A DNA stretch of 64,000 nt from Synechococcus sp. Tobar12-5m-g (GTDB lineage: Bacteria > Cyanobacteriota > Cyanobacteriia > PCC-6307 > Cyanobiaceae), in contig NZ_JAGQBB010000009.1 in NCBI RefSeq assembly GCF_024345415.1, positions 1 through 64,000 on the forward strand, written 5' to 3'. How positions within the stretch are numbered: position 1 is the stretch's first letter; the number at the start of each line of letters is the position of its first letter. Shown in pieces: positions 1-64,000 of this stretch. The notes under the pieces are model-generated. The model ran no database searches. It saw only the letters and a list, made by a program, of their open reading frames with translations, and was not told the origin of the DNA. The position numbers and the translations under genes were made by a program.

Positions 1-48
1 AGGGCTAAAACGGCCCTCAATGGAAGCGGGCCAGTCCCCAAACATGGT

Positions 49-76
49 GAGATCAGGCTCATTCCAGCCTGATCTC
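49..76. repeat. Perfect 11-bp inverted repeat at the broken end of pilC
   Basis: GAGATCAGGCT and AGCCTGATCTC are separated by the 6-base loop CATTCC, giving a perfect hairpin that spans the stop codon of the disrupted pilC frame. There is no T run beside it, so it is not a typical intrinsic terminator. It could be a terminal or subterminal hairpin of a mobile element that replaced the 3' end of pilC. The repeat is seen directly; its role is inferred. Confidence 0.6.
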
Positions 77-1159
77 TGCTGAAATAGTCCAATCCGAACA
101 ATTGGTGGACCGCGACTGGCTATGCGGACGTGTTGTCCAGAGCTTCCTTAGGGGAATGCCGTTCTGCAGCTCGGTGCGCGAAGCCTGGATGGCATCGGCA
201 ATCACCGCATTGCCGGCAGTTTCCTTGACGATCTCAAGGGCCTTCAGGATGGGAACGCCGGCCTTGCTCAGGGCGCTGAAGGTGCGGCAGAACTGGGCTG
301 TGGCCGTTTTCTGGATCAGGTCGCCTAACAGGGTGATTTTCAGCATCACGCCATCCACCCTGCGGCGGCCGACGGGGGTTTTGTAGAAACCCCGGAAGAA
401 CCAGGCGGTAATCACCAGCACCCCGACCAGATAGATCGAAAAGGGCGAACGCAGCAGTGCACTGATGTTGACCATCAATTGGGTGAACGGGGGCAGGTCG
501 GCCCCGAGCTGCTCGAAGATGGTGGCGAAGGTGGGAATCAGGAAGATGGTCATGCCCAGGAACACCAGAACGGCGATCACCAGAACGGCAACCGGGTAGC
601 CAAGCGCCCCCTTCACCTGATTTTGCAACTTGGCGTTCTGCTCCAGCAGCAGGGCCAGCCGCTTGAGAGTTTCATCGAGGACCCCACCGAGTTCCCCGGC
701 TTCGACCATCGCCACACTGAGCCGATCGAACACCTTCGGCCACTTGCGCATGGCTTTGCCAAGGCTGTCCCCTTCGCTGATGTCCCGGCCAATCGCCTCC
801 AGGGCCCGACGGAACATCGGCTTCTTTTGCTGGCCAGCCATCAGGGTGAGGCTGCGCACGATCGGCACCCCCGAATCGATCAGCGCCGAAAGTTTGTTGG
901 CGAAAACCGCCTTGTCCCGAATGTTCGGCCTGGCCTCAAAGAAAGCACCAAGGTCGCGGCTGAACAGGCTCCCAACCTTCGCCGGGTCACCTCCCTGAGT
1001 GGCCTGGCTGGAGCGGGTCGCGGCCAGGGGGACAACGGATGTGGGCAGGATGCCGCGGCGGCGCAGATCCCGCTTGGCGCTGACCACATCCACCGCCGTG
1101 ATCAGCAACTCCTTGGTTTTCCCGGCTGAGGTGGTGAAGGTTGCCAGAAAGGAAGCCAT
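59..1159 (-). CDS. pilC: Type IV pilus inner-membrane platform protein PilC, C-terminus disrupted
   Basis: PilC is the inner-membrane platform on which the PilB and PilT motors act (GspF/T2SSF family). The product has a soluble first T2SSF domain (about residues 75-200), then hydrophobic helices near residues 185-215 and 240-260, and the start of the second T2SSF domain. Family members usually have about 400 residues with a third C-terminal helix. Here recognisable sequence stops after 'ELQNGIPL' and is followed by about 28 unrelated residues (RKLWTTRPHS...) and a stop. About the last 80 residues, including the final membrane helix, are therefore missing. It lies directly downstream of pilB and pilT. 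The protein is probably non-functional unless the missing part lies elsewhere. Confidence 0.85.
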   Translation of the reverse strand: MASFLATFTTSAGKTKELLITAVDVVSAKRDLRRRGILPTSVVPLAATRSSQATQGGDPAKVGSLFSRDLGAFFEARPNIRDKAVFANKLSALIDSGVPIVRSLTLMAGQQKKPMFRRALEAIGRDISEGDSLGKAMRKWPKVFDRLSVAMVEAGELGGVLDETLKRLALLLEQNAKLQNQVKGALGYPVAVLVIAVLVFLGMTIFLIPTFATIFEQLGADLPPFTQLMVNISALLRSPFSIYLVGVLVITAWFFRGFYKTPVGRRRVDGVMLKITLLGDLIQKTATAQFCRTFSALSKAGVPILKALEIVKETAGNAVIADAIQASRTELQNGIPLRKLWTTRPHSQSRSTNCSDWTISAEIRLE

Positions 1160-1171
1160 GGCTGGTCGGGA

Positions 1172-2251
1172 TCAGGTGCCCCTGAGGAGCAGGCGGTTCA
1201 ACTCGTCCGGCCTGGTCGAGCGGGAGCGGGCTTCGTCCAGCTCAATGTCGCCGTTGGCTACCAGGTTGGCGAGCGCCTTTTCCATGGTCTGCATCCCCAA
1301 CTGTCCGCCTGTTTGGATCTGGGAGTAGATCTGGGCCGTTTTTCCTTCCCGGATCAGGTTGGCCAGGGCTGGGGTGTTGACCATGATTTCCTGGGCCATC
1401 ACGCGACCGAAGGAATGGTGGCCCGGGTGGCTGCGCCTGCAGAGGGTCTGGGCGAAGATCGCCGCCAGGCTGCTGCTGAGCTGCACCCGCACCTGGGTCT
1501 GCTGAGCCGCAGGGAACACATCCACCATGCGGTCGACGGTTTGGGAGGCCGAACTGGTGTGCAGGGTGGCGAAGACGAGGTGGCCGGTCTCGGCGGCGGT
1601 GATGGCCAGCTGAATTGTCTCGAGGTCCCGTAATTCGCCGACGAGGATCACATCGGGATCTTCCCGCAGGGCCGCCCTAAGGGCATTGCCAAAGCTTTTC
1701 GTGTCCTCGTTGAGTTGCCGTTGATGAATCAGGCTGCGATCACTTTTGTAGGTGAATTCGATCGGATCCTCGATCGTGATGATGTGCTTGGCGCTGTTCC
1801 GGTTGATGTGGTCCAGCATCGAGGCGAGGGTGGTGCTCTTGCCGGAGCCGGTTGGGCCCGTGATCAGTACCAAGCCTGAGGGTCGGTTTGTGATCTCAAC
1901 AACAACCTGGGGAAGACTGAGATCCTCCGGGGTGGGAATGTTGCTGCTCAACGCACGCAGGCAGGCGGCGTAGGTGCCTTTCTGGCTGTAGACGTTCACG
2001 CGGAATCTAGCCAGTTCCCGCAGGCCATAGGAGCAGTCCAGTTCCCAGGTCTGCTCCAGTTGTTTGCGTTGTCCGTTGTTGAGGATCGAGAAGATCATCC
2101 GGTTGCAGGCTTCCTCCGTGAGGCTCTGCTCGTGCATCGGTTTGAGCTCCCCGTTGAAGCGGCCGAATGGGGGCTGGCCGGCACTGAGATGGAGGTCACT
2201 GCCCTTGTCGCGCACCAGTTGCTCCATCAACTCCTCAATCTGAACCTCCAT
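1172..2251 (-). CDS. pilT: Type IV pilus retraction ATPase PilT
   Basis: PilT is a hexameric cytoplasmic ATPase that depolymerises the pilus and drives twitching and DNA uptake. The N-terminal PAS-like part carries 'GSDLHLSAGQPP'. The RecA-like core has Walker [11 protein letters not shown], an Asp box ending IEDPIE, Walker B 'DPDVILVGELRD' and the His box 'ATLHTSSA'. The C-terminal 'AQEIMVNTPALANLIREGK' is the PilT-specific AIRNLIRE-type motif, which separates it from PilB. I chose the ATG at 2251 because 'MEVQIEELMEQLVRDKGSDL' matches the normal family start (359 aa). The frame is open to a GTG at 2305, which would add 18 residues. It sits between pilB and pilC on the same strand. Confidence 0.93.
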   Translation of the reverse strand: MEVQIEELMEQLVRDKGSDLHLSAGQPPFGRFNGELKPMHEQSLTEEACNRMIFSILNNGQRKQLEQTWELDCSYGLRELARFRVNVYSQKGTYAACLRALSSNIPTPEDLSLPQVVVEITNRPSGLVLITGPTGSGKSTTLASMLDHINRNSAKHIITIEDPIEFTYKSDRSLIHQRQLNEDTKSFGNALRAALREDPDVILVGELRDLETIQLAITAAETGHLVFATLHTSSASQTVDRMVDVFPAAQQTQVRVQLSSSLAAIFAQTLCRRSHPGHHSFGRVMAQEIMVNTPALANLIREGKTAQIYSQIQTGGQLGMQTMEKALANLVANGDIELDEARSRSTRPDELNRLLLRGT

Positions 2252-2332
2252 GGTGACGTGGCGATGAATTGGGATGGTAAAGATGAACGGATCCGGTGAG
2301 ACCACGGATTGCCTGGGGATGGGCTGCTGGAA

Positions 2333-4126
2333 TCAGCCCCTTGGAGTGAGGCAGTAGGGGCATTCCAACCACTCGCCCTTCAGCCCTGCGCCACAGCCTT
2401 GGCAGGTGAGCGTGGTGAGGGCGCGAATGCGTCGCTCCGACTCCAGTTCGGTGTCGGTCAGAAGCATGCGCTCAACTTCCTCCAGCGTTGTGTATCCCTC
2501 GCGAACCAAGTCTAGGCCATATCCTAGCAGGGTTTTCATGCCCTCGTCCAAGGCGCACTTCCGAATCACATCCGTGCTTGCGCTCTGAGCAATCGCTGTG
2601 GCCAGGGTGTCGTTGACACGCAAGACTTCATACACGCCGATTCGCCCCTTGTAGCCTCTCCCCTGGCAAGCCGGGCAGGTTGGATGATTGCCATTAAGGG
2701 AATGATTGGCCCGGTAAAAGGTGATCAATTCCTCCTGACTGGCCAGCAGGCCGAAGTGCCCCAGTTCCTCTTCGCTGGGGTGGTAGCTGATTCGGCACTG
2801 CATGCAGATCCGCCGCAGAAGTCGCTGGGAGACGATCCCCAGCAGGGAGGCACTGACCATGAAAGGCTCGACACCCATTTCCTGCAGGCGAGCGATCGCA
2901 CTCGGGGCGTCGTTGCAATGGAGGGTGGTCAGCACCAGGTGACCGGTGAGGGCTGCTTCGATCGCGGTTTTTGCGGTTTCGCCATCGCGGGTTTCCCCCA
3001 CCAGCAGCACATCGGGGTCCTGGCGCATGAACGCCCGCAGGGCCGTGCTGAAGTTGTAACCCTTGTCCCGGTTGACCTGGGTCTGGGTGATTCCATTCAG
3101 GGTGTATTCAATCGGATCCTCCACCGTCGAGATGTTGATGCCGGGCTCGTTGCGCTCGGCGAGCAGGGCATAGAGGGTGGTGGATTTCCCGGATCCGGTG
3201 GGCCCTGTCACCAGAATCATTCCGAAGGGTTTGGAGCCCAGGGCCCGCACGCTCGCCAGGGCGGCGGCATCCGTGATCAGGGAGTCCAGGCTGAGCTGGG
3301 CCGAGCTGCTGTCGAGCAGCCGCATCACCACCTTTTCGCCCCAGCGACCGGGCAGGGTGCTGACCCGCAGCTCGATGGTGCGACCCTTGAATTTCCTGCG
3401 AATGCGGCCGTCCTGGGGCATCCGCCGCTCGGCGATGTCCAAGTCGGCCATGATCTTGAGCCGGGAGGTGATCGCCGGAATCAGCGACTTCGGCAACTGC
3501 TCAAGGGGATGCAGCACCCCGTCCTGACGGAAGCGGATCTGGAGGCCGTCTTCCTGGGGCTCCACGTGGATGTCACTGGAGTCGGTGTCGAGGGCCTGGA
3601 TCAGGATCCGGTTCACCAGGCTCACCACCGGCGAGGCGCTGGAGGCGGAAAGGTTCTCCTCCAGGTTCATGGCGGCGTCCTGCTCCTCCGGCGCGGCGTC
3701 CAGCTGGTCGTCGAGGCTCAGATCCTCGAGCAGGGAGAGCCGGGCCGGTGGCGGCGGCAGTGCTCCAACCGGGCCAGGGTTCACGCTTGCCGGATCACCG
3801 GGTGGGGGGCTGGTCCGATGCCCTTCGAGCCGGCGGCTGGCCAGCACCGCCTCGATCTCCTGTTTCAGGGCAGGGCGCAGATCCGTCTCGAGGCCAGCCT
3901 GGGCCACGGCGCTGCTCAGAGCCTGGCGCTGGTCGGGCCCCCAGTCTGCTGGAATCGCCACCACGAGGCGTTCGCCGAACTGACGGAGCGGCAGGCAGCC
4001 GAAGGACTGCCAGCCGGCGGCATCGATCGAGGAGCAGGCCTCCATCGCCAACGGATCCGCCTGGTGCAGCTCGTTGGATCTCAGCATCCGCTCCCCCAGG
4101 AGCAGTTCAGTTCCCGCTCGATCCAT
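2333..4126 (-). CDS. pilB: Type IV pilus assembly (extension) ATPase PilB
   Basis: PilB is the GspE/PulE-family ATPase that powers pilus polymerisation. The N-terminal third is a divergent MshEN-like region. The core has Walker [11 protein letters not shown], Walker B '[12 protein letters not shown]' and the His box 'LTTLHCNDA'. A tetracysteine metal site of the GspE type follows (CMQC ... CPAC). An extra zinc-ribbon-like C-terminus (CQGCG ... CPYC) ends the 597-residue protein. It is the first gene of pilB-pilT-pilC and is divergent from grpE across a 153-bp spacer. Confidence 0.93.
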
Positions 4127-4279
4127 TGCTGGTCTCGGATTGGGGGAATTCCGGCACGGGCCGGGAGAGGGAACGCGTCATGGGCGCAGGGGGTGTTCAG
4201 GAGGTGCGGGCTTCCGCCGCTTGTGGGAGGTGCGCTCCGACGTCCAACATGTCTAAGAGCGATTCGCGGTCAAGTCAGC

Positions 4280-5011
4280 ATGAGTGGAGAAGCCTCACCG
4301 GTTCAACAGGAACCGTTCACCCAGGCGGATGTCCTCCAGGATGGCAGCCCCCAGCCTCTCGAAGCTCCTGCTCCCGCTGGGGCTGAGGCGTCGAACCAGG
4401 CTTCCGATGGGCTCGCCGCCGCCGAGCAGGAGCAGGAGTCCTCGATTGATCCGGCCGCCGATCCCGCCGGTCGGGTGCGGCAGCTGGAGACTGAGCTGGC
4501 CAGCCTGCGCGCCGAGCACGACACCGTCCGTAGCCAGTACATGCGCATCGCGGCCGATTTCGACAACTTCCGCAAGCGCCAGAGCCGTGATCAGGACGAC
4601 CTGCGCCTGCAGATCACCTGCTCCACCCTCAGTGAAATCCTGCCGGTGGTCGACAACTTCGATCGGGCCCGGCAACAGCTCGATCCCCAGAGCGAGGAAG
4701 CCCAGGCGCTGCACCGCAGCTACCAGGCCCTCTATGAGCAACTGGTCAAGGTGTTCAAACAGCTGGGGGTGGCACCGATGCGGGTGGAGGGGGAACCCTT
4801 CGATCCAAAGCTGCACGAAGCGGTGTTGCGTGAACCCAGTGACCTGTTCGCCGAAGATCTGGTGCTCGAAGAACTCCAGCGGGGCTACCAGCTCGATGGC
4901 CGCGTCCTGCGCCATGCCCTGGTGAAGGTGTCCATGGGGCCCGGCCCTGGCGTCTCCACGGATCCAGGCCAAGCCAGGGATGGCGAGAACGCCGGCGAGG
5001 AAGGGCTCTGA
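4280..5011 (+). CDS. grpE: Nucleotide exchange factor GrpE
   Basis: GrpE releases ADP from DnaK. The product has an acidic, low-complexity N-terminus of about 70 residues and a long coiled coil ('[15 protein letters not shown] ... [15 protein letters not shown]'). The conserved '[10 protein letters not shown]' and the C-terminal beta-wing ('[12 protein letters not shown] ... [16 protein letters not shown]') are typical of GrpE. I placed the start at the ATG at 4280 (243 aa), because the frame upstream is antisense to pilB. Its stop codon overlaps the dnaJ start by one base (TGATG), so translation is probably coupled. I saw no convincing CIRCE element in the 153-bp spacer to pilB. Confidence 0.93.
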
Positions 5012-6120
5012 TGGCCGATTACTACGACCTGCTGGGCGTGCGCCGGGATACCGACGCCGAGACCCTGAAGCGTTCCTACCGGCGGCTCGCCCGCCAGTAC
5101 CACCCGGATGTGAACAAGGACCCGGCGGCGGAGGAGCGCTTCAAGGAGATCGGCCGGGCCTACGAGATTCTCAGCGACCCCCAGACCCGTGCCCGCTACG
5201 ACCAGTTCGGCGAGGCCGGCGTCTCCGGGGGCGGCGCCCCGGACATGGGCGATGTGGGTGGCTTTGCTGACCTGTTTGAAACCTTCTTCAGTGGCTTTGG
5301 CGGTGGCGCGGCTGGCAGCGCCCCCCGACGCCGGGGGCCCCGCCAGGGGGACGATCTGCGGCTGGATCTGAACATCAGCTTCAACGAAGGCGTGTTCGGC
5401 CAGGAGCGCGACGTGCAGATCCGCCATCTCGAAACCTGCGCCACCTGTCAGGGATCCGGAGCCAAGGCCGGCAGCGGCCCCACCACCTGTGGCACCTGCG
5501 GCGGAGCCGGACAAGTGCGCCGCGCCACCCGGACCCCCTTCGGCAGCTTCACCCAGGTGGCCCCCTGCCCGACCTGCGAAGGCACCGGCCAGGTGATTGC
5601 AGATCCCTGCGGCGATTGCGGCAGCCAGGGTGTGCAGCAGGTGCGCAAGAAGCTGCGCATCACCATCCCGGCGGGCGTCGATTCGGGCACCCGGCTGCGC
5701 GTCAGTGGTGAGGGAAATGCCGGTCAGCGCGGGGGTCCAGCCGGAGACTTGTACGTGTATCTGTTCGTGCAGGCCCATGAGAAGTTGCGCCGGGATGGCA
5801 TCCATATCCACTCCGATGTGGCGGTGAATTACCTTCAGGCGATTCTTGGTGACAAGATCGAGGTCGACACCGTCGATGGCCCCGAATCGGTAGAGATTCC
5901 GGCCGGCACCCAGCCCAGCGCCGTGCTCACCCTGACCGGCAAGGGGGTGCCGAAGCTGGGCAATCCAGTGGCCCGGGGCAACCATCTGCTCACGGTCAAG
6001 GTGCAGCTGCCCACCAAGATCAGCAACCATGAACGGGAGCTGCTTGAGCAATTGGCCGGGCACCACTCCGAGAAGGGCCACCCCCACAAAAGCGGCCTGT
6101 TCGGTGGCCTGTTCGGTTAA
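5011..6120 (+). CDS. dnaJ: Molecular chaperone DnaJ
   Basis: DnaJ is the Hsp40 co-chaperone that stimulates DnaK ATPase. The J domain occupies about residues 1-70 with the HPD tripeptide in 'YHPDVNKDP'. A Gly/Phe linker follows ('[12 protein letters not shown]'). Then come four zinc-binding repeats: [24 protein letters not shown] and CGDCGSQG; the last departs from the CxxCxGxG consensus. The C-terminal substrate-binding domains have '[19 protein letters not shown]'. It is translationally coupled to grpE. Confidence 0.96.
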
Positions 6121-6141
6121 GTCCCCTTGCAATCGAGCGCC

Positions 6142-6435
6142 ATGGCGGTGGACAGGCCCGGATTCCAGCAGGAGCCAGACCCCCAGCAGCGGCTCGATCT
6201 GCGTGGCACCCCCTGCCCCGTCAATTTCATTCGCAGCCGCCTGAAGCTGGAAACCATCGCCCCCGGCGCCTGGCTGCTGGTGTATCTTGATGCCGGCGAA
6301 CCGGAGCGGATGGTGACCGAGGGCCTGCGGGCCGAAGGGCACCGGGTCGATTCTTCCCCCCTCCCGATCGAGGCCGCAGGCCCTGGCCCCACGTCTGCTG
6401 CGGTGCGGTTGATGATCCGCCGCGGCGGCGCCTAG
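6142..6435 (+). CDS. TusA/SirA-like sulfur-carrier family protein
   Basis: This is a 97-residue protein with the family motif 'LDLRGTPCPVNFIRSRLKLE', which carries the conserved Cys-Pro that holds a persulfide in TusA. The following beta-alpha-beta pattern ('GAWLLVYLDAGEPERMV') fits the fold. The reading frame also has a TTG at 6127, but the ATG at 6142 gives the usual N-terminus. It lies 21 bases after dnaJ and stops three bases before the rsgA start, so it belongs to the same transcription unit. Its sulfur acceptor is unknown. Confidence 0.82.
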   Translation: MAVDRPGFQQEPDPQQRLDLRGTPCPVNFIRSRLKLETIAPGAWLLVYLDAGEPERMVTEGLRAEGHRVDSSPLPIEAAGPGPTSAAVRLMIRRGGA

Positions 6436-6437
6436 GC

Positions 6438-7469
6438 GTGGCGGCCGATCCCGCGGCTGTTGATCCTGTGGCTGTCGATCCAATCGTGTCCGGCCTGGTG
6501 GTGGCCCTGCAGGCCAACTTCTGCCAGGTGCAGCTGGATCAGCCCGGTCCGGGCGGGATTGGGCGCCTGCTCTGCGTTCGCCGCACCCGCCTGGGCAAGA
6601 GGGGCCAACAGGTGTGTGTGGGAGATCGGGTCGCGCTCGATGGCCTCGACTGGCCCGCCTGCCGGGGCGCCATCAAGGCCGTGGAACCCCGCCACAGCTG
6701 GCTGGGCCGCCCGGCCGTGGCCAACTGCGACCGGGTGGTGGTGATGGTGGCGGTTGCCGAGCCCGACCTCGACCCGCTCCAGCTCACCCGGTTCCTGCTC
6801 ACGGCCGAGGCCACGGCCCAGTCGGTCGAACTGGTGCTCTCCAAGGCCGACCTGCTGGGGAGCGAGGCCGTGCAGACCTGGATGCGGCGGCTCGAGTCTT
6901 GGGGCTACCAGCCCCACCCGCTCAGCCTGACCACGGGTGAAGGTCTGCTGGAGATCCGCCAGCGGCTTTCCAGCCCCGGTCTTGCCGTGCTCTGCGGCCC
7001 CTCCGGGGTGGGCAAGAGCAGCCTGCTCAATGCCCTGGCTCCCGCCCTGGCCCTGCGGGTGGGAACGGTGTCCGGCAAGCTGCGCCGCGGCCGCCACACC
7101 ACCCGCCACGTCGAGCTGTTTCCCCTGGCGCCCGGAGCCCTGCTGGCCGACACGCCCGGCTTCAACCGGCCGGACCTTCCCGCCGATCCCACCCGGCTGG
7201 CGGCCCTCTTCCCGGAGGTGGTCCGTCGACTGGAAGCGGGGTTCTGCCGCTACACCAATTGCCTGCACGCCGGTGATCCCGGCTGTGCGGTCGGCACCGA
7301 CTGGGACCGATACCCCTTGTATGACCAGTGTCTCCAGGAGCTGCTGCTCCCTGGGGCCGCACCAACGGAGCGGCGTTCGTGGATGTCCCGGTTGCGGCAG
7401 ACCTCCAGGCAAAGCCTGCGCCAGCAAGGCCAGGACAAGGACCCCCCCCCACGGGGAGTCAGCGCGTGA
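6438..7469 (+). CDS. rsgA: Ribosome small-subunit GTPase RsgA
   Basis: RsgA is a circularly permuted GTPase that acts late in 30S maturation. After an N-terminal OB-fold the motifs come in the permuted order G4 (LSKADLL, near residue 133), G1 (GPSGVGKSSLLN, near 191) and G3 (ADTPGFN). The C-terminal zinc knuckle has 'CRYTNCLHAGDPGCAV'. The start is a GTG at 6438, just after the TusA-like gene. The 3' end nearly touches the convergent ybaB gene. Confidence 0.92.
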   Translation: MAADPAAVDPVAVDPIVSGLVVALQANFCQVQLDQPGPGGIGRLLCVRRTRLGKRGQQVCVGDRVALDGLDWPACRGAIKAVEPRHSWLGRPAVANCDRVVVMVAVAEPDLDPLQLTRFLLTAEATAQSVELVLSKADLLGSEAVQTWMRRLESWGYQPHPLSLTTGEGLLEIRQRLSSPGLAVLCGPSGVGKSSLLNALAPALALRVGTVSGKLRRGRHTTRHVELFPLAPGALLADTPGFNRPDLPADPTRLAALFPEVVRRLEAGFCRYTNCLHAGDPGCAVGTDWDRYPLYDQCLQELLLPGAAPTERRSWMSRLRQTSRQSLRQQGQDKDPPPRGVSA

Positions 7470-7471
7470 CC

Positions 7472-7807
7472 TCAGCCCCCCAGACCCGGCAGGTTCAGGC
7501 CGCCGGTGAGTTCCTCCATGCGTTCCTTCATGGTGGCCGTGGAGCGGTCATAGGCCGCTTGGAGGGCCTCGAAGGTGGCGGCTTCGGTGGCCTCGGCGCC
7601 TTCCGTGACCAACTCCGGCGCAAGCCGCACCCGCAGGGGCTGCTGGTTGCCGGATAGCCAGACGCTGGCGCGGCCGTCGGCGCTGCTTCCCTCCAGTTCC
7701 ATGGCGTCCAGTTCATCCTGGAGCTTCTGGGCATCCTGCTGAATCTGCTGGGCCTTGCGGAAGGCTTCGGTCAGTTGACCGAAGTTGGGAAGTCCGAAGC
7801 CGGCCAT
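7472..7807 (-). CDS. YbaB/EbfC family nucleoid-associated protein
   Basis: This is a 111-residue YbaB/EbfC protein, a family of small homodimeric DNA-binding proteins. It has the typical Gly/Phe-rich N-terminus ('[12 protein letters not shown]'), a long first helix ('[19 protein letters not shown]'), a small beta-sheet containing '[18 protein letters not shown]', and a final amphipathic helix with '[17 protein letters not shown]'. It follows murB by 36 bases on the same strand. The function in cyanobacteria is not established. Confidence 0.88.
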
Positions 7808-7843
7808 GCCAGGAATGCGTGTGGCACGAAGGCTAGGGCCTGG

Positions 7844-8764
7844 TCATCCACACGCCCATGGCACCGCGGCGAAGCGCCCCAGACGTTTGACTTCGGGGTG
7901 CAGATCGATTTGATGGGCGCCGCGCACCCTGGCCTGGACCTGCTGAATCAAGGCATCGATCTGCTCGGCGCGGGCGTCGCCGGTATTGACGATGAAATTG
8001 GCATGCACCGGTGACACCATCGCCCCGCCGATGGCCAGGCCCTTGAGGCCGAGGGCCTCGATCAGTTGCCCCGCCTTGCTCGGCTCGGGGTTGCGAAAGA
8101 CGCTGCCGCCGCTGGGTTGGTGGTAGGGCTGGCTCGTGGTTCGGCTCTGAAGGTTGGCGGTGGTGCGCCGGCCGATCTCGGCTGGATCGTGGCCGGCGCT
8201 GAGCCGGAACCGCACGGAGAGGACGAGCAGCGGCTCCTGCTGCAGCCGGCTGTGGCGGTAGGCGAAGTCCAGGTCGGCCGCCGTCAAGGTGAAGGGTTCG
8301 TTCGCCCCGCTCGGCTCGAGCACGGTGACCGATTCGAGCCACTCGGCCAGGCAGCTCCCCTGGGCTCCGGCGTTCATGACGGCGGCACCTCCTGCCGTGC
8401 CAGGAATTCCCACCGCCCATTCCAGGCCGCTGAGCCCGGCCCGCGCCGCCCGCCTGGCCAGGCTGGGCAGGGGCTCGCCGGCCTGGGCCTCCACCGATCC
8501 GCAGCCGGCGTCCAGGCGGCTGCCCTGCAGACGGCGGTTGCAGAGGACCAGGCCCTCCAGCCCATTGTCGCTGACCAGCAGGTTCGAGCCCGCTCCGATC
8601 AGATGCAGCGGCAGGTTCATCCGACTCGACCAACGGGCCAGGGCGACCAGTTCATCGGTCTGGGCCGGTTCGGCGAACCATTCGGCCGGTCCACCCACTT
8701 TCCAGGTGGTGTAAGCGTCGAGGGGCACCCGCTGACGCAATCCGGCTGGCCCGGCCGGGCTCAT
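7844..8764 (-). CDS. murB: UDP-N-acetylmuramate dehydrogenase MurB
   Basis: MurB reduces the enolpyruvyl group on UDP-GlcNAc-enolpyruvate, using FAD and NADPH. The N-terminal FAD-binding half shows 'YTTWKVGGPAEWFAEP', 'LIGAGSNLLVSDNGLEGLVL' and 'AVGIPGTAGGAAVMNAGA'. The C-terminal part shows 'PSGGSVFRNPE', which holds the catalytic Ser/Arg region, and 'HANFIVNTGDA'. With 306 residues it is a normal type II-sized enzyme. Its start overlaps the murC stop by four bases, so translation is probably coupled. Confidence 0.95.
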   Translation of the reverse strand: MSPAGPAGLRQRVPLDAYTTWKVGGPAEWFAEPAQTDELVALARWSSRMNLPLHLIGAGSNLLVSDNGLEGLVLCNRRLQGSRLDAGCGSVEAQAGEPLPSLARRAARAGLSGLEWAVGIPGTAGGAAVMNAGAQGSCLAEWLESVTVLEPSGANEPFTLTAADLDFAYRHSRLQQEPLLVLSVRFRLSAGHDPAEIGRRTTANLQSRTTSQPYHQPSGGSVFRNPEPSKAGQLIEALGLKGLAIGGAMVSPVHANFIVNTGDARAEQIDALIQQVQARVRGAHQIDLHPEVKRLGRFAAVPWACG

Positions 8765-10212
8765 GCGACCAGGGATGCCGGCGCATCCAGCTCCGGTCGA
8801 GACTGCAGCCGTTCCCAGAGCCCGTTCACATCCCCGGCGCCCATCACCAGCACCAGGTCACCCGCCTGGCAGTGGCGGCAGACCTGCCCCGCCAGCTGGT
8901 CGAGGTTCGCCGCCACATGCACGGTCAGCTCGGGCCGAACCTGGCGGATCTCGCTGGCCAGGCGTTCGGAGGAGATGCCCGGAATCGGGGTTTCCCCGGC
9001 GGCGTACAACGGTGCGAGCAAGACCATGTCGGCCTGGGCCAGGGCGGTGGCGAACGGGTGGAGGAACTCGGCGGTGCGGCTGTAGCGATGGGGCTGGAAC
9101 ACGGCCATCACCCGCTTGGGGGCGGTGGGCAGGGGGCTGCGGCCGGTCTCCACCATCAGCCGGCCCATCCGCAGGGTGGCGTCCACTTCGCTGGGATGGT
9201 GGGCGTAGTCATCGACGATCAGCCGCCCGTCGATGCTTCCGCGGAAGTCGAAGCGACGGCCGGGGGCCTTGAGGGACTGGATGGCGGCCGTGAGCACAGC
9301 AAAGGGAATGCCTTGCAACCGGCAGGCGGCCAGGGCAGCGGTGGCATTGCTGAGGTTGTGGCGGCCGGGAACCGGAAGACAGAAGCTGCCCACGCAGACA
9401 CCGTCCTCGTAGAAGTCGGCGAGGGTCCCATCGCCTTGCATATCCAAGGGAAGGGCCGCGAATCCGACCCCCTCGGCCGCTTCGATCGACCACCAGGCGG
9501 CGGGTTGGAAATGCTCGCGCAACACGGGGCAATCCCCGTTGGCCAGGACCGTCTCGCAGCCGGCGGCGAAGGTACCGAGGGTGTGGATCAGGGCCTCGAG
9601 GTTCGGATAGTGGTCGGTGTGGTCGAGTTCGAGATTGGTGATCAGGCCCAGGGTGGGCCTGAACTTCACCAGGGAACCATCAGATTCGTCCGCCTCGGCG
9701 ACCAGAAGCCTGCCCTGGCCCGCCCTTGCGTTGCTGCGGAAAGCCGGCACGACCCCGCCGATCACGGCTGTCGGATCGTTGCCGGTGGCGGCGAGCAGGG
9801 TGGCGATCAGGGTGCTGGTGGTGGTTTTTCCGTGACTGCCGGCCACGGCGATTGAAGGCTGGCCGTTGATCAGGGCCGCCAGGACATCCGAGCGGTGAAA
9901 CACCGGCAGTCCTGCCCGGCGGGCCGCTTCCAGTTCAAGGTTGCCGTTGGGCACCGCGCTGCTGATCACCACCTGGGGCAGTGGAGACTGATCCGTGCAA
10001 AGGGCTTCGATCGTGGTGGCACCCTGGACCCCGTAGACCTTCACGCCACGGTTGCGCAGATCCTGAACAACGCTGCTGTCCCGGCTGTCGGAACCACTGA
10101 CCTGGAAGCCGCGATCCGCCAGAATCACAGCCAGGGCGGACATGCCGATTCCACCGACCCCGATGAAATGCAGAGGTTGCAGGCGATCGAGCAGCAGTCC
10201 CAAGGGCGTCAC
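8761..10212 (-). CDS. murC: UDP-N-acetylmuramate--L-alanine ligase MurC
   Basis: MurC adds the first amino acid of the peptidoglycan stem peptide. It has the N-terminal Rossmann motif 'HFIGVGGIGMSALA', the Mur ligase P-loop 'GSHGKTTTSTL', 'ELDHTDHYP' and the C-terminal domain motif 'VDDYAHHPSEV'. The frame is open to 10308. I prefer the GTG at 10212 (start 'VTPLGLLLDRLQPLHFIGVG') because the longer version adds 32 unconserved residues, leaves only 33 bases to gap2 and would cover a likely gap2 -10 box. murC leads the murC-murB-ybaB unit. Confidence 0.93.
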   Translation of the reverse strand: MTPLGLLLDRLQPLHFIGVGGIGMSALAVILADRGFQVSGSDSRDSSVVQDLRNRGVKVYGVQGATTIEALCTDQSPLPQVVISSAVPNGNLELEAARRAGLPVFHRSDVLAALINGQPSIAVAGSHGKTTTSTLIATLLAATGNDPTAVIGGVVPAFRSNARAGQGRLLVAEADESDGSLVKFRPTLGLITNLELDHTDHYPNLEALIHTLGTFAAGCETVLANGDCPVLREHFQPAAWWSIEAAEGVGFAALPLDMQGDGTLADFYEDGVCVGSFCLPVPGRHNLSNATAALAACRLQGIPFAVLTAAIQSLKAPGRRFDFRGSIDGRLIVDDYAHHPSEVDATLRMGRLMVETGRSPLPTAPKRVMAVFQPHRYSRTAEFLHPFATALAQADMVLLAPLYAAGETPIPGISSERLASEIRQVRPELTVHVAANLDQLAGQVCRHCQAGDLVLVMGAGDVNGLWERLQSRPELDAPASLVA

Positions 10213-10292
10213 CACGGCGCCCTGAAACTTAATCGGTGATTCCCCCACTGCCCAGCCCGGCAGGCCCGAAAGGTGGCCGAGGGGCATTTCTG

Positions 10293-10298
10293 TATGAT
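10293..10298 (+). promoter_or_regulatory. Candidate -10 box (TATGAT) for gap2
   Basis: TATGAT differs from the sigma70 -10 consensus at one base and lies 44 bases before the gap2 ATG. I see no good -35 hexamer, which is common for cyanobacterial promoters. Its position inside the possible N-terminal extension of murC supports the shorter murC start. Confidence 0.45.
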
Positions 10299-10341
10299 CG
10301 ACAGCCAAATCCTATTCTGACGCGGTTTTCCCGTTTCTGCC

Positions 10342-11364
10342 ATGACCCTGCGTGTTGCGATCAATGGATTTGGCCGGATCGGTCGCAACTTCATGCGCTG
10401 CTGGCTCAGCCGAGGGGTCGACACGGGTATCGAGATCGTGGGCCTGAATGACACCTCCGACCCCCACACCAACGCCCATCTTCTCGAGTACGACTCGATG
10501 CTCGGCAAGATTCGCAATGCCGAGGTGAGCTATGCCGATGACGCCTTGATTGTCAACGGTCGCTCCATCAAGTGTTTCTCGGATCGCAATCCCCTCAACC
10601 TCCCCTGGAAGGAATGGGGTGTGGATCTTGTCATCGAGGCCACCGGTGTCTTCATCGACAAGGACGGGGCGGGTAAGCACCTGCAGGCCGGCGCCAGCAA
10701 AGTCCTGATCACGGCCCCCGGCAAAGGGCCCGGCATCGGCACGTTCGTGGTGGGCGTCAACGAGGGTGCGTACACCCATGACGCCTTCGACATCATCAGC
10801 AACGCCAGCTGCACCACCAACTGCATGGCGCCCGTCGTCAAGGTCCTCGACCAGACTTTCGGCATCGTCAAGGGCACGATGACGACAACCCACAGCTACA
10901 CGGGGGATCAGCGCATCCTCGATGCCAGCCACCGCGACCTGCGCCGGGCCCGGGCCGCCGCCATCAACATCGTTCCAACCTCCACCGGGGCCGCCAAGGC
11001 CGTCGCGCTGGTCTATCCGCCGATGGAGGGCAAGCTCAACGGAATCGCCATGCGGGTGCCGACCCCCAATGTGTCCGTGGTGGATCTCGTCATTGAGGTG
11101 AGCCGCGCCACCAGCAAGGAAGAGGTCAATGCCGTGCTCAAGCAGGCCGCGGAGAATGGCATGAAGGGCATCATCAAGTACTGCGATCTCCCCTTGGTGT
11201 CCTCCGACCACGCCGGCACCGATGAGTCGGCCATCGTGGATGCCGATCTCACCTTGGTGATGGGAGACAACATGGTGAAAGTGATCTCCTGGTATGACAA
11301 CGAATGGGGCTACAGCCAGCGGGTTGTCGACCTGGCCGAAGTGGTGGCTCGCCACTGGCAGTGA
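10342..11364 (+). CDS. gap2: Glyceraldehyde-3-phosphate dehydrogenase, Gap2 type
   Basis: This enzyme interconverts 1,3-bisphosphoglycerate and glyceraldehyde 3-phosphate; the Gap2 type serves the Calvin cycle with NADPH or NADH. The N-terminal Rossmann motif is '[13 protein letters not shown]'. The catalytic Cys lies in '[18 protein letters not shown]', and '[20 protein letters not shown]' is typical of the photosynthetic form. The C-terminus ends in '[18 protein letters not shown]'. The 340-residue length is normal. It stands alone, convergent with thiL, with a hairpin between the two 3' ends. Confidence 0.95.
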
Positions 11365-11371
11365 TCACCAT

Positions 11372-11397
11372 CCGGTCGTGAACTTTTTCACGGCCGG
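11372..11397. terminator. Hairpin between convergent gap2 and thiL, possible bidirectional terminator
   Basis: CCGGTCGTGAA and TTCACGGCCGG form an 11-bp stem (one G-T pair) around the loop CTTT. It lies 8 bases past the gap2 stop and covers the thiL stop codon. Neither side has a clear T tract after the stem, so strength as a Rho-independent terminator is uncertain. Confidence 0.5.
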
Positions 11398-12437
11398 TCA
11401 TCGATGGATCCTTGGAAGTGAGTGAATCCTATCGATTCATTGTCGAACGGTTCACCGTTTGACCAGTGGATCCTTTGATCGTCATGGGCATTTCCCTCAG
11501 GGGCTGGATCAAGGCCTTGTTCCAACCAGCCAATCGCCGTGGCTCCTGGCAGCGCCTCCAGAAACCCGGCCGCCCAGCCTGGATCCAGTGCCAGGACGAG
11601 TTCAAAATCCTCACCTCCCCCCAGGCACCAGGCTTCAGCCTGGGCCAGGCGGTCCATCCCCCGGGCCATTGGCAGGCCATGGCGATCCAGCAGGGCGTCG
11701 CACCGGCTGGCACGGGCGATGGCGGCCACGGCGGCGGCCAGCCCATCGCTGCTGTCGGTGCCTCCCACCCTCCAGCTCAGCCCGGCTGGCCTGGTCTGCT
11801 CCAGGGTTGCCACGGCATCGTGCCGAGGCACCGGGCGCCGGTGGGCAGTCACAGCCTGCTGTTGCAGTTCCAGCGGCAGTGAGGGCGGCATGGGCTCCTG
11901 ACGCAGCAGGGCCAGGCCCAGCCGACTCAGTCCATGGGGGCCGGTGCACACCAGCCGATCACCCGGCCGCCCGTCGCAACGCCGGATGGCTCCGGCGGGC
12001 CCCAGCCGCCCCAGGGCCGTGATGGCCAGCAGGCGCTGCAGGCCGCCGCTGCAGTCGCCGCCCAGCAGTTGACCTCCATGCCGATCCAGGGCCTGGGCCA
12101 GCCCCTGGTAAACCCCCTCCACCCAGCTCCAGCGGGTGGAGGGGGGGGCCACCAGTCCAACGGTCAGCCCGACCACCTCCCGGCAGCCCATCGCCGCAAG
12201 ATCGGACAGGTTGGCGGCGGCGGCACGCCAGCCCAGATCGACGGGGGCGATCGTGGCGTCGCTGAAGTGAACCCCCTCCACCAGCACATCGGTGTTGATC
12301 ACCAGCACCGCCCCGGCGCGCTCCGCCAGCAGGGCGGCATCGTCATCGAGCTGGCCCGGTGGCGCAAAGGCGGCGATCCGCTCCAGCAGGCCCCACTCGC
12401 CCAGCTCGGCCAGGCTGGGATCCACCGGCTCAGCCAC
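11388..12437 (-). CDS. thiL: Thiamine-monophosphate kinase ThiL
   Basis: ThiL phosphorylates thiamine monophosphate to thiamine diphosphate. The PurM/ThiL-fold signatures are present: 'DDDAALL' (metal and ATP-binding acidic cluster), 'INTDVLVEGVHF', 'AAANLSDLAAMGCRE' and 'GTDSSDGLAAAV'. At 349 residues it is slightly longer than the family average. It starts 17 bases after the cyclophilin gene on the same strand and is probably co-transcribed with it. A second thiamine gene, thiG, lies about 19 kb away. Confidence 0.92.
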   Translation of the reverse strand: MAEPVDPSLAELGEWGLLERIAAFAPPGQLDDDAALLAERAGAVLVINTDVLVEGVHFSDATIAPVDLGWRAAAANLSDLAAMGCREVVGLTVGLVAPPSTRWSWVEGVYQGLAQALDRHGGQLLGGDCSGGLQRLLAITALGRLGPAGAIRRCDGRPGDRLVCTGPHGLSRLGLALLRQEPMPPSLPLELQQQAVTAHRRPVPRHDAVATLEQTRPAGLSWRVGGTDSSDGLAAAVAAIARASRCDALLDRHGLPMARGMDRLAQAEAWCLGGGEDFELVLALDPGWAAGFLEALPGATAIGWLEQGLDPAPEGNAHDDQRIHWSNGEPFDNESIGFTHFQGSIDDRP

Positions 12438-12454
12438 CGCCTGGCCAGGCTGGC

Positions 12455-13579
12455 TCAGCCATGGGGCCGCAGGTTCTCGGCCCCCTCCAGCACGGTGGCC
12501 TTGACGATGCCGTCCTCGGCGGTGAGCTCCTCAAGTACTTCGAATCCATCCACCACGTAGCCGAAGGCGGCGTAGCGACCATCGATCAGGTTGAGGCCGG
12601 CCGGGGTGAGTTCCGCTTCGAAGAGGAAGAGGAAGAACTGGGACGAGCCATCGTCGAGGGCCCCGTCGGAATGGGCCCAGCCGAGGGTTCCCTTGGTGGC
12701 GAAGGGAAGCACCGCCGTGGCCTTGAACATCCCGAGATCTTCGAAGGTCTGGTTGTAGAAGGGTTGCTCTTCTCCAGGCACCCGGATTTCCAGGGGGACC
12801 CTGCGTTGCGTCTGGCTGACTGGATCGATGAAGCCATCGGCAGGCCCGGGGGGATCTCCGGTCTGGAGCACATAGAAGTCCTCGGCGCGGTTGAAGGGCA
12901 GGCCGTCGTAGAAACCGCGCTGGACTAGGTCCACGAAGGCCCCGGCGGTGATCGGGGCGTTGTAGCCGTCCACCACGGCGGTCAGATCCCCCTTGGTTGT
13001 GGTGAGCCGAACCGTTGCCCGGCCCAGCAGCCGCGGCAGGGCGGCGAATTCAGTGGGGATCTCGAAGGGAAACGGCCCGACAAGAAGCGCTTCGGCGGTG
13101 CCGATGGTGCCAAGGGCAACGCGGCGGGCCTCGAGGAAGGCGTCGCGGTTCTGGGTCTCGCTGGCGGTGGAGAGGTCCCGAAGCTGGAGCTCCAGCTGGT
13201 CGAGGAGGGTCTCGGCTTCCGCCTGGTCGGCGGCGGTGAACGCGTTGAGCAGGGCACCGCGGCGGCTGGTCAGCAGCGACTGGCTGCGGCGCACTGTGCT
13301 GGTCAGGGCGCTCCAGCGTTTGGCCCGCAGTTCGTCACTGGTGGCTTCCAGCCGATGCTGCAGATCCTGCAGGTCGCCGGGCGGGATCGGCAGGGCATTG
13401 CGCAGCAGGGCGGACGGATCGCTGACCGCATTGCCGGGAGGCAGGGCGGCCCTGGCTGTTGCCGCGCCGCCGAAGCCCACGATCGAACCGACCAGGGCGG
13501 CGAGAACGAAAGAAAGCCCGCGGCCGATCCAGCGGGCGGGATCAAGACCTCGATGCGGACGGGTGAGGAGTGTTGGCAT
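12455..13579 (-). CDS. Lumenal or periplasmic cyclophilin-type peptidylprolyl isomerase (CYP38/TLP40-like)
   Basis: This exported protein has a signal peptide ('[20 protein letters not shown] ... ARA'), then a helical PsbQ-like domain (about residues 50-180), then a cyclophilin domain ('[19 protein letters not shown]', '[20 protein letters not shown]'). That order matches the plant lumenal CYP38/TLP40 proteins, which help photosystem II assembly. The active-site region is divergent from human cyclophilin A, so real isomerase activity is uncertain. I used the ATG at 13579 because the frame upstream adds a basic tail before the signal peptide. It is divergent from efp and precedes thiL. Confidence 0.85.
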
Positions 13580-13689
13580 GGCTGATCCAGCCGATCCACG
13601 GACTTTGGCACGGCTGGCCAGCGGGGATTCAGCCGACGGTCTGGCGGTGGGACGGCAGCCGTACAATCCCGCTCAAAGGTGCCGCCGGA

Positions 13690-14250
13690 ATGATCTCCAG
13701 CAACGATTTTCGTACCGGAACCACGATCGAGCTGGATGGCCAGGTCTGGCGTGTTGTGGAGTTTCTTCATGTCAAGCCAGGCAAGGGGTCGGCGTTCGTG
13801 CGGACCAAGCTCAAGGGGGTCCAGAGCGGCAGCGTTGTCGACAAAACGTTCCGCGCCGGAGAAACCGTGGCCCAGGCCGTGCTCGAGAAATCAACCCTGC
13901 AGCACACCTATATGGAGATTGAGGAGTATGTCTTCATGGACATGGCAAGTTTCGAGGAAACCCGCCTGTCGGCCAAGCAGATCGGCGAAGGTCGCAAGTA
14001 TCTCAAGGAGGGCATGGAGGTGAATGTGGTCTCCTGGAACGGCTCGCCCCTCGAAGTGGAGCTGCCCAACTCCGTCGTGCTGGAGGTCACCCAGACGGAC
14101 CCTGGGGTCAAGGGCGACACCGCCACCGGCGGCACCAAGCCGGCCATCGTGGAAACGGGTGCCCAGGTGATGGTGCCCCTGTTTATCACGATCGGCGAGA
14201 AGATCAAGATCGACACCCGCACCGACTCGTACCTGGGTAGGGAGTCCTGA
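13690..14250 (+). CDS. efp: Translation elongation factor P
   Basis: EF-P binds the ribosome E site and relieves stalling at polyproline. The 186-residue product has the KOW-like N-domain with '[18 protein letters not shown]', in which the Lys of GKG is the usually modified residue, then two OB domains ('[11 protein letters not shown]', '[19 protein letters not shown]'). I used the ATG at 13690; the open frame further upstream is antisense to the cyclophilin gene. accB follows six bases after the stop. Confidence 0.95.
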
Positions 14251-14256
14251 GGCGCC

Positions 14257-14736
14257 ATGCAGCTCGACCATGACCAGCTCCACCGGCTGCTCGCCGTTCT
14301 CGAGCAGAGCGACATCCAGGAGTTCAAGCTCGAAGGCGACGACTTCCGGTTGGAGGTGAGGCGCAACCTGCCGGTCGCCGCGCCGCCGCCGGCTCCAGCC
14401 GCTGCTGCCATCCAGGCGGTGCCAGCCCCAGCTCCAACCCCGTCCGGAGCTCCGTCCCCCTCAACGCCCCCTCCCACCGCCGCCGTCCGCGCCGATCTGG
14501 TCGACATCACGGCGCCGATGGTGGGCACCTTCTACCGGGCTGCCACCCCTGATGATCCGCCGTTCGTCGAACTCGGCAGCCGCATCGCCGTCGGCCAGCC
14601 GGTCTGCATCCTCGAGGCGATGAAACTGATGAACGAACTGGAGGCCGAGGTGAGCGGCGAAGTGGTCGAGATCCTGGTGGAGAACGGCACGCCGGTGGAG
14701 TACGGCCAGGTGCTGGTCCGGGTCAAGCCGGCCTGA
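14257..14736 (+). CDS. accB: Acetyl-CoA carboxylase biotin carboxyl carrier protein
   Basis: AccB carries the biotin of acetyl-CoA carboxylase in fatty-acid synthesis. The N-terminal helical part is followed by a Pro/Ala-rich linker (about residues 45-80) and a biotinyl domain with 'ITAPMVGTFYRA' and the biotinylation site 'ILEAMKLMNELEAEV' (the Lys of AMKLM). The 159-residue length is normal. The efp-accB pairing is common in cyanobacteria and other bacteria. Confidence 0.95.
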   Translation: MQLDHDQLHRLLAVLEQSDIQEFKLEGDDFRLEVRRNLPVAAPPPAPAAAAIQAVPAPAPTPSGAPSPSTPPPTAAVRADLVDITAPMVGTFYRAATPDDPPFVELGSRIAVGQPVCILEAMKLMNELEAEVSGEVVEILVENGTPVEYGQVLVRVKPA

Positions 14737-14751
14737 GTCGGATCCGCCGGC

Positions 14752-15768
14752 TCAACCCAGCTCCCAGGCCGTCTCCAGCGCCGCCGCCATGCTTCGGGCC
14801 CTGGCGATCCCCTGGCCGGCAATGTCGAAACCGGTGCCGTGATCCGGTGAGGTGCGCAGGAAGGGCAGCCCGAGGCTGGTGTTCACCGCTTCGTCGAAGG
14901 CCAGCAGCTTGACCGGAATCAGCCCCTGATCGTGATACAGGGCCAGGTAGCCGCTGGGTCCCTTGGCTTCGCCGCGCCAGGCCGCGGCCGCCCCCAGCCA
15001 GCAGGTGTCCGGGGGCAGGGGGCCCAGCAGCTCCACGTCGGGATGGTGGCGGCGCCAGCCCTCCAGGGTCGGGATCAGCCAGTCCTGCTCCTCCCTCCCC
15101 AGCAGACCGGTTTCACCGGCATGGGGGTTCAGCCCGGCCACCACCAGCTGGGGCCTGGTCTCAAAGCGTCGGCAGAAGCTGAGCAGCACCTCGAGTTTGC
15201 GTTCCACGAGGGCGGGACAGAGCCGCTGGGGCACCTCGCTCAGGGGGATGTGGGTGGTGGCCAGCAGGGTGTTGAGCCGCCAGTTCCCCCGCGGGGCCCT
15301 GGCGGTGAACAGCATCGAGGTTTCATGGCCGCCGCCCAGCTCCGCCAGCCGCTCCGTCTGGCCTGGATAGGGGTGGCCGGCCGCATGCCAGGCCTGTTTG
15401 GCGATCGGCGCGGTGGTGAGGGCATGGCATTGGCCGTTTCGCACGAGCTCCGTCGCCGCCGTCAGCCAGGCGAAACTGGCGGCTCCGCTGGCGGCGTTGC
15501 CCCGACCGAGTTCCAGCTCCCCATCGAGGGGCAGATCAAGGATGGGGTGGTCGGAGGGATCGGCCAGCGGCACCGGGCTCAGCTCCCGCAGGGCGGCATG
15601 GCTGCGCTCCAGCCAGTGGCGACAACCGACCAGAACCACCTCGATCCCCACCCCCTTCAGCGCGGCGAGGGCCTTGAGGCTCACCTCCGCACCGATGCCG
15701 GCGGGATCTCCCAGGCAGAGGGCGATGCGTCGCTGCCTACCCTGAAGTCTGGGGAGCGCTGGGCCCAT
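14752..15768 (-). CDS. pdxA: 4-hydroxythreonine-4-phosphate dehydrogenase PdxA
   Basis: PdxA acts in the DXP-dependent pathway to pyridoxal phosphate. Family motifs include 'IALCLGDPAGIGAEV', 'GQTERLAELGG', 'VAGLNPHAGETGLLGREE' and 'ALYHDQGLIPVKLL' (metal-binding His/Asp). 'LRTSPDHGTGFDIAGQGIA' is also characteristic. The frame is open to 15930, but the ATG at 15768 gives the expected N-terminus. That start overlaps the start of a small gene on the other strand by two bases, leaving no space for separate leaders. Confidence 0.92.
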   Translation of the reverse strand: MGPALPRLQGRQRRIALCLGDPAGIGAEVSLKALAALKGVGIEVVLVGCRHWLERSHAALRELSPVPLADPSDHPILDLPLDGELELGRGNAASGAASFAWLTAATELVRNGQCHALTTAPIAKQAWHAAGHPYPGQTERLAELGGGHETSMLFTARAPRGNWRLNTLLATTHIPLSEVPQRLCPALVERKLEVLLSFCRRFETRPQLVVAGLNPHAGETGLLGREEQDWLIPTLEGWRRHHPDVELLGPLPPDTCWLGAAAAWRGEAKGPSGYLALYHDQGLIPVKLLAFDEAVNTSLGLPFLRTSPDHGTGFDIAGQGIARARSMAAALETAWELG

Positions 15769-15946
15769 GATCCGTTGGTTGCTGATTGGTTCGATGTTGT
15801 TCGGTCTTGGCACCGGCCTGCAGCGGGGCTGGATCACCATCGACTGGTGCCGCTTCATGGCGGAAACCAAACTGCCGACCCTGAACAGCCTGCAGCCGGA
15901 CGCCACGCCGGTCTGTCCACCCCCGGCCACCGCCGTCAGCCCATGA
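15767..15946 (+). CDS. Small single-span membrane protein, 59 residues, unknown function
   Basis: An ATG-started frame encodes a hydrophobic N-terminal helix ('RWLLIGSMLFGLGTGLQRGW') followed by a short polar tail with two Cys and a Pro-rich end. From memory, similar tiny proteins with a 'W-L-L-G-x-G-T-G-L' helix occur beside this epimerase gene in Synechococcus and Prochlorococcus; I could not verify that here. The first ATG overlaps the divergent pdxA start, and the 3' end overlaps the stop of the convergent epimerase gene. The function is unknown. Confidence 0.55.
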   Translation: MIRWLLIGSMLFGLGTGLQRGWITIDWCRFMAETKLPTLNSLQPDATPVCPPPATAVSP

Positions 15947-16871
15947 TGCCTTTTCCGCTGGTGCTTTCCTCCGCCAGGCAGGCACGGTAGCCCTCGCGGA
16001 AGCTGGGGTAGCGCAGGCGGTAGCCCAGTTCCTGGCAGAGCCTGCGGTTGCTGGTCCGTCGGTTTTCGGCCCAGAAGCTTCGGGCCATCGGGCTCAGACC
16101 GGCCGCGACGTCCGCGAAACGCTCCACCGCCGGAAGCTTGCAGCCCAGAAGATGGGCGGCATGGCCCAGGCTCTCGGTTGACGGGCAGGGCCGGTCATCG
16201 GCCAGGTTCACCAGGGTCGGACGTTGGTTCGGGGCCAGCCGCAGGCAATGCAGCAGGGCGCCGACGATGTCGTCGACATGGATGCGGCTGAACATCTGGC
16301 CGGGCTTGTGGATCAGCCGGCTCCTGCCCTCCCGCAGGTTTTGGAAGGGGGACCGGCCGGGTCCGTAGATCGCCGGCAGGCGGAACACCTGCACCGGCCA
16401 GCCGGTTTGCAGCCAGAGCTGCTCGCAGGTCAGCCTGGCCTTGGAACGCGGCAGGCTGGTCTGGACAGCTGCAGACTCATCGACCCAGCCCCCGCCCCGG
16501 TCTCCGTAAACGCCGGTGGTGGAGAGATAGCCCACCCATTGGAGGGGGAGTTGGCCCAGCAGGGGGGCCAGGTTGCTCAGCACTGGATCAAGCCCCCCAG
16601 CATCGGGAGGGATCGTCACCAGAACATGGCTTGTGCCGGCAAGGGGCCCCGCCTCCGGCCGCACCCCCCGCTCGGAATCAAAGGGCAGCCAGCGGAGCCC
16701 GGTGCCCACGCCGCCCTCGGTTTGCCCGGAGCCGTGCGGGGAGGCCAGGCGATGGCTGAGGGTTACGGCCATGCCCTGGGCCAGGGCGGCCCTGGCGAAG
16801 CGAAGACCGCTGTAGCCCCCCCCCAGCACCAGCAGCTTTGGCGCCGGGGAGTTGACAAGCGCTGCCGTCAT
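15936..16871 (-). CDS. NAD(P)-dependent epimerase/dehydratase family protein (extended SDR, YeeZ-like)
   Basis: The product is a 311-residue SDR-type protein. The N-terminal nucleotide-binding motif is 'LLVLGGGYSGLRFARAA' (GxxGxxG type). A later 'YLSTTGVYGDRGGGWVDE' supplies the Ser/Tyr region, and 'VFRLPAIYGPGRSPFQNL' is typical of atypical SDRs such as YeeZ. The classical YxxxK pair is not obvious, which suggests an atypical member. Substrate unknown. It precedes pdxA on the same strand. Confidence 0.8.
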   Translation of the reverse strand: MTAALVNSPAPKLLVLGGGYSGLRFARAALAQGMAVTLSHRLASPHGSGQTEGGVGTGLRWLPFDSERGVRPEAGPLAGTSHVLVTIPPDAGGLDPVLSNLAPLLGQLPLQWVGYLSTTGVYGDRGGGWVDESAAVQTSLPRSKARLTCEQLWLQTGWPVQVFRLPAIYGPGRSPFQNLREGRSRLIHKPGQMFSRIHVDDIVGALLHCLRLAPNQRPTLVNLADDRPCPSTESLGHAAHLLGCKLPAVERFADVAAGLSPMARSFWAENRRTSNRRLCQELGYRLRYPSFREGYRACLAEESTSGKGIMG

Positions 16872-16904
16872 GGGTACACCTGTACCAGAGTCATTCCTTG
16901 ATCG

Positions 16905-17132
16905 ATGTCCGTCTCCTGTTGCTCTCCATCTCTAGGTCTGGAGCGACCGGCCGCTGCGCGGGCTGGGCGTCGGCGCCCCCAGGCTGGGCGTCGATCCAGG
17001 CTGGGGGCGCCCGCCGCTCTGGTCGTTGGCCTCCTGCTGGTGGCCGCCGCCGTGATCGCACCTGAGCGCCCAGAGGACCAGGGTGAAATCTGCCTGCGCC
17101 ACAACAGCCCAGCCGCCTGCCGGGTCTGGTGA
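16905..17132 (+). CDS. Small membrane protein with conserved-looking Cys-rich C-terminus, unknown function
   Basis: A 75-residue product with a basic N-terminus, one membrane helix ('AALVVGLLLVAAAVIAP') and a C-terminus with two Cys ('EICLRHNSPAACRVW'). From memory, small cyanobacterial proteins end in a closely similar 'C-x-x-x-N-S-x-x-A-C-x-V-W' pattern, which makes me think it is real; this was not searched. It is divergent from the epimerase gene (33 bp apart) and convergent with the HNH gene. Function unknown. Confidence 0.55.
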   Translation: MSVSCCSPSLGLERPAAARAGRRRPQAGRRSRLGAPAALVVGLLLVAAAVIAPERPEDQGEICLRHNSPAACRVW

Positions 17133-17145
17133 CCCAGGCCACGGA

Positions 17146-17559
17146 TCAGGCCGCCTGCAACATCAGGCCGCCAGGGCCCTGCGCTGTCGGGGCCGGGCTG
17201 GCGTTGATGACGTTCTCCGGCGTGGCCCATTGCAGCAGGCGCACGGCCAGCCGCAGATCCCCATCCATCCAGGCCCGAATCGCCATGGCCCGCCGGGGGT
17301 CGTAGAAACGCTGGCGCCGGTACCAATCAAAGGTGTCGGCATCACTCTTGTGGCCGTTGCAGGCCAGGCAGGCCGGCACGCAATTAGCCGTGACGCTCAG
17401 ACCGCCCCGGCAGCGGGGCATCAGGTGGTCGATGGATTCCGAGCGATCACCACAGTAAATACAACGGTGATGGGTGTATTTGTGGAGGGATTGTCGCCAA
17501 TGACGGACCCGAAGTTTGGGGCAGAGTTCTTCAAGAAAGACCGCATCTCTGGCGTGCAT
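17146..17559 (-). CDS. HNH endonuclease family protein
   Basis: This 137-residue protein is built around an HNH fold: 'CIYCGDRSESIDHLMPRCRG' supplies the first zinc Cys pair and the catalytic His in the 'SIDH' segment, then 'TANCVPACLACNGHKSD' supplies the Asn/second Cys pair and final His. Such proteins cut or nick double-stranded DNA. There is no second domain. It is divergent from the SNF2 helicase gene across a 231-bp spacer, which is of interest because ZRANB3 joins the same two activities in one protein. Confidence 0.85.
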   Translation of the reverse strand: MHARDAVFLEELCPKLRVRHWRQSLHKYTHHRCIYCGDRSESIDHLMPRCRGGLSVTANCVPACLACNGHKSDADTFDWYRRQRFYDPRRAMAIRAWMDGDLRLAVRLLQWATPENVINASPAPTAQGPGGLMLQAA

Positions 17560-17790
17560 CCTCTTGATTCAATTGAGGCCAGTTTGCCCCCAACTGCTCG
17601 GCTGTCAATGTGTCGAACACTGCTTTTTACCGGTTTGGCACAGCCAGAGCAGTGCGAGGGATCAGCCTAGATTCGACCCTTGGTGCGGTGATCCTTTCTG
17701 GCCTGCGGCTCTTCTGCTTCGGTCTACGCCAGCCTGGCCGTCGTCCGGGGCCAGGAGCCGATCTGCCGGCTTGGCCTGGGTGCCAGCGGT

Positions 17791-19380
17791 TTGATCGAGG
17801 TGATCTTCCCCTTCGATCCGGTCACCCAGGCCCAGTTGCGTGCCGTTCGTCCCCAGGGGCTCTGGCGGGCACGCCGACGCTGCTGGGAGTTCCCCCTGGA
17901 GGCGTCCCTGGCCCTGCGCAACCTGCTGGCCGGGAGGTTTTCGGTCGATCCCGAACTCGCCCAGTGGATGACCTGGCTGGAGCAACCCCTGCCTCCCTTG
18001 CCTCCCCACCGGGCCCTGGTGGCGGCTGCCCAGCTGGAGCAGCTTTTGCCGGATGGTCGCCAGCTCTTTCCCCATCAGCGGCTGGCTGCCCGCTGGTTGC
18101 TGGCCCGGCGCGGTGGGCTGCTTGCCCATGCCATGGGCCTGGGCAAGACCCTCACCGCCCTGGTGGCGGCCCGGGCGATGGTGCGCCTGGCCGCCTGCCG
18201 CGTCGCGGTGGTGGCACCGGCGGGTCTGCATGCCCATTGGCGCCAGGAGGCGATGGCGCTCGGGCTCGAGTTGGAGCTGGTCAGCTGGGGCCGTCTGCCC
18301 CGTGGTCTGCCCCCGGCCGGAACGGTGCTGATCGTGGATGAAGCCCATTACGCCCAGAACCTTTCGGCCGCCCGCACCCAGGCCCTGCTCCGTTTGGCAC
18401 GGCATCCGCGGCTGCGGACCATCTGGCTGCTCACCGGCACACCGATGAAGAACGGCCGTCCGTCCCAGCTGTTTCCGTTGCTGGTGGCGATCGGCCATCC
18501 ACTCGGCCGTGATCAGCAGGACTTCGAGCAGCGTTACTGCCAGGGCCATTGTCGCCAGGTGAACGGACAGCAGCGTTGGCAGGCCAGGGGTGCCGAGCGG
18601 CTCGATGAACTGCAGGATCTGACCCGTCCCCTGATGCTCCATCGGCGCAAACAAGATTGCCTCGATCTACCCCCGAAACGACGGGAACTCCATCCCGTGG
18701 AGCTTTCGCCCAGCCAGGGCAGGGGCTTCCAGCACCTGCTGCAGGGCAAGGTGGACGACTACCGCCGCCGGGCGATTCGGGGGGAAGTCCGCCCCGGTGC
18801 CGAGGCCCTGGCGATGCTGACGGCCCTGCGCCAGATCGGAGCCCAGTACAAGTTGCCCACCGCTGTGGAGCTGGTGGGAGGGTTGCTCCAGAAGCGCCGG
18901 GCCGTGGTGGTGTTCACCGCCTTCGTGGCCGCCGCGGAACGGATGCACGAACGCCTGGGGGGGGGCCTGCTCACAGGCCGATTGAAGTCGGCCGAACGGC
19001 AAGGACAGGTGAACCGGTTTCAGGATGGGCAGACCCCGCTGCTGATCGCCACCTTCGGCACGGGGGGGCTGGGGTTCAACCTGAACCGCGCCGCCCATGT
19101 GGTGCTGCTGGAGCGCCCCTGGACTCCGGGCGATGCCGAACAGGCGGAGGATCGCTGCCATCGGATCGGCATGGGCGGGCCCCTGACGAGTCACTGGTTG
19201 CAGCTTGGGGTGGCCGACCAGCTGGTCGACGGCTTGATCGCCAGCAAGGCCGAGCGTGTCGCCCTCTTGCTGGAGGGCCGACGGACCACCCTTCAACGGG
19301 ACTCCCTGCCCGCGATGGTGCAGGGCCTGATCGATCGCTGGTCGTCGGAGCCTTCGCCGGGGGCGGAGGGGACTCAGTAG
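17791..19380 (+). CDS. SNF2-family helicase with HARP-like N-terminus (SMARCAL1/ZRANB3-like)
   Basis: A 529-residue SNF2 ATPase. Motif I is 'AMGLGKTLTAL', motif II 'VDEAHY', motif III 'LTGTPMKNG'; the C-terminal lobe has 'GLGFNLNRAAHVVLLERPW' and motif VI 'QAEDRCHRIGM'. The first 45 residues ('EVIFPFDPVTQAQLRAV ... RRCWEFPLEA') resemble the HARP motif of SMARCAL1, an annealing helicase that rewinds DNA. The start is a TTG at 17791; the frame stays open to 17692 without a better start. No nuclease domain is fused. The 3' end overlaps the convergent secreted-protein gene by seven bases. Confidence 0.8.
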   Translation: MIEVIFPFDPVTQAQLRAVRPQGLWRARRRCWEFPLEASLALRNLLAGRFSVDPELAQWMTWLEQPLPPLPPHRALVAAAQLEQLLPDGRQLFPHQRLAARWLLARRGGLLAHAMGLGKTLTALVAARAMVRLAACRVAVVAPAGLHAHWRQEAMALGLELELVSWGRLPRGLPPAGTVLIVDEAHYAQNLSAARTQALLRLARHPRLRTIWLLTGTPMKNGRPSQLFPLLVAIGHPLGRDQQDFEQRYCQGHCRQVNGQQRWQARGAERLDELQDLTRPLMLHRRKQDCLDLPPKRRELHPVELSPSQGRGFQHLLQGKVDDYRRRAIRGEVRPGAEALAMLTALRQIGAQYKLPTAVELVGGLLQKRRAVVVFTAFVAAAERMHERLGGGLLTGRLKSAERQGQVNRFQDGQTPLLIATFGTGGLGFNLNRAAHVVLLERPWTPGDAEQAEDRCHRIGMGGPLTSHWLQLGVADQLVDGLIASKAERVALLLEGRRTTLQRDSLPAMVQGLIDRWSSEPSPGAEGTQ

Positions 19381-19841
19381 TTGTAGCGATCGCTACGGGT
19401 GGTCCCCCCGCTCTGGATCGGAACGGGTCCCGAGCTGGACGTCGGTGCCAGAGGGGGCTTTTCAGAGCCGTAAAGCGCTCCCAGATAGCGGCCGCAATCG
19501 GGATAGGCACTTGGGTTGCGGACCACGGCCTCGGTGATCATCACGGCAGCGTGCTCCGGTGAAGTTTTGAAAAGGCTGTCGCTCTGCCGCTTGATCAAGG
19601 CATAGGCGGCGGACCAGCTCACCTCATGGTTGTTGCCCGATGTCCGCATGAAGCAGTACACCTGCGCTCCTTTGTCGGACACGCTGGCCATCGTTGGCTG
19701 GGGGGTGGTCTGACTGAGCAGGGGCAGGGGCAGGGCAAGGGCGACCAGGGCGGGCGCCAGGGTCGCGCCGAGGCGAAGCAGCGGCTGGAGGGAGAGGGGG
19801 CGACGGGGGTGCATGGAGATGTCGGGTGAACCAGCGGCCAT
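19374..19841 (-). CDS. Secreted protein, unknown function (DUF6554-like)
   Basis: The 155-residue product has a signal peptide ('LAPALVALALPLPLLSQ'), then a small domain with 'GAQVYCFMRTSGNNHEVSWS', 'YALIKRQSDSLFKTSPEHAA' and a second Cys in 'YPDCGRYLG', and a low-complexity tail. The two Cys could form a disulfide in the periplasm or lumen. I recall this pattern as a cyanobacterial domain of unknown function (probably DUF6554), but this is from memory. An alternative ATG at 19814 would shorten the N-terminus. Confidence 0.7.
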   Translation of the reverse strand: MAAGSPDISMHPRRPLSLQPLLRLGATLAPALVALALPLPLLSQTTPQPTMASVSDKGAQVYCFMRTSGNNHEVSWSAAYALIKRQSDSLFKTSPEHAAVMITEAVVRNPSAYPDCGRYLGALYGSEKPPLAPTSSSGPVPIQSGGTTRSDRYNY

Positions 19842-19893
19842 GGCCCCAACGTATCGGTCGCTTTGAGGCTGTCGAGGTCAAGGCCGGTGGGAC

Positions 19894-20415
19894 TCAGCTC
19901 GAGGCATGACCACCTGTTGCCGAGACCACCAGGCGAACGGTGAGCGGCAGGACCAGCAGGACGGTGATCAACCGCACCGCATGGAGGGCGGCCACGGCGG
20001 CCCCAACCCCGAACTCGGCGCCGACCAGGCTCATGCCGCTGATGCCGCCCGGTGCCGCCCCCAGCAGCATGATCACCGGATCGACTCCCAGCCAGCGACT
20101 GCACAAGAGCCCGACCACCAGGCCCGTGGCCACCAGGGTCAGGGTGATCACGATGGCGGGCCGCCAGAGTTGGCGCAGTTCCAGCAACGCCGAGTTGGTC
20201 AAGGCGGTGCCGATCACCGTGCCGATGGCGATCTCTAGCAGCGTGCGGGTGCCCGAGGGCCACTGGGCGGCTTCGAGTCGGCCGCTCATGCTGATCAGGC
20301 CCGCCCCCAGCAGGGCACCGGCCAGGGGTGCGGCGGGGATCCCCGTGCGCAGAGCCAGCAGCCCCCCGACCAGGCCCCCCAGCAGGTAGATCCCCAAACC
20401 GACTGTTGACGTCAT
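19894..20415 (-). CDS. AbrB-family membrane protein (single-repeat form)
   Basis: The 173-residue product is almost wholly hydrophobic with about five to six helices. It has the Gly-rich motif 'MLLGAAPGGISGMSLVGAEF', typical of the AbrB/AmoA-like transporter family (not the AbrB DNA-binding regulator). Usual family members have two such repeats in about 350 residues; this one has a single repeat and may dimerise. I chose the ATG at 20415; the frame runs upstream to 20514 with a polar extension that overlaps the next gene on the other strand. Substrate unknown. Confidence 0.75.
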   Translation of the reverse strand: MTSTVGLGIYLLGGLVGGLLALRTGIPAAPLAGALLGAGLISMSGRLEAAQWPSGTRTLLEIAIGTVIGTALTNSALLELRQLWRPAIVITLTLVATGLVVGLLCSRWLGVDPVIMLLGAAPGGISGMSLVGAEFGVGAAVAALHAVRLITVLLVLPLTVRLVVSATGGHASS

Positions 20416-20507
20416 GGCCAGAGGCGCCAGGTGGATCCAGCCAGTTTGGGAGAAGGCTTGAGTCTGCGGTCGATCTGTGCTGTCATCAGCCTTACCGCTC
20501 CGCTGAG

Positions 20508-20795
20508 ATGGCACCTGAATCGGTTTCCTTCCGGATTACGCGCACGGCCGAAGACCTCGCCCAAACGGTCACGGCCCTCTCCCATCGGTTGGTTCGAATG
20601 GAACAGCGACTGGGGGCGCTGGAGACAGCCATCGAGCAACGCCAGTCACCGGAGCCGGCCGAACTCGAAGCCCTGGCCCACGTGGAGGTGCTGCTTCGCG
20701 ATTGCCGTCTGCTCCTCGAGGAGCCTTCGTTGCCAGGAGCCTCTGAATTCCTGGAGCCCCAGGCCATCAGGGAAGACTTCCCCAACGCGGCCTGA
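20508..20795 (+). CDS. Small helical protein, unknown function
   Basis: A 95-residue acidic protein, mostly alpha-helical, with a probable coiled coil ('LSHRLVRMEQRLGALETAIE') followed by 'LEALAHVEVLLRDCRLLLEE'. No family recognised. The ATG at 20508 fits because upstream sequence in this frame is antisense to the AbrB-family gene. It is the first of three small genes in a row on this strand. Confidence 0.6.
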   Translation: MAPESVSFRITRTAEDLAQTVTALSHRLVRMEQRLGALETAIEQRQSPEPAELEALAHVEVLLRDCRLLLEEPSLPGASEFLEPQAIREDFPNAA

Positions 20796-20851
20796 CCTTG
20801 CTGTGTCGCATCGCACCCGAGAGGGATGACAGAATAAAAAGAAATGCAACC

Positions 20852-21082
20852 ATGGCGAACACTTATCCCGCCTGCCCTCTGCCCCGTCCGATCGGCGCCG
20901 AAGGTTACGTGTTGAGTTCCGTGCGCAAGGTCACGTCCGGCTTCATCGAGGGTGGTCACCAGCTCGAAAAACTTGAATTCGCCCTTGCCGTCGCCGTGGC
21001 CAGGGGCGATCGTATCAAGGTTGATCAGCTCCGCTCCCAGATTTCCGCCCTCGGCGGTGAGGGTGAAGAGCCTGGCACCTGA
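20852..21082 (+). CDS. Small conserved-looking protein, unknown function
   Basis: A 76-residue protein. The N-terminus 'PLPRPIGAEGYVLSSVRKVT' is followed by an amphipathic helix pair ('HQLEKLEFALAVAVARGDRI', 'VDQLRSQISALGG'). The ATG at 20852 has an A-rich leader (AATAAAAAG about 15 bases upstream). The pattern L-E-x-A-x-A-x-A-x-GD also appears in the next small gene, so the two may be distant relatives. Function unknown. Confidence 0.6.
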   Translation: MANTYPACPLPRPIGAEGYVLSSVRKVTSGFIEGGHQLEKLEFALAVAVARGDRIKVDQLRSQISALGGEGEEPGT

Positions 21083-21132
21083 ATCGGCCCAGAGGTAAAC
21101 TCTCACTGGCTGAATAGCTTTTGTGAATCTTC

Positions 21133-21372
21133 GTGGTGGTTTCCATTCAATTTCAAGCCAAGCCAAGTCTGCAACACACCAACTCCCTGCAGAAAGATCA
21201 GCGAGCTTTTCTACTGCTTCAGCTCAGCCGCCTGGAGTCGGAGTCTGCCGCTGCTGCGGCGATCGGGGATCTGGTTCAGGCCGCCCGGGCCATTCTCAAG
21301 GCCTTGGATTGTGAGCGTCGCTTGAGTACCACTGGTCCCCAGGTGCTGCAACTGATCAAGCCCCGTTCCTGA
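21133..21372 (+). CDS. Small helical protein, unknown function
   Basis: A 79-residue product, probably from a GTG (21133 or 21136). It is helical, with 'LLLQLSRLESESAAAAAIGD' and 'AARAILKALDCERRL'. It follows the preceding small gene by 50 bases. I do not recognise a family. The absence of an ATG and the short length keep confidence moderate. Confidence 0.45.
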   Translation: MVVSIQFQAKPSLQHTNSLQKDQRAFLLLQLSRLESESAAAAAIGDLVQAARAILKALDCERRLSTTGPQVLQLIKPRS

Positions 21373-21432
21373 TCAAGCGGACCAGGTGATTACTGTTTCT
21401 TGATCGCGACGTCCTGATCACGATGATGCCTC

Positions 21433-21491
21433 ATTCAGAATCGCTCCGGGCCCTAAGCCCTCTGTAGGAATTCAGAATCAGGAATTCAGAA
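21433..21491. repeat. Three copies of ATTCAGAA next to tRNA-Gly
   Basis: ATTCAGAA occurs at 21433-21440, 21470-21477 and 21484-21491; the last two lie within AGGAATTCAGAA repeats 2 bases apart. The repeats fill the spacer between a small gene and the tRNA. No function can be assigned. Confidence 0.5.
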
Positions 21492-21517
21492 AAACCGTGG
21501 CCTTGATTCGTGCTACA

Positions 21518-21589
21518 AGCGGGTGACCGGACTCGAACCGGCGACGTTCAGCTTGGGAAGCTGACATTCTACCACTGAATTACACCCGC
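21518..21589 (-). tRNA. tRNA-Gly (anticodon CCC)
   Basis: A 72-base cloverleaf on the minus strand. The acceptor stem is GCGGGTG pairing with CACCCGC, with discriminator T. The anticodon stem TCAGC/GCTGA encloses the loop TTCCCAA, giving anticodon CCC for GGG codons. The T arm is GCCGG-TTCGAGT-CCGGT-like. No CCA is encoded, as is usual in cyanobacteria. It lies alone between small genes and the aminotransferase gene. Confidence 0.93.
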
Positions 21590-21627
21590 GCCAGCACAAA
21601 CTAGCAAACAATCTGCCCGGGGGCTGG

Positions 21628-22782
21628 TCAGCCGCGGGCCAGTTCGGCGCCGGCTGCAGCCACCCCGGCGCCGACGACTCCCTTCGAGAGGCCGAGGGCC
21701 TGCAGGGTGGCCTCGATCGCCGCCACGGCGGTGAGGACATCACGGTCGCAGACGAAACCGAGGTGACCGATGCGAAAGACCTTGCCCTTCAGGTGATCCT
21801 GGCCTCCAGCCAGAAGGATGTCGAAACGCTCCTTGACGGCTTTGCGCAGCACTTCCGCGTCGATCCCCTCCGGCGCCACCGCCGTGATCGACGGGCTTCC
21901 GTGGCCTTCGGCGGCATAGAGCGCCAGGCCGATCGCTTTCATGCCCGCCTGGGCGGCGCGACGGTGGCGGGCGTGGCGCGCGAAGATCGACTCCAGCCCT
22001 TCCTTCTGCATCATCTCCAGCGCCGCCTCCAGGGCGAAGTACAGATTCACCGGAGGGGTGAAGGGGTTGCTGTCCTTGGCGGCCGCTTTCCGGTAGGTGG
22101 CCAGATTCAGATAGAACTTCGGCAGGTCGGAGCGCTCCTGGGCCTGCCAGGCCCGCTTGCTCATCGCCACGAAACTGAGACCCGGCGGCATCATGTAACC
22201 CTTCTGGGAGCCGGACCCCACCACATCGAGGCCCCAGTCGTCCATCGGCACGTCGCAGGCGCCGAGGCTGGTGACGCAATCGGCCACGATCAGGGCCTGG
22301 CCATGGGCGTGGACATGGCGAGCGATGGTCTCCAGGTCGTTGATCACCCCCGTGGAGGTCTCCGAATGGGTGAGGATCACAGCTCGAATGCGCTTGTCGG
22401 TGTCAGCTTCGAGGCTGGCGCGGAACGCTTCAGGATCCAGGGGTTGGCCCCATTCCGCCTGGATCACCTCCACGTCGAGTCCGTAGGCCCTGGCCACCTT
22501 CACCCAGCGCTCGCCGAATTTGCCGTTGTCTCCGCAGAGCACCTTGTCTCCATGGCTGAGAACGTTGATGATTCCGGCCTCCATCGCGGCGGTGCCGCTG
22601 CCGGTGAGCACCAGCACGTCAGCTTCGGTCTGATGCAGCCACTGGAGCTGGGCGGTGGTGCGCTTGACGATCGCCTGAAACTCGGCGCTGCGGTGGCCGA
22701 TCGGATGGCGGCTCATCGCCAGCAGGACGGTCTCCGGTACCGGGGTCGGACCGGGGATCATCAGGGTCAGCTTGTCCTGCAT
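21628..22782 (-). CDS. Class V aminotransferase (alanine/serine--glyoxylate aminotransferase type)
   Basis: This PLP enzyme probably transfers an amino group from alanine or serine to glyoxylate, which fits photorespiration. The N-terminus 'MIPGPTPVPETVLLAMSRHP' is typical of the family. 'LTGSGTAAMEAG' binds phosphate, 'VADCVTSLGACDV' holds the PLP-ring Asp, and 'VGSGSQKGYMMPPGLSF' holds the Schiff-base Lys. The ATG at 22782 gives 384 residues; the frame upstream is a basic low-complexity extension. Substrate preference cannot be read from sequence. Confidence 0.9.
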   Translation of the reverse strand: MQDKLTLMIPGPTPVPETVLLAMSRHPIGHRSAEFQAIVKRTTAQLQWLHQTEADVLVLTGSGTAAMEAGIINVLSHGDKVLCGDNGKFGERWVKVARAYGLDVEVIQAEWGQPLDPEAFRASLEADTDKRIRAVILTHSETSTGVINDLETIARHVHAHGQALIVADCVTSLGACDVPMDDWGLDVVGSGSQKGYMMPPGLSFVAMSKRAWQAQERSDLPKFYLNLATYRKAAAKDSNPFTPPVNLYFALEAALEMMQKEGLESIFARHARHRRAAQAGMKAIGLALYAAEGHGSPSITAVAPEGIDAEVLRKAVKERFDILLAGGQDHLKGKVFRIGHLGFVCDRDVLTAVAAIEATLQALGLSKGVVGAGVAAAGAELARG

Positions 22783-22868
22783 GGAGGGGGGGCGGAGGGT
22801 GGAGGCGCGGCGGCGCGATCGCCCAGCATAAAAAAGGGGCCACAGCCCCACCTTGGAGCGGTGCCGAG

Positions 22869-24026
22869 ATGACCACCTCCACAGCATTCACCCTGCCGGT
22901 CTGGGTGGTGGCGGCGGCGCGCGCGGCGGTGGTGGCGCTGGTTCAGGGAGCCGAGGAGTCGATTCAACCCACCGATCCAGCACCGCTGCTGGAGCTGCTG
23001 GATCCACCCGGCCGACAACCCGTGCCGGTGGAAGCAGCCGCCCGCCTCGGCGCCACCGAGGCCCTGGGGGTCAGTCGCTGCCAGCCCGGCGAGGGGCTGG
23101 ATCTCACCCGTGACCTGGCGGTCTGGGTGCTGGCAAGCCGGTGGCAACCCGGTTCAGAACCGCCACCCGACGCTGACGGAGCCTGGCTGCGGCTCGAGGC
23201 AGGCGAGGGGGTGGGAATCCATGCCACCAGCGCCGACCTCTGCCACTCCAGCTACGCCCGCGAGCTGCTCGAAACCAACCTTCGCCCCCTCTGGCCCAAT
23301 GGCCAGGGGCTGCGTTTGCGGATCATCTTTCCCCAGGGCCGGCGCCTGGCCGAGCGCACCAGCAACGCCGCCTTTGGGGTGGTGGATGGCCTGGCCCTGA
23401 TCGGCACCCAGGCCATCGTGCAGCGCAGCGCAGCGCCCGACCAGCTGGAGGCCTGCCTGGAGGATCTCCGTCACAGGGCCGCCCAAGCCGATTTCGGCGG
23501 CAATCTGGTGGTGGTGATCGGCGAGAACGGTCTGGATCTGGCCCCCCAGCTGGGGCTGCCGGCGGAGCTGTTGCTCAAGGCCGGCAACTGGCTGGGCCCG
23601 GTACTGGTGGCGGCCGCCGAGGCAGGGGTTCAACGCCTGATCCTGTTCGGCTATCACGGCAAATTGATCAAGCTGGCCGGCGGCATCTTTCATACCCACC
23701 ACCATCTGGCCGATGGCAGGGCGGAGGTGCTCACCACCCTCGCGGCCCTGGAGGGCCTCACCGGTGAACCGCTCGAGCGGCTGCATGGGGCCTCCACGGT
23801 GGAGGCGGCCCTGGCCGCTTTGGCCGTCCACGATCCCGTCCTGGCGGCGCGGGTGGAGCAGCGCCTGGCGGACACGATCGAGAGCCGCAGCCTGGCCTAC
23901 CTGGCCCGCTACGGGTCGTGGCCGCTGAGGATCGGCGCCGTGCTGTTCGATCGTGCCCGCCGCTTGCGCGCCTGCGGGGCTGAGGGGCGGGCGCTGCTCC
24001 AGGCTTTCCGGCACCCTTTAGGGTGA
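22869..24026 (+). CDS. cbiD: Cobalt-precorrin-5B C1-methyltransferase CbiD
   Basis: CbiD methylates C1 of the corrin ring in the cobalt-early (anaerobic) route to pseudocobalamin. Family landmarks are the N-terminal '[14 protein letters not shown]', '[17 protein letters not shown]' and '[20 protein letters not shown]', with a His-rich '[10 protein letters not shown]' segment. The 385-residue length is normal. A second corrin gene (cobH/cbiC type) lies about 33 kb away. guaA follows 31 bases after the stop. Confidence 0.9.
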
Positions 24027-24055
24027 ATCGAAAGGGCCTGACCGCCGAAACGGTC
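24012..24055 (+). repeat. Two small hairpins between cbiD and guaA
   Basis: CACCCT-TT-AGGGTG (24012-24025) covers the cbiD stop, and GACCG-CCGAAA-CGGTC (24040-24055) ends two bases before the guaA ATG. No T tract follows either. The second hairpin leaves guaA without a visible Shine-Dalgarno sequence. It may affect translation or be chance in GC-rich DNA. Confidence 0.35.
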
Positions 24056-24057
24056 GT

Positions 24058-25656
24058 ATGTCGCAAGCTTCGCAATCCTCTGAGCAGCCTGAATCCAAGC
24101 GCCATCCCGCCATCGTCATCCTTGACTTCGGCTCCCAGTACTCCGAGTTGATCGCCCGCCGCGTGCGGGAAACCGAGGTGTACTCCCTGGTAATGGGCTA
24201 CAGCACCAGCGCCGATGATCTGCGCAGCATCGCGCCGAAGGGAATCATCCTCAGCGGCGGTCCCAGCTCCGTTTACACCGAAGGGGCGCCGATCTGTGAT
24301 CCCGGACTTTGGGATCTGGGAATTCCCATTCTGGGAGTCTGCTACGGCATGCAGCTGATGGTGCAGCAGTTGGGCGGAGTGGTGGAGGCGGCTGGGCGCG
24401 GCGAATACGGCAAGGCCCCGTTGTTCGTGGACGATCCCCTTGATCTGCTCTCCGATGTGGAGGAGGGCTCCACGATGTGGATGAGCCACGGCGATTCGGT
24501 CGCGGCATTGCCCCAGGGGTTCGAGAGGCTGGCCCACACCGCCAACACCCCCGAAGCAGCGGTCGCCGATCACCGGCGCCACTTCTACGGCGTTCAGTTC
24601 CACCCGGAGGTGGTCCATTCCCTGGGCGGCATGGCGTTGATTCGCAACTTCGTTTACCAGATCTGTGGCTGCAAGCCCGACTGGACCACGGAAGCCTTCA
24701 TTGATGAGGCGGTCGCAGATGTTCAGGCCAGGGTGGGCGATAAACGGGTGCTATTGGCCCTTTCCGGTGGCGTCGATTCCTCCACCCTGGCATTTCTGCT
24801 TCACAAGGCGATTGGCGACAAGCTCACCTGCATGTTCATCGATCAGGGATTCATGCGAAAGGGGGAACCCGAATTTCTCACGGACTTCTTTGATCGCAAG
24901 TTCCACATTCGCGTTGAATACATCAACGCCAGGGATCGCTTTCTGGGCAAGCTCAACGGCATCACCGATCCCGAAGACAAGCGCAAGATCATCGGCACCG
25001 AATTCATCCGGGTGTTCGAGGAGGAGAGCAAGCGTCTCGGGCCCTTCGATTTTCTCGCCCAGGGAACGCTCTATCCCGATGTGATCGAATCGGCCGGAAC
25101 GGGCGTCGACCCCAACACCGGTGAGCGGGTGGCGGTGAAGATCAAGAGCCACCACAACGTCGGCGGCCTTCCCAAGGATCTTCAGTTCAAGCTGGTGGAA
25201 CCCTTGCGCCGTCTCTTCAAAGACGAGGTGCGCAAGGTGGGCCGCAACCTCGGCCTGCCCGAGGAGATCGTCCGCCGTCACCCTTTCCCAGGACCTGGCC
25301 TGGCAATTCGCATTTTAGGCGAAGTGAGTGCCGAAAAACTCAACATTCTGCGGGACGCCGATCTGATCGTGCGCGAGGAAGTCCAGGACGCGGGCCTTTA
25401 TCACGAGATCTGGCAGGCTTTTGCCGTGCTGCTGCCGGTGCGGAGCGTGGGGGTGATGGGAGACAAACGCACCTATGCCTATCCAATTGTGCTGCGCTGC
25501 GTCTCCAGCGAAGACGGCATGACCGCCGATTGGTCTCGGCTGCCCTACGACCTGCTGGAGAGAATCTCGAACCGGATCGTCAACGAGGTGAAGGGGGTGA
25601 ACCGGGTGGTGCTTGACATCACCAGCAAGCCCCCGGGCACGATCGAGTGGGAATGA
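24058..25656 (+). CDS. guaA: GMP synthase (glutamine-hydrolysing)
   Basis: GuaA converts XMP to GMP. The N-terminal class I glutamine amidotransferase domain has its Cys in '[10 protein letters not shown]' and the His/Glu pair in '[10 protein letters not shown]'. The ATP pyrophosphatase domain has the P-loop '[15 protein letters not shown]'. The C-terminal dimerisation domain ends in '[15 protein letters not shown]', the usual family ending. The 532-residue length is normal. Confidence 0.97.
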
Positions 25657-25725
25657 TGGTCAGGGTCCAACCGGGCTGGTAGAGCCCCAGCAGCTTCGAT
25701 ACCATCGGGCACCAGCCTGATTCCC

Positions 25726-26334
25726 GTGACCGTCGCCACCCAGCCGGATCCCCAGCTGCAGCGCCGTCTTCAGCAGGACAGCATCCAGCTCGGCGCCAAG
25801 ACCATTTTCCTCAATCCGTTTCTCTACTGGCGGCGCTTCGATGCCAACACCGATCGCTGGCTCAGGGAGCCCGGTCAGCTCCAGGAGGAGCAGATCCAGG
25901 CCAACCGCACCCGCTTCTACCCCGAGCTGCTGTGGGACGAGCTATCGGACCAGGAACGTCAAATCAAGGATGGGGCCGTGGAGATGTTCCTCAAGAGCCT
26001 GGAGCTGATCAGCACCTTCAACCCCGATCTGAGCTCGGGCCACCTGCTCGAGGTGGAGCGCAAGATGGCCGTCACCAAGAAGCGCTCCTTCGAGCGCTGG
26101 GTGGAAAAGGCCCTGGGGCGACGGCTCAAGAGCGAGCAGAAGGAGCGGCGGCGGTTCGATCGGGAGCGCTGGTTGCGCGGCTGGGGCGAATGGCTCAGTC
26201 TCGACGTCACGCGCCAGGCGCTTCTCCCCCTCACCACCCTGCTGGTGTTGGCGGTGCTGGCGGGGGCGTGGCTGGGGTCCCGCCAGTTCTGCCGCCCGGG
26301 CATCATCGAGCCCGGAGTGCAGCGCACCTTCTGA
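25726..26334 (+). CDS. Tail-anchored membrane protein, unknown function
   Basis: A 202-residue product starting at a GTG. The N-terminal part is soluble, charged and helical ('TIFLNPFLYWRRFDANTDRW', 'RKMAVTKKRSFERWVEKALG'). A single hydrophobic helix near the end ('ALLPLTTLLVLAVLAGAWLG') suggests a C-terminal membrane anchor. I do not recognise the family. It precedes another unknown gene and the PBP2 gene on the same strand, which hints at an envelope role but does not show it. Confidence 0.65.
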   Translation: MTVATQPDPQLQRRLQQDSIQLGAKTIFLNPFLYWRRFDANTDRWLREPGQLQEEQIQANRTRFYPELLWDELSDQERQIKDGAVEMFLKSLELISTFNPDLSSGHLLEVERKMAVTKKRSFERWVEKALGRRLKSEQKERRRFDRERWLRGWGEWLSLDVTRQALLPLTTLLVLAVLAGAWLGSRQFCRPGIIEPGVQRTF

Positions 26335-26416
26335 GACGGCGGAGGCTGGTGCCAGGCAGACTGGGCACCCTGCCGGTGGGAGGTGACCCACCTCGCCGCG
26401 CTCTGTTTCTTCTGCC

Positions 26417-26797
26417 ATGGCCGCTGATCCCCTCGACGCCCTCAGGCTCTCCTTGATGCAGGACATCCTTCCGGTCGGGATGGCCGTGGTTGAGCGGGCC
26501 CGCCGTGGCGGTCCCCGCCAGGTGGTCGAAGCGTTCACCGACTCGGATGACCCCCTGGGCCAGCTCAGGCAGGAGGGGGACCCTGCAGCCCGGGCGATGC
26601 GGGAAAGCCTGGATCAGATCCAGCCCGGCCTGGGCAATCCGGTGATGAAGGTGGAGGTGCGCGACATCCCACGCAGCGAGGCGGTGGCGGCCACGGGTGG
26701 CGGGGAGGATGCTGCAGCCGAGCGGGAAGCCCTCCATGGCGTGCTGATTCGGATCGCCGAACGCCTGGCCCAGCTGGAGCGACGGCTCGAGGCCTGA
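26417..26797 (+). CDS. Hypothetical protein, unknown function
   Basis: A 126-residue acidic protein. It has an N-terminal helix ('DPLDALRLSLMQDILPVGMA'), a middle segment with 'LDQIQPGLGNPVMKVEVRD', and a C-terminal helix with heptad character ('IRIAERLAQLERRLEA'). No family recognised. It stops five bases before the PBP2 gene and is probably co-transcribed with it. Confidence 0.6.
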   Translation: MAADPLDALRLSLMQDILPVGMAVVERARRGGPRQVVEAFTDSDDPLGQLRQEGDPAARAMRESLDQIQPGLGNPVMKVEVRDIPRSEAVAATGGGEDAAAEREALHGVLIRIAERLAQLERRLEA

Positions 26798-26802
26798 TCA
26801 CG

Positions 26803-28554
26803 ATGGGGATCGGTCTGCTGCCCGGTCAGCCCCGTCAGGCTGGCATGCGCCACCAGCCTGCCTGGTTGCTGGGTCTTGTCCTGCTGGTGGCCGCCGCGAT
26901 GGGCGCGCGGCTGGCCTGGCTTCAGCTGGTGCACGGCACGGAGAACAGGGTGCTGGCGGATCAGAACCGGGTTCGCCTGGTTCCCCGCCACCCAATGCGG
27001 GGCCGGCTACTGGATCGCCATGGTGAGGTGCTGGCCACCAACCGCCTCACCTACAACCTCTACCTCCGCCCCCTGGTGGTGACGGACCAGCGCTGGCAGC
27101 AGATGCGCGGTCGGCTTGCCGAGGTGCTGGGCGTTCCGGTCAGCCGGCTGGATGAAAAACGGCGAAGCGGCGGACAGGGCGACGGCTACCGCATCGCCCT
27201 GTCCGGTCCGCTCAGCAGCATTCAGGTGCTTCGGTTCAAGGAACAGGCGGCGGCCTTCGACGGCGTCGATGTGGACGTGGATTATCTGCGCGCCTATCCG
27301 CTTGGCCGCCTGGCGGCCCATGTGCTCGGCTACACCACAAGTATCAATGAGGAGGAATACAAGCGCCTCGAGATCGTTGGCTATCGGGTCCAGGACCGCA
27401 TCGGCCGCAGCGGCCTCGAGCGCGTGTTCGAGAACCATCTGCGCGGCGAATGGGGCGGCCAGCAGCTGGAGGTGAATGCGGCGGGAGAGGTGCAGCGGGT
27501 CCTGGGGGACAAGAAGGCCCGGGCCGGCAAGGATCTGCGCCTCACCCTGGACCTCGATCTGCAGCGCGCCGCGGAGCGGGCCCTCGATGGGGTGCGCAAG
27601 GGGGCGATCGTGGCGATGGACCCCCAGACCGGCGCCATCCTCGCCATGGCCAGCCGTCCCAACTTCGATCCCAATGTGTTTTCGGCTGGCCCAACCACGG
27701 CCCAGTGGAACGAGCTCAGCCGTCCTGAGGCGCCGATGCTCGACAGGGCGCTGCAGGCCTTTCCACCGGCCAGCACCTTCAAGGTGATCAGCACCCTGGC
27801 CGGCCTGGAGTCGGGCCGCTACGAGCCCGGTTCCACGATTCCGACCTCCAGCTCCTTCTGCTACGACGGTCAGTGCTACGCCGACCATGGCAGTTTCGGC
27901 AGCATCGGCTTTCCCAAGGCCCTGGCCGTGAGCAGCAACAGCTTCTTCTATCGGCTCGGTCTGAAGGTCGGGGCGACGGAGCTGTTCAAGTCGGCGCGCC
28001 GGTTCGGCTTCGGCAGCGCCACGGGCATCGAACTCAACGAGGAAGAGAGTCCTGGCCTGCTGGGGGATCCGGCCTGGAAACGGCGCACCCTCAAGGAAGA
28101 CTGGACCTCCGTCGACACGATCACTTCGGCGATCGGCCAGGGCGCCGTCGCCGTGACGCCGTTGCAGATGGCGCGGCTCTACGCGGCGATTGCCAATGGG
28201 GGCTGGCTGGTGACGCCCCACCTGGTGGACGGGCCCGTCTCCCGTCAGTGGCTGGGCCTGAAGCCGTCCACCCTGACGGTCCTGCGCCAGGGCCTGCGGG
28301 AGGTCGTCACCCAGGGCACCGCCACATTGCTGAACATTCCCGGCTTGCCGCCGGTGGCCGGCAAAACCGGAACGGCCGAGGATCCTCCCCGTCAGGACCA
28401 CGCCTGGTTCGGCGGCTACGCCCCGGCAGCCAAGCCCAATCTGGTGATCATCGCCTTCGGGGAAAACAGTGGCGGATATGGCGGCACGGTGGCCGCCCCG
28501 ATGGTCAAGGCCCTGATGACGACCTGGTTCAAAGGCGCTCAGCCGACCAATTGA
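26803..28554 (+). CDS. mrdA: Penicillin-binding protein 2 (cell-elongation transpeptidase)
   Basis: PBP2 is the transpeptidase of the elongation machinery, anchored in the inner membrane. One N-terminal helix ('LLGLVLLVAAAMGARLAWL') is followed by the dimerisation domain with 'RHPMRGRLLDRHGEVLATNR'. The transpeptidase domain has the active-site S-x-x-K in 'FPPASTFKVIS', 'AVSSNSFFYRLG' (SxN) and 'VAGKTGTAEDP' (KTG). The 583-residue length is normal. Its 3' end overlaps the convergent sqdX gene by 16 bases. Confidence 0.92.
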   Translation: MGIGLLPGQPRQAGMRHQPAWLLGLVLLVAAAMGARLAWLQLVHGTENRVLADQNRVRLVPRHPMRGRLLDRHGEVLATNRLTYNLYLRPLVVTDQRWQQMRGRLAEVLGVPVSRLDEKRRSGGQGDGYRIALSGPLSSIQVLRFKEQAAAFDGVDVDVDYLRAYPLGRLAAHVLGYTTSINEEEYKRLEIVGYRVQDRIGRSGLERVFENHLRGEWGGQQLEVNAAGEVQRVLGDKKARAGKDLRLTLDLDLQRAAERALDGVRKGAIVAMDPQTGAILAMASRPNFDPNVFSAGPTTAQWNELSRPEAPMLDRALQAFPPASTFKVISTLAGLESGRYEPGSTIPTSSSFCYDGQCYADHGSFGSIGFPKALAVSSNSFFYRLGLKVGATELFKSARRFGFGSATGIELNEEESPGLLGDPAWKRRTLKEDWTSVDTITSAIGQGAVAVTPLQMARLYAAIANGGWLVTPHLVDGPVSRQWLGLKPSTLTVLRQGLREVVTQGTATLLNIPGLPPVAGKTGTAEDPPRQDHAWFGGYAPAAKPNLVIIAFGENSGGYGGTVAAPMVKALMTTWFKGAQPTN

Positions 28555-29684
28555 AGTCTGGGCCTGGCCACCTGGCTGTAGAAGGAACGCAGTTGCTCGG
28601 TGGCACTGGCCCAGCCCCAGCGCTCAGCTTCCTGGCGGGCGGCCTGACTTAACTGCTCAAGCCGCTGCGGGCTGGCCAGCAGCCGTTCGGTCGCCGCCGT
28701 CAGGCTGGTGGGTTCGTCGGGGTCGTACAGACAACCGTTCACCCCGTCGGTGACGATGTCAGGGATGCCGCCACGGTTGGCTCCCACCACCGGGCAGCCC
28801 GCCGCCATCGCCTCCAGCAGCACCAGACCCAGGGTTTCGGTGCTGGAGGGGAACAGGAAGGCATCAGCACTGGCAAAGGCGCTGGCCAGCTCTTCGCCGG
28901 CCAGGTAGCCCACGAAGGTGGTGGCACTCCCTGCGAAGACCTGCTCCAGCTGCTGCCGATGGGGACCGTCTCCCACCAGGGCAAGGTGGGCCTGGGGCAT
29001 GGCCTCAAGCACTGGGCGGATCCGCTCAATCTGTTTCTCGGCTGAGAGCCTGCCGACGTAAAGCAGCAGACGTTCGCGGCCATCTCGACCCCCCATCAAC
29101 CGGCGGCGCATCGCCGGCTGGCGCAGTTCGGGACGGAAGAGTTCGGTGTCCACACCGCGCTGCCACAGGGCGGTGTGCTGGATGCCCCGCTGGCTGAGTT
29201 CCTCCACCATGGCGCTGGAGGTGCAGAGATTCAGATCGGCCTGGTTGTGGGCGGCTTTGAGCAGTTCCCAGAGCAGGGGCTCAAGCATGCCCATGCCGTA
29301 GTGCTCCAGGTACTTCGGCAAGTGGGTGTGGTAACTGGCCACCAGGGGAATCTGACGGGATTTGGCCAGCCAGATTCCGCCCAGGCCGAGCACCGCTGGA
29401 TTCACCACATGGACCAGGTCAGGGGCAAAGGCCTCCAGGGCTTCGGCCACGGAGGGCCGCGGCAGGGCCAACTTCAGCTCGGGGTAGAGCGGCAAGGGAA
29501 CTGCTGGCACACCGATCACCCGGGCCCCCATGAAGATCTGGGGGGCCCCTTCCGGGCAGAACACCAGCACCTCATCGCCGGCGGCCACCAGGTGCTGCAC
29601 CGTCTTGGTGAGGCGGGTCACGATCCCGTCGACCTTGGGCAGGAAGGTTTCCGTGAAAAAAACGATCTTCAAGGGGGGCCGCAT
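28539..29684 (-). CDS. sqdX: Sulfoquinovosyltransferase SqdX (GT4 glycosyltransferase)
   Basis: SqdX transfers sulfoquinovose from UDP-sulfoquinovose to diacylglycerol, the last step of sulfolipid synthesis for thylakoids. N-terminal 'FFTETFLPKVDGIVTRL' is a hallmark of SqdX/SQD2. The GT-B C-terminal half has 'LLYVGRLSAEKQIERI', 'LALVGDGPHRQQL' and the E-x7-E region 'FPSSTETLGLVLLEAMAAG'. The frame is open to 29762; the ATG at 29684 fits the family and clears sqdB. It lies 35 bases after sqdB on the same strand. Confidence 0.92.
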   Translation of the reverse strand: MRPPLKIVFFTETFLPKVDGIVTRLTKTVQHLVAAGDEVLVFCPEGAPQIFMGARVIGVPAVPLPLYPELKLALPRPSVAEALEAFAPDLVHVVNPAVLGLGGIWLAKSRQIPLVASYHTHLPKYLEHYGMGMLEPLLWELLKAAHNQADLNLCTSSAMVEELSQRGIQHTALWQRGVDTELFRPELRQPAMRRRLMGGRDGRERLLLYVGRLSAEKQIERIRPVLEAMPQAHLALVGDGPHRQQLEQVFAGSATTFVGYLAGEELASAFASADAFLFPSSTETLGLVLLEAMAAGCPVVGANRGGIPDIVTDGVNGCLYDPDEPTSLTAATERLLASPQRLEQLSQAARQEAERWGWASATEQLRSFYSQVARPRLQLVG

Positions 29685-29719
29685 GTCCAGGGGGAGTGAG
29701 CTGGGAGACGAGCCGTGTT

Positions 29720-30916
29720 TCAGGCCGTCGCCTTGACGGCCAGCGCCTGGGAGGATGTCCATGCAGAGATGCAGGGGATGCGGGCGCGATCGCAGCGGTC
29801 GGCCCAGCGGCGGGCCACATCCACCACTTCGGCCAGCAATCCATCCTCGAGGGTGGTGGGCTTGAGCCCCAGTTCGATCAGGCAGCGGTTGTCGACGATC
29901 AGATCGTTCTCGATCGCTTCCTTGCGGGGGTTGGGCAGATGGCTCACCTTCGCTCCGGTGACAGCGGCCACCTTCTCGGCCAGGTCCTTCACTTTGTGGC
30001 TTTCGGTCATCTGGTTGTAGATGCGGACCTTCTCACCGGGGCTGGGGGGATTGGCGACGGCCAGCTCAACGCACTTCACCGAATCGCGGATGTGGATGAA
30101 GGCACGGGTCTGGCCGCCGGTTCCATGCACAGTGAGCGGATAGCCGATCGCGGCCTGCATCAGAAAGCGGTTGAGCACCGTACCGTAATCGCCGTCGTAA
30201 TCGAACCGGTTCACCAGCCGGGGATCGCGATCGGTGAGCGCCGTGTTGGTGCCCCAGACGATCCCCTGGTGAAGGTCGGTGACGCGAATGCTGTCGTTCT
30301 TGTTGTAATAAAAGAAAAGCAATTGGTCGAGCGTCTTGGTCATGTGGTAGACGCTCCCGGGATCGGTGGGGTGGAGGATCTTCTCGCGAAAGCGGGTGCC
30401 ATCGGCCTGGGGGACCTCCACGGTGAGGTATCCCTCGGGTATGGTGGCGCCGCGGTGGGAGCCATAGCCATAGACCCCCATCGTGCCGAGGTGAACGATG
30501 TGGATGTCGAGGCCGCTCTCGACGATGGCGCAGAGCAGGTTGTGGGTGCCGTTGACGTTGTTGTCGACGGTGTAGCGCTTGGTGGCGCTGCTTTTCATCG
30601 AGTAGGGAGCCGCCCGTTGCTCTGCAAAATGCACCACCGCCCCCGGCTGCTCAAGGCGAAGCAGTTCCAGCAGACGCTCGTACTGCTGGGCGATGTCGAG
30701 ATGGACGAAACGGATCTGGTTGCCGCCTGTTTCCTGCCAGGCCCGCAGCCTGTCAGGCAGGTTGGCGATGGGCGTGAGGGATTCCACGCCCAGATCGATG
30801 TCGATCTTGCGGCGACTGAAGTTGTCGACGATCACCACCTCATGGCCACCATCAGCCAGATTCACCGCGCACGGCCAACCGCAGAAGCCGTCGCCGCCGA
30901 GAACGAGAACCTTCAC
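29720..30916 (-). CDS. sqdB: UDP-sulfoquinovose synthase SqdB
   Basis: SqdB makes UDP-sulfoquinovose from UDP-glucose and sulfite. This is an extended SDR: the NAD motif is 'VLVLGGDGFCGWPCAVNL', and the catalytic region has 'VHLGTMGVYGYGSHRGATIP' followed by 'YHMTKTLDQLLFFYYNKN' (YxxxK). 'HGTGGQTRAFIHIRDSVKC' is typical. The best start is the GTG at 30916 (starting VKVLVLGG); the frame runs back to 30958. sqdB-sqdX is the classical cyanobacterial sulfolipid pair. Confidence 0.95.
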   Translation of the reverse strand: MKVLVLGGDGFCGWPCAVNLADGGHEVVIVDNFSRRKIDIDLGVESLTPIANLPDRLRAWQETGGNQIRFVHLDIAQQYERLLELLRLEQPGAVVHFAEQRAAPYSMKSSATKRYTVDNNVNGTHNLLCAIVESGLDIHIVHLGTMGVYGYGSHRGATIPEGYLTVEVPQADGTRFREKILHPTDPGSVYHMTKTLDQLLFFYYNKNDSIRVTDLHQGIVWGTNTALTDRDPRLVNRFDYDGDYGTVLNRFLMQAAIGYPLTVHGTGGQTRAFIHIRDSVKCVELAVANPPSPGEKVRIYNQMTESHKVKDLAEKVAAVTGAKVSHLPNPRKEAIENDLIVDNRCLIELGLKPTTLEDGLLAEVVDVARRWADRCDRARIPCISAWTSSQALAVKATA

Positions 30917-31000
30917 GTCTGAACTCCTGCCGAACGAGCGGATGCTCCCTTTAGGCAAGCTACTACAGGCATCCTGCGCCTCCAGCCTGCTCCAGGCCCT

Positions 31001-31168
31001 TCAGCTGATCCGTACCGCCACCGCCACCATGCCGAGCACCAGGGCCGCCCCGCCGAGCAGCAGCAGCAGGGTGGTCCGGCCCATGGAACCGCCGGATTCG
31101 ACCACCCGGATCGGAGGTTCCTTGGCAAAAGCATTCAACCTGCCGCCGTCTTCCCGGGTGACCGACAT
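31001..31168 (-). CDS. Ssl1498-like small thylakoid membrane protein
   Basis: A 55-residue protein with the N-terminal signature 'REDGGRLNAFAKEPPIRVVE' and one C-terminal helix ('LLLLLGGAALVLGMVAVAVR'). The pattern GG-x-L-N-x-FA-x-EP is that of the Ssl1498 group of small light-harvesting-like or photosystem-associated proteins; this is recalled, not searched. The start is the ATG at 31168. It lies 84 bases upstream of sqdB on the same strand, so it may share transcripts with the sulfolipid genes. Confidence 0.7.
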   Translation of the reverse strand: MSVTREDGGRLNAFAKEPPIRVVESGGSMGRTTLLLLLGGAALVLGMVAVAVRIS

Positions 31169-31240
31169 GGCTGAAGCAACAACGAAAGCTCGCTACGCTA
31201 TCGGCCGAAACCGCGATCTCTGGCAGGCCGAGCAGGAAGT

Positions 31241-32041
31241 TCACGAAGGCCTGGGGATGACCTGACCCACCCGTCCCTGGCGGGGTGAGCTGGCGCTGGC
31301 CTCCTGGCGGACCGGCAAGCGACCGGCCCGCCAGGCGATCCGCCCCGCCTCGGTGGCCAGGGCCATGGCGTGTGCCATGGCGACGGGATCACCGGCCAGG
31401 GCGATGGCGCTGTTGATCAGCAGGGCATCGGCCCCCATCTCCATGGCCTGGGCGGCTTCGCTGGGCACGCCGATGCCGGCATCCACCACCACGGGGACCC
31501 GGGCGTTCTCGATGATCAGGGCGATGTTGGCGGCGTTGCGGATGCCCTGGCCGGAGCCGATCGGCGATCCCAGTGGCATCACCGTGGCGCACCCCGCCTC
31601 CTCCAGTCGTTTGGCCAGCAGCGGATCGGCATTGATGTAGGGCAAAACGGTGAAGCCTTCGGCCACCAGTTGCTCGGCCGCCTCGAGGGTGCCGAAGGGA
31701 TCGGGCAGCAGATGGCGGCTGTCCGGGATCACCTCCAGCTTCACGAAGGTGTTGTCCTCCTGGCCGGCCAGCTTGGCAAGCTCCCGGCCCAGCCGTGCCA
31801 CCCGGATCGCCTCTTCGGCGGTGGCGCAACCAGCGGTGTTGGGCAGCATCCAGATCGCGCTCCAGTCGATCGCTTCGATCAACCCCCCATGGCCCGCTGC
31901 GGCTGCCTGCACCCGCCGCACCGCCACGGTGACGATCTCGCAGCGACTCGCCGCGAGGCTGGCGCACATGGTGGCCAGATCGGGATACTTGCCGGTGCCG
32001 GTCATCAGCCGGCTGCCGAAGCGCCGTCCACCGATCACCAT
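31241..32041 (-). CDS. thiG: Thiazole synthase ThiG
   Basis: ThiG builds the thiazole phosphate of thiamine from deoxyxylulose phosphate, dehydroglycine and ThiS thiocarboxylate. The TIM barrel shows 'FGSRLMTGTGKYPDLATM', 'AIWMLPNTAGCATAEEAIR' and 'VKLEVIPDSRHLLPDPFGT' (catalytic Lys). Phosphate binding is shown by 'PLGSPIGSGQGIRN' and 'VVVDAGIGVPSEAAQAMEMG'. I used the ATG at 32041 (266 aa). The frame continues far upstream, but that part is antisense to the next gene. Confidence 0.95.
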   Translation of the reverse strand: MVIGGRRFGSRLMTGTGKYPDLATMCASLAASRCEIVTVAVRRVQAAAAGHGGLIEAIDWSAIWMLPNTAGCATAEEAIRVARLGRELAKLAGQEDNTFVKLEVIPDSRHLLPDPFGTLEAAEQLVAEGFTVLPYINADPLLAKRLEEAGCATVMPLGSPIGSGQGIRNAANIALIIENARVPVVVDAGIGVPSEAAQAMEMGADALLINSAIALAGDPVAMAHAMALATEAGRIAWRAGRLPVRQEASASSPRQGRVGQVIPRPS

Positions 32042-32137
32042 CGCCTCCCCGTCTGCCGGTTCAGCTGCGGCCACGGCGCTTTCCAGGCATTGGATGTGCA
32101 GCTTACGACTCCAGAGCGGCTTACCCTGGCCCAAAGG

Positions 32138-32695
32138 ATGGACCCAGCCGTGCCCTTCGCGCTTCCTCTGCTGTTGGCAGCCACACCGGTTCCCCTCGGG
32201 GGCATGGTGCCGTTCCGAATGCCCAATCCCGCCACGGTTGAATCGTTCCAGACGGATTTCGGTCCGGTGGAGACCTTCGATCCCAATGCCCGTGCCCAGC
32301 TGCTGGCCGACCAGCTGCCGCGGCGGTGGACCGGCACGTATCAGGCCTTCGGCTCCAGAACGCCAGTACCGGTGGAGCTGCGTCTCGAGGCACTCCAGGC
32401 GATCGGTCAGGTCGTTGATCTGCGTGGCGAGATGACGATCGGAGCGGTGACCACCCCGGTGCAGGGCAATCTCAATGCCAAATCCGACCAGTTCGAACTC
32501 CTTCCCCTGATCGCCGACCTCAGCACCGGCCTCGAGCCGGGCGGCGACTTTCTGGGGCTGCAGGGGTTGTCCCTGAGCGGCTGGAACGCGCCCCGGCTGA
32601 CCAACCTCGGCGGACGGCTGGTGCTGGCTCCGATGGCCGAGACCAAGGCTCAGCCGAGTGCCAAGGAACCGGCGCCGATTCGCGGCCTCTGGTAA
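32138..32695 (+). CDS. Exported or membrane-associated protein, unknown function
   Basis: A 185-residue product from the ATG at 32138. A short hydrophobic N-terminus ('FALPLLLAATPVPLGGMV') may be a signal peptide. The mature part has beta-strand character: 'RWTGTYQAFGSRTPVPVELR', 'VVDLRGEMTIGAVTTPVQGN' and 'GLQGLSLSGWNAPRLTNLGG'. No family recognised. It is divergent from thiG. Confidence 0.6.
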   Translation: MDPAVPFALPLLLAATPVPLGGMVPFRMPNPATVESFQTDFGPVETFDPNARAQLLADQLPRRWTGTYQAFGSRTPVPVELRLEALQAIGQVVDLRGEMTIGAVTTPVQGNLNAKSDQFELLPLIADLSTGLEPGGDFLGLQGLSLSGWNAPRLTNLGGRLVLAPMAETKAQPSAKEPAPIRGLW

Positions 32696-32723
32696 TCGCG
32701 CCCTGTAGAGGAAGGCTGGCGGC

Positions 32724-33314
32724 TCAGGCCGCCTTCTTGGTGGGCTCTCGCTTAATGCCCTTGCCACTGGTGGGCCGATCCTCAGGATCCTTTGGGTTGC
32801 GGCGTTCGAGAAGCTTGAGCCGCTTCAGGCTTGTCTTGTTGCCAGGGTCGAGGCTGAGGGCCTGCTGATAGGCCTCACGGGCCTCGTCGGGTTTGCTCTG
32901 GCGCTCCAAGGCGTAGCCGAGGTTGTTAAGGGCAACGGGATAGTCCGGTTTGGCCTGGAGAGCGGCCTTGTAGTGCCGAATCGCCGTGGCGTAGTTGTTC
33001 TGGGCGGCAAGGGAAAAGCCCAGGGCGTTCTGCATCAGGGCCTGGGCTTCCTGGGGTTCCCCGGTCGAGCGCTTCAGGGCGAGCTGCAGGGACTCCACCG
33101 CCTGGGGGTAGAGCCGCTTGCGCAGCTGCACCGAGGCCAGTTCATAGAGGGTGGCTGGATCCTGTTGGCTGCCCCCCTTGCCCTGGCCTTCCAGCCGGGA
33201 GAGGGCGGCTTCATCCCGCCGCACCCGGACCAACTGAAAGCCGATGACCACGGCGGCGCCACCCAGCAGCACGATCAGTCCGATCAAGTAGGCCTGGGGC
33301 AGGAGAATGTCCAT
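32724..33314 (-). CDS. Membrane-anchored tetratricopeptide (TPR) protein
   Basis: A 196-residue protein with one N-terminal helix ('YLIGLIVLLGGAAVVIGFQL') and about three TPR units, for example 'ATLYELASVQLRKRLYPQAV', 'ALMQNALGFSLAAQNNYATA' and 'PVALNNLGYALERQSKPDEA'. The C-terminus is basic and disordered. TPR proteins of this shape often assist complex assembly, in cyanobacteria sometimes of photosystems; the partner is unknown. It follows rplT by 25 bases. Confidence 0.8.
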   Translation of the reverse strand: MDILLPQAYLIGLIVLLGGAAVVIGFQLVRVRRDEAALSRLEGQGKGGSQQDPATLYELASVQLRKRLYPQAVESLQLALKRSTGEPQEAQALMQNALGFSLAAQNNYATAIRHYKAALQAKPDYPVALNNLGYALERQSKPDEAREAYQQALSLDPGNKTSLKRLKLLERRNPKDPEDRPTSGKGIKREPTKKAA

Positions 33315-33339
33315 CGGGCCTCCCCGTTAGAAGTTGGGT

Positions 33340-33687
33340 TCAGGGATGGGCGGCGCCAACCACGCTGCTGAAGCTGACCGGATCGGTGACGGCCAACTGG
33401 GCCAGCATCTTGCGATTGAGCTGGATGTCCGCTTTTTTGAGCCCGCCGATCAGGCGGCTGTAGCTCAGGCCATTGAGGCGGGCCGCGGCGTTGATTCGGG
33501 CAATCCAGAGCCGGCGGAAATCGCGCTTGCGACGACGGCGATCCCTGTAGGCGTTGCACAGGGCCTTCATGACCCGCTGGTTGGCGGTGCGGAACAACTT
33601 GCTGCCGCTGCCCTGGAAGCCGCGGGCCAGTCGGAGAATCTTGATGCGGCGTTTGCGGGCAACGTTGCCCCTCTTGACGCGAGACAT
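33340..33687 (-). CDS. rplT: 50S ribosomal protein L20
   Basis: L20 binds 23S rRNA early in 50S assembly. The 115-residue basic protein starts '[20 protein letters not shown]' and contains '[20 protein letters not shown]' and '[20 protein letters not shown]', all typical. It follows rpmI by 52 bases. infC, often upstream of these genes, is not here. Confidence 0.97.
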
Positions 33688-33739
33688 GGATCAGATCTGG
33701 GGGAGGTGGGTATGGCCTGGGGCTGCTCAGTGGGCAGGC

Positions 33740-33940
33740 TCAGTGGGCGTAGGGAAGCATCCCCCTGACGTTCTCAACATCGCGCTCATCAACAACCGCC
33801 ATCGTGCCGAGGTAGCGCTTGCGCTTCGGGCTCTTGTGATCGAGCAGGTGGTTGAGGAAGGCGCGACGCCGCATGAACTTGCCACTGCCACTCAGCTTGA
33901 AACGCTTTGCGGCAGCTCGGCGGGTTTTGAGCTTCGGCAT
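33740..33940 (-). CDS. rpmI: 50S ribosomal protein L35
   Basis: The 66-residue basic protein starts '[20 protein letters not shown]' and contains '[19 protein letters not shown]', the L35 signature. The start is the ATG at 33940; the frame extends upstream to a false start at 33967. It forms the rpmI-rplT ribosomal unit. Confidence 0.96.
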
Positions 33941-34048
33941 CTCGTCCACTCGGACGCAAACAATCAAAGTACGACGTGGACGTGCCTTCCGCCAACCACC
34001 CGGCCTGTCTTGTCACTCTTTCCCTCCCCGTTTCCACCCTTCGCGCTG

Positions 34049-35620
34049 ATGCATCGCCTGCCCATGCCCCGCCCCCGAACGGCCGGTCGCCTCGCTCCGG
34101 CGCTGCTCGCACTCAGCGTTTCGCTGTTGATCGCGCCGGGCTGCCGGGCCGTGTCCGCTCCCGCGGCCATCCACTGGCCCACCCAACCGCCCCCCCCGCT
34201 CAACGCCAAGGATCCGGTGCTCTGGGTCGCTCTGGCCTCACGGCTGGGGCCCACGGCGGGAGGGGCTGACCAGGCTGCTCCACTTGTTCTGCAGGCCGCG
34301 ACGGGTTCCCTGAGCCTGGTGGATGCGGCGGGACAGCGGCGCAGCGGCACCAGCCTGCGGCTGCGCTGGCGAGAGGTTCCCCTGGCGAAGCCGTTGCTGT
34401 TGGGAAGGAGCGTGCTGGGGCCGTTCGCCAGCTTCGAAAGCGCCGAGCAGGCGGCCATGGCCTGGCGGGCGCTGGGGGTCGAGGCCCAGATCGGCTATCC
34501 CAAGGACTGGGAAGTGTGGGCTGTCGCCAGTTCGAAAGCCCCGCAGGGCTTCCAGGCCCGCACGGACGAGCGGCTGGTGACCAGCGGCCTCGCGCTGGAG
34601 GCCCCGGCGGCGGCCGGTGGGGGATCGAGGACCGCGACGCTGCTGGAGGGCCCCATGCTGATCACGGCCCCGGGGGGCTTGCGCTGGCAGGGCGGGGTGT
34701 TCCCGGGGCCGTTTCGCCTGCAGCCGGACGCCTACGGCGGCTGGAGCCTGATCGAGCAGGTGCCCCTGGAGCGTTACCTGCTCGGGGTGGTGCCCCATGA
34801 GATCGGCGCCGCCTCCCCTCCGGCGGCCCTGGCCGCCCAGGCCGTGCTGGCGCGCACCTGGGCCTTGCGCAACCGCCATCGCTTCGCGATCGATGGCTAC
34901 CACCTCTGTGCCGATACCCAGTGCCAGGTCTATGGGGACCCCCGCCTGGCGGGCGGAGCCGTGGCACGGGCGATCCAGGCCACCACGGGCCAGGTGCTCA
35001 GCTGGAAGGGCATGCCGATTCACGCGGTGTATCACGCGACGAACGGGGGGGTCTCGGCGGGGTTCGAAGAGGTCTGGAGTGGTTCCGCCCTGCCCTATCT
35101 CCAGGCCAGGCCGGATGGACCCGCCGCCTTTGCCCAGCGTTTCACCGTCCCCTTGCCGGCCGCGATCCTGCCGCAACTCCTGAACCAGGGAGGCGCGGCC
35201 TACGGGGCGGACCACCCCCGTTTTCGCTGGCAGCGCTTGCTTACGGCTGAGCAGATCCGCGAGGATCTCGCCCGCACCGGAGCGGGTGTGGGCACTCCCG
35301 TTGGTCTCAAGGTGCTGGAGCGGGGACCGAGTGGACGGGTTCTGGCCCTGGCGGTCGAGGGCAGTGGCGGCGAGCGGGTGCTTCGGCTCGACGCGATCCG
35401 GCGCACCTTTCGACAGCTTCCCAGCACCCTCTTCCTGCTGGTGCCCGATCGCCCCGGAGCCTGGCGAATCGTCGGTGGGGGCTTTGGCCACGGGGCCGGC
35501 CTCTCCCAGGCCGGAGCGATCGACCTGGCAGCCCGTGGTTGGAGCCTCGGCAGGATCCTCGGGCACTACTACCCCGGTACGGATCTGCAGCCCATACATT
35601 CCCTTGGAGGGCCCCTTTAG
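34049..35620 (+). CDS. SpoIID/LytB-domain protein, exported
   Basis: A 523-residue protein with an N-terminal signal ('LAPALLALSVSLLIAPGCRA'); the Cys could be a lipidation site, but the lipobox is weak. A central region precedes the SpoIID domain, recognised by 'VPLERYLLGVVPHEIGAASP', 'LAAQAVLARTWALRNRHRFA', 'AVYHATNGGVSAGFEEVW' and 'GGGFGHGAGLSQAGAIDLAA'. SpoIID and LytB enhance or carry out peptidoglycan glycan cleavage. In a non-sporulating cyanobacterium the role is probably cell-wall remodelling. An alternative start is the ATG at 34064. Confidence 0.85.
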   Translation: MHRLPMPRPRTAGRLAPALLALSVSLLIAPGCRAVSAPAAIHWPTQPPPPLNAKDPVLWVALASRLGPTAGGADQAAPLVLQAATGSLSLVDAAGQRRSGTSLRLRWREVPLAKPLLLGRSVLGPFASFESAEQAAMAWRALGVEAQIGYPKDWEVWAVASSKAPQGFQARTDERLVTSGLALEAPAAAGGGSRTATLLEGPMLITAPGGLRWQGGVFPGPFRLQPDAYGGWSLIEQVPLERYLLGVVPHEIGAASPPAALAAQAVLARTWALRNRHRFAIDGYHLCADTQCQVYGDPRLAGGAVARAIQATTGQVLSWKGMPIHAVYHATNGGVSAGFEEVWSGSALPYLQARPDGPAAFAQRFTVPLPAAILPQLLNQGGAAYGADHPRFRWQRLLTAEQIREDLARTGAGVGTPVGLKVLERGPSGRVLALAVEGSGGERVLRLDAIRRTFRQLPSTLFLLVPDRPGAWRIVGGGFGHGAGLSQAGAIDLAARGWSLGRILGHYYPGTDLQPIHSLGGPL

Positions 35621-35735
35621 AGTCCGTTGGCGATGACGATGTCCTGGGCATCCGTCCAGCCATCCATCCACGCCCCAGGCCCTGGGATGAACTGACTTGA
35701 GGGAGGTGTCTTGAGGGGAAGGAGGCTGGAAGCAG

Positions 35736-37193
35736 GTGTTGTGCGGGGGTTGCCGTGAACCGGCCGGGCGCGTTGTGGCTGGTGTGACCCAAGCCGACAC
35801 GGGCCCAGGTCGTCGGCGCGGCAAGGCGGCGGCGTTTGTCTTCCTCTGCGGCTGGGCCGGCGTGGCGCCCCACTGGCTCGAGCCTCCCCGGAACCTCCTG
35901 CCGGCGATCAGCCTCAGCCTGCTCATCGCCACCTATGTGGTGCGCACCGTGTTCCTCAAGCTCTTGAGCGGGCCGACTGCAAACCAGGATCCATCCGCCC
36001 CCTGGCCTGGCCTGGATTTCGAGAAGCCTGGAGGGGGTTGCCCCTGCCCCTCGGTGGATGTGGTGGTGGCCGCCCGCGACGAGGAGGCCGTGATCGGCCG
36101 TCTGGTCGAGCGTGTCGGCCAGCTGAGCTATCCCGCTGATCAGCTCCGCTTGTGGGTGGTTGACGATGGCAGCGAGGACCGCACCCCCGAGTTGCTGGCT
36201 GATCTTGAGGGCCGCACGCCCCACTTGACCGTGATCAGGCGCGGCAGGGAGGCGGGTGGCGGCAAGTCCGGTGCGCTGAACGCCGTTCTGGAGCGACTCC
36301 AGGGCCGCTGGATGCTGGTGCTCGACGCCGACGCCGGGCTGCAGGCCGATCTGCTGGAGCATCTCGTGGCCTATGCGGAATCCGGCGGTTGGTCCGCGGT
36401 TCAATTGCGCAAGGCCGTGGTGAACACGGATCGCAACCTGCTCACCCGGGCCCAGGCGATGGAAATGGCCCTGGATGCCGGCATCCAGGAGGGGCGCCTT
36501 CGGGCAGGCGGCATCGGCGAGCTGCGGGGGAATGGACAGCTCTTGCGCCGTGATGTTCTCGAAGCCTGTGGTGGTTTCAACGAGGCCACCGTGACCGACG
36601 ACCTGGACCTCAGCTTCCGCCTCCTCCTGGCGGGCCATGCGGTGGGGGTTCTCTGGGATCCGCCGGTGGAGGAGGAAGCCGTGCTCACCCTGCCATCCCT
36701 GTGGAAGCAACGGCAGCGCTGGGCCGAGGGGGGTCTGCAGCGTTTCTTCGATTACGGGCCCGGCTTGCTGTCCTCGCGCCTCTCCCGTCGCCAGCGGCTC
36801 GATCTCGGGGTGTTCTTCTTCCTTCAGTACGCCTTGCCGCTGATCTCGGCCATCGATCTGTTCGCGGCGTTGCTGAGCGGAACCCAGCCGGCGATCTGGC
36901 CCCTGTCCCTCGTGGCGATGGGGCTCACCGCCGGGGCCCTGGTGATCGGTTGCCGCCGGCCATCGCAGGGGCCTCCCCTGCCGAAGCCGAACCCCTTCAC
37001 CGTCCTGCTTGCGATGGTCTACTTCGCCCACTGGCTCGTGGTAATTCCCTTGGTGGCGGTTCGAATGGTGGTGTTGCCGAAGCGGTTGGTCTGGGCCAAG
37101 ACGCTCCACCTCGGCGGCCACCCCGAAGACCATCAGGACCACGACGACGACGGTCTGCCAGCGGATTCCGATCTCTCCACCCAGGCGACCTAG
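35736..37193 (+). CDS. Membrane-bound family 2 glycosyltransferase, processive type
   Basis: A GT2 enzyme with one or two N-terminal helices and a cluster of C-terminal helices ('LGVFFFLQYALPLISAIDLF', 'MVYFAHWLVVIPLVAVRMVV'). The catalytic part has 'VVVAARDEEAVIGRLVERVG', 'VVDDGSEDRT', 'MLVLDADAG', the acceptor 'TVTDDLDLSFRLL' and 'QRQRWAEGG', a QxxRW motif of processive enzymes such as cellulose or hyaluronan synthases. The start is uncertain: GTGs at 35736, 35775 and 35784 are possible. The product polysaccharide is unknown. The 3' end overlaps dnaX by four bases. Confidence 0.82.
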   Translation: MLCGGCREPAGRVVAGVTQADTGPGRRRGKAAAFVFLCGWAGVAPHWLEPPRNLLPAISLSLLIATYVVRTVFLKLLSGPTANQDPSAPWPGLDFEKPGGGCPCPSVDVVVAARDEEAVIGRLVERVGQLSYPADQLRLWVVDDGSEDRTPELLADLEGRTPHLTVIRRGREAGGGKSGALNAVLERLQGRWMLVLDADAGLQADLLEHLVAYAESGGWSAVQLRKAVVNTDRNLLTRAQAMEMALDAGIQEGRLRAGGIGELRGNGQLLRRDVLEACGGFNEATVTDDLDLSFRLLLAGHAVGVLWDPPVEEEAVLTLPSLWKQRQRWAEGGLQRFFDYGPGLLSSRLSRRQRLDLGVFFFLQYALPLISAIDLFAALLSGTQPAIWPLSLVAMGLTAGALVIGCRRPSQGPPLPKPNPFTVLLAMVYFAHWLVVIPLVAVRMVVLPKRLVWAKTLHLGGHPEDHQDHDDDGLPADSDLSTQAT

Positions 37194-38968
37194 CCGCCGG
37201 ACGCCGGTTGATCCACCGGCGGTTCCTCCAGATCGACGACCTCCCCGTTGAAGAACTCTGCTAACCGTTGGGCCCTCTCGGCCAGGGGCTCCCGCGGCAA
37301 GGGGGGCGGTGGGCAAGTCTGTGGAGGTGGGGGGCTGGCTTCGATCCGAACCGGTCCGGGTCGAGCGGCAGGCTGGGTGGGTGGAACGGCGGTGTTCTGC
37401 TGGCGGGCGGGCGGGCTGGTTGGTGTGCTGACAGGTGGGCTGGACTGCTGGCATTCCAGCACCAGTTGACGCGGACGTCCCAGGGCATTCTGGAGGGCCT
37501 GCTCCAGCAGGGGCAGCCGGCTCTGCACCATCGGCATCCAGTTTCCGCTGACCCGCACCACGGCCCGTTGGTCGTCCAGCCGCACCAGCGAGGCTTGCTG
37601 GGACAGCAGCATGCGGGTGGAGGGCAGGGTGAGGCTGGAGAGGATTTGCTGCCACAGCTCCGCCAGGTTCTGGATGGCTGGCTCGTGGTCGCCTGCCTCG
37701 CCGCTCGCTGCAGGGGTGGGGGCAGGGGGCGGTGCGGCCGGGGTCCGGGCGACCGGGGCACCCAAGGGGGATGGCGGTGACAGCGCCACGGGGCCCATCA
37801 CGGCGTTGGCCGCCGCATCAACGGGAGTCAGCCCTTCCGGGATCGGAGCCTGCCGGGCCCTGGGGGCTGGTTCCTCCAGCAGCCCGAGCAGGAGCACCTC
37901 CAGCCAGAGCCGCGGCTGGATGCTCTGACGCAACTGCTGTTCGCTGCCGCGCAGCTGGTTTTGCCAGCGCAGCAGCCGTCCGCTGCCGAGCCGTTCGGCC
38001 AGCTCCGGAAGTTGGGGGCGGAACTGGGGCGAGAGGCCGCTGAGCTCGAGCCGCCCGGGGGCGGCTGCGGCGAGCACCAGGTCGCGCAACAAGGAGGCCA
38101 GCCCCTGAAGCACCGCCGAGGGTTCCCGCCCCCGTTCCAGCAGTTCTCGGCAGGCTTCGATCACCCCGACGGGTTCGGCGGCGGCGAGGGCGGCGGCGAG
38201 GTGGAGCAGCTCCTGCTCCGGCACGGCTCCCAGCAGGTCCCAGATCGCCGCCGCTTCGATCGGTGCCGGCAGCAGGCTGAGTTGATCGAGCAGGCTCTCC
38301 GCGTCCCGAAGCCCGCCCTGGGCCCGCTGCGCCACCACCTGCAGGGCCTCCGGGCTGATGCCGATCCGCTCCTGCTCGGCGATGGTGCGCAGATGGTCTT
38401 CGATGGCGGCCTGGGGAATGCGACGAAAGTCGAAGCGCTGGCACCGCGACAGGATTGTGGGCAGCACCCGCTGCGGATCGGTGGTGGCCAGCACGAACAC
38501 CACCCGTGGCGGCGGTTCCTCCAGGGTCTTGAGCAGGGCGTTGAAGGCGGCGGTCGAGAGCATGTGGCACTCGTCGATCACGTAAACCTTCCAGCGCGCC
38601 TGCACCGGCGCGAAGCGGGACCGTTCGATCAGCTCGCGGATGTTGTCGACGCCGGTGTTGGAGGCGGCGTCGATCTCGATCACATCAAGGGCGTTGCCGG
38701 CCGCGATCGAGGTGCACAGCTCGCAGACGCCGCAGGGATGGGGGGTGGGCCCATCGCTGCCGACGCAATTCAGCGAACGGGCCATGATGCGCGCGCTCGA
38801 TGTCTTGCCCGTCCCCCGCGGGCCGCTGAACAGATAGGCGGGGGCGATGCGGGCCTGGAGCAGGGCATTGCTCAAGGTGGCGGCGATCGCCTCCTGCCCC
38901 ACCAGCTGGTCGAACCGTTGGGGGCGGTACTTGAGGTGCAGAGCCTGGTAGGCCGGAGCCTCGGTCAT
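37190..38968 (-). CDS. dnaX: DNA polymerase III subunits gamma/tau
   Basis: DnaX is the ATPase of the clamp loader. The N-terminal domain starts 'YRPQRFDQLVGQEAIAATLS', then Walker A 'FSGPRGTGKTSSARIMAR', a zinc site with Cys residues around 'PHPCGVCELC', 'YVIDECHMLSTAAFNALLKT' (Walker B and DExH) and 'RCQRFDFRRI'. The C-terminal tail is Pro-rich. At 592 residues it is tau-like; I did not find an obvious programmed frameshift site. Its ATG overlaps the LRAT-domain gene stop by four bases, so translation is probably coupled. Confidence 0.93.
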   Translation of the reverse strand: MTEAPAYQALHLKYRPQRFDQLVGQEAIAATLSNALLQARIAPAYLFSGPRGTGKTSSARIMARSLNCVGSDGPTPHPCGVCELCTSIAAGNALDVIEIDAASNTGVDNIRELIERSRFAPVQARWKVYVIDECHMLSTAAFNALLKTLEEPPPRVVFVLATTDPQRVLPTILSRCQRFDFRRIPQAAIEDHLRTIAEQERIGISPEALQVVAQRAQGGLRDAESLLDQLSLLPAPIEAAAIWDLLGAVPEQELLHLAAALAAAEPVGVIEACRELLERGREPSAVLQGLASLLRDLVLAAAAPGRLELSGLSPQFRPQLPELAERLGSGRLLRWQNQLRGSEQQLRQSIQPRLWLEVLLLGLLEEPAPRARQAPIPEGLTPVDAAANAVMGPVALSPPSPLGAPVARTPAAPPPAPTPAASGEAGDHEPAIQNLAELWQQILSSLTLPSTRMLLSQQASLVRLDDQRAVVRVSGNWMPMVQSRLPLLEQALQNALGRPRQLVLECQQSSPPVSTPTSPPARQQNTAVPPTQPAARPGPVRIEASPPPPQTCPPPPLPREPLAERAQRLAEFFNGEVVDLEEPPVDQPASGG

Positions 38969-39642
38969 GGGGACGGGTCGCCCGCCGCCGGCTTCCCCTC
39001 GCTGAGCAGCCGCTCCAGCCTCCCCTCCAGCTCTTCCACCGTGGCGAGCTGATCGGCCAGGCTCTGGGCCTGGAGCCGCAGCTTGCCCAACTGGTCGGGG
39101 CCCTTATCTCCGGCCCACCATTGCTCCGCCTGCTCCAGTTCCTGCTCAAGCCGTTGCTGCAGGCGCAGCCGCAGCCCGTCGAGCTGCTCCAGGCTGCGCA
39201 GGGCCAGGTCACGGCCATGGTCGAGGGTCAAACCCTGGCGCAGCAGCAACCGAACGGCCACCAGCAGGGCCGCCGGGACGAACTGGCCGACGGCCAGGGC
39301 CCCAAGGCTGCCGGTGCGGAGCCAGTCCTCCACCTGGGTGCTGCGGTGGTGACCGGTCTTGCACCAGATCGCGAAGTGCTCGCAGTTGTTGAACACGAGG
39401 TTGTAGCGCTGCTCGCCGAGCCGGCCCATCGCCCGCCGCAGCGTCACCCCGGGCGGCGAGATGCTGGCCGGGTCGTAGGGCACCACCGACACGGGCTCAC
39501 CGCGGCTGAAGGCGTCAAGCGGACTGCGCAGGATCTGGCGGCCTTCGAGGTAGTGGGCCACCGTTCCGTCGCCCAGATCGATGCCGTGGTGATCGAAGAG
39601 GCCGTGCTGGCGGGGCACCTGCAGGTGATCAGCGGTTGCCAT
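38965..39642 (-). CDS. LRAT-domain (NlpC/P60-like) acyltransferase-type protein
   Basis: A 225-residue protein. The N-terminal half matches the LRAT fold: His in 'FDHHGIDLGDGTVAHYLEGR' and the catalytic Cys in 'NLVFNNCEHFAIWCKTG' (NCEHF is the family hallmark). A hydrophobic helix follows ('VGQFVPAALLVAVRLLL') and then a long coiled coil ('LRLRLQQRLEQELEQAEQWW'). LRAT proteins move acyl groups between lipids or cleave amide bonds. It is embedded between clpX and dnaX in one operon, an unexpected place for a lipid enzyme. Substrate unknown. Confidence 0.78.
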   Translation of the reverse strand: MATADHLQVPRQHGLFDHHGIDLGDGTVAHYLEGRQILRSPLDAFSRGEPVSVVPYDPASISPPGVTLRRAMGRLGEQRYNLVFNNCEHFAIWCKTGHHRSTQVEDWLRTGSLGALAVGQFVPAALLVAVRLLLRQGLTLDHGRDLALRSLEQLDGLRLRLQQRLEQELEQAEQWWAGDKGPDQLGKLRLQAQSLADQLATVEELEGRLERLLSEGKPAAGDPSP

Positions 39643-39660
39643 GGCGGCGTTCTTCCGGCC

Positions 39661-41007
39661 TCAGGCCGACTCCTGTTGCTGGATCACGCCGGGGTAGGGC
39701 AGCACCTTGGCCTTGCTGCGCAGCTCCACCAGCTCCCTGGTGACTCTGAAGGTGGTCACGGCGGTGCTGGTGGGCAGGTCATACATCAGATCGAGCATCA
39801 GTTCCTCGACGATGCCGCGCAGGGCCCGGGCACCGGTGCGGCGCCGATGGGCCTCCTGGGCGATCGCCTCGATGGCTTCCGGCTCGAACTCCAGCTGAAC
39901 GCTGTCCATGCTGAGCAGCGTCTGGAACTGCTTGACGAGGGCATCCCGCGGCTCGGTGAGGATGGCCTTGAGGGCCCGGGCATCGAGCGGTTCCAGCAGG
40001 GCGCTGACCGGCAGACGGCCGATGAATTCAGGAATCAGGCCGTAGCGCACCAGATCCTCCGGTTCGAGATGGCGCAGGATATGGGCGGCTTGATGCTCCT
40101 TGTGGTTGCGGCTGCGGCTGCGGCCGTCGTTGGGCAGGAAGCCGATCGCGTTACGGCCCAGGCGCCGCTGCACCACGCCATCGAGGCCGACGAAAGCCCC
40201 CCCGCAGATGAACAGGATCTGGCTGGTGTCGATCTGGATGCAGTCCTGATAGGGATGCTTGCGCCCGCCCTGGGGGGGCACGTTGGCCACGGTGCCCTCC
40301 AGCATCTTGAGCAGGGCTTGCTGCACCCCTTCGCCCGACACATCGCGGGTGATCGAGGGGTTCTCGCTCTTGCGGGCGATCTTGTCGATTTCGTCGATGT
40401 AAATGATGCCCCGCTGGGCCTGCTCCACGTCGAGGTCGGCCTTCTGCAGCAGCCGCAGCAGGATGTTCTCCACGTCCTCCCCCACATAGCCCGCCTCGGT
40501 GAGGGTGGTGGCGTCGGCCACGGCAAAAGGCACATCAAGCAGTTCGGCCAGGGTCTGGGCGAGCAGGGTCTTGCCGCAGCCGGTGGGGCCGATCAGCAGA
40601 ATGTTCGACTTGTGCAGCCGAGTGGCGGTGCGATCGGTTTCGCCATGGCCATCTCCATGCCAGGCCAGCCGCTTGTAATGGTTGTAAACGGCGACGGCGA
40701 GAACCTTCTTGGCCTCTTCCTGGCCCACCACCTGCTGGTCGAGAAAGGCCTTGATCTGGTGCGGTTTGGGGATCGTGGCGAGGGTGGGGGCCGCCTTGCC
40801 GCTTTTCTTCGGTGCCACTTTACGTCCCGCCTCAGCCGGGGGGCGGCCGCCGCCGGGCACCTCAACGAGCTCCTCTTCGAGGATCTCGTTGCAGAGATCG
40901 ATGCACTCGTCGCAGATGTAGACGCCGGGTCCGGCGATCAGCTTCCGCACCTGTTCCTGGGACTTGCCGCAGAACGAGCACTTCAGATGGGCGTCGAACT
41001 TGGCCAT
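39661..41007 (-). CDS. clpX: ATP-dependent Clp protease ATP-binding subunit ClpX
   Basis: ClpX unfolds proteins and feeds ClpP. The N-terminal zinc-binding domain has '[14 protein letters not shown] ... CDECIDLC'. The AAA+ core has Walker A '[19 protein letters not shown]', Walker B '[20 protein letters not shown]', the pore loop '[13 protein letters not shown]' and the ClpP-docking IGF-type loop near 'NAIGFLPND'. The 448-residue length is normal. Its start codon overlaps the clpP stop. Confidence 0.97.
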
Positions 41008-41687
41008 CAGAGGGGTGTGGAGTCTTCAAACACCCGATCGATCAGCCCGTAGGCCACGGCTTCCGGTGGAGACAAAAAGTAATCGCGGTCGGTGTCCTCG
41101 GCAATCCTGGCCAGCGGCTGGCCTGTGTGTTCCGCCATCAACCCGTTCAGGGTGTCTTTGAGGTAGAGGATCTCCCGGGCCTGGATCTCAATGTCCACAG
41201 CCTGGCCCTGGGCGCCACCCAGCGGCTGGTGGATCATGATCCGCGCACTCGGCAGGGCCAGGCGCTTGCCCTTGGTGCCTCCGGAGAGCAGGAAGGCCCC
41301 CATACTGGCCGCCAGGCCATAGCATATGGTGACCACGTCCGGGGCCACCTGCTGCATCGTGTCGTAGATGGCCAGCCCCGAGGTCACTGAGCCACCGGGG
41401 GAGTTGATGTAGATCTGAATGTCCTTCTCCGGGTCTTCGGCTTCCAGGAAGAGCAACTGGGCCACCAAGGAATCGGCCACGGCGTCGTCGATGCCGGTGC
41501 CCAGAAAGATGATCCGCTCCCGCAGCAGCCGGGAGTAGATGTCAAAGGCCCGATCCCCCCGCCCCGACTGCTCGACCACCGTGGGCACCAGACCAGGGGC
41601 GGCCCGGGGAGCGCTGTCGCGGATGGCGGCAGGACGGCTGCCCTGCCAGCGGTTTTGGATCGGATGGGGACGAAGGGCGTCGATCAC
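41007..41687 (-). CDS. clpP: ATP-dependent Clp protease proteolytic subunit ClpP
   Basis: ClpP is the serine protease chamber. The product has '[20 protein letters not shown]', the catalytic Ser in '[15 protein letters not shown]', the catalytic His in '[15 protein letters not shown]', and an Asp in the downstream helix region. '[20 protein letters not shown]' is characteristic. At 226 residues it has a slightly extended N-terminus. Cyanobacteria have several ClpP paralogs; pairing with clpX and tig suggests the ClpX-partner copy. Confidence 0.96.
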
Positions 41688-41717
41688 GCGGCGGGCACGG
41701 AGGAACCGGGGGTGGCT

Positions 41718-43061
41718 TCAATCTATGGCCGGCTCCGTCCCCTCCGCTGGCGCCTTCTCGGTGACGGTGCTGTTCTCTTCAAGCCAGGCCAGCAACTTGT
41801 TTCGAAGCAGATCCTCCGCCACAGCCCCGCGCAAGCGGGCCGGATCGATGCTTTCGCCCTTGCTCTGGCCGCTGCCCACCTCCTTCAGCTTCGCCTCGAT
41901 CTCCCCTTCCTCCACCGTGATCTGCTCCTTGGTGGCCAGGGCCTGGAGGGCGAGACCGCGCTTGAGCCGCTGCTCCGCCTCCGGCCGAGAGCTGTCCATC
42001 AGGCTGCGGACCAGCTCCGGGGTGAACAGGCTCTTGATGTCCATCCCCTGTTGGGCCACCTGGCTGGCGGTCTGCTCGACCAGGGCACGGATCTCCTGCT
42101 GAATCAGGGTTTCGGGCAGCTCCACCTCCAGCTCCTGGACCAGGGCGGTCAGCAGGGCATCGTGGCGACCGTTGCGGGCGCGGCGCTCGGTGTCGTCGCG
42201 CAGGCGCTGCTCCAGGTCGGCCCGCATCTCGGCGAGGGTCGGGAGCTCGCTGGCCTGCTGGGCGAAGGCGTCATCCAGCTCGGGCAGTTCGCGGGCCTTG
42301 AGGTCCTTGAGGGTGAGCACGAAACTGGCTTCCCTGCCGCGCGCATCCTCCTGGGGGTAGTCGTCGGGGAACTGACAGGGGATCGTGCGGGTCTCCCCAA
42401 GGCCCATCCCGAGGATTCCTTCGATGAAGCCAGGGATCATCCGCCCCTCTTCAAGTTCCACCTCCAGATCGTCGGCGCTGCCACCGACGATCGGTTCACC
42501 GCTGTCCTGGTAGGAGCCGGTAAAGCTCACCAGCGCCTGATCGCCGCTGGCGGCAGGGCGATTCTCCACGGGGACCATGGCCGCCAACTGCCTGCGGGAC
42601 TGTTCAATCAGTTCGTCCACCCGGTCGGGGTCGTAGTGGATCGGTTCCGCTTCAGCCACCAGTCCTTTCGTTGTTTTGAGGCTTGGGGTGGGCTGGATGT
42701 CCAACTCGAGGGTCAAGGTGAGTTCCTCCCCGGGGCTGAACCGCGCCAGCAAGACGTCGAATCCTTCGCTTAGCTCCGGATTGCTGAGGGCGGCGATCTG
42801 TTCCTGCTTCAGCGCGTCGCGCCACACACTGTCGACGAGATCCTCCAGGGCGGTGGCCCGGATCCGCAAGGGGCCGATCTGCTGAAGGAGGACCGGACGG
42901 GGCACCTTGCCCTGGCGAAAGCCCGGCAGGCGCACACTGCGGCTCAGCTTGGTCACGGCGGCTTCGTAGCTGGCCTGGGACCGACCGCCGGGGATCTCCA
43001 CCTCCAGAGCCAGCCGGCTGCCGGGACGGGGACTGGTCTTGACCTTCAGGGCGGAGCTCAT
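41718..43061 (-). CDS. tig: Trigger factor
   Basis: Trigger factor is a ribosome-bound chaperone and proline isomerase. The N-terminal ribosome-binding domain has '[20 protein letters not shown]', which contains the GFRxGxxP signature. The FKBP-like middle domain has '[20 protein letters not shown]'. The C-terminal helical chaperone arm ends in '[18 protein letters not shown]'. The 447-residue length is normal. It is the first gene of tig-clpP-clpX-LRAT-dnaX. Confidence 0.95.
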
Positions 43062-43176
43062 GGGCGGACCGGCCGGACCGGTGTTGCAGGGCAGCCGCCG
43101 ATCCTAGAAACCCATGCCGCCTCCGGCTCACCCTGCCCAGCCACGGTGGTGGAGGCGCCCAGGGCCTGACTGGGCG

Positions 43177-43182
43177 TATGAT
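43177..43182 (+). promoter_or_regulatory. Candidate -10 box (TATGAT) upstream of asd
   Basis: TATGAT lies about 300 bases before asd and has no clear -35. Transcription would start near 43190. It may drive asd-dapA with a long leader or a separate small RNA. Confidence 0.3.
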
Positions 43183-43411
43183 TGTTTAAGAACAAAGGAA
43201 GGTCGTGGTCCTGCGGGGCCTGCACGCTTCTAAATCACATCAGAGCCCGGTGGCTTTTCTCCGACCGGACCATTGAAATCTTTAGCAAATTTTTCTTCAC
43301 CCCTTCGATCGATCCTGCTCCATAGACCCGGCCCATCAGTTTTTGATTGTCGTCAAGCCTTCGGTGTGATGCGATTCACCCGAGGATTGGACATTTCCTC
43401 GTTGTGAAGCT

Positions 43412-43437
43412 GCTCCAGATCAAAGGAGCGTTTTCTT
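43412..43437 (+). terminator. Weak terminator-like hairpin in the asd leader
   Basis: GCTCC (43412-43416) and GGAGC (43425-43429) form a 5-bp stem with an 8-base loop, followed by GTTTTCTT. It is 43 bases before the first possible asd start, so it could end a small RNA or act as an attenuator. The stem is short, so chance is possible. Confidence 0.3.
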
Positions 43438-43479
43438 CGATCGCTCGGTCAACAGTTCATCGTCGCCTCCTTACGGAGA

Positions 43480-44625
43480 TTGGTTCAGGAGTTCAGCCCC
43501 TCTCCAGTGTTCTCCATCCCTCGCCCTTCCCTGCCCTTGTCCCCCGCCGCACCCTCCACGTTTCTGCCCCTGAGGCCCCTGACCGTCGCCATTCTTGGCG
43601 CCACCGGTGCCGTCGGCCAAGAACTGCTGGGCCTGCTGGCCGAGCGCCGGTTCCCGGTCGGGAAGCTACGGCTGCTGGCCTCGCCACGCTCCGCCGGTCA
43701 GTCCATCGCCTGGCAGGGCGAGGCGTACAAGGTGCAGGCGGTGACGGCCGAAGCCCTGGCCGATGTGGATCTGGTCCTGGCATCCGCTGGCGGCTCCATT
43801 TCGAAGCAGTGGGCTCCCGTGGCGGTCGCGGCAGGGGCGGTGGTGATCGACAACTCCAGTGCCTTCCGCCTCGATCCGGCCGTTCCCCTGGTGGTGCCGG
43901 AGGTGAATCCCCAGGCCGCCTTCGCCCACCAGGGCATCATCGCCAACCCAAATTGCACCACGATCCTGCTCACCCTGGCGCTGGCCCCCCTGCAGGCCCG
44001 CCGTCCGATCGAGCGTGTGGTGGTGAGCACGTATCAGTCGGTCAGTGGGGCCGGGGCCCGGGCGATGGAGGAGTTGCGCCAACTCAGCCGCACCGTGCTC
44101 GATGGCGGGGTTCCGATCAGCACGGTGCTGCCCCATTCCCTGGCCTTCAATCTGTTTCTGCACAACTCCCCCCTGATGCCAAATGGCTATTGCGAGGAGG
44201 AGCTCAAGATGGTGAATGAAACCCGCAAAATCCTCGGATTGCCCGATTTGCGGCTCACGGCCACCTGTGTGCGGGTGCCGGTGCTGCGGGCCCACTCCGA
44301 AGCGGTGAACATCGCTTTCAGGGAACCCTTTCCGGTCGAGGAGGCCCGGGCGGTGCTGGCCGCGGCGGCCGGGGTCGAGCTGATCGAGGACTTCGCCACC
44401 AACCGCTTCCCGATGCCCACCGACGTGACCGGCCGCGACCCCGTGGCGATCGGCCGCATCCGCCAGGACATCAGCGACCCGCGGGCCCTGGAGCTCTGGC
44501 TCTGCGGCGATCAGATCCGCAAGGGGGCGGCCCTCAACGCCATCCAGATCGCCGAAGGGCTCCTCGATCCCAGCGGGTTGCCGGCCACGGCCATGGCCTC
44601 AGCAGTGCTGGGAGGTGTCGCTTGA
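43480..44625 (+). CDS. asd: Aspartate-semialdehyde dehydrogenase
   Basis: Asd reduces aspartyl phosphate to aspartate semialdehyde. The NADP motif is '[20 protein letters not shown]'. The catalytic Cys lies in '[16 protein letters not shown]', and '[20 protein letters not shown]' and '[20 protein letters not shown]' (catalytic His) follow. The start is uncertain: a TTG at 43480 or a GTG at 43507; the true domain begins near residue 34 of the longer form. The stop overlaps the dapA start by two bases. Confidence 0.92.
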
Positions 44626-45527
44626 GCGGGATCAGTGCCAGTCCCACCCCGTTCGGGCGGGTGATCACCGCCATGGTCACCCCCTTCGCTTCCGACGGAT
44701 CGGTGGATTTTCCGCAGGCTGCCCGGCTGGCGGCTCACCTGGTGGGCCACGGGTCCGATGGCCTGGTGGTGTGCGGCACCACCGGTGAATCCCCCACCCT
44801 GAGCTGGCAGGAACAGCATGAGTTGCTCGCCACCGTGAAAGCCGCGGTCGGGGAGCGGGCCAGGGTGATCGCCGGCACCGGCAGCAACTGCACCGCCGAA
44901 GCGGTGGAGGCGATTGGCCAGGCCCAGGACCAGGGGGCCGATGGAGCACTGGTAGTTGTGCCTTATTACAACAAGCCTCCCCAGGAGGGGCTGGAAGCCC
45001 ATTTCCGCGCCATTGCCACAGCGGCTCCTGGGATGCCCGTGATGCTCTACAACATTCCCGGCCGCACCAGTTGCAGCCTCACGGCGGAAACCACGGCCCG
45101 CCTGATGGATTTGCCCAACGTGGTGAGTTTCAAGGCGGCCAGCGGCAGCACCGATGAGGTCAGCCGGCTGCGCCAGCTTTGCGGCCCCCGCCTGGCCATC
45201 TACAGCGGGGATGACGCCCTCACCCTGCCGATGCTCGCGGTCGGGGCGGTTGGCGTGGTCAGCGTGGCCAGCCACCTGGTTGGCCGCCAGATCCAGCAGA
45301 TGATCAAGGCCTTCTTCGGCGGCGACCACGCCGGTGCCCTGGCCCTGCATGACCGGTTGCTGCCCCTCTGCCGCGCCCTGTTCGCCACCACCAATCCAAT
45401 TCCCATCAAAGCAGCCCTGGAGATCGAGGGCTGGCCCGTGGGTGCCCCCCGCCTTCCCCTGGTTTCTGCCGACAGCGACGTGCGCGACCGCCTGACCACA
45501 GCCCTGGCTGCCCTGCGTCCTACCTGA
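44622..45527 (+). CDS. dapA: 4-hydroxy-tetrahydrodipicolinate synthase
   Basis: DapA condenses aspartate semialdehyde with pyruvate, the first committed step to lysine and diaminopimelate. The TIM barrel has '[16 protein letters not shown]', '[20 protein letters not shown]', '[14 protein letters not shown]', the catalytic Tyr in '[14 protein letters not shown]' and the Schiff-base Lys in '[17 protein letters not shown]'. The start is a TTG at 44622, which has a strong GGAGG 7 bases upstream. It follows asd, so the two consecutive steps are coupled. Confidence 0.94.
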
Positions 45528-45610
45528 CGCCAAGGCTCACCTCCGGCGCAGCCTGGCGCGGAGATCCCAGACCAGCCCCACCCAGTTTTCCCCTTCCCGG
45601 GTCACCCCGG

Positions 45611-47614
45611 ATGAGACAACCCATGAGCACAAGCACCAACGGCACCAAGCCCACCCTGCGGGTGATCCCCCTGGGTGGCCTCCATGAGATCGGCAAGAAC
45701 ACCTGCGTGTTCGAGTACGGCGATGATCTGATGCTCGTCGACGCGGGCCTCGCGTTCCCCAGCGATGGCATGCACGGCGTGAATGTGGTCTTGCCAGACA
45801 CCAGCTATTTGCGCGAGAACCAGAAGCGCATCCGGGGCATGATCGTGACCCACGGCCACGAAGATCACATCGGTGGCATTCCCCACCACCTCAAGAATTT
45901 CAGCATTCCGGTGATTTACGGCCCCCGCCTGGCCATGTCGATGCTGCAGGGAAAGATGGAGGAAGCGGCGGTCACCGACCGCACCGTGATCCAGACCGTG
46001 GGCCCCCGCGATGTGGTCAAGGTGGGGCAGCACTTCAAGGTAGAATTCATCCGCAACACCCACTCGATCGCCGACAGCTTCAGCTTGGCGATCACCACCC
46101 CGGTCGGGGTTGTGGTGTTCACCGGTGATTTCAAGTTCGACCACACCCCCGTCGACGGCGAGGTCTTCGACATCCAGCGGATGGCCCACTACGGCGAGCA
46201 AGGGGTGCTCTGCCTGTTCAGTGATTCCACCAATGCCGAGCTTCCCGGGTCCACACCACCAGAGCGGGCGGTGTTCCCCAACCTCGACCGTCACTTCGCC
46301 AGCGCCGAAGGCCGCGTCATCGTCACCACGTTTGCCAGTTCGGTGCATCGGGTCTCGATGATCCTGGAGCTGGCGCTCAAGCACGGCCGCAAGGTGGGTC
46401 TGCTGGGCCGTTCCATGCTCAACGTGATCGCCAAGGCGCGGGAGCTCGGTTACATCCGCTGTCCGGATGACCTGTTCGTGCCGATCAAGCAGATCCGCGA
46501 CCTGCCAGACCGTGAGACCCTGTTGCTGATGACCGGCAGCCAGGGCGAAGAGCTGGCGGCTCTCAGCCGGATTTCCCGCTCCGAGCATCCCCAGGTTCAG
46601 GTGAAATCCAGCGACACGATCATCTTCTCGGCCAGCCCGATTCCGGGCAACACGATCTCCGTGGTCAACACGATTGATCGGTTGATGATGCTCGGGGCCA
46701 AGGTGGTCTACGGCAAGGGGGAAGGGATCCACGTGTCAGGCCACGGCTCCCAGGAAGACCACAAGTTGATGCTGGCCCTGACCCGGCCCAAGTACTTCGT
46801 TCCGGTGCATGGTGAGCACCGCATGTTGGTGGCCCACTCCAAGACAGCCCAGTCGATGGGCGTGCCGGCCGACCACATCCTGATCATTGACAACGGTGAT
46901 GTGGTGGAGCTCACCCCCGATTCGATCCACAAGGGGGATCCGGTCAAGGCTGGCATCGAGCTGCTAGATGCCTCCCGCAACGGCATCGTCGATGCCCGGG
47001 TGCTCAAGGAACGCCAGCAACTGGCCGAAGACGGCGTTATCACCCTGCTGACCGTGATCAGCACCGATGGCGTCATGGGGGCCCCGCCCAGGGTCAACTT
47101 GCGCGGCGTGGTCACCACCGCCGATGCCCGCAAGCTCTCGATCTGGGCTGAGCGTGAAATCGGCTGGGTGCTTGAGAACCGCTGGAGCCAGCTCTGCCGC
47201 AACACCGGTGGCACAGCCCCGGACGTGGACTGGGTGGGGGTCCAGCGCGAAATCGAGGTGGGGCTGCAACGGCGGCTGCGGCGCGAATTGCAGGTCGAGC
47301 CCCTGATCATCTGCCTGGTGCAACCGGCCCCGGCCGGCACGCCGGCCTACAAGGGTCGAGCCGATGCCGAGCCCGACACCCGTCCGGCCGCTCGCGGTGG
47401 CCGTCAGGCTGGCCGGGAAACCAGCCGTGAAGTGATCCGCAATGTTGGACCGCGCCCCGAGGCCGCTCCGGCCACCCAGGCGCCCCAGGGGGCCATGGCC
47501 GTGGCCACGGCGGCGGTGACCGCGCCGGTCGCAGCGGCCGTCGCCGCCGTGCCGGAGGAGCCGGAGATGCCGGCCAACCGGGTGCGCCGTCGCCGCTCCA
47601 CGGCCGCTGGCTGA
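45611..47614 (+). CDS. rnj: Ribonuclease J
   Basis: RNase J is a metallo-beta-lactamase-fold endo- and 5'-exonuclease for RNA processing. It has 'VIPLGGLHEIGKNTCVFEYG', the metal motif 'VTHGHEDHIGGIPHHL' (HxHxDH), 'FTGDFKFDHTPVDG' and the beta-CASP region 'GRVIVTTFASSVHRVSMILE'. 'HVSGHGSQEDHKLMLAL' is also typical. After about residue 570 the chain is a low-complexity Ala/Arg tail, usual in cyanobacterial copies. The start is the ATG at 45611 or 45623. It follows asd-dapA. Confidence 0.93.
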   Translation: MRQPMSTSTNGTKPTLRVIPLGGLHEIGKNTCVFEYGDDLMLVDAGLAFPSDGMHGVNVVLPDTSYLRENQKRIRGMIVTHGHEDHIGGIPHHLKNFSIPVIYGPRLAMSMLQGKMEEAAVTDRTVIQTVGPRDVVKVGQHFKVEFIRNTHSIADSFSLAITTPVGVVVFTGDFKFDHTPVDGEVFDIQRMAHYGEQGVLCLFSDSTNAELPGSTPPERAVFPNLDRHFASAEGRVIVTTFASSVHRVSMILELALKHGRKVGLLGRSMLNVIAKARELGYIRCPDDLFVPIKQIRDLPDRETLLLMTGSQGEELAALSRISRSEHPQVQVKSSDTIIFSASPIPGNTISVVNTIDRLMMLGAKVVYGKGEGIHVSGHGSQEDHKLMLALTRPKYFVPVHGEHRMLVAHSKTAQSMGVPADHILIIDNGDVVELTPDSIHKGDPVKAGIELLDASRNGIVDARVLKERQQLAEDGVITLLTVISTDGVMGAPPRVNLRGVVTTADARKLSIWAEREIGWVLENRWSQLCRNTGGTAPDVDWVGVQREIEVGLQRRLRRELQVEPLIICLVQPAPAGTPAYKGRADAEPDTRPAARGGRQAGRETSREVIRNVGPRPEAAPATQAPQGAMAVATAAVTAPVAAAVAAVPEEPEMPANRVRRRRSTAAG

Positions 47615-47617
47615 ACC

Positions 47618-48181
47618 TCAGCCCAGCACCACGCGCAACAGCCCCTTGGCCAGTTCAGCCTCCTCGACGGGGCCGACGGTCGAGGGGTTTTTCACGGGCA
47701 TTGGAACGACGGAACCGGCTGGAGTCGCGAACGCCACCAACTCCTCGACCCTGACCGCTTCGATCGAAAGATCCGCAGCCTGCCCAGCGGGACCGGCGAC
47801 CGACTCCAGCAGCCAGGGCATGGCTGGAGCGGCGGCTTGCTCGGCCACGACGGCCCGCTCAGCGGCTGCCTCCTGGGCGAAAGCGTCTTGGCACAGGGCC
47901 AGGCCCTGCTCGGCCAGCTCGATGTAGGTGGCGGTGGTACCGGTGTCGAGAACGTCCTGGTAGAGGGCGACGGCCCGGCCGGGCTGGCCCAGGCCGTGCA
48001 GATGGATGTGGCCAAGGATCAGCTTCAGCCGTTCGGTCCTTGGATCGCCGCCCCCCGGGGCCTGCTGCTCCAGGAGGGCCTCGGCTTCCCGCAGGGCCTC
48101 ATCGAAACGGCCCTCGCTGTAGGAGAGCTCCACAGCCCTGTAGGCCTGGTCAAACGCTTCAGGATCGACGGGCTCAGGCAT
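47618..48181 (-). CDS. TPR-like protein, unknown function
   Basis: A 187-residue acidic protein. The N-terminal half has TPR-like helices ('AYRAVELSYSEGRFDEALRE', 'LKLILGHIHLHGLGQPGRAV', 'YIELAEQGLALCQDAFAQEA'). The C-terminal half is low-complexity. No signal peptide. Its start overlaps the tilS stop by eight bases, so it is probably co-translated with tilS. No specific function recognised. Confidence 0.7.
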   Translation of the reverse strand: MPEPVDPEAFDQAYRAVELSYSEGRFDEALREAEALLEQQAPGGGDPRTERLKLILGHIHLHGLGQPGRAVALYQDVLDTGTTATYIELAEQGLALCQDAFAQEAAAERAVVAEQAAAPAMPWLLESVAGPAGQAADLSIEAVRVEELVAFATPAGSVVPMPVKNPSTVGPVEEAELAKGLLRVVLG

Positions 48182-49181
48182 CGTTGGGATCTCCTCCGTC
48201 AGGTGCTGGGATCAGTGGGCCTGGAGGGAGATGGTCGTCGGGCTCCAGCAGCAGGGCTTGCTTGTCCCAGGTCAACCGCCACCCCCCACCCAGATCGAGG
48301 CTGCCAGGCTGCGGGGAGTCGCGCAAGCGCCGGCTGAGCGCCTCCACCGGCTTTGCGGCCAGCCTCCGGCCCGTTTCCCGCTCCAGCCAATGGCGCACCA
48401 GCAGGGCGTGACAGGCCGCGGAGCAGGTGCCGAGGGCCTCCCGGCTGAGCCGCCTCGGTGCCGCTGGGTCGATCAGCAGGGCCAGGGCGAGACCCAGCAG
48501 CTCTTCGAGGGGATCCTGCTCGAGGCGTTCGGCCAGGGCGCTGATCCGGCGGCTGGCGCCGGGATGGAGCTCCTCCAGCACGGGAACCACCTGGTGGCGG
48601 ATGCGGTTGCGGCCATAACGCAACTGGTCGTTGCTGGAATCCATCCACACCGGCAGGTCCCATTCGGCGCAGAACGCTGCCGTTTCGGCACGGCTCAGGC
48701 CCAGCAGCGGCCTCACCAGCGTGTGGCCTGGGCCGAGGGCGCGGAGGCGGCGCAGGCTGCTCAGCCCCCTCAGATGGGCACCACGGGCGAGGTTCAGCAG
48801 CACCGTTTCGGCCCGATCGCTGGCGGTGTGGCCGGTGACCACGTGGTGGCACCCCAGCTGGCTGGCCCAGTGCTGGAGGCGTGAATAGCGCCAGGTTCGG
48901 CCCGCTGCTTCGCCGCTGGGGGGCGGGTCGGCCCGCTCGACTTGGATCGCGAGGCCCTGCTGTGCGGCCCAGGTGCTCAGGTGCTCGGCCTGGGCGGCGG
49001 CTTCAGGCCGCCAGCCATGGTTGCCGTGCCAGAGCTGTAACTCCCAAATGTGCAGTCGCCGCAGATCGAGCAGCAAACGCGTCAGGGCCATCGAATCCTG
49101 GCCGCCGGAGACGGCCAGCAGCAGCCGCGCGCCCCTTGGCAGCAGGGTGGGCCGCTGCAGCAACTCCTGATGCAGCCTCAT
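48174..49181 (-). CDS. tilS: tRNA(Ile)-lysidine synthase TilS
   Basis: TilS changes C34 to lysidine in tRNA-Ile(CAU) so that it reads AUA. The N-terminal ATP-pyrophosphatase domain has the P-loop 'LLAVSGGQDSMALTRLLLDL', 'WHGNHGWRPEA' and 'VVTGHTASDRAETVLLNLAR'. 'WMDSSNDQLRYGRNRIRHQV' is the family signature. The ATG at 49181 gives 335 residues; the frame runs upstream to 49313 without conserved sequence. It is divergent from the ycf23-like gene. Confidence 0.92.
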   Translation of the reverse strand: MRLHQELLQRPTLLPRGARLLLAVSGGQDSMALTRLLLDLRRLHIWELQLWHGNHGWRPEAAAQAEHLSTWAAQQGLAIQVERADPPPSGEAAGRTWRYSRLQHWASQLGCHHVVTGHTASDRAETVLLNLARGAHLRGLSSLRRLRALGPGHTLVRPLLGLSRAETAAFCAEWDLPVWMDSSNDQLRYGRNRIRHQVVPVLEELHPGASRRISALAERLEQDPLEELLGLALALLIDPAAPRRLSREALGTCSAACHALLVRHWLERETGRRLAAKPVEALSRRLRDSPQPGSLDLGGGWRLTWDKQALLLEPDDHLPPGPLIPAPDGGDPNDA

Positions 49182-49277
49182 GTGCAGCGGCCCCCAGGCT
49201 GGACCCCGGCTGCGGGAAGGGGAGAGCTCCGGGGCACTTCCGGGTGGGAGAATCACGGCCACTTGCCTCCGCTGCCG

Positions 49278-50069
49278 ATGTCGCGTCTTTCCAGCCTGCC
49301 CGCCGACCTTCACGCGGCGCTGGTGTCACGGCGAATGTTGAAGGTGATCGCCGGGCTCACCAACGTTGATCCTGTCGCGGTGGAGCGGATCAGCAGGGCC
49401 GCCGCCGGTGGGGGAGCCGACCTGATCGATGTCGCCTGCGAACCCGAACTGGTGCGCCTGGCGGCCAGGGTCTCAGGCTTGCCGATCTGCGCGTCGGCTG
49501 TGGATCCCGAGCTGTTTCCGGCCGCCGTGGCCGCCGGGGCCACCATCGTGGAGATCGGCAACTTCGATGCCTTTTACCCCCTGGGCCGCCTGTTCGGCGC
49601 CGAGGAGGTGCTCTCCCTGACCCTCCAGACCCGCCAGCTCCTGCCTGAGGTGGTGCTCTCGGTCACCGTGCCCCACATCCTGCCCCTGGATCAGCAGGAG
49701 CACCTGGCCATCGATTTAGTCGCCGCCGGCGCCGACCTGATCCAGACCGAGGGTGGCACCAGTGCCCGTCCGTTCAGCGCCGGTGCCCTGGGGTTGATCG
49801 AGAAAGCCGCCCCCACCCTGGCTGCGGCCCATGCGATCAGCCGGGCCCTCCAGTCCGTCGATGCTCCGCTGCCTGTGCTCTGCGCCTCCGGCCTCTCCAC
49901 AATCACTGTTCCGATGGCGATCGCCGCCGGCGCCAGTGGCGTTGGCGTCGGTTCCGCGGTGAACCGCCTGGACGACGAACTGGCGATGGTGGCCGTGGTG
50001 CGCAGTCTGCGAGAGGCCCTGGTGTCCCCTGTCGCCCATGCTGAGGGCCGATCGGGACGGCGGTCGTAA
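49278..50069 (+). CDS. Ycf23-like protein (DUF561)
   Basis: A 263-residue protein of the Ycf23/DUF561 family, found in cyanobacteria and some plastids. It looks like a TIM-barrel enzyme: 'VIAGLTNVDPVAVERISRAA', 'GADLIDVACEPELVRLAARV', 'DLVAAGADLIQTEGGTSARP' and 'LPVLCASGLSTITVPMAIAA' followed by a glycine-rich phosphate-type loop ('GASGVGVGSAVNRL'). The reaction is unknown. The start is the ATG at 49278, 96 bases from the tilS start. Confidence 0.85.
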   Translation: MSRLSSLPADLHAALVSRRMLKVIAGLTNVDPVAVERISRAAAGGGADLIDVACEPELVRLAARVSGLPICASAVDPELFPAAVAAGATIVEIGNFDAFYPLGRLFGAEEVLSLTLQTRQLLPEVVLSVTVPHILPLDQQEHLAIDLVAAGADLIQTEGGTSARPFSAGALGLIEKAAPTLAAAHAISRALQSVDAPLPVLCASGLSTITVPMAIAAGASGVGVGSAVNRLDDELAMVAVVRSLREALVSPVAHAEGRSGRRS

Positions 50070-50149
50070 CAGTCCGTGGAGGTGTGAAGCGGAGGGTGGC
50101 CGGTTTGGACTTCCCTCCCTACGCTTTCCACGATGACCTTGGCTAACCC

Positions 50150-50575
50150 ATGGGCGCACTTGTCTGGTTGCTGCAGTGGCCGATCCGGGCGGTGGTGCTG
50201 CTCATCGTGGCTGCCCTGCCCCTCGGGGTGGAGATGGCGAACTTCACCACGGCCCTGCTCTCGGCCGTGGTGATCGGTCTGCTGGGCACTCTCCTGGTCT
50301 GGCCCCTGAGGCTGCTGCTGGGGCCGGTCTGGGCCGTCACCTCATTGGGCGGCTTGATCAGCCCGGTGTCGCTGCTGTTCAACTGGCTGATCACCATTAT
50401 TCTCTTTGCCCTGGCGGCCTGGTTGATCCAGGGGTTTCGGCTCAAGAACGGCCTGGTCAGCGCCATCCTCGGTGCCCTGGTGTACAGCGTTCTGAGCGCC
50501 GTGATCCTGCGGTTGCTGGGTCTTGACGTGGGCTTCACCCGGGCGGCGGCCCTGGTGGGCGGCGCCGTGGCCTGA
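50150..50575 (+). CDS. Phage-holin-4-like small membrane protein
   Basis: A 141-residue protein with four membrane helices (for example 'WPIRAVVLLIVAALPLGVEM', 'LLSAVVIGLLGTLLVWPLRL', 'LISPVSLLFNWLITIILFAL'). The pattern fits the mycobacterial-type four-span holin family (Phage_holin_4_2), which is widespread in cyanobacteria and not evidence for a prophage by itself. The conserved 'W-x-V-x-G-F-R-L-K-N-G-L' is partly present ('WLIQGFRLKNGLVSAILGAL'). Function unknown. Confidence 0.75.
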   Translation: MGALVWLLQWPIRAVVLLIVAALPLGVEMANFTTALLSAVVIGLLGTLLVWPLRLLLGPVWAVTSLGGLISPVSLLFNWLITIILFALAAWLIQGFRLKNGLVSAILGALVYSVLSAVILRLLGLDVGFTRAAALVGGAVA

Positions 50576-50632
50576 GCGCTTCTTAGACTTGAAGCTTCCC
50601 CTTCTCCAGGCTCCGCCTGATCCCCCAGGGGC

Positions 50633-52639
50633 ATGGCCCGATTTGAGCTTCAGGCGCCCTATGAGCCCAAGGGTGACCAACCCTCCGCCATCACCGCCCT
50701 TACCCAAGGGGTTGAGGCGGGGGAGCGATTCCAGACCCTGTTGGGGGCCACCGGCACCGGCAAGACCTTCTCGATCGCCAATGTGATCGAGCGCACCGGC
50801 CGCCCCGCCCTGGTGCTGGCCCACAACAAGACCCTGGCGGCCCAGCTCTGCAACGAGCTGCGCGAGTTCTTCCCGAACAACGCCGTCGAATATTTCATCT
50901 CCTATTACGACTACTACCAGCCCGAGGCCTACGTGCCGGTCTCGGATACCTACATCGCCAAGACCGCCTCGATCAACGAAGAGATCGACATGCTCCGGCA
51001 CTCGGCCACCCGCTCCCTGTTTGAGCGCCGGGATGTGATCGTGGTGGCCTCGATCAGCTGCATCTACGGCCTGGGGATCCCTTCCGAGTATCTCAAGGCG
51101 GCCGTCAAGTTCTCGGTGGGGGAAACACTCAACCTGCGCACCTCCCTGCGGGAACTGGTCAACAACCAGTATTCCCGCAATGACATCGAGCCTGGCCGTG
51201 GCCGCTTCCGGGTCAAGGGCGACGTGCTCGAAATCGGCCCGGCCTACGAAGACCGCCTGGTGAGGATCGAACTGTTCGGCGACGAGGTGGAGGCGATCCG
51301 CTATGTGGATCCCACCACCGGCGAGATCCTCCAGAGCCTGGAAACGGTGAACATCTACCCCGCCAAGCACTTCGTCACCCCCAAGGATCGGCTGGAGGTG
51401 GCCATCGCCGCCATCCGGGACGAGCTGCGGCAGCGGCTCGATGAGCTCCACAGCCAGGGCAAGTTGCTGGAGGCCCAGCGGCTGGAGCAGCGCACCGCCT
51501 ACGACCTGGAGATGCTCAAGGAGGTGGGTTACTGCAACGGGGTCGAGAACTACGCCCGCCACCTGGCCGGCCGGCCTGGGGGCACCCCCCCGGAGTGCCT
51601 GATCGACTACTTCCCCGACGACTGGCTGCTGGTGGTGGATGAGAGCCATGTCACCTGCTCCCAGCTGCATGCCATGTACAACGGCGACCGGGCCCGCAAG
51701 CAGGTGCTGATCGACCATGGGTTCCGGCTGCCCAGCGCCGCCGACAACCGGCCGCTCAAGGCCGAGGAGTTCTGGAGCAAGGCCCGCCAGACGATCTTCG
51801 TCTCGGCCACCCCGGGGAGCTGGGAGCTGGAGCAGAGCGGCAGCCAGGTGGCCGAACAGGTGATCCGCCCCACCGGCGTGCTCGATCCGGTGGTGGAGGT
51901 GCGCCCCAGCGAGGGCCAGGTCGACGATCTGCTCGGAGAAATCCGGCTGCGGGCGGACAAGGGGGAGCGCAGTTTGATCACGACCCTCACCAAACGGATG
52001 GCCGAGGATCTCACCGACTACCTGGCCGAGAATGGGCTGCGGGTGCGTTATCTCCATTCGGAGATCCACTCGATCGAGCGGATCGAGATCATCCAGGACC
52101 TGCGCAATGGCGTCTTCGATGCCTTGGTGGGGGTGAACCTCCTGCGGGAAGGGCTTGACCTGCCTGAGGTATCCCTGGTGGCGATTCTCGATGCCGACAA
52201 GGAAGGCTTCCTGCGGGCCGAGCGTTCCTTGATCCAGACGATCGGCCGGGCGGCGCGCCACGTGAGTGGCAGGGCCCTGCTCTACGCTGACAACCTCACC
52301 GATTCGATGGCCCGGGCGATCTCCGAAACGGATCGGCGGCGGGTCATTCAGCACGCTTACAACGAGAAACACGGCATCACCCCCTCCCCGGCCGGCAAGC
52401 GGGCCGGCAATTCGATCCTCTCGGCCCTGGAGTTCACCCGTCGCCTCAACGACGATCCCCTGGAGGTGGTCGATGATCGCGCCTTCCTCCAGGAGGTGTC
52501 GCTCGATGCGCTGCCGGAGCTGATCCTCCAGCTCGAAGACAAGATGAAGGCAGCAGCCCAGAACCTCGAATTCGAGGAGGCAGGCAACCTGCGTGATCGC
52601 ATCAAGAAACTGCGTCAGAAGCTGGTAGGCAACCATTGA
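50633..52639 (+). CDS. uvrB: Excinuclease ABC subunit B
   Basis: UvrB verifies damage in nucleotide excision repair. It has Walker A '[18 protein letters not shown]', the beta-hairpin '[20 protein letters not shown]', the DEAD-type '[10 protein letters not shown]', '[20 protein letters not shown]', motif VI '[20 protein letters not shown]' and the C-terminal UvrC-binding motif '[20 protein letters not shown]'. The 668-residue length is normal. Confidence 0.97.
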
Positions 52640-52648
52640 AGCTGGCGC

Positions 52649-53983
52649 TTACCGGCCGGCCGCTTTCAGCACGATCTTGATCGTCTTGAACAGGATCAAC
52701 AGGTCGAGCCAGATGCTGCTGTTGCGCAGGTAAAAGAGGTCGTAGCTGAGCTTGAGTTCGGCATCTTCCACCGTGGAGGTGTAGGGCATGTTCACCTGGG
52801 CCCAGCCGCTCAGACCCGGCATTGCCCAGTGCCGCAACCGGTAGTTGGGGATGCGCCGCACCAGTTCCCCCTCCAGTTCCGGCCTCTCCGGCCGCGGCCC
52901 GATCAGGCTCATTTCGCCGCGCAGCACGTTGATCAGCTGGGGCAGTTCATCAAGGCGGGTTCGCCGCAGCCACCCCCCCATGGCCGTGATCCGCTGATCA
53001 TTGGGCTCCGACCAAACGGCCCGCTCCGGTTCAGCGTCAGCCACCATCGTGCGGAGTTTGATCACATCGAAAGGTTGGCCCAGCCGGCCGGTTCGGCACT
53101 GGCGGTAGAGGATCGGCCCTTGATCGCCGAGCTTGATCAACAGTGCAGCCAGTGCCAGCAGCGGCGCCGTGAGCACCAGCAGCAGCAGACTGATGAGCAC
53201 ATCGGCGTAGCGCTTGAGCTGCTGCTCGAAGCCAAACCGGCTTCCCTCGATCCGGCCCGAGAACAGCATCCACTGGTCTCCGACCCAATGGGGCGGGATG
53301 CGCTGCAGCTCCTGCTCGGCCAGCTGGGCCAGGGTGGTGATCGCCCAACCATTGGCCACGACCGCCTCCACGCCGCCCTGCACGTCCGGTTGTCCCAGCA
53401 CCCCCGGGCTCAGGGCGACACCGCCCGGGGAGTCGCCCTGGCCGATCAGGGCTGCCTCCATCGGTTCTGCGTCCTGCAGGCTCTGGATCGTCGGCGGGGC
53501 GTTCTCACCAAGGCGCCGCCATTCGAGCAGGATCCTGTCCGATTCTTCGGCGTGGGCCAGCACCAGCCATCGCTCGTTGCCGGAGGCCCGCGCCAGCCGC
53601 CGGATCCCCAGCCGGACGGCGACGCTCCAGGTGGCCGCCAAGGCGAACAGGGGGATGAGGCTACCCCGGTGCAACAAGGTGATCTGGGGGCTGGCCCGCA
53701 GCAGCCAGCCCAGCACCGCCCCCGCCACCACCGTGGCCAGGCTGGTCAATCCCACCCGTACCACCAGCTGAACCCAGCGGAGCCGGGCCTGCTTCAGCAG
53801 GGTGTACGAGCCGAACAACCAGCCCAGGCTCCAGTAGATCGCCATGATCAGCACCAGGAGTCCCAGCTGGCGCTCGATCTGGCCGTTGCGCGCCTTGTCT
53901 ATCCAGACGGCCAGCAGACTCACGCCAAGCGCGTCGAGGCCGGCGGCCAGGGCAAGCGAGCGGCGGTGACGCAGCCAGTGCAC
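52649..53983 (-). CDS. Polyprenyl-phosphate sugar-1-phosphate transferase (exopolysaccharide initiation)
   Basis: A 444-residue WbaP/ExoY-type enzyme that would load the first sugar phosphate on a lipid carrier. Four N-terminal helices (about residues 10-130) are followed by a CoA-binding-like middle part. The C-terminal catalytic domain has 'KRYADVLISLLLLVLTAPLL', 'GQPFDVIKLRTMV', 'WLRRTRLDELPQLINVLRGE', 'MSLIGPRPERPE' and 'HWAMPGLSGWAQVN'. The product sugar is unknown. Its stop is 9 bases from the convergent uvrB stop. Confidence 0.88.
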   Translation of the reverse strand: MHWLRHRRSLALAAGLDALGVSLLAVWIDKARNGQIERQLGLLVLIMAIYWSLGWLFGSYTLLKQARLRWVQLVVRVGLTSLATVVAGAVLGWLLRASPQITLLHRGSLIPLFALAATWSVAVRLGIRRLARASGNERWLVLAHAEESDRILLEWRRLGENAPPTIQSLQDAEPMEAALIGQGDSPGGVALSPGVLGQPDVQGGVEAVVANGWAITTLAQLAEQELQRIPPHWVGDQWMLFSGRIEGSRFGFEQQLKRYADVLISLLLLVLTAPLLALAALLIKLGDQGPILYRQCRTGRLGQPFDVIKLRTMVADAEPERAVWSEPNDQRITAMGGWLRRTRLDELPQLINVLRGEMSLIGPRPERPELEGELVRRIPNYRLRHWAMPGLSGWAQVNMPYTSTVEDAELKLSYDLFYLRNSSIWLDLLILFKTIKIVLKAAGR

Positions 53984-55795
53984 CTAGCCGGCGGCCCCGA
54001 CGCAGGCAGCCCCCAGGCCGAAGCAGGCATGCACCGCCTGCAGTGCCCGGACGCCGTCGGCTTCGCCCACCACGCAGCTGGTGCGGATTTCACTGGTGGC
54101 GATCATCTCGATGTTGACCCCGGCCTCGGCCAGGGCGCGGAACATGCGGGCGGCGGTGCCCGGCGTGCAGGGCATGCCGGCCCCCACCGCGCTGACCCGG
54201 GCGATGGCGATCCCCTCCTCGAAGGCGGCCTCGGGCCACTGGATCAGCAGGGGTTGCAGGGCCCGCCGGGCCCGACCGAGGTCGTCGCGGCGCAGGGTGA
54301 AGCTCATGTCGCGGCTCAGGCCGCCTCCGGTTGGTCCGCCGTCGCTGCCGTGGGTTCGCTCCGACTGCACGATCGTGTCGAGACTGATGCCGGCATCGGC
54401 CAGGGCCCGGCAAACCGCGGCGGCGCTGCCGGGCCGATCGGGCACGTGGCGCACGGCCACCTGGGCCTGGTTCTGGTCGAGGGCGACGCCACGGACGGCC
54501 GGATCCCCCCGGTCGCAGGCCACCGGGTTCTGGCGCAGCTGGGGGTCCTGCAGCTCGAACACCTCGGCGGCGGCCCGCAGGGCCCTGGCCCCCTGGCTGC
54601 CCTCCACCACACAGCTCACTTTCACCTCGCTGGTGGCGATCAGGCGCAGGTTGATGCCGTAGCGGGCCAGGGTGTCGAACAGGCGTGCGGCGACGCCGGG
54701 GCGGCCCAGGATTCCAGCCCCGGAGATGCTGAGCTTGGCGAGCCCGCCCTGGCTGGTCAGGGCGGATGGCTCGGCCCCGAGATCGGCCAGCAGCGCCTGG
54801 CACACGGCCGTTGCCGCCTCCCGCTGATCCTCGGCCACGGTGAAGGCGATGTCGTTGGTGGCGCCCCGGTGGGTGGACTGGACGATCAGGTCGACGTTCA
54901 GGCCGGCCTTGGAGAGGGCCTCGAACAGCAGGGCTGCCACGCCGGGGTGATCGGGAACGCGGGTGAGGGCCAGAACGGCCTGGTGATCGTCAAGCTCCGC
55001 ACCGTCCACCGGCTTGCCCAGTTCCAGGCCGCCACTGCCGATCAGGCGCGGGGCGCCGCTGGTCAGTCGGGTGCCGGGGGCCTCGCTCCAGCTGGAGCGC
55101 ACCACCAGGGGCACGCCGTAGTTGCGGGCGATCTCCACCGCCCGCGGGTGCAGCACGGCGGCCCCCAGACTGGCCAGCTCCAGCATTTCGTTGCAGCTCA
55201 CCGACTCCATCAGCTGGGCGTCGCTGACCTTGCGCGGGTCGGTGGTGAGCACCCCGGCCACGTCGGTGTAGATCTCGCAGGCTGCCGCCCCCAGGGCCGC
55301 GGCCAGGGCCACGGCGGAGGTGTCCGAACCGCCCCGCCCCAGGGTGGTGATCTCCGGTGTGCCGGCGCTGCCGCAGCTGGTGCCCTGGAAGCCGGCCACG
55401 ACCACCACCTGTCCATCCTCAAGCAGTTTCTGCAGCCGGTCGGTGCGGACCTCGAGGATGCGGGCCCGGCCATGGGCCGACTCGGTGACGATGCCGACCT
55501 GGGTGCCGGTCATCGACACAGCCGGCACCCCCAGGGCGTTCAGGGCCATCGACAACAGGGCGATCGAGACCTGCTCCCCGGTGGCCAGCAGCATGTCGAG
55601 TTCCCGCTGGGGAGGGTCAGCGCTGATGGCGTGGGCCAGGCCGGTGAGCTCGTCGGTGGTGTGCCCCATGGCCGAGACCACGATCACCAGGTCATGGCCC
55701 TCGTCGCGGCTGGCCTCGATGCGCCGCGCCACCGCCTGGATCCGCTCGACGCTGCCGAGGGAGGTGCCACCGAATTTCTGAACGAGCAGGGCCAT
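53984..55795 (-). CDS. lysC: Aspartate kinase with four ACT repeats
   Basis: Aspartokinase starts lysine, threonine and methionine synthesis. The kinase domain (about residues 1-245) has 'LVQKFGGTSLGSVERIQAVA', 'GFQGTSCGSAGTPEITTLGR' and 'GRGGSDTSAVALAAALGAAA'. Two duplicated ACT pairs follow (from about 270), including 'LTRVPDHPGVAALLFEALSK' and 'VRHVPDRPGSAAAVCRALAD'. The 603-residue, four-ACT form is typical of cyanobacteria and fits feedback control. The start is the ATG at 55795. asd and dapA are 9-11 kb away. Confidence 0.94.
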   Translation of the reverse strand: MALLVQKFGGTSLGSVERIQAVARRIEASRDEGHDLVIVVSAMGHTTDELTGLAHAISADPPQRELDMLLATGEQVSIALLSMALNALGVPAVSMTGTQVGIVTESAHGRARILEVRTDRLQKLLEDGQVVVVAGFQGTSCGSAGTPEITTLGRGGSDTSAVALAAALGAAACEIYTDVAGVLTTDPRKVSDAQLMESVSCNEMLELASLGAAVLHPRAVEIARNYGVPLVVRSSWSEAPGTRLTSGAPRLIGSGGLELGKPVDGAELDDHQAVLALTRVPDHPGVAALLFEALSKAGLNVDLIVQSTHRGATNDIAFTVAEDQREAATAVCQALLADLGAEPSALTSQGGLAKLSISGAGILGRPGVAARLFDTLARYGINLRLIATSEVKVSCVVEGSQGARALRAAAEVFELQDPQLRQNPVACDRGDPAVRGVALDQNQAQVAVRHVPDRPGSAAAVCRALADAGISLDTIVQSERTHGSDGGPTGGGLSRDMSFTLRRDDLGRARRALQPLLIQWPEAAFEEGIAIARVSAVGAGMPCTPGTAARMFRALAEAGVNIEMIATSEIRTSCVVGEADGVRALQAVHACFGLGAACVGAAG

Positions 55796-55856
55796 CCCTT
55801 CCGCGCGCAACGGTGAGCGAATCGGATGATTATCGGGGGCCGCCGCCAGGGGCCCC

Positions 55857-56819
55857 TCAAGGACTCCCGAGAAACCCGTCGCGGAAGGCATCGCCGGCCC
55901 CCGCGCCCCGTTTCAGGGCCGCTTCCACCTGAAGCAGCTGGCCCAGCAGCTCCAGGAAACGTTTGGCCGGCCGGCCGCGGATCTGCTTGCGCATCACGTA
56001 AATGCGCTTCGGGTTGCCGATGCCTGCCGCCTTGGCAATCACCGCCACGTCGTGCTCACCCTGGGCCTCCAGCAGGCTCACCCAAAGCCAGCCGCGGATC
56101 TGGCTGGTCAGGGCCGCCACGATCCGCAGGGAAGGCTCCCCTGCCGCCACCAGGTCATCGAGCAGGCCGATCACCTCCCCCAGGTCACCGGCCAGCAGGG
56201 CATCACCGACCTTCAGGCTCGTGGTGGCATGGCTTCCCACCAGGGCGGCCACGGCGTCGCGATCGATCGGCCGCTGGCCGCAATAGAGCGCCAGCTTCTC
56301 GAGCTCGCTGGCCAGGCGGGCGCTGTCGCTGCCGATCGCCTCCGCCAGGGCCTCCGCGGCCCCCTGGGCCACTGCACAGCCAAGCGCCTGGGCCGTGTGG
56401 CGCACCAGCTCGAGCTGGCCGCTGCCATCCCAGGCGGCCGGAAGGGGGAAACCCAACTCTTTGGCCACGGCCTTCAGGGCCTTGGTGGTGCGCAAGCGCG
56501 CATCGGGCTTGCCGGGGCTGACCAGCACCAGGTGGCATTGCTCTGGGATCAGGCCCAGGCTGTCCTCCAGCAGGGCGGCCAGCTCGGCAGGGCAGACACT
56601 GCAGAACGGACTGCGTTGCACCAGCACCAGCCGGTCACCACCCCCCAGGGGCGGGGTGCGGGCCTCGCTGAGAGCCTGGGCCGCCTGGGCCGGATCGTTG
56701 CCATCGAGGCGGGTGAGGTTGATGCTCTGCCAGGCCGGCTCCACCACGGCCGCGATCAGGGTCTCCACGGCCCGGTTGCGGCTGGCTTCGTCGTCTCCCC
56801 AGTAGAGATGGATCGGCAT
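55857..56819 (-). CDS. holA: DNA polymerase III subunit delta
   Basis: HolA opens the sliding clamp in the clamp loader. The 320-residue protein has the AAA+ fold without an ATP site: 'IHLYWGDDEASRNRAVETLI', 'LVLVQRSPFCSVCPAELAAL', 'DSARLASELEKLALYCGQRP' (a conserved delta-subunit motif) and the C-terminal 'RPAKRFLELLGQLLQVEAAL'. It lies 61 bases upstream of lysC on the same strand. Confidence 0.9.
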   Translation of the reverse strand: MPIHLYWGDDEASRNRAVETLIAAVVEPAWQSINLTRLDGNDPAQAAQALSEARTPPLGGGDRLVLVQRSPFCSVCPAELAALLEDSLGLIPEQCHLVLVSPGKPDARLRTTKALKAVAKELGFPLPAAWDGSGQLELVRHTAQALGCAVAQGAAEALAEAIGSDSARLASELEKLALYCGQRPIDRDAVAALVGSHATTSLKVGDALLAGDLGEVIGLLDDLVAAGEPSLRIVAALTSQIRGWLWVSLLEAQGEHDVAVIAKAAGIGNPKRIYVMRKQIRGRPAKRFLELLGQLLQVEAALKRGAGAGDAFRDGFLGSP

Positions 56820-56830
56820 CAGGGCTGGCT

Positions 56831-57475
56831 GTGGATCACCTGGATCACCCGATCTTCATCGAAAGCATGCGGATCATCCGGGAGCGGCTGGGGGCGACCG
56901 GCCACGAGGGGGTTGAGTCGGAGGTGCTGGAGCGGCTGGTGCACAGCAGCGGCGACCTATCGATTGCCCCTGACCTGCGCTTCAGCGCCGGGGCCTGTCA
57001 GCGGGGCATGGCTGCCCTGGCCTCGGGGGCTGTGATCCTCACCGATACCGCCATGGCGGCGGCGGCGGTGGCGCCGATGGCTGGCCGCACCTTCGCCAAC
57101 CCCGTGCGCAGCATCCTCGGGTGGGCGCCAGCCCTCGCCCCGGCCGGTGGCACCCGCAGTGCCGAGGGGATGGCCGCAGCCCTGGCGGAGCATCCCCAGG
57201 CGGTGGTGCTGATCGGCAGTGCCCCCACCGCTCTGGAGCGGCTGCTGGAGCTGCAGCAGCCTGCCTCGCTCCGGGCCCCGGAGCCCTCGTTGGCACTCAG
57301 TCCGGCCCTGGTGATCGGCATGCCGGTGGGTTTCGTGGGGGTGGCCGAGAGCAAGCGCCACCTGGCAGGCAGCGGCCTGCCCCAGATCAGGCTGGAGGGC
57401 AGCAAGGGCGGGGCGGGCCTGGCGGCGGCGGCTGTTAATGCCCTGCTGCGGCGGGCCTGGCTGGATCGATCCTGA
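56831..57475 (+). CDS. cobH: Precorrin-8X/cobalt-precorrin-8 methylmutase (CobH/CbiC)
   Basis: This enzyme moves a methyl group from C11 to C12 to give hydrogenobyrinate or cobyrinate. 'HPIFIESMRIIRERLG', 'VILTDTAMAAAAVAPMAGRT' and 'GMPVGFVGVAESKRHL' are family signatures; the last contains the residue that contacts the substrate. The start is a GTG at 56831. The 214 residues are normal. With cbiD in the same window, the cobalt-early name CbiC may be the better one. Confidence 0.92.
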   Translation: MDHLDHPIFIESMRIIRERLGATGHEGVESEVLERLVHSSGDLSIAPDLRFSAGACQRGMAALASGAVILTDTAMAAAAVAPMAGRTFANPVRSILGWAPALAPAGGTRSAEGMAAALAEHPQAVVLIGSAPTALERLLELQQPASLRAPEPSLALSPALVIGMPVGFVGVAESKRHLAGSGLPQIRLEGSKGGAGLAAAAVNALLRRAWLDRS

Positions 57476-57479
57476 AGCC

Positions 57480-60272
57480 CTAAGCCGCGTTCTGGAGGCC
57501 GACGGCCACATGGCTGTTGGCCTCGATCCGCCCCAGCACCTGGCGGGCGCGGCGCACCACCGGCGCCGGCACACCGGCGAGCCGGGCCGCCTCGATGCCG
57601 TAGCTCCGGCTGGCGCCGCCAGGCCGCACCTGGTGCAGGAACAGCAACCGTTCGCCCGTTTCCTCCACCAGCACCTGAAAGTTGGCCACATTCGGGAGCA
57701 GCGAGGCCAGTTCGTTGAGCTCGTGGTAATGGGTGGCGAACACGGCCCGGGCCCGCAGCCCCTCGGCCAGGTGTTCGGCCACCGCCCAGGCGATCGAGAG
57801 GCCGTCGAAAGTGGCGGTGCCACGGCCGATCTCATCGAGCAGCACCAGGGAGCGGTCGGTGGCGTGGTGCAGGATGTTGGCGGTTTCGGCCATCTCCACC
57901 ATGAAGGTGGACTGGCCCGTGGCCAGGTCATCGACGGCCCCCACCCGGGTGAAGATGCGATCACACAGGCCCAGGCGGGCGGAGCGGGCCGGAATCCAGC
58001 TGCCGATCTGGGCCATCAGCTGCAGCAGCCCGATCTGGCGCAGGTAACAGCTCTTGCCGCTGGCGTTGGGCCCCGTGAGCACCACCAGATCGGGCTGGCC
58101 GGGCTCGCCGAGATGGACACCATTGGCGGTGAACGGCTCCTCCACCAGCACCTGCTCCACCACCGGATGGCGGCCCGCCTCGATGGCCAGAACCCTGTCT
58201 TCCGTCAGTTCCGGGCAGCAGTAGCCGCCCAGGGCAGCTACCTCGGCCAGGGAGGCAATCGCATCGAGGGACGCCACCTGGCGGGCGACGGCCCGGATCG
58301 GCGCCGCCAGGGCCCCCACCGCGTCGCGCAGGGCCACGAACAGCTCGTACTCCCGCTGGGCGGCACGGGCCCGCAGCTGCAGGATCTTGCCTTCGCGGGC
58401 CTTGAGATCGGGGGTGATGAATCGCTCCTCGTTGGCCAGGGTCTGGCGACGGATCCAGTGGCCGGGCACCGACGTGGCCCGGGCGCGGCTGACCGAGAGG
58501 AAATAGCCAAAGGTGCGGTGGAACTGCAGACGCAGGGTGGAGATGCCGCTGGCGCGCCGCTCGTCTGCCTCCTGCTCGGCCAGCCAGGCCTGGTGATCAT
58601 CCAGGCGGTTGCGCAGGCCATCGAGCCGGGGATCGACGCCGTCGTGGATCAGGCCCCCGTCACTGAGGCTGAGGGGCGCCGGATCGAGCAAGGCGTGGCG
58701 CAGTTGGGCCGCCAGCTCGGCCAGGGCGGGGGCGGGCTGGGTCAGGGCCCGCAAGGGGGCGCTGGTGGCCGGGCCCAGCAGGGCGGCCAGCAGCGGCAGC
58801 CGCTCGAGCCCATCGGCCAGGCCGACCAGGTCGCGGGCCGAGGCGGAGCCGGCACCGGCCCGGCCGGCCAGGCGCTCCAGATCTCCCATCGGCCGAAGCA
58901 GGCGACGCAGGGCCAACCGCAGGGGGCGTTGGGCCACCAGCTCGCTCACCCCCTCCTGGCGTTCGCGAATCGCCGCCAGGTCGAGCAGCGGCTGCTCGAT
59001 CCAGCGGCGCAGGCAACGGCCGCCCATGGCGGTCATGGTGCGATCCAGGGCCCAGAGCAGGGATCCCTGGAGCTGGCCGTCCCGCTGGGTGCGGGTGAGT
59101 TCCAGGTTGCGGCGGGTCTGGGCGTCAAGCACCAGCTGATCGCCGGCAAAGGCGAGGCGAGGGGGGTCGAGAGGTACCACCACCGACCGCCGGCCGCCGC
59201 CCTGGTCCGCTTCGCCCGGCTGGGTGTCATCGAGGTAGCGCACCAGGCCGCCGGCCGCCCGCATCGCCAGAGGGAACTCCCCTAGGCCCAGGCCTTCGAG
59301 GCTGGCCAGCTCGAAGCGCTCCAGCAGGGTGCGGCGGGCCTCCGGCGCCGAAAACGGAGTCAGGGGCAGGCGAGTGAGGTGAAGGGCGTCGGGGCACCAG
59401 CTGGGGGAGGCCGCGGCGGATTCGCCGTTTGGGCCAACGACCGCCCCATCCTTCACCCCCTCAAGGGCCGGCCAGAGCAGTTCCGCGGCCTCCAGCTGCA
59501 GCAGCTCCTGATGGAGGCTGGCGCTGCCCTCCCGCTGGCTCACCCTGAATTCGCCGGTGCTCACATCGGCGATGGCCAGGCCCCAGTGGCCCTGCTCGAC
59601 CACCGCCGCCGCCAGCCAGTTGTTGCGGCGGGCGGCCAGCATTCCCTCCTCAAGCACGGTGCCGGGGGTGATCACCCGGGTGATGTCGCGCTTGAGCAGG
59701 GCGCCCTTGGCGGGGGTGGTTTCGAGCTGGTCGCAGAGGGCCACGCTGAGGCCGAGCCGCACCAGTTCGCCGCAATAGCGCTCGGCGGCGTGGTGGGGGA
59801 TGCCGGCCATCGGCACCCGCCCGATCGTCTTGCCGCCCTCCTTGCCGGTGAGGGTGAGCTCCAGCAGGCGGGACACCCGGATCGCGTCCTCGAAGAAGCA
59901 TTCGAAAAAGTCGCCGAGCCTGTACAGCAGCACCCGTTCCGGATGGGCCCGCTTCAGCTCCACGTAGTGGCGCAACATCGGCGGCAGTGCCGCAGGAGCC
60001 ACCAGGCTGTGGTGGTGCCAAGGGGGTAGGTCCCCGTCGCCATCGGGGGCAGGGTCTCCGGTGCTGGTTGGAGCGGAGCTCGGTTCGGCCAGGACCCGGC
60101 GATGACGGGGTCGGGCGGCCGCCTGGGCGATCAGGACCGCCTCATCCAGCTCGATGTCGGCTGGAACTGCCTCGCCAGGAGCCTGGGGCGAGGGTTCGCC
60201 AGCGCCGAACAGGCTTCCCTGGACGACTGGAGCAGCAATCAGCGACAGCTGTTCCTGGGCTTCCGCCGCCAC
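57480..60272 (-). CDS. mutS: DNA mismatch repair protein MutS
   Basis: MutS recognises mismatches. The mismatch-binding domain has '[20 protein letters not shown]', with the F-x-E motif. The ATPase has Walker A '[20 protein letters not shown]', a variant of the GPNMGGKS seen in most bacteria, '[20 protein letters not shown]' and '[20 protein letters not shown]'. An extra N-terminal segment of about 90 residues is low-complexity. At 930 residues it is slightly long. The start is a GTG at 60272. It lies next to a decayed toxin-antitoxin module. Confidence 0.94.
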
Positions 60273-60307
60273 GCCTCACCTGCACCAAGGCCGCGATCGT
60301 AGGAGGC

Positions 60308-60424
60308 TCAGCCCGAGGCTTTCGTCAGGCAGCGCACCCCTGAAAGCCCCTGAAAGTCCGAATCCTGGGTGATCAACGGGGCACCGAAGGCCCGGGAGGT
60401 TGCGAGCATCAGGCTGTCAGCCAT
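60308..60424 (-). pseudogene. VapC toxin remnant (C-terminal PIN-domain fragment)
   Basis: A 38-residue frame encodes 'MADSLMLATSRAFGAPLITQ' and 'DSDFQGLSGVRCLTKASG'. This is the last part of a PIN domain: 'ADSLxLATSRAFGAPL' and 'TQDSDF' correspond to the final helix and the conserved acidic D-x-D segment. The first two thirds, with the other active-site Asp and Glu residues, are missing. It directly follows the vapB remnant, so the toxin can no longer work. Confidence 0.7.
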
Positions 60425-60596
60425 TGGTTCCGCTCAGGAAGCCGCGCAGGGCCGAGGCGGGTTGCAGCGGCAGCAGCTCAATCCGATCGGGCAGGCAGAT
60501 GGGCTAGAGAACCTGGCCAGGTGAAAGGTCGTTGTGCTACCGCACCGCTTTGGGCAGCACGACCTGGGACTTGGAGGAGACCGTCGTGGTGGCCAT
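60417..60596 (-). pseudogene. VapB antitoxin remnant (AbrB/MazE-like), two in-frame stops
   Basis: The frame starts 'MATTTVSSKSQVVLPKAVR', the swapped-hairpin DNA-binding motif of AbrB-type antitoxins. It then meets TAG (60537-60539) after codon 19 and TAG (60504-60506) after codon 30, but the antitoxin-like sequence goes on between and after the stops ('HNDLSPGQVL', 'DRIELLPLQPASALRGFLSG'). The vapC fragment overlaps its end in another frame. This is a decayed vapBC unit. Confidence 0.7.
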
Positions 60597-60616
60597 TCCA
60601 CTGTTTCAGCATCGAT

Positions 60617-60642
60617 GCAGGAGTCGGAAGACAACCTCCTGC
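60617..60642. repeat. Inverted repeat upstream of the vapB remnant
   Basis: GCAGGAG and CTCCTGC (7 bp, loop of 12 bases) lie 20 bases before the vapB remnant start. It may be the old VapB autoregulatory operator, but it also lies upstream of psbZ. Confidence 0.35.
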
Positions 60643-60752
60643 TTGCGCCCGTACCCCCGACAAGTTGTGAAGGAACCAGCTGGGGAGCAGCGAGGCAGCC
60701 AGCCCTTCGTGGGAAGATCGCTGTATTACCCGTCCAGGCCCCCGCAGGTCCC

Positions 60753-60941
60753 ATGCAAATTCTCAACACCCTCACCGTTCTGGCCCTGGTGGTGCTGTCG
60801 TTTGCCTTGGTGGTGGCCGTTCCTGTTCTCTATGCCAGCACAGAGGACAGCGGCCGCTCGAACCGCCTGATCTTGCTCGGGGGAGCGGCCTGGGTGGCCC
60901 TGGTGCTGCTCAACTGGGGCATGAGCTACTTCGTGGTCTGA
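60753..60941 (+). CDS. psbZ: Photosystem II protein Z
   Basis: PsbZ (Ycf9) is a small core subunit of photosystem II that stabilises the supercomplex. The 62-residue protein has two membrane helices joined by a short loop: 'LTVLALVVLSFALVVAVPVL', then 'YASTEDSGRSNRLILLGGAA', then 'WVALVLLNWGMSYFVV'. The start is the ATG at 60753. TATTAC (60724-60729) may be part of its promoter. ribH follows six bases after the stop. Confidence 0.95.
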   Translation: MQILNTLTVLALVVLSFALVVAVPVLYASTEDSGRSNRLILLGGAAWVALVLLNWGMSYFVV

Positions 60942-60947
60942 GTTCCC

Positions 60948-61448
60948 TTGGCGGTTTTTGAAGGACGGTTCACCCAGGTCAGCGGCCTCCGGATTGCTGT
61001 TGTGGTGGGGCGTTTCAACGACCTTGTCACCGGGAAGCTCCTGAGCGCCTGCCTGGATTGCCTCTCCCGCCACGGCATCGACGTGAGCGCCGCCAGCCAG
61101 CAACTGGACGTGGCCTGGGTGCCAGGCAGCTTCGAGATTCCCCTGGTGGCCCAGAAGCTTGCCGCCAGCGGGCGTTACCAAGTCCTGATTACCCTGGGGG
61201 CCGTGATCCGCGGGGACACCCCCCATTTCGACGTCGTCTGCGCCGAGGTGAGCAAAGGTGTGGCGGCCGTGTCCCGCGAAACCGGCGTGCCGGTGATCTT
61301 CGGCGTGCTCACCACCGACACGCTGCAGCAGGCCCTGGAGCGGGCCGGGATCAAGAGCAACCTGGGCTGGAGCTATGCCCTGCAGGCGCTGGAGATGGGG
61401 AGCTTGATGGGGGTCTTATCAGATAACAGCATACTCAGTAGATTGTAA
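60948..61448 (+). CDS. ribH: 6,7-dimethyl-8-ribityllumazine synthase, unusual C-terminus
   Basis: RibH makes the riboflavin precursor and forms 60-mer or pentamer shells. The start is a TTG at 60948. It has '[20 protein letters not shown]', '[20 protein letters not shown]', '[20 protein letters not shown]' (catalytic His region) and '[20 protein letters not shown]'. Recognisable sequence ends at '[11 protein letters not shown]' near residue 155; the last residues ([11 protein letters not shown]) look unrelated and the DNA turns AT-rich at the same place. The fold is probably complete, so the protein may still work. Confidence 0.93.
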
Positions 61449-61531
61449 TAAGTTTCCCTATTCAGCTGTGATTATGACTAGCGTATCCATTCTGCAGAAC
61501 TCCATACTGTCCCCCGGGATAGATCGATTTA

Positions 61532-62094
61532 TTGCTTGGGATGAGAACCAAGGCCAACAATCATGGTGAAGGAGCTTTCCCCACTTCAAGGCTTCAGCGC
61601 CTGGAAGAACTGCTTCCTTCCCGGATGGGAAGAGCAGCAGAGACTGGCTGTGGAAATTCGACCATCTTGTTTGGCAAAATATCGCACAGTCATCATATTT
61701 TCACACTCGACGATACCAGTGTAAAGGAATCCTCAGTTTTGCTCTATCGTTCGATTCCCACACGAACGTTACCCACGTTCATGACGTCTTCGGCCCCAGC
61801 CAGGCAACCCTCCTCAATCACCAGCATGAGAGGCCCTACGTTTTTGTCCTTGTCGATACTCCCCATGGCTGGCTATTTCCTGAATTCGAATACATCTATT
61901 TCTACCCTCTAGTCCGTCCTGGCGGCTATCTCATCCTGAACGATGTCAACATTCCAAGCATCGGACGGATGGGGGACATCCTCGCCGAGGATGACATGTG
62001 GGATCTATTAGACATCATTGATAATGGGACCGCTCTTTTCCGGCGGACTGAAGCCCCCCTATTCGACCCGCATGGAGATGGGTGGTGGCTTTAA
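61532..62094 (+). pseudogene. Class I SAM-dependent methyltransferase, frameshifted
   Basis: Two frames together encode one methyltransferase-like protein. The first (61532 to about 61738) holds motif I in 'AAETGCGNSTILFGKISHSH' and 'HIFTLDDTSVKESSV'. The second (61738-62094) continues with 'FALSFDSHTNVTHVHDVFGP', 'PYVFVLVDTPHGWLFPEFEY' and 'PLVRPGGYLILNDVNIPSIG', then a stop. One missing T in the TTTT run at 61737-61740 explains the break. Composition is lower in GC than the core. It could be a true pseudogene, a phase-variable gene or a sequencing error. Confidence 0.7.
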
Positions 62095-62375
62095 AACCAT
62101 AATCGCAGTAGAGTAGATAAAAGTCGCGAGATATTTCTTGAAAACCGCCAGTATGGTGACAAGATCAGCTCCATAGAGCTTGACTACTTGATGCATCAGA
62201 ATTGACTTTGCTGTATAGAATTAATTAGAAGATCATGAACATCTCGATACAAAGTCAAATGACTTGGTTGAGCCACGATCTGGATTTAGAAGCCAGGGCA
62301 GCTCGAGTAATCGACATATCACTTGACCGAGCTAAAATCTAGATTGGAATCAAGACCTTAGAATTGATATCAGCA
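62095..62375. other. 281-bp AT-rich spacer in the accessory region
   Basis: No supported gene. The sequence is clearly richer in A and T than the core and contains several short stop-interrupted frames. It separates the broken methyltransferase gene from the transposase remnant and may include one end of the insertion sequence, but no terminal inverted repeat could be defined. Confidence 0.5.
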
Positions 62376-62939
62376 ATGGGGGAGCGTGGCTTTTGGGACG
62401 AACGACAAAGGGTCGGAAAACTCAAGGAGAAGAAGCCGGTCCTCAAGCGGTTTTCGGATTCTATTCGCTGGGAATCATTCCTCCCATTACTTGAGATGGG
62501 CTACACGCTGGAGCGCAAGAGCAATGCTGGTCGCAAGAGGATTGATCCGCTGTTATTTTTCAAGATGCTGGAGCTCCAGCAACTTTTCACCCTGAGCGAT
62601 GAAGAGCTTGAATTCCAGTCCAACGACAGGCGATCCTTTGAGGAGTTCGTAGGTCTTGGGGTGATGAACAATATCCCAGACTCCACACCCGTCAATTTCT
62701 TCAGGAAAAGTCTTTACAAAACAGTCGTCATCGAAGAGCTCTGCGAAAAGTTTGAGGCATGCCTTCGAGAAAATGGTCTCGAAGCCCGTGCTGGCCAGAT
62801 CATTGATGCAACTTGGGTACCCATTCCCACGCCGAAAGCTTCTGCGAAGCAGTGCCAACACAATAGCCGAGAAGAGAACAAGGAATTTAAGGCCGGATGC
62901 TAGCCAGATGGTTGGGATGAGAACCCACATCGCCTGCAA
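62376..62939 (+). pseudogene. Truncated IS5-like transposase (N-terminal half)
   Basis: The product starts 'MGERGFWDERQRVGKLKEKK' and has the N-terminal DUF772-type region ('MGYTLERKSNAGRKRIDPLL', 'FKMLELQQLFTLSDEELEFQ', 'SFEEFVGLGVMNNIPDSTPV'), then 'AGQIIDATWVPIPTPKASAK', which holds the first Asp of the DDE triad. A TAG at 62901-62903 stops the frame, yet typical IS5 sequence goes on past it ('PDGWDENPHRLQ') and then ends abruptly. The later catalytic Asp and Glu are lost, so it is inactive. Confidence 0.8.
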
Positions 62940-63157
62940 GGGGCCACGTCCCCTGGGCGATGTGATCGCCACACACAGGCAATGTCTGGAAAATGAAAAA
63001 TCTTGAGAAATCGCTAAAGGAAATGATGACGCCCAGATCACCGCTGACAGCTTGGCTGGATGAGCCTTCATCATGACAGCACACACCAACGGAGCGGCCC
63101 AGGAGGGTTGAGATCAGCAGGCATAATTGTAAGCGGACCTCTTCGAAGGGTGAGTGG

Positions 63158-63925
63158 GTGAAACTACCAGGACAACCTGTCGTCGAACTTAGGGATGTCA
63201 GTTTGTTGATTCCGGTGGAAGGCGCCACCAAGCGATCGCTCAAAGCCAACCTGGTCACCGGTTTGACAGGAGGGCTTCTGAGGCGGGAGCCACGGCGCTC
63301 AATCGGGGTTGAGGCCTTGTCCAATCTCAACCTGGTGATCCGATCCGGTGAACGCATTGCCCTCCTCGGTCACAATGGGGCCGGTAAATCCACACTCTTA
63401 CGTCTTCTCTGCGATATCTATTCGCCAAGCTCTGGTCGAATCATCCGGTCAGTTTCAATCGAACCAATGCTTGACAAGAGCAGTTGGGTGGATCAGGATC
63501 TGACTGGCTATCATGCGGCAAAAGCCCAGTATCTCCTGAACCGGAACTCACTGAAGGGATTTGATGAGTTTTATGGTGAGTTGTTGGCTTTTACTGAGCT
63601 TGCTGACTTTATGCACATACCCCTGCGGACGTATAGCGATGGCATGCGCACACGCCTTCAATTTGGCTTGCTGACCGGGTTTCAGCATGATGCGCTTGCC
63701 CTCGATGAAGGCATCGGAGCAGGTGACCAGTCATTTCTCAACAAGGCCCAGGAGAGGCTGTCAAGTTTTCTTGGCAATGTAGGCACCCTGATCCTGGCCT
63801 CCCACTCCAATGATCTTCTCCGCCAGTTCTGCAAACGGGGTGTGGTGCTTAGCCACGGTAGAATCGCTTTTGATGGCGGATTCGAAGCGGCTGAAACGTA
63901 CTATCTTTCACACCTGAGCGAATGA
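63158..63925 (+). CDS. ABC transporter ATP-binding protein, polysaccharide export (Wzt/KpsT/TagH-like)
   Basis: This 255-residue ATPase would power export of a capsule, O-antigen or teichoic-like polymer across the inner membrane. Walker A is 'ALLGHNGAGKSTLLRLLCDI', the signature is a degenerate 'LRTYSDGMRTRLQFGLLTGF', Walker B is 'ALALDEGIGAGDQSF', and the switch His is in 'LILASHSNDLLRQ'. The long N-terminal segment before Walker A is typical of Wzt/KpsT. There is no C-terminal carbohydrate-binding domain. The start is a GTG at 63158. The next gene overlaps it by four bases. Confidence 0.88.
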   Translation: MKLPGQPVVELRDVSLLIPVEGATKRSLKANLVTGLTGGLLRREPRRSIGVEALSNLNLVIRSGERIALLGHNGAGKSTLLRLLCDIYSPSSGRIIRSVSIEPMLDKSSWVDQDLTGYHAAKAQYLLNRNSLKGFDEFYGELLAFTELADFMHIPLRTYSDGMRTRLQFGLLTGFQHDALALDEGIGAGDQSFLNKAQERLSSFLGNVGTLILASHSNDLLRQFCKRGVVLSHGRIAFDGGFEAAETYYLSHLSE

Positions 63926-64000
63926 CGCTAGAAACAACCCAAGGGTTGAAGGTCATCCGTCCACAAGGCTATGGAATTCGTTATGCCATCCGTACATTTC
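63922..64000 (+). CDS. Start of a gene running off the window, perhaps the ABC permease partner
   Basis: An ATG at 63922 overlaps the ATPase stop (ATGA), so translation is probably coupled. The visible 26 residues ('MTLETTQGLKVIRPQGYGIR' then 'YAIRTF') are not enough to name a family. By context it could be the Wzm-like membrane subunit of the exporter, or a glycosyltransferase or sugar enzyme of the same cluster. This is inference from position only. Confidence 0.5.
   Translation, partial: MTLETTQGLKVIRPQGYGIRYAIRTF

What the first reader, a model, noticed from the sequence alone, without database searches (positions are those of the whole stretch)
17146..19380. HARP-like SNF2 helicase beside a stand-alone HNH nuclease: a split ZRANB3-like pair?
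The helicase begins with 'VIFPFDP ... WEFPLEA', like the HARP motif of SMARCAL1, followed by a compact SNF2 motor. The adjacent divergent gene is a bare HNH nuclease. In eukaryotic ZRANB3 an annealing SNF2 helicase and an HNH nuclease sit in one chain and act at stalled forks. Two separate bacterial proteins with the same activities could be a fork-repair module or a defence system. The link here is adjacency only.
Basis: partly seen in the sequence, partly recalled or inferred. Interest (0 to 1): 0.6.

Follow-up and report, generated by a model that had tools for sequence, protein, structure and literature searches.

The report
Phage-type HARP–SNF2 motor in cyanobacteria
A small DNA motor protein in this cyanobacterium carries a short front domain that looks distantly related to the one that lets a human repair enzyme zip DNA strands back together; its nearest relatives are on phages and plasmids, and the nuclease gene beside it looks like a separate, more widely kept gene rather than half of a split enzyme.

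Summary
Both genes are real and divergent, 231 bp apart. The helicase (17791-19380 +) is a compact SNF2 motor whose N-terminus is HARP-like only through its phage/plasmid relatives. Pfam HARP does not match the window protein, and a family-only profile fails. Profiles with close phage/plasmid relatives rank the SMARCAL1 entry 4O66 first among PDB sequences (E 0.0012, 7e-5, 4e-4; 0.0037 with the best row left out); family and phage/plasmid N-termini match by hhalign (about 97%). Several relatives lie in replication modules (DnaB, DnaD-like loader). The 'split ZRANB3' idea is not supported. HNH is adjacent in 118 of 118 helicase-bearing genomes of 200, but within a conserved block whose neighbouring joints are equally kept. 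HNH persists without the helicase in 76 of 194 genomes, mostly with the same promoter element, and lacks the ZRANB3 insert. No HNH was detected beside the metagenomic viral relatives; some isolated phages do have one nearby. Best reading: ancient chromosomal capture of a phage/plasmid HARP-SNF2 translocase, probably strand-annealing or branch-migrating (inferred), beside a separately conserved nuclease. The HARP link makes the unknown role of phage SNF2 enzymes testable.

The parts
17791..19380 (+). Compact SNF2 translocase gene with HARP-like start (529 aa, TTG start)
   Evidence: (PHROG_62 E 4e-72)
17791..17946 (+). N-terminal HARP-like domain (residues 1-52), predicted strand-helix-strand-strand-helix
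   Evidence: (negative)
18133..18150 (+). Walker A motif MGLGKT (residues 115-120)
   Evidence: M115 to K119 invariant in 17 aligned sequences
18337..18348 (+). Walker B motif DEAH (residues 183-186)
   Evidence: invariant in 17 aligned sequences
17146..17559 (-). Zinc-type HNH endonuclease gene (137 aa), constant neighbour, judged a separate conserved gene
17347..17463 (-). HNH core (residues 33-71): C33, C36, D44-H45, N59, C64, C67-N68, K71 invariant in 26 aligned sequences
17603..17608 (-). TTGACA, likely -35 box of the HNH promoter (possible -10 CAAACT at 17581-17586, read by eye)
   Evidence: TTGAC at 49-51 nt before the HNH start in 87 of 98 unique upstreams
17560..17790 (.). Intergenic region between the divergent genes; no LexA-like palindrome by the (recalled) pattern used
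   Evidence: 0 of 82 unique intergenic sequences
13690..24026 (.). Conserved block efp-accB-pdxA-epimerase-like-HNH-helicase-small ORF-AbrB-like-two small ORFs-aminotransferase-cbiD (gene names are my own reading of the sequences, not from a call)
   Evidence: order kept in the larger loci read

Best explanation
The 17791-19380 protein is a minimal HARP-SNF2 DNA translocase of a phage/plasmid lineage. It sat on the chromosome before the sampled lineages of this family split, and was lost again in the streamlined small-genome genera. Likely mechanism (inferred): the HARP-like domain binds single/double-strand junctions, and the SNF2 motor runs on double-stranded DNA and rewinds strands. It would thus anneal bubbles, branch-migrate junctions or regress stalled forks, as SMARCAL1 does. 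The divergent HNH gene encodes a separately conserved zinc-type HNH nuclease with its own promoter element; no cooperation with the motor is shown. Shown here: sequence homologies, synteny, phyletic pattern. Inferred: all biochemical activities.
For: HARP: 4O66 (a SMARCAL1-type chain of 76 aa; that it is the HARP domain is recalled) is the best of 177,635 PDB sequences for four overlapping profiles: A3, family+plasmid+viral, E 0.0012, next 0.68; A5, ten plasmid/viral N-termini, 7.2e-5, next 0.6; A9, 17 plasmid/phage rows, 4.3e-4, next 0.4; A10, A5 without L289, 0.0037, next 0.12. The family N-terminus matches A5 (prob 96.9) and A9 (97.5) by hhalign. Pfam HARP appears below its cut-off just before the motor in 5 of 17 relatives scanned, all five viral (E 0.014-0.067; 3 of 8, 2 of 9). 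Lineage: PHROG_62 E 4e-72; plasmid homologs at 39-44%; ten closest viral loci at 32-41%. Setting: DnaD-like loader plus DnaB after the helicase in L288 and L289, Erf in L291; dnaB about 2.8 kb away on the Nostoc 7524 plasmid. Ancestry: both genes on both sides of the root of an rpoB tree of 28 family genomes, with moderate support at the root forks (95/78 and 81/82). HNH independence: 194 of 200 genomes have it, 118 have the helicase.
Against: The family-only N-terminal profile (A4) does not find 4O66, and Pfam HARP does not match the window protein at E<=10. All Pfam HARP matches in relatives are below the curated cut-off, and neither plasmid protein scanned has one. N-terminal rows were picked by eye. 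More distant relatives (18 viral and 12 genome rows prepared) show a different N-terminus and were left out, so the HARP-like start is not general to such helicases. Foldseek and VIA searches with the N-terminal model (pLDDT 76) did not list 4O66 (inconclusive). No biochemical data were found for any member. Against separateness of the HNH: none of the 118 helicase-bearing genomes lacks the HNH, and G191 and five g21 genomes lack both, which a dependent pair would also give.
Confidence: 0.57

Rival explanations
1. Split ZRANB3-like module: helicase and HNH act together at stalled forks, the motor positioning the nuclease.
For: HNH divergently adjacent in 118 of 118 helicase-bearing genomes; none of these lacks HNH; both absent in G191 and five g21 genomes; HARP-like start on the helicase; annotated stand-alone HNHs 0.6-2.7 kb upstream of related helicases in Arthrobacter phages Laroye, Kovu and Ottawa and Rhodococcus phage ReqiDocB7, four of six regions read, the ReqiDocB7 one being similar to the window HNH (E 2.5e-7).
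Against: Flanking unrelated genes are equally conserved (8 of 8 larger helicase-bearing loci keep both the epimerase-HNH and the helicase-small ORF joints). 76 genomes keep HNH without helicase. HNH lacks the ZRANB3 insert (PMC5481773, passages). HNH-like ORFs in 0 of 169 viral loci and 2 of 80 genome loci, both of this family (other HNH types could be missed). The HNHs of Laroye, Kovu and Ottawa gave no match to the window HNH, and HNHs are common in phages (recalled).
Confidence: 0.17
2. The motor is an ordinary bacterial SNF2 ATPase (RapA-like or other protein-DNA remodeller) and the HARP resemblance has no functional meaning.
For: Closest solved motors by sequence and fold are generic remodellers (DDM1, Chd1, CSB); Pfam HARP is below threshold in all 17 relatives scanned; the family-only profile is negative.
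Against: 4O66 ranks first in four overlapping profiles, 30- to 8000-fold ahead of the next row; same position next to the motor in phages, plasmids and chromosome; replication-module context in some.
Confidence: 0.21
3. The pair is an anti-phage or restriction-like defence system.
For: PADLOC models match: helicase to ZorD (E 5e-24), DpdE (8e-23), DrmD (9e-19); HNH to PDC-M01B (2.5e-7) and PtuB (2.7e-4). Restriction-type operons with SWI2/SNF2 helicases often also encode HNH nucleases (PMC2292703, passage).
Against: The matches cover the shared SNF2 motor or HNH core only, and the NCBIfam scores of such proteins are far below cut-off. The locus is a fixed housekeeping block, not a variable island. 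HNH is in 194 of 200 genomes of the order.
Confidence: 0.05

Closest known systems
PHROG_62 phage 'DNA helicase' family (SNF2 type) and plasmid relatives in Synechococcus PCC 7502, Nostoc and Microcystis
   Same: Same SNF2 motor along 41-461 (E 4e-72); plasmid copies 39-44% identical, four of them aligned over the HARP-like start.
   Different: These four plasmid copies are 671-801 aa with an extra N-terminal region; the three viral contigs typed sit by replication or recombination genes, this one in a chromosomal housekeeping block.
SMARCAL1/HARP annealing helicase
   Same: HARP-like domain directly before an SNF2 motor; SMARCAL1 is an annealing helicase (PMC4035279, passages).
   Different: The family N-terminus alone does not score as HARP; one copy here, two in vertebrates; an RPA-type partner was not looked for.
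ZRANB3/AH2
   Same: An SNF2 motor and an HNH nuclease in one locus.
   Different: Two genes, one often without the other; HNH lacks the helical insert (PMC5481773, passages); no chain named ZRANB3 among the 29 PDB sequences matched by the HNH profile (that the library holds it was not checked).
Geobacter HNH nickase 4H9D and the HNH of Cas9/IscB
   Same: Solved relatives of the HNH core: 4H9D E 4.9e-9, unnamed HNH-domain proteins 2e-7, Csn1/Cas9 4.6e-6, IscB 0.0043.
   Different: This HNH has family-specific flanking segments and stands alone.

Membership tests
Pfam HARP (PF07443) | Score above curated cut-off (25 bits) | tested here: not met
   No match for window protein at E<=10; relatives 13.2-15.4 bits in 5 of 17
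HARP-domain superfamily (wider sense) | Detectable profile homology to a solved HARP domain | tested here: inconclusive
   Met for plasmid/viral N-termini and for the mixed profile; not met by family sequences alone, which reach it only through hhalign to those relatives
HARP-domain superfamily (wider sense) | HARP three-dimensional fold | tested here: inconclusive
   Model shows strand-helix-strand-strand-helix; 4O66 not listed by Foldseek or VIA
SMARCAL1-like annealing helicase | ATP-dependent strand annealing / branch migration | not testable with these tools
   needs purified protein
SNF2 ATPase | SNF2-related and Helicase_C domains with intact Walker A and DEAH | tested here: met
PHROG_62 phage DNA helicase | Profile match over the motor | tested here: met
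   E 4.4e-72, residues 41-461
ZRANB3 HNH | Helical insert in the HNH domain | tested here: not met
   Only 7 residues between C36 and D44; ZRANB3 deletions 972-1010/975-1013 lie just before D1020/H1021 (PMC12841045, passages; position of the insert inferred from numbering)
ZRANB3 | Motor and HNH in one chain | tested here: not met
   Separate genes; HNH without helicase in 76 of 194 genomes
Zinc-type HNH nuclease (PF01844) | CxxC...DH...N...CxxCN catalytic/zinc pattern | tested here: met
   Pfam over cut-off; residues invariant in 26 aligned sequences
Known defence systems (PADLOC, NCBIfam) | Match along most of a system protein, above cut-off where one exists | tested here: not met
   Partial matches over the motor or HNH core; NCBIfam ZorD 51.7 bits against a cut-off of 1500

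The most novel reading that the evidence does not exclude
Some phages and plasmids carry HARP-SNF2 translocases in their replication modules that act as strand-annealing or fork-remodelling enzymes. They are the prokaryotic source from which eukaryotic SMARCAL1/ZRANB3-type annealing helicases arose, and the cyanobacterial copy is a domesticated version serving chromosomal forks.
Probability: 0.28. Interest if true: 0.8.

Novelty: new variant of a known kind. Interest (0 to 1): 0.5.

Why it matters
[quoted passage not shown] In the eukaryotic system, fusing HARP domains to other SNF2 proteins is reported to give them annealing activity (PMC4035279, passage citing an earlier paper). A HARP-like domain in phage, plasmid and cyanobacterial SNF2 proteins therefore gives a direct, simple test of their activity and a possible prokaryotic origin for eukaryotic annealing helicases. 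It also weakens a tempting 'split ZRANB3' story.

Tried and rejected
Split ZRANB3 pair: rejected as main reading, because adjacency is no tighter than that of unrelated block neighbours (8 of 8 larger loci), HNH survives helicase loss with a promoter element of its own, and it has no ZRANB3 insert. Defence: PADLOC matches cover only shared cores. SOS control: no LexA-like palindrome in 82 intergenic sequences (consensus recalled). Pfam HARP on the window's genome: none. Family-only HARP profile: best was an unrelated protein, E 0.049. Fold search of the N-terminal model: nothing convincing; 4O66 was not among the rows. Single-protein viral scans with L289 and L288 gave 1 and 10 loci, mostly the same or near-identical sequences. 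The first HNH scan used a profile dominated by this family, so it was repeated with phage HNHs and a looser pattern; other HNH types could still be missed, and the 169 viral loci include repeat fetches of the same contigs and loci cut at contig ends.

Rows dropped. A5 holds the N-termini of six of the ten closest viral loci (L285-L287 match at the same query positions with near-identical scores to L284; L290 has no alignable start) and of four of five plasmid copies (L165 is interrupted by a transposase gene). A9 leaves out L292 and L164 of A5 and adds two further viral loci, L372 and named-phage rows with an alignable start; L454 as scanned begins at the motor. Distant rows without a HARP-like start (18 viral, 12 genome) were not put into any N-terminal profile. 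Of 288 phage records matching L289, 30 were listed and six were read.

Limits. Eukaryotic SNF2 motors were not available, so descent of SMARCAL1/ZRANB3 from phage proteins was not tested by a tree. I found no print of HARP-like domains in phage SNF2 proteins in searches, of which listings were seen (43, 62 and 112 were capped: 15 of 17, 10 of 46, 10 of 85); PMC5512222, PMC9069017 and PMC7824862 have no occurrence of HARP or SMARCAL1 in the held main text. Subscription papers are not covered.

Full report
Observation. The window holds a 137-aa HNH ORF (17146-17559, minus) and a 529-aa SNF2 ORF (17791-19380, plus, TTG start), divergent, 231 bp apart. Pfam gives HNH E 1.6e-6 for the first and SNF2-rel_dom 7e-26 plus Helicase_C 2e-13 for the second. 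The helicase's best PHROG is phrog_62 'DNA helicase' (E 4.4e-72 over residues 41-461). Walker A and DEAH are kept in the 17 aligned sequences. The AlphaFold2 model (26 rows, pLDDT 86) shows a strand-helix-strand-strand-helix unit in residues 1-46 ahead of the motor, and the model matches SNF2 remodellers in the PDB.

Is the N-terminus HARP? Directly, no. Pfam HARP does not match the window protein or its genome at E<=10, and a profile of 11 family N-termini alone does not find 4O66, a 76-aa SMARCAL1-type chain that I recall to be its HARP domain. Through relatives, yes. The same region precedes the motor in cyanobacterial plasmid proteins and in the closest viral and some phage proteins. Against 177,635 PDB sequences, a profile of 21 N-termini (family, plasmid, viral) gives 4O66 first at E 0.0012, next 0.68. 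Ten plasmid/viral N-termini alone give 7.2e-5, next 0.6. Without L289, the row that finds 4O66 by itself at 0.044, they give 0.0037, next 0.12. Seventeen plasmid/phage rows from sixteen proteins give 4.3e-4, next 0.4. These profiles overlap and are not independent, and rows were picked by eye among relatives with an alignable start. The family profile matches the plasmid/phage ones by hhalign (96.9% and 97.5%). Pfam HARP turns up below its cut-off just before the motor in 5 of 17 relatives scanned, all viral (3 of 8, 2 of 9). More distant relatives (18 viral and 12 genome rows) have a different N-terminus, so the domain is a feature of a subset. An N-terminal-only model did not retrieve 4O66 by fold, which is inconclusive. 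Arthrobacter phage Ottawa seems to carry two HARP-like units in tandem, as vertebrate SMARCAL1 does (PMC4035279, passages).

Where it comes from. Of 255 class members outside the family, one (G371) has an ortholog-level helicase (E 1e-119; the rest are at 1e-22 or weaker). Its contig has the same length, 63,272 bases, as plasmid pSYN7502.01 of Synechococcus PCC 7502. Other close relatives are on Nostoc and Microcystis plasmids. The ten closest viral loci are at 32-41% identity. Two of those typed are followed by a DnaD-like loader and DnaB (L288, L289), and a third has Erf 2.5 kb upstream (L291); the Nostoc 7524 plasmid has dnaB about 2.8 kb away. So the protein belongs to a lineage found in replication modules of mobile elements.

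Linkage with the HNH. In 200 genomes of the order, 118 have a helicase ortholog (E<=1e-160, parsed) and 194 have an HNH ortholog (E<=1e-45). The HNH lies divergently next to the helicase in 95 genomes by listed place and in 22 of the 23 remaining loci. The last, G181, is split by a contig end, with the first 29 HNH residues in the right place. That makes 118 of 118. However, the whole block efp-accB-pdxA-epimerase-like gene-HNH-helicase-small ORF-AbrB-like-aminotransferase-cbiD is conserved. In the 8 larger helicase-bearing loci the HNH-epimerase and helicase-small ORF joints are kept in 8 of 8, so adjacency carries no special signal. Seventy-six genomes have HNH without helicase: genera g2, g3, g4, g7 and g13 (about 1.5-2.0 Mb) plus G140 of g10. 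In the 8 loci without helicase that contain the block, HNH stays between the same neighbours. Six genomes lack both: G191, with the rest of the block intact, and five of g21, whose block is rearranged. An rpoB tree of 28 family genomes and two outgroups has both genes on both sides of the root, so the pair is probably ancestral and the helicase was lost later. Root forks have moderate support (95/78 and 81/82), and the place of g21 is unsure because of its long branch. None of the 118 has the helicase without the HNH, a hint but not proof of dependence, since a single deletion removes both; outside the family G371 has the helicase and no HNH ortholog.

The HNH itself. It is a zinc-type HNH with catalytic and zinc residues invariant in 26 aligned sequences, plus conserved flanking segments and an invariant C-terminal alanine. 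No ortholog was found in the 255 class genomes outside the family (best E 6e-13). Cyanophage HNHs are related at about 37% over 73% of the length. Its nearest solved relative is the Geobacter nickase 4H9D (4.9e-9), followed by unnamed HNH-domain proteins, Cas9 and IscB; no chain named ZRANB3 was listed. ZRANB3's HNH has a helical insert needed for its nuclease activity (PMC5481773, passages), absent here. A TTGAC element 49-51 nt before the HNH start is present in 87 of 98 unique upstream sequences, and in 13 of the 16 from loci without the helicase, which supports independent expression.

HNH beside relatives of the helicase elsewhere. HNH-like ORFs were found in 0 of 169 viral loci (some are repeat fetches or cut short) and in 2 of 80 genome loci, both of this family; a third family locus, L205, ends before the HNH. 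Of six isolated-phage regions read, four (Laroye, Kovu, Ottawa, ReqiDocB7) have an annotated HNH 0.6-2.7 kb upstream of the helicase and two do not. The ReqiDocB7 HNH is similar to the window HNH (E 2.5e-7), the other three gave no match to it. HNH genes are common in phages (recalled), no base rate was measured, and I give this modest weight in favour of a pair.

Mechanism. HARP domains fused to other SNF2 motors are reported to confer annealing-helicase activity (PMC4035279, passage citing Ghosal 2011). I infer that this protein binds DNA junctions through residues 1-52 and rewinds or branch-migrates DNA with its motor. Nothing biochemical was tested. SNF2 enzymes of viruses and prokaryotes are stated to have unknown function (PMC9069017, abstract passage). 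Transfer of SWI2/SNF2 ATPases from mobile elements to eukaryotes on several occasions has been proposed (PMC5512222, passage), and PMC5481773 mentions 'bacterial ZRANB3-like proteins' (legend), so prokaryotic relatives as such are not new. A HARP-like domain in phage/plasmid SNF2 proteins was not found in the searches made (listings only).

Verdict. Observation confirmed; HARP intuition supported in a wider sense, by way of relatives; split ZRANB3 pair and defence not supported. Interest 0.5 for the HARP-SNF2 link, not for the pair.

Noticed in passing
L204 (contig CALPNT020000066.1): A contig with this HNH-helicase locus (69% identical helicase) is filed in a MAG named Bifidobacterium breve, so that MAG is contaminated or misnamed.
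   Followed up: no
L142 (G122) and second copies in at least 11 g2 genomes listed: Small genomes carry a second, diverged copy of the HNH (57-64% to the window) at another locus, a few with stop codons in the match.
   Followed up: partly
L457:3752-5650: Arthrobacter phage Ottawa helicase appears to have two HARP-like units in tandem, as in vertebrate SMARCAL1.
   Followed up: partly
L161:7599-9611, L162:8942-11134, L163:6891-9191, L164:6789-9191: Plasmid helicases carry an extra N-terminal region with a conserved 'DGxGFNxxDxxxGHxLA'-like motif, also seen in viral L288, L291 and L293; the window protein lacks it.
   Followed up: no
window 17603-17608: Strongly conserved TTGAC promoter-like element at a fixed distance from the HNH start (87 of 98 unique upstreams).
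   Followed up: yes
G000:C7:63062-63223: A second, distant HNH ORF (40% over the core) in the window's own genome; weak HNH matches of this kind occur in most class members.
   Followed up: no
L136:5438-6692 (G140): The helicase slot of G140 holds 1.25 kb without a detected helicase remnant but with a 132-aa open frame.
   Followed up: partly
L454:1100-8542 (Rhodococcus phage ReqiDocB7): A phage region where an HNH similar to the window's, an SNF2 helicase and an annotated DnaN clamp gene lie within 8 kb.
   Followed up: no
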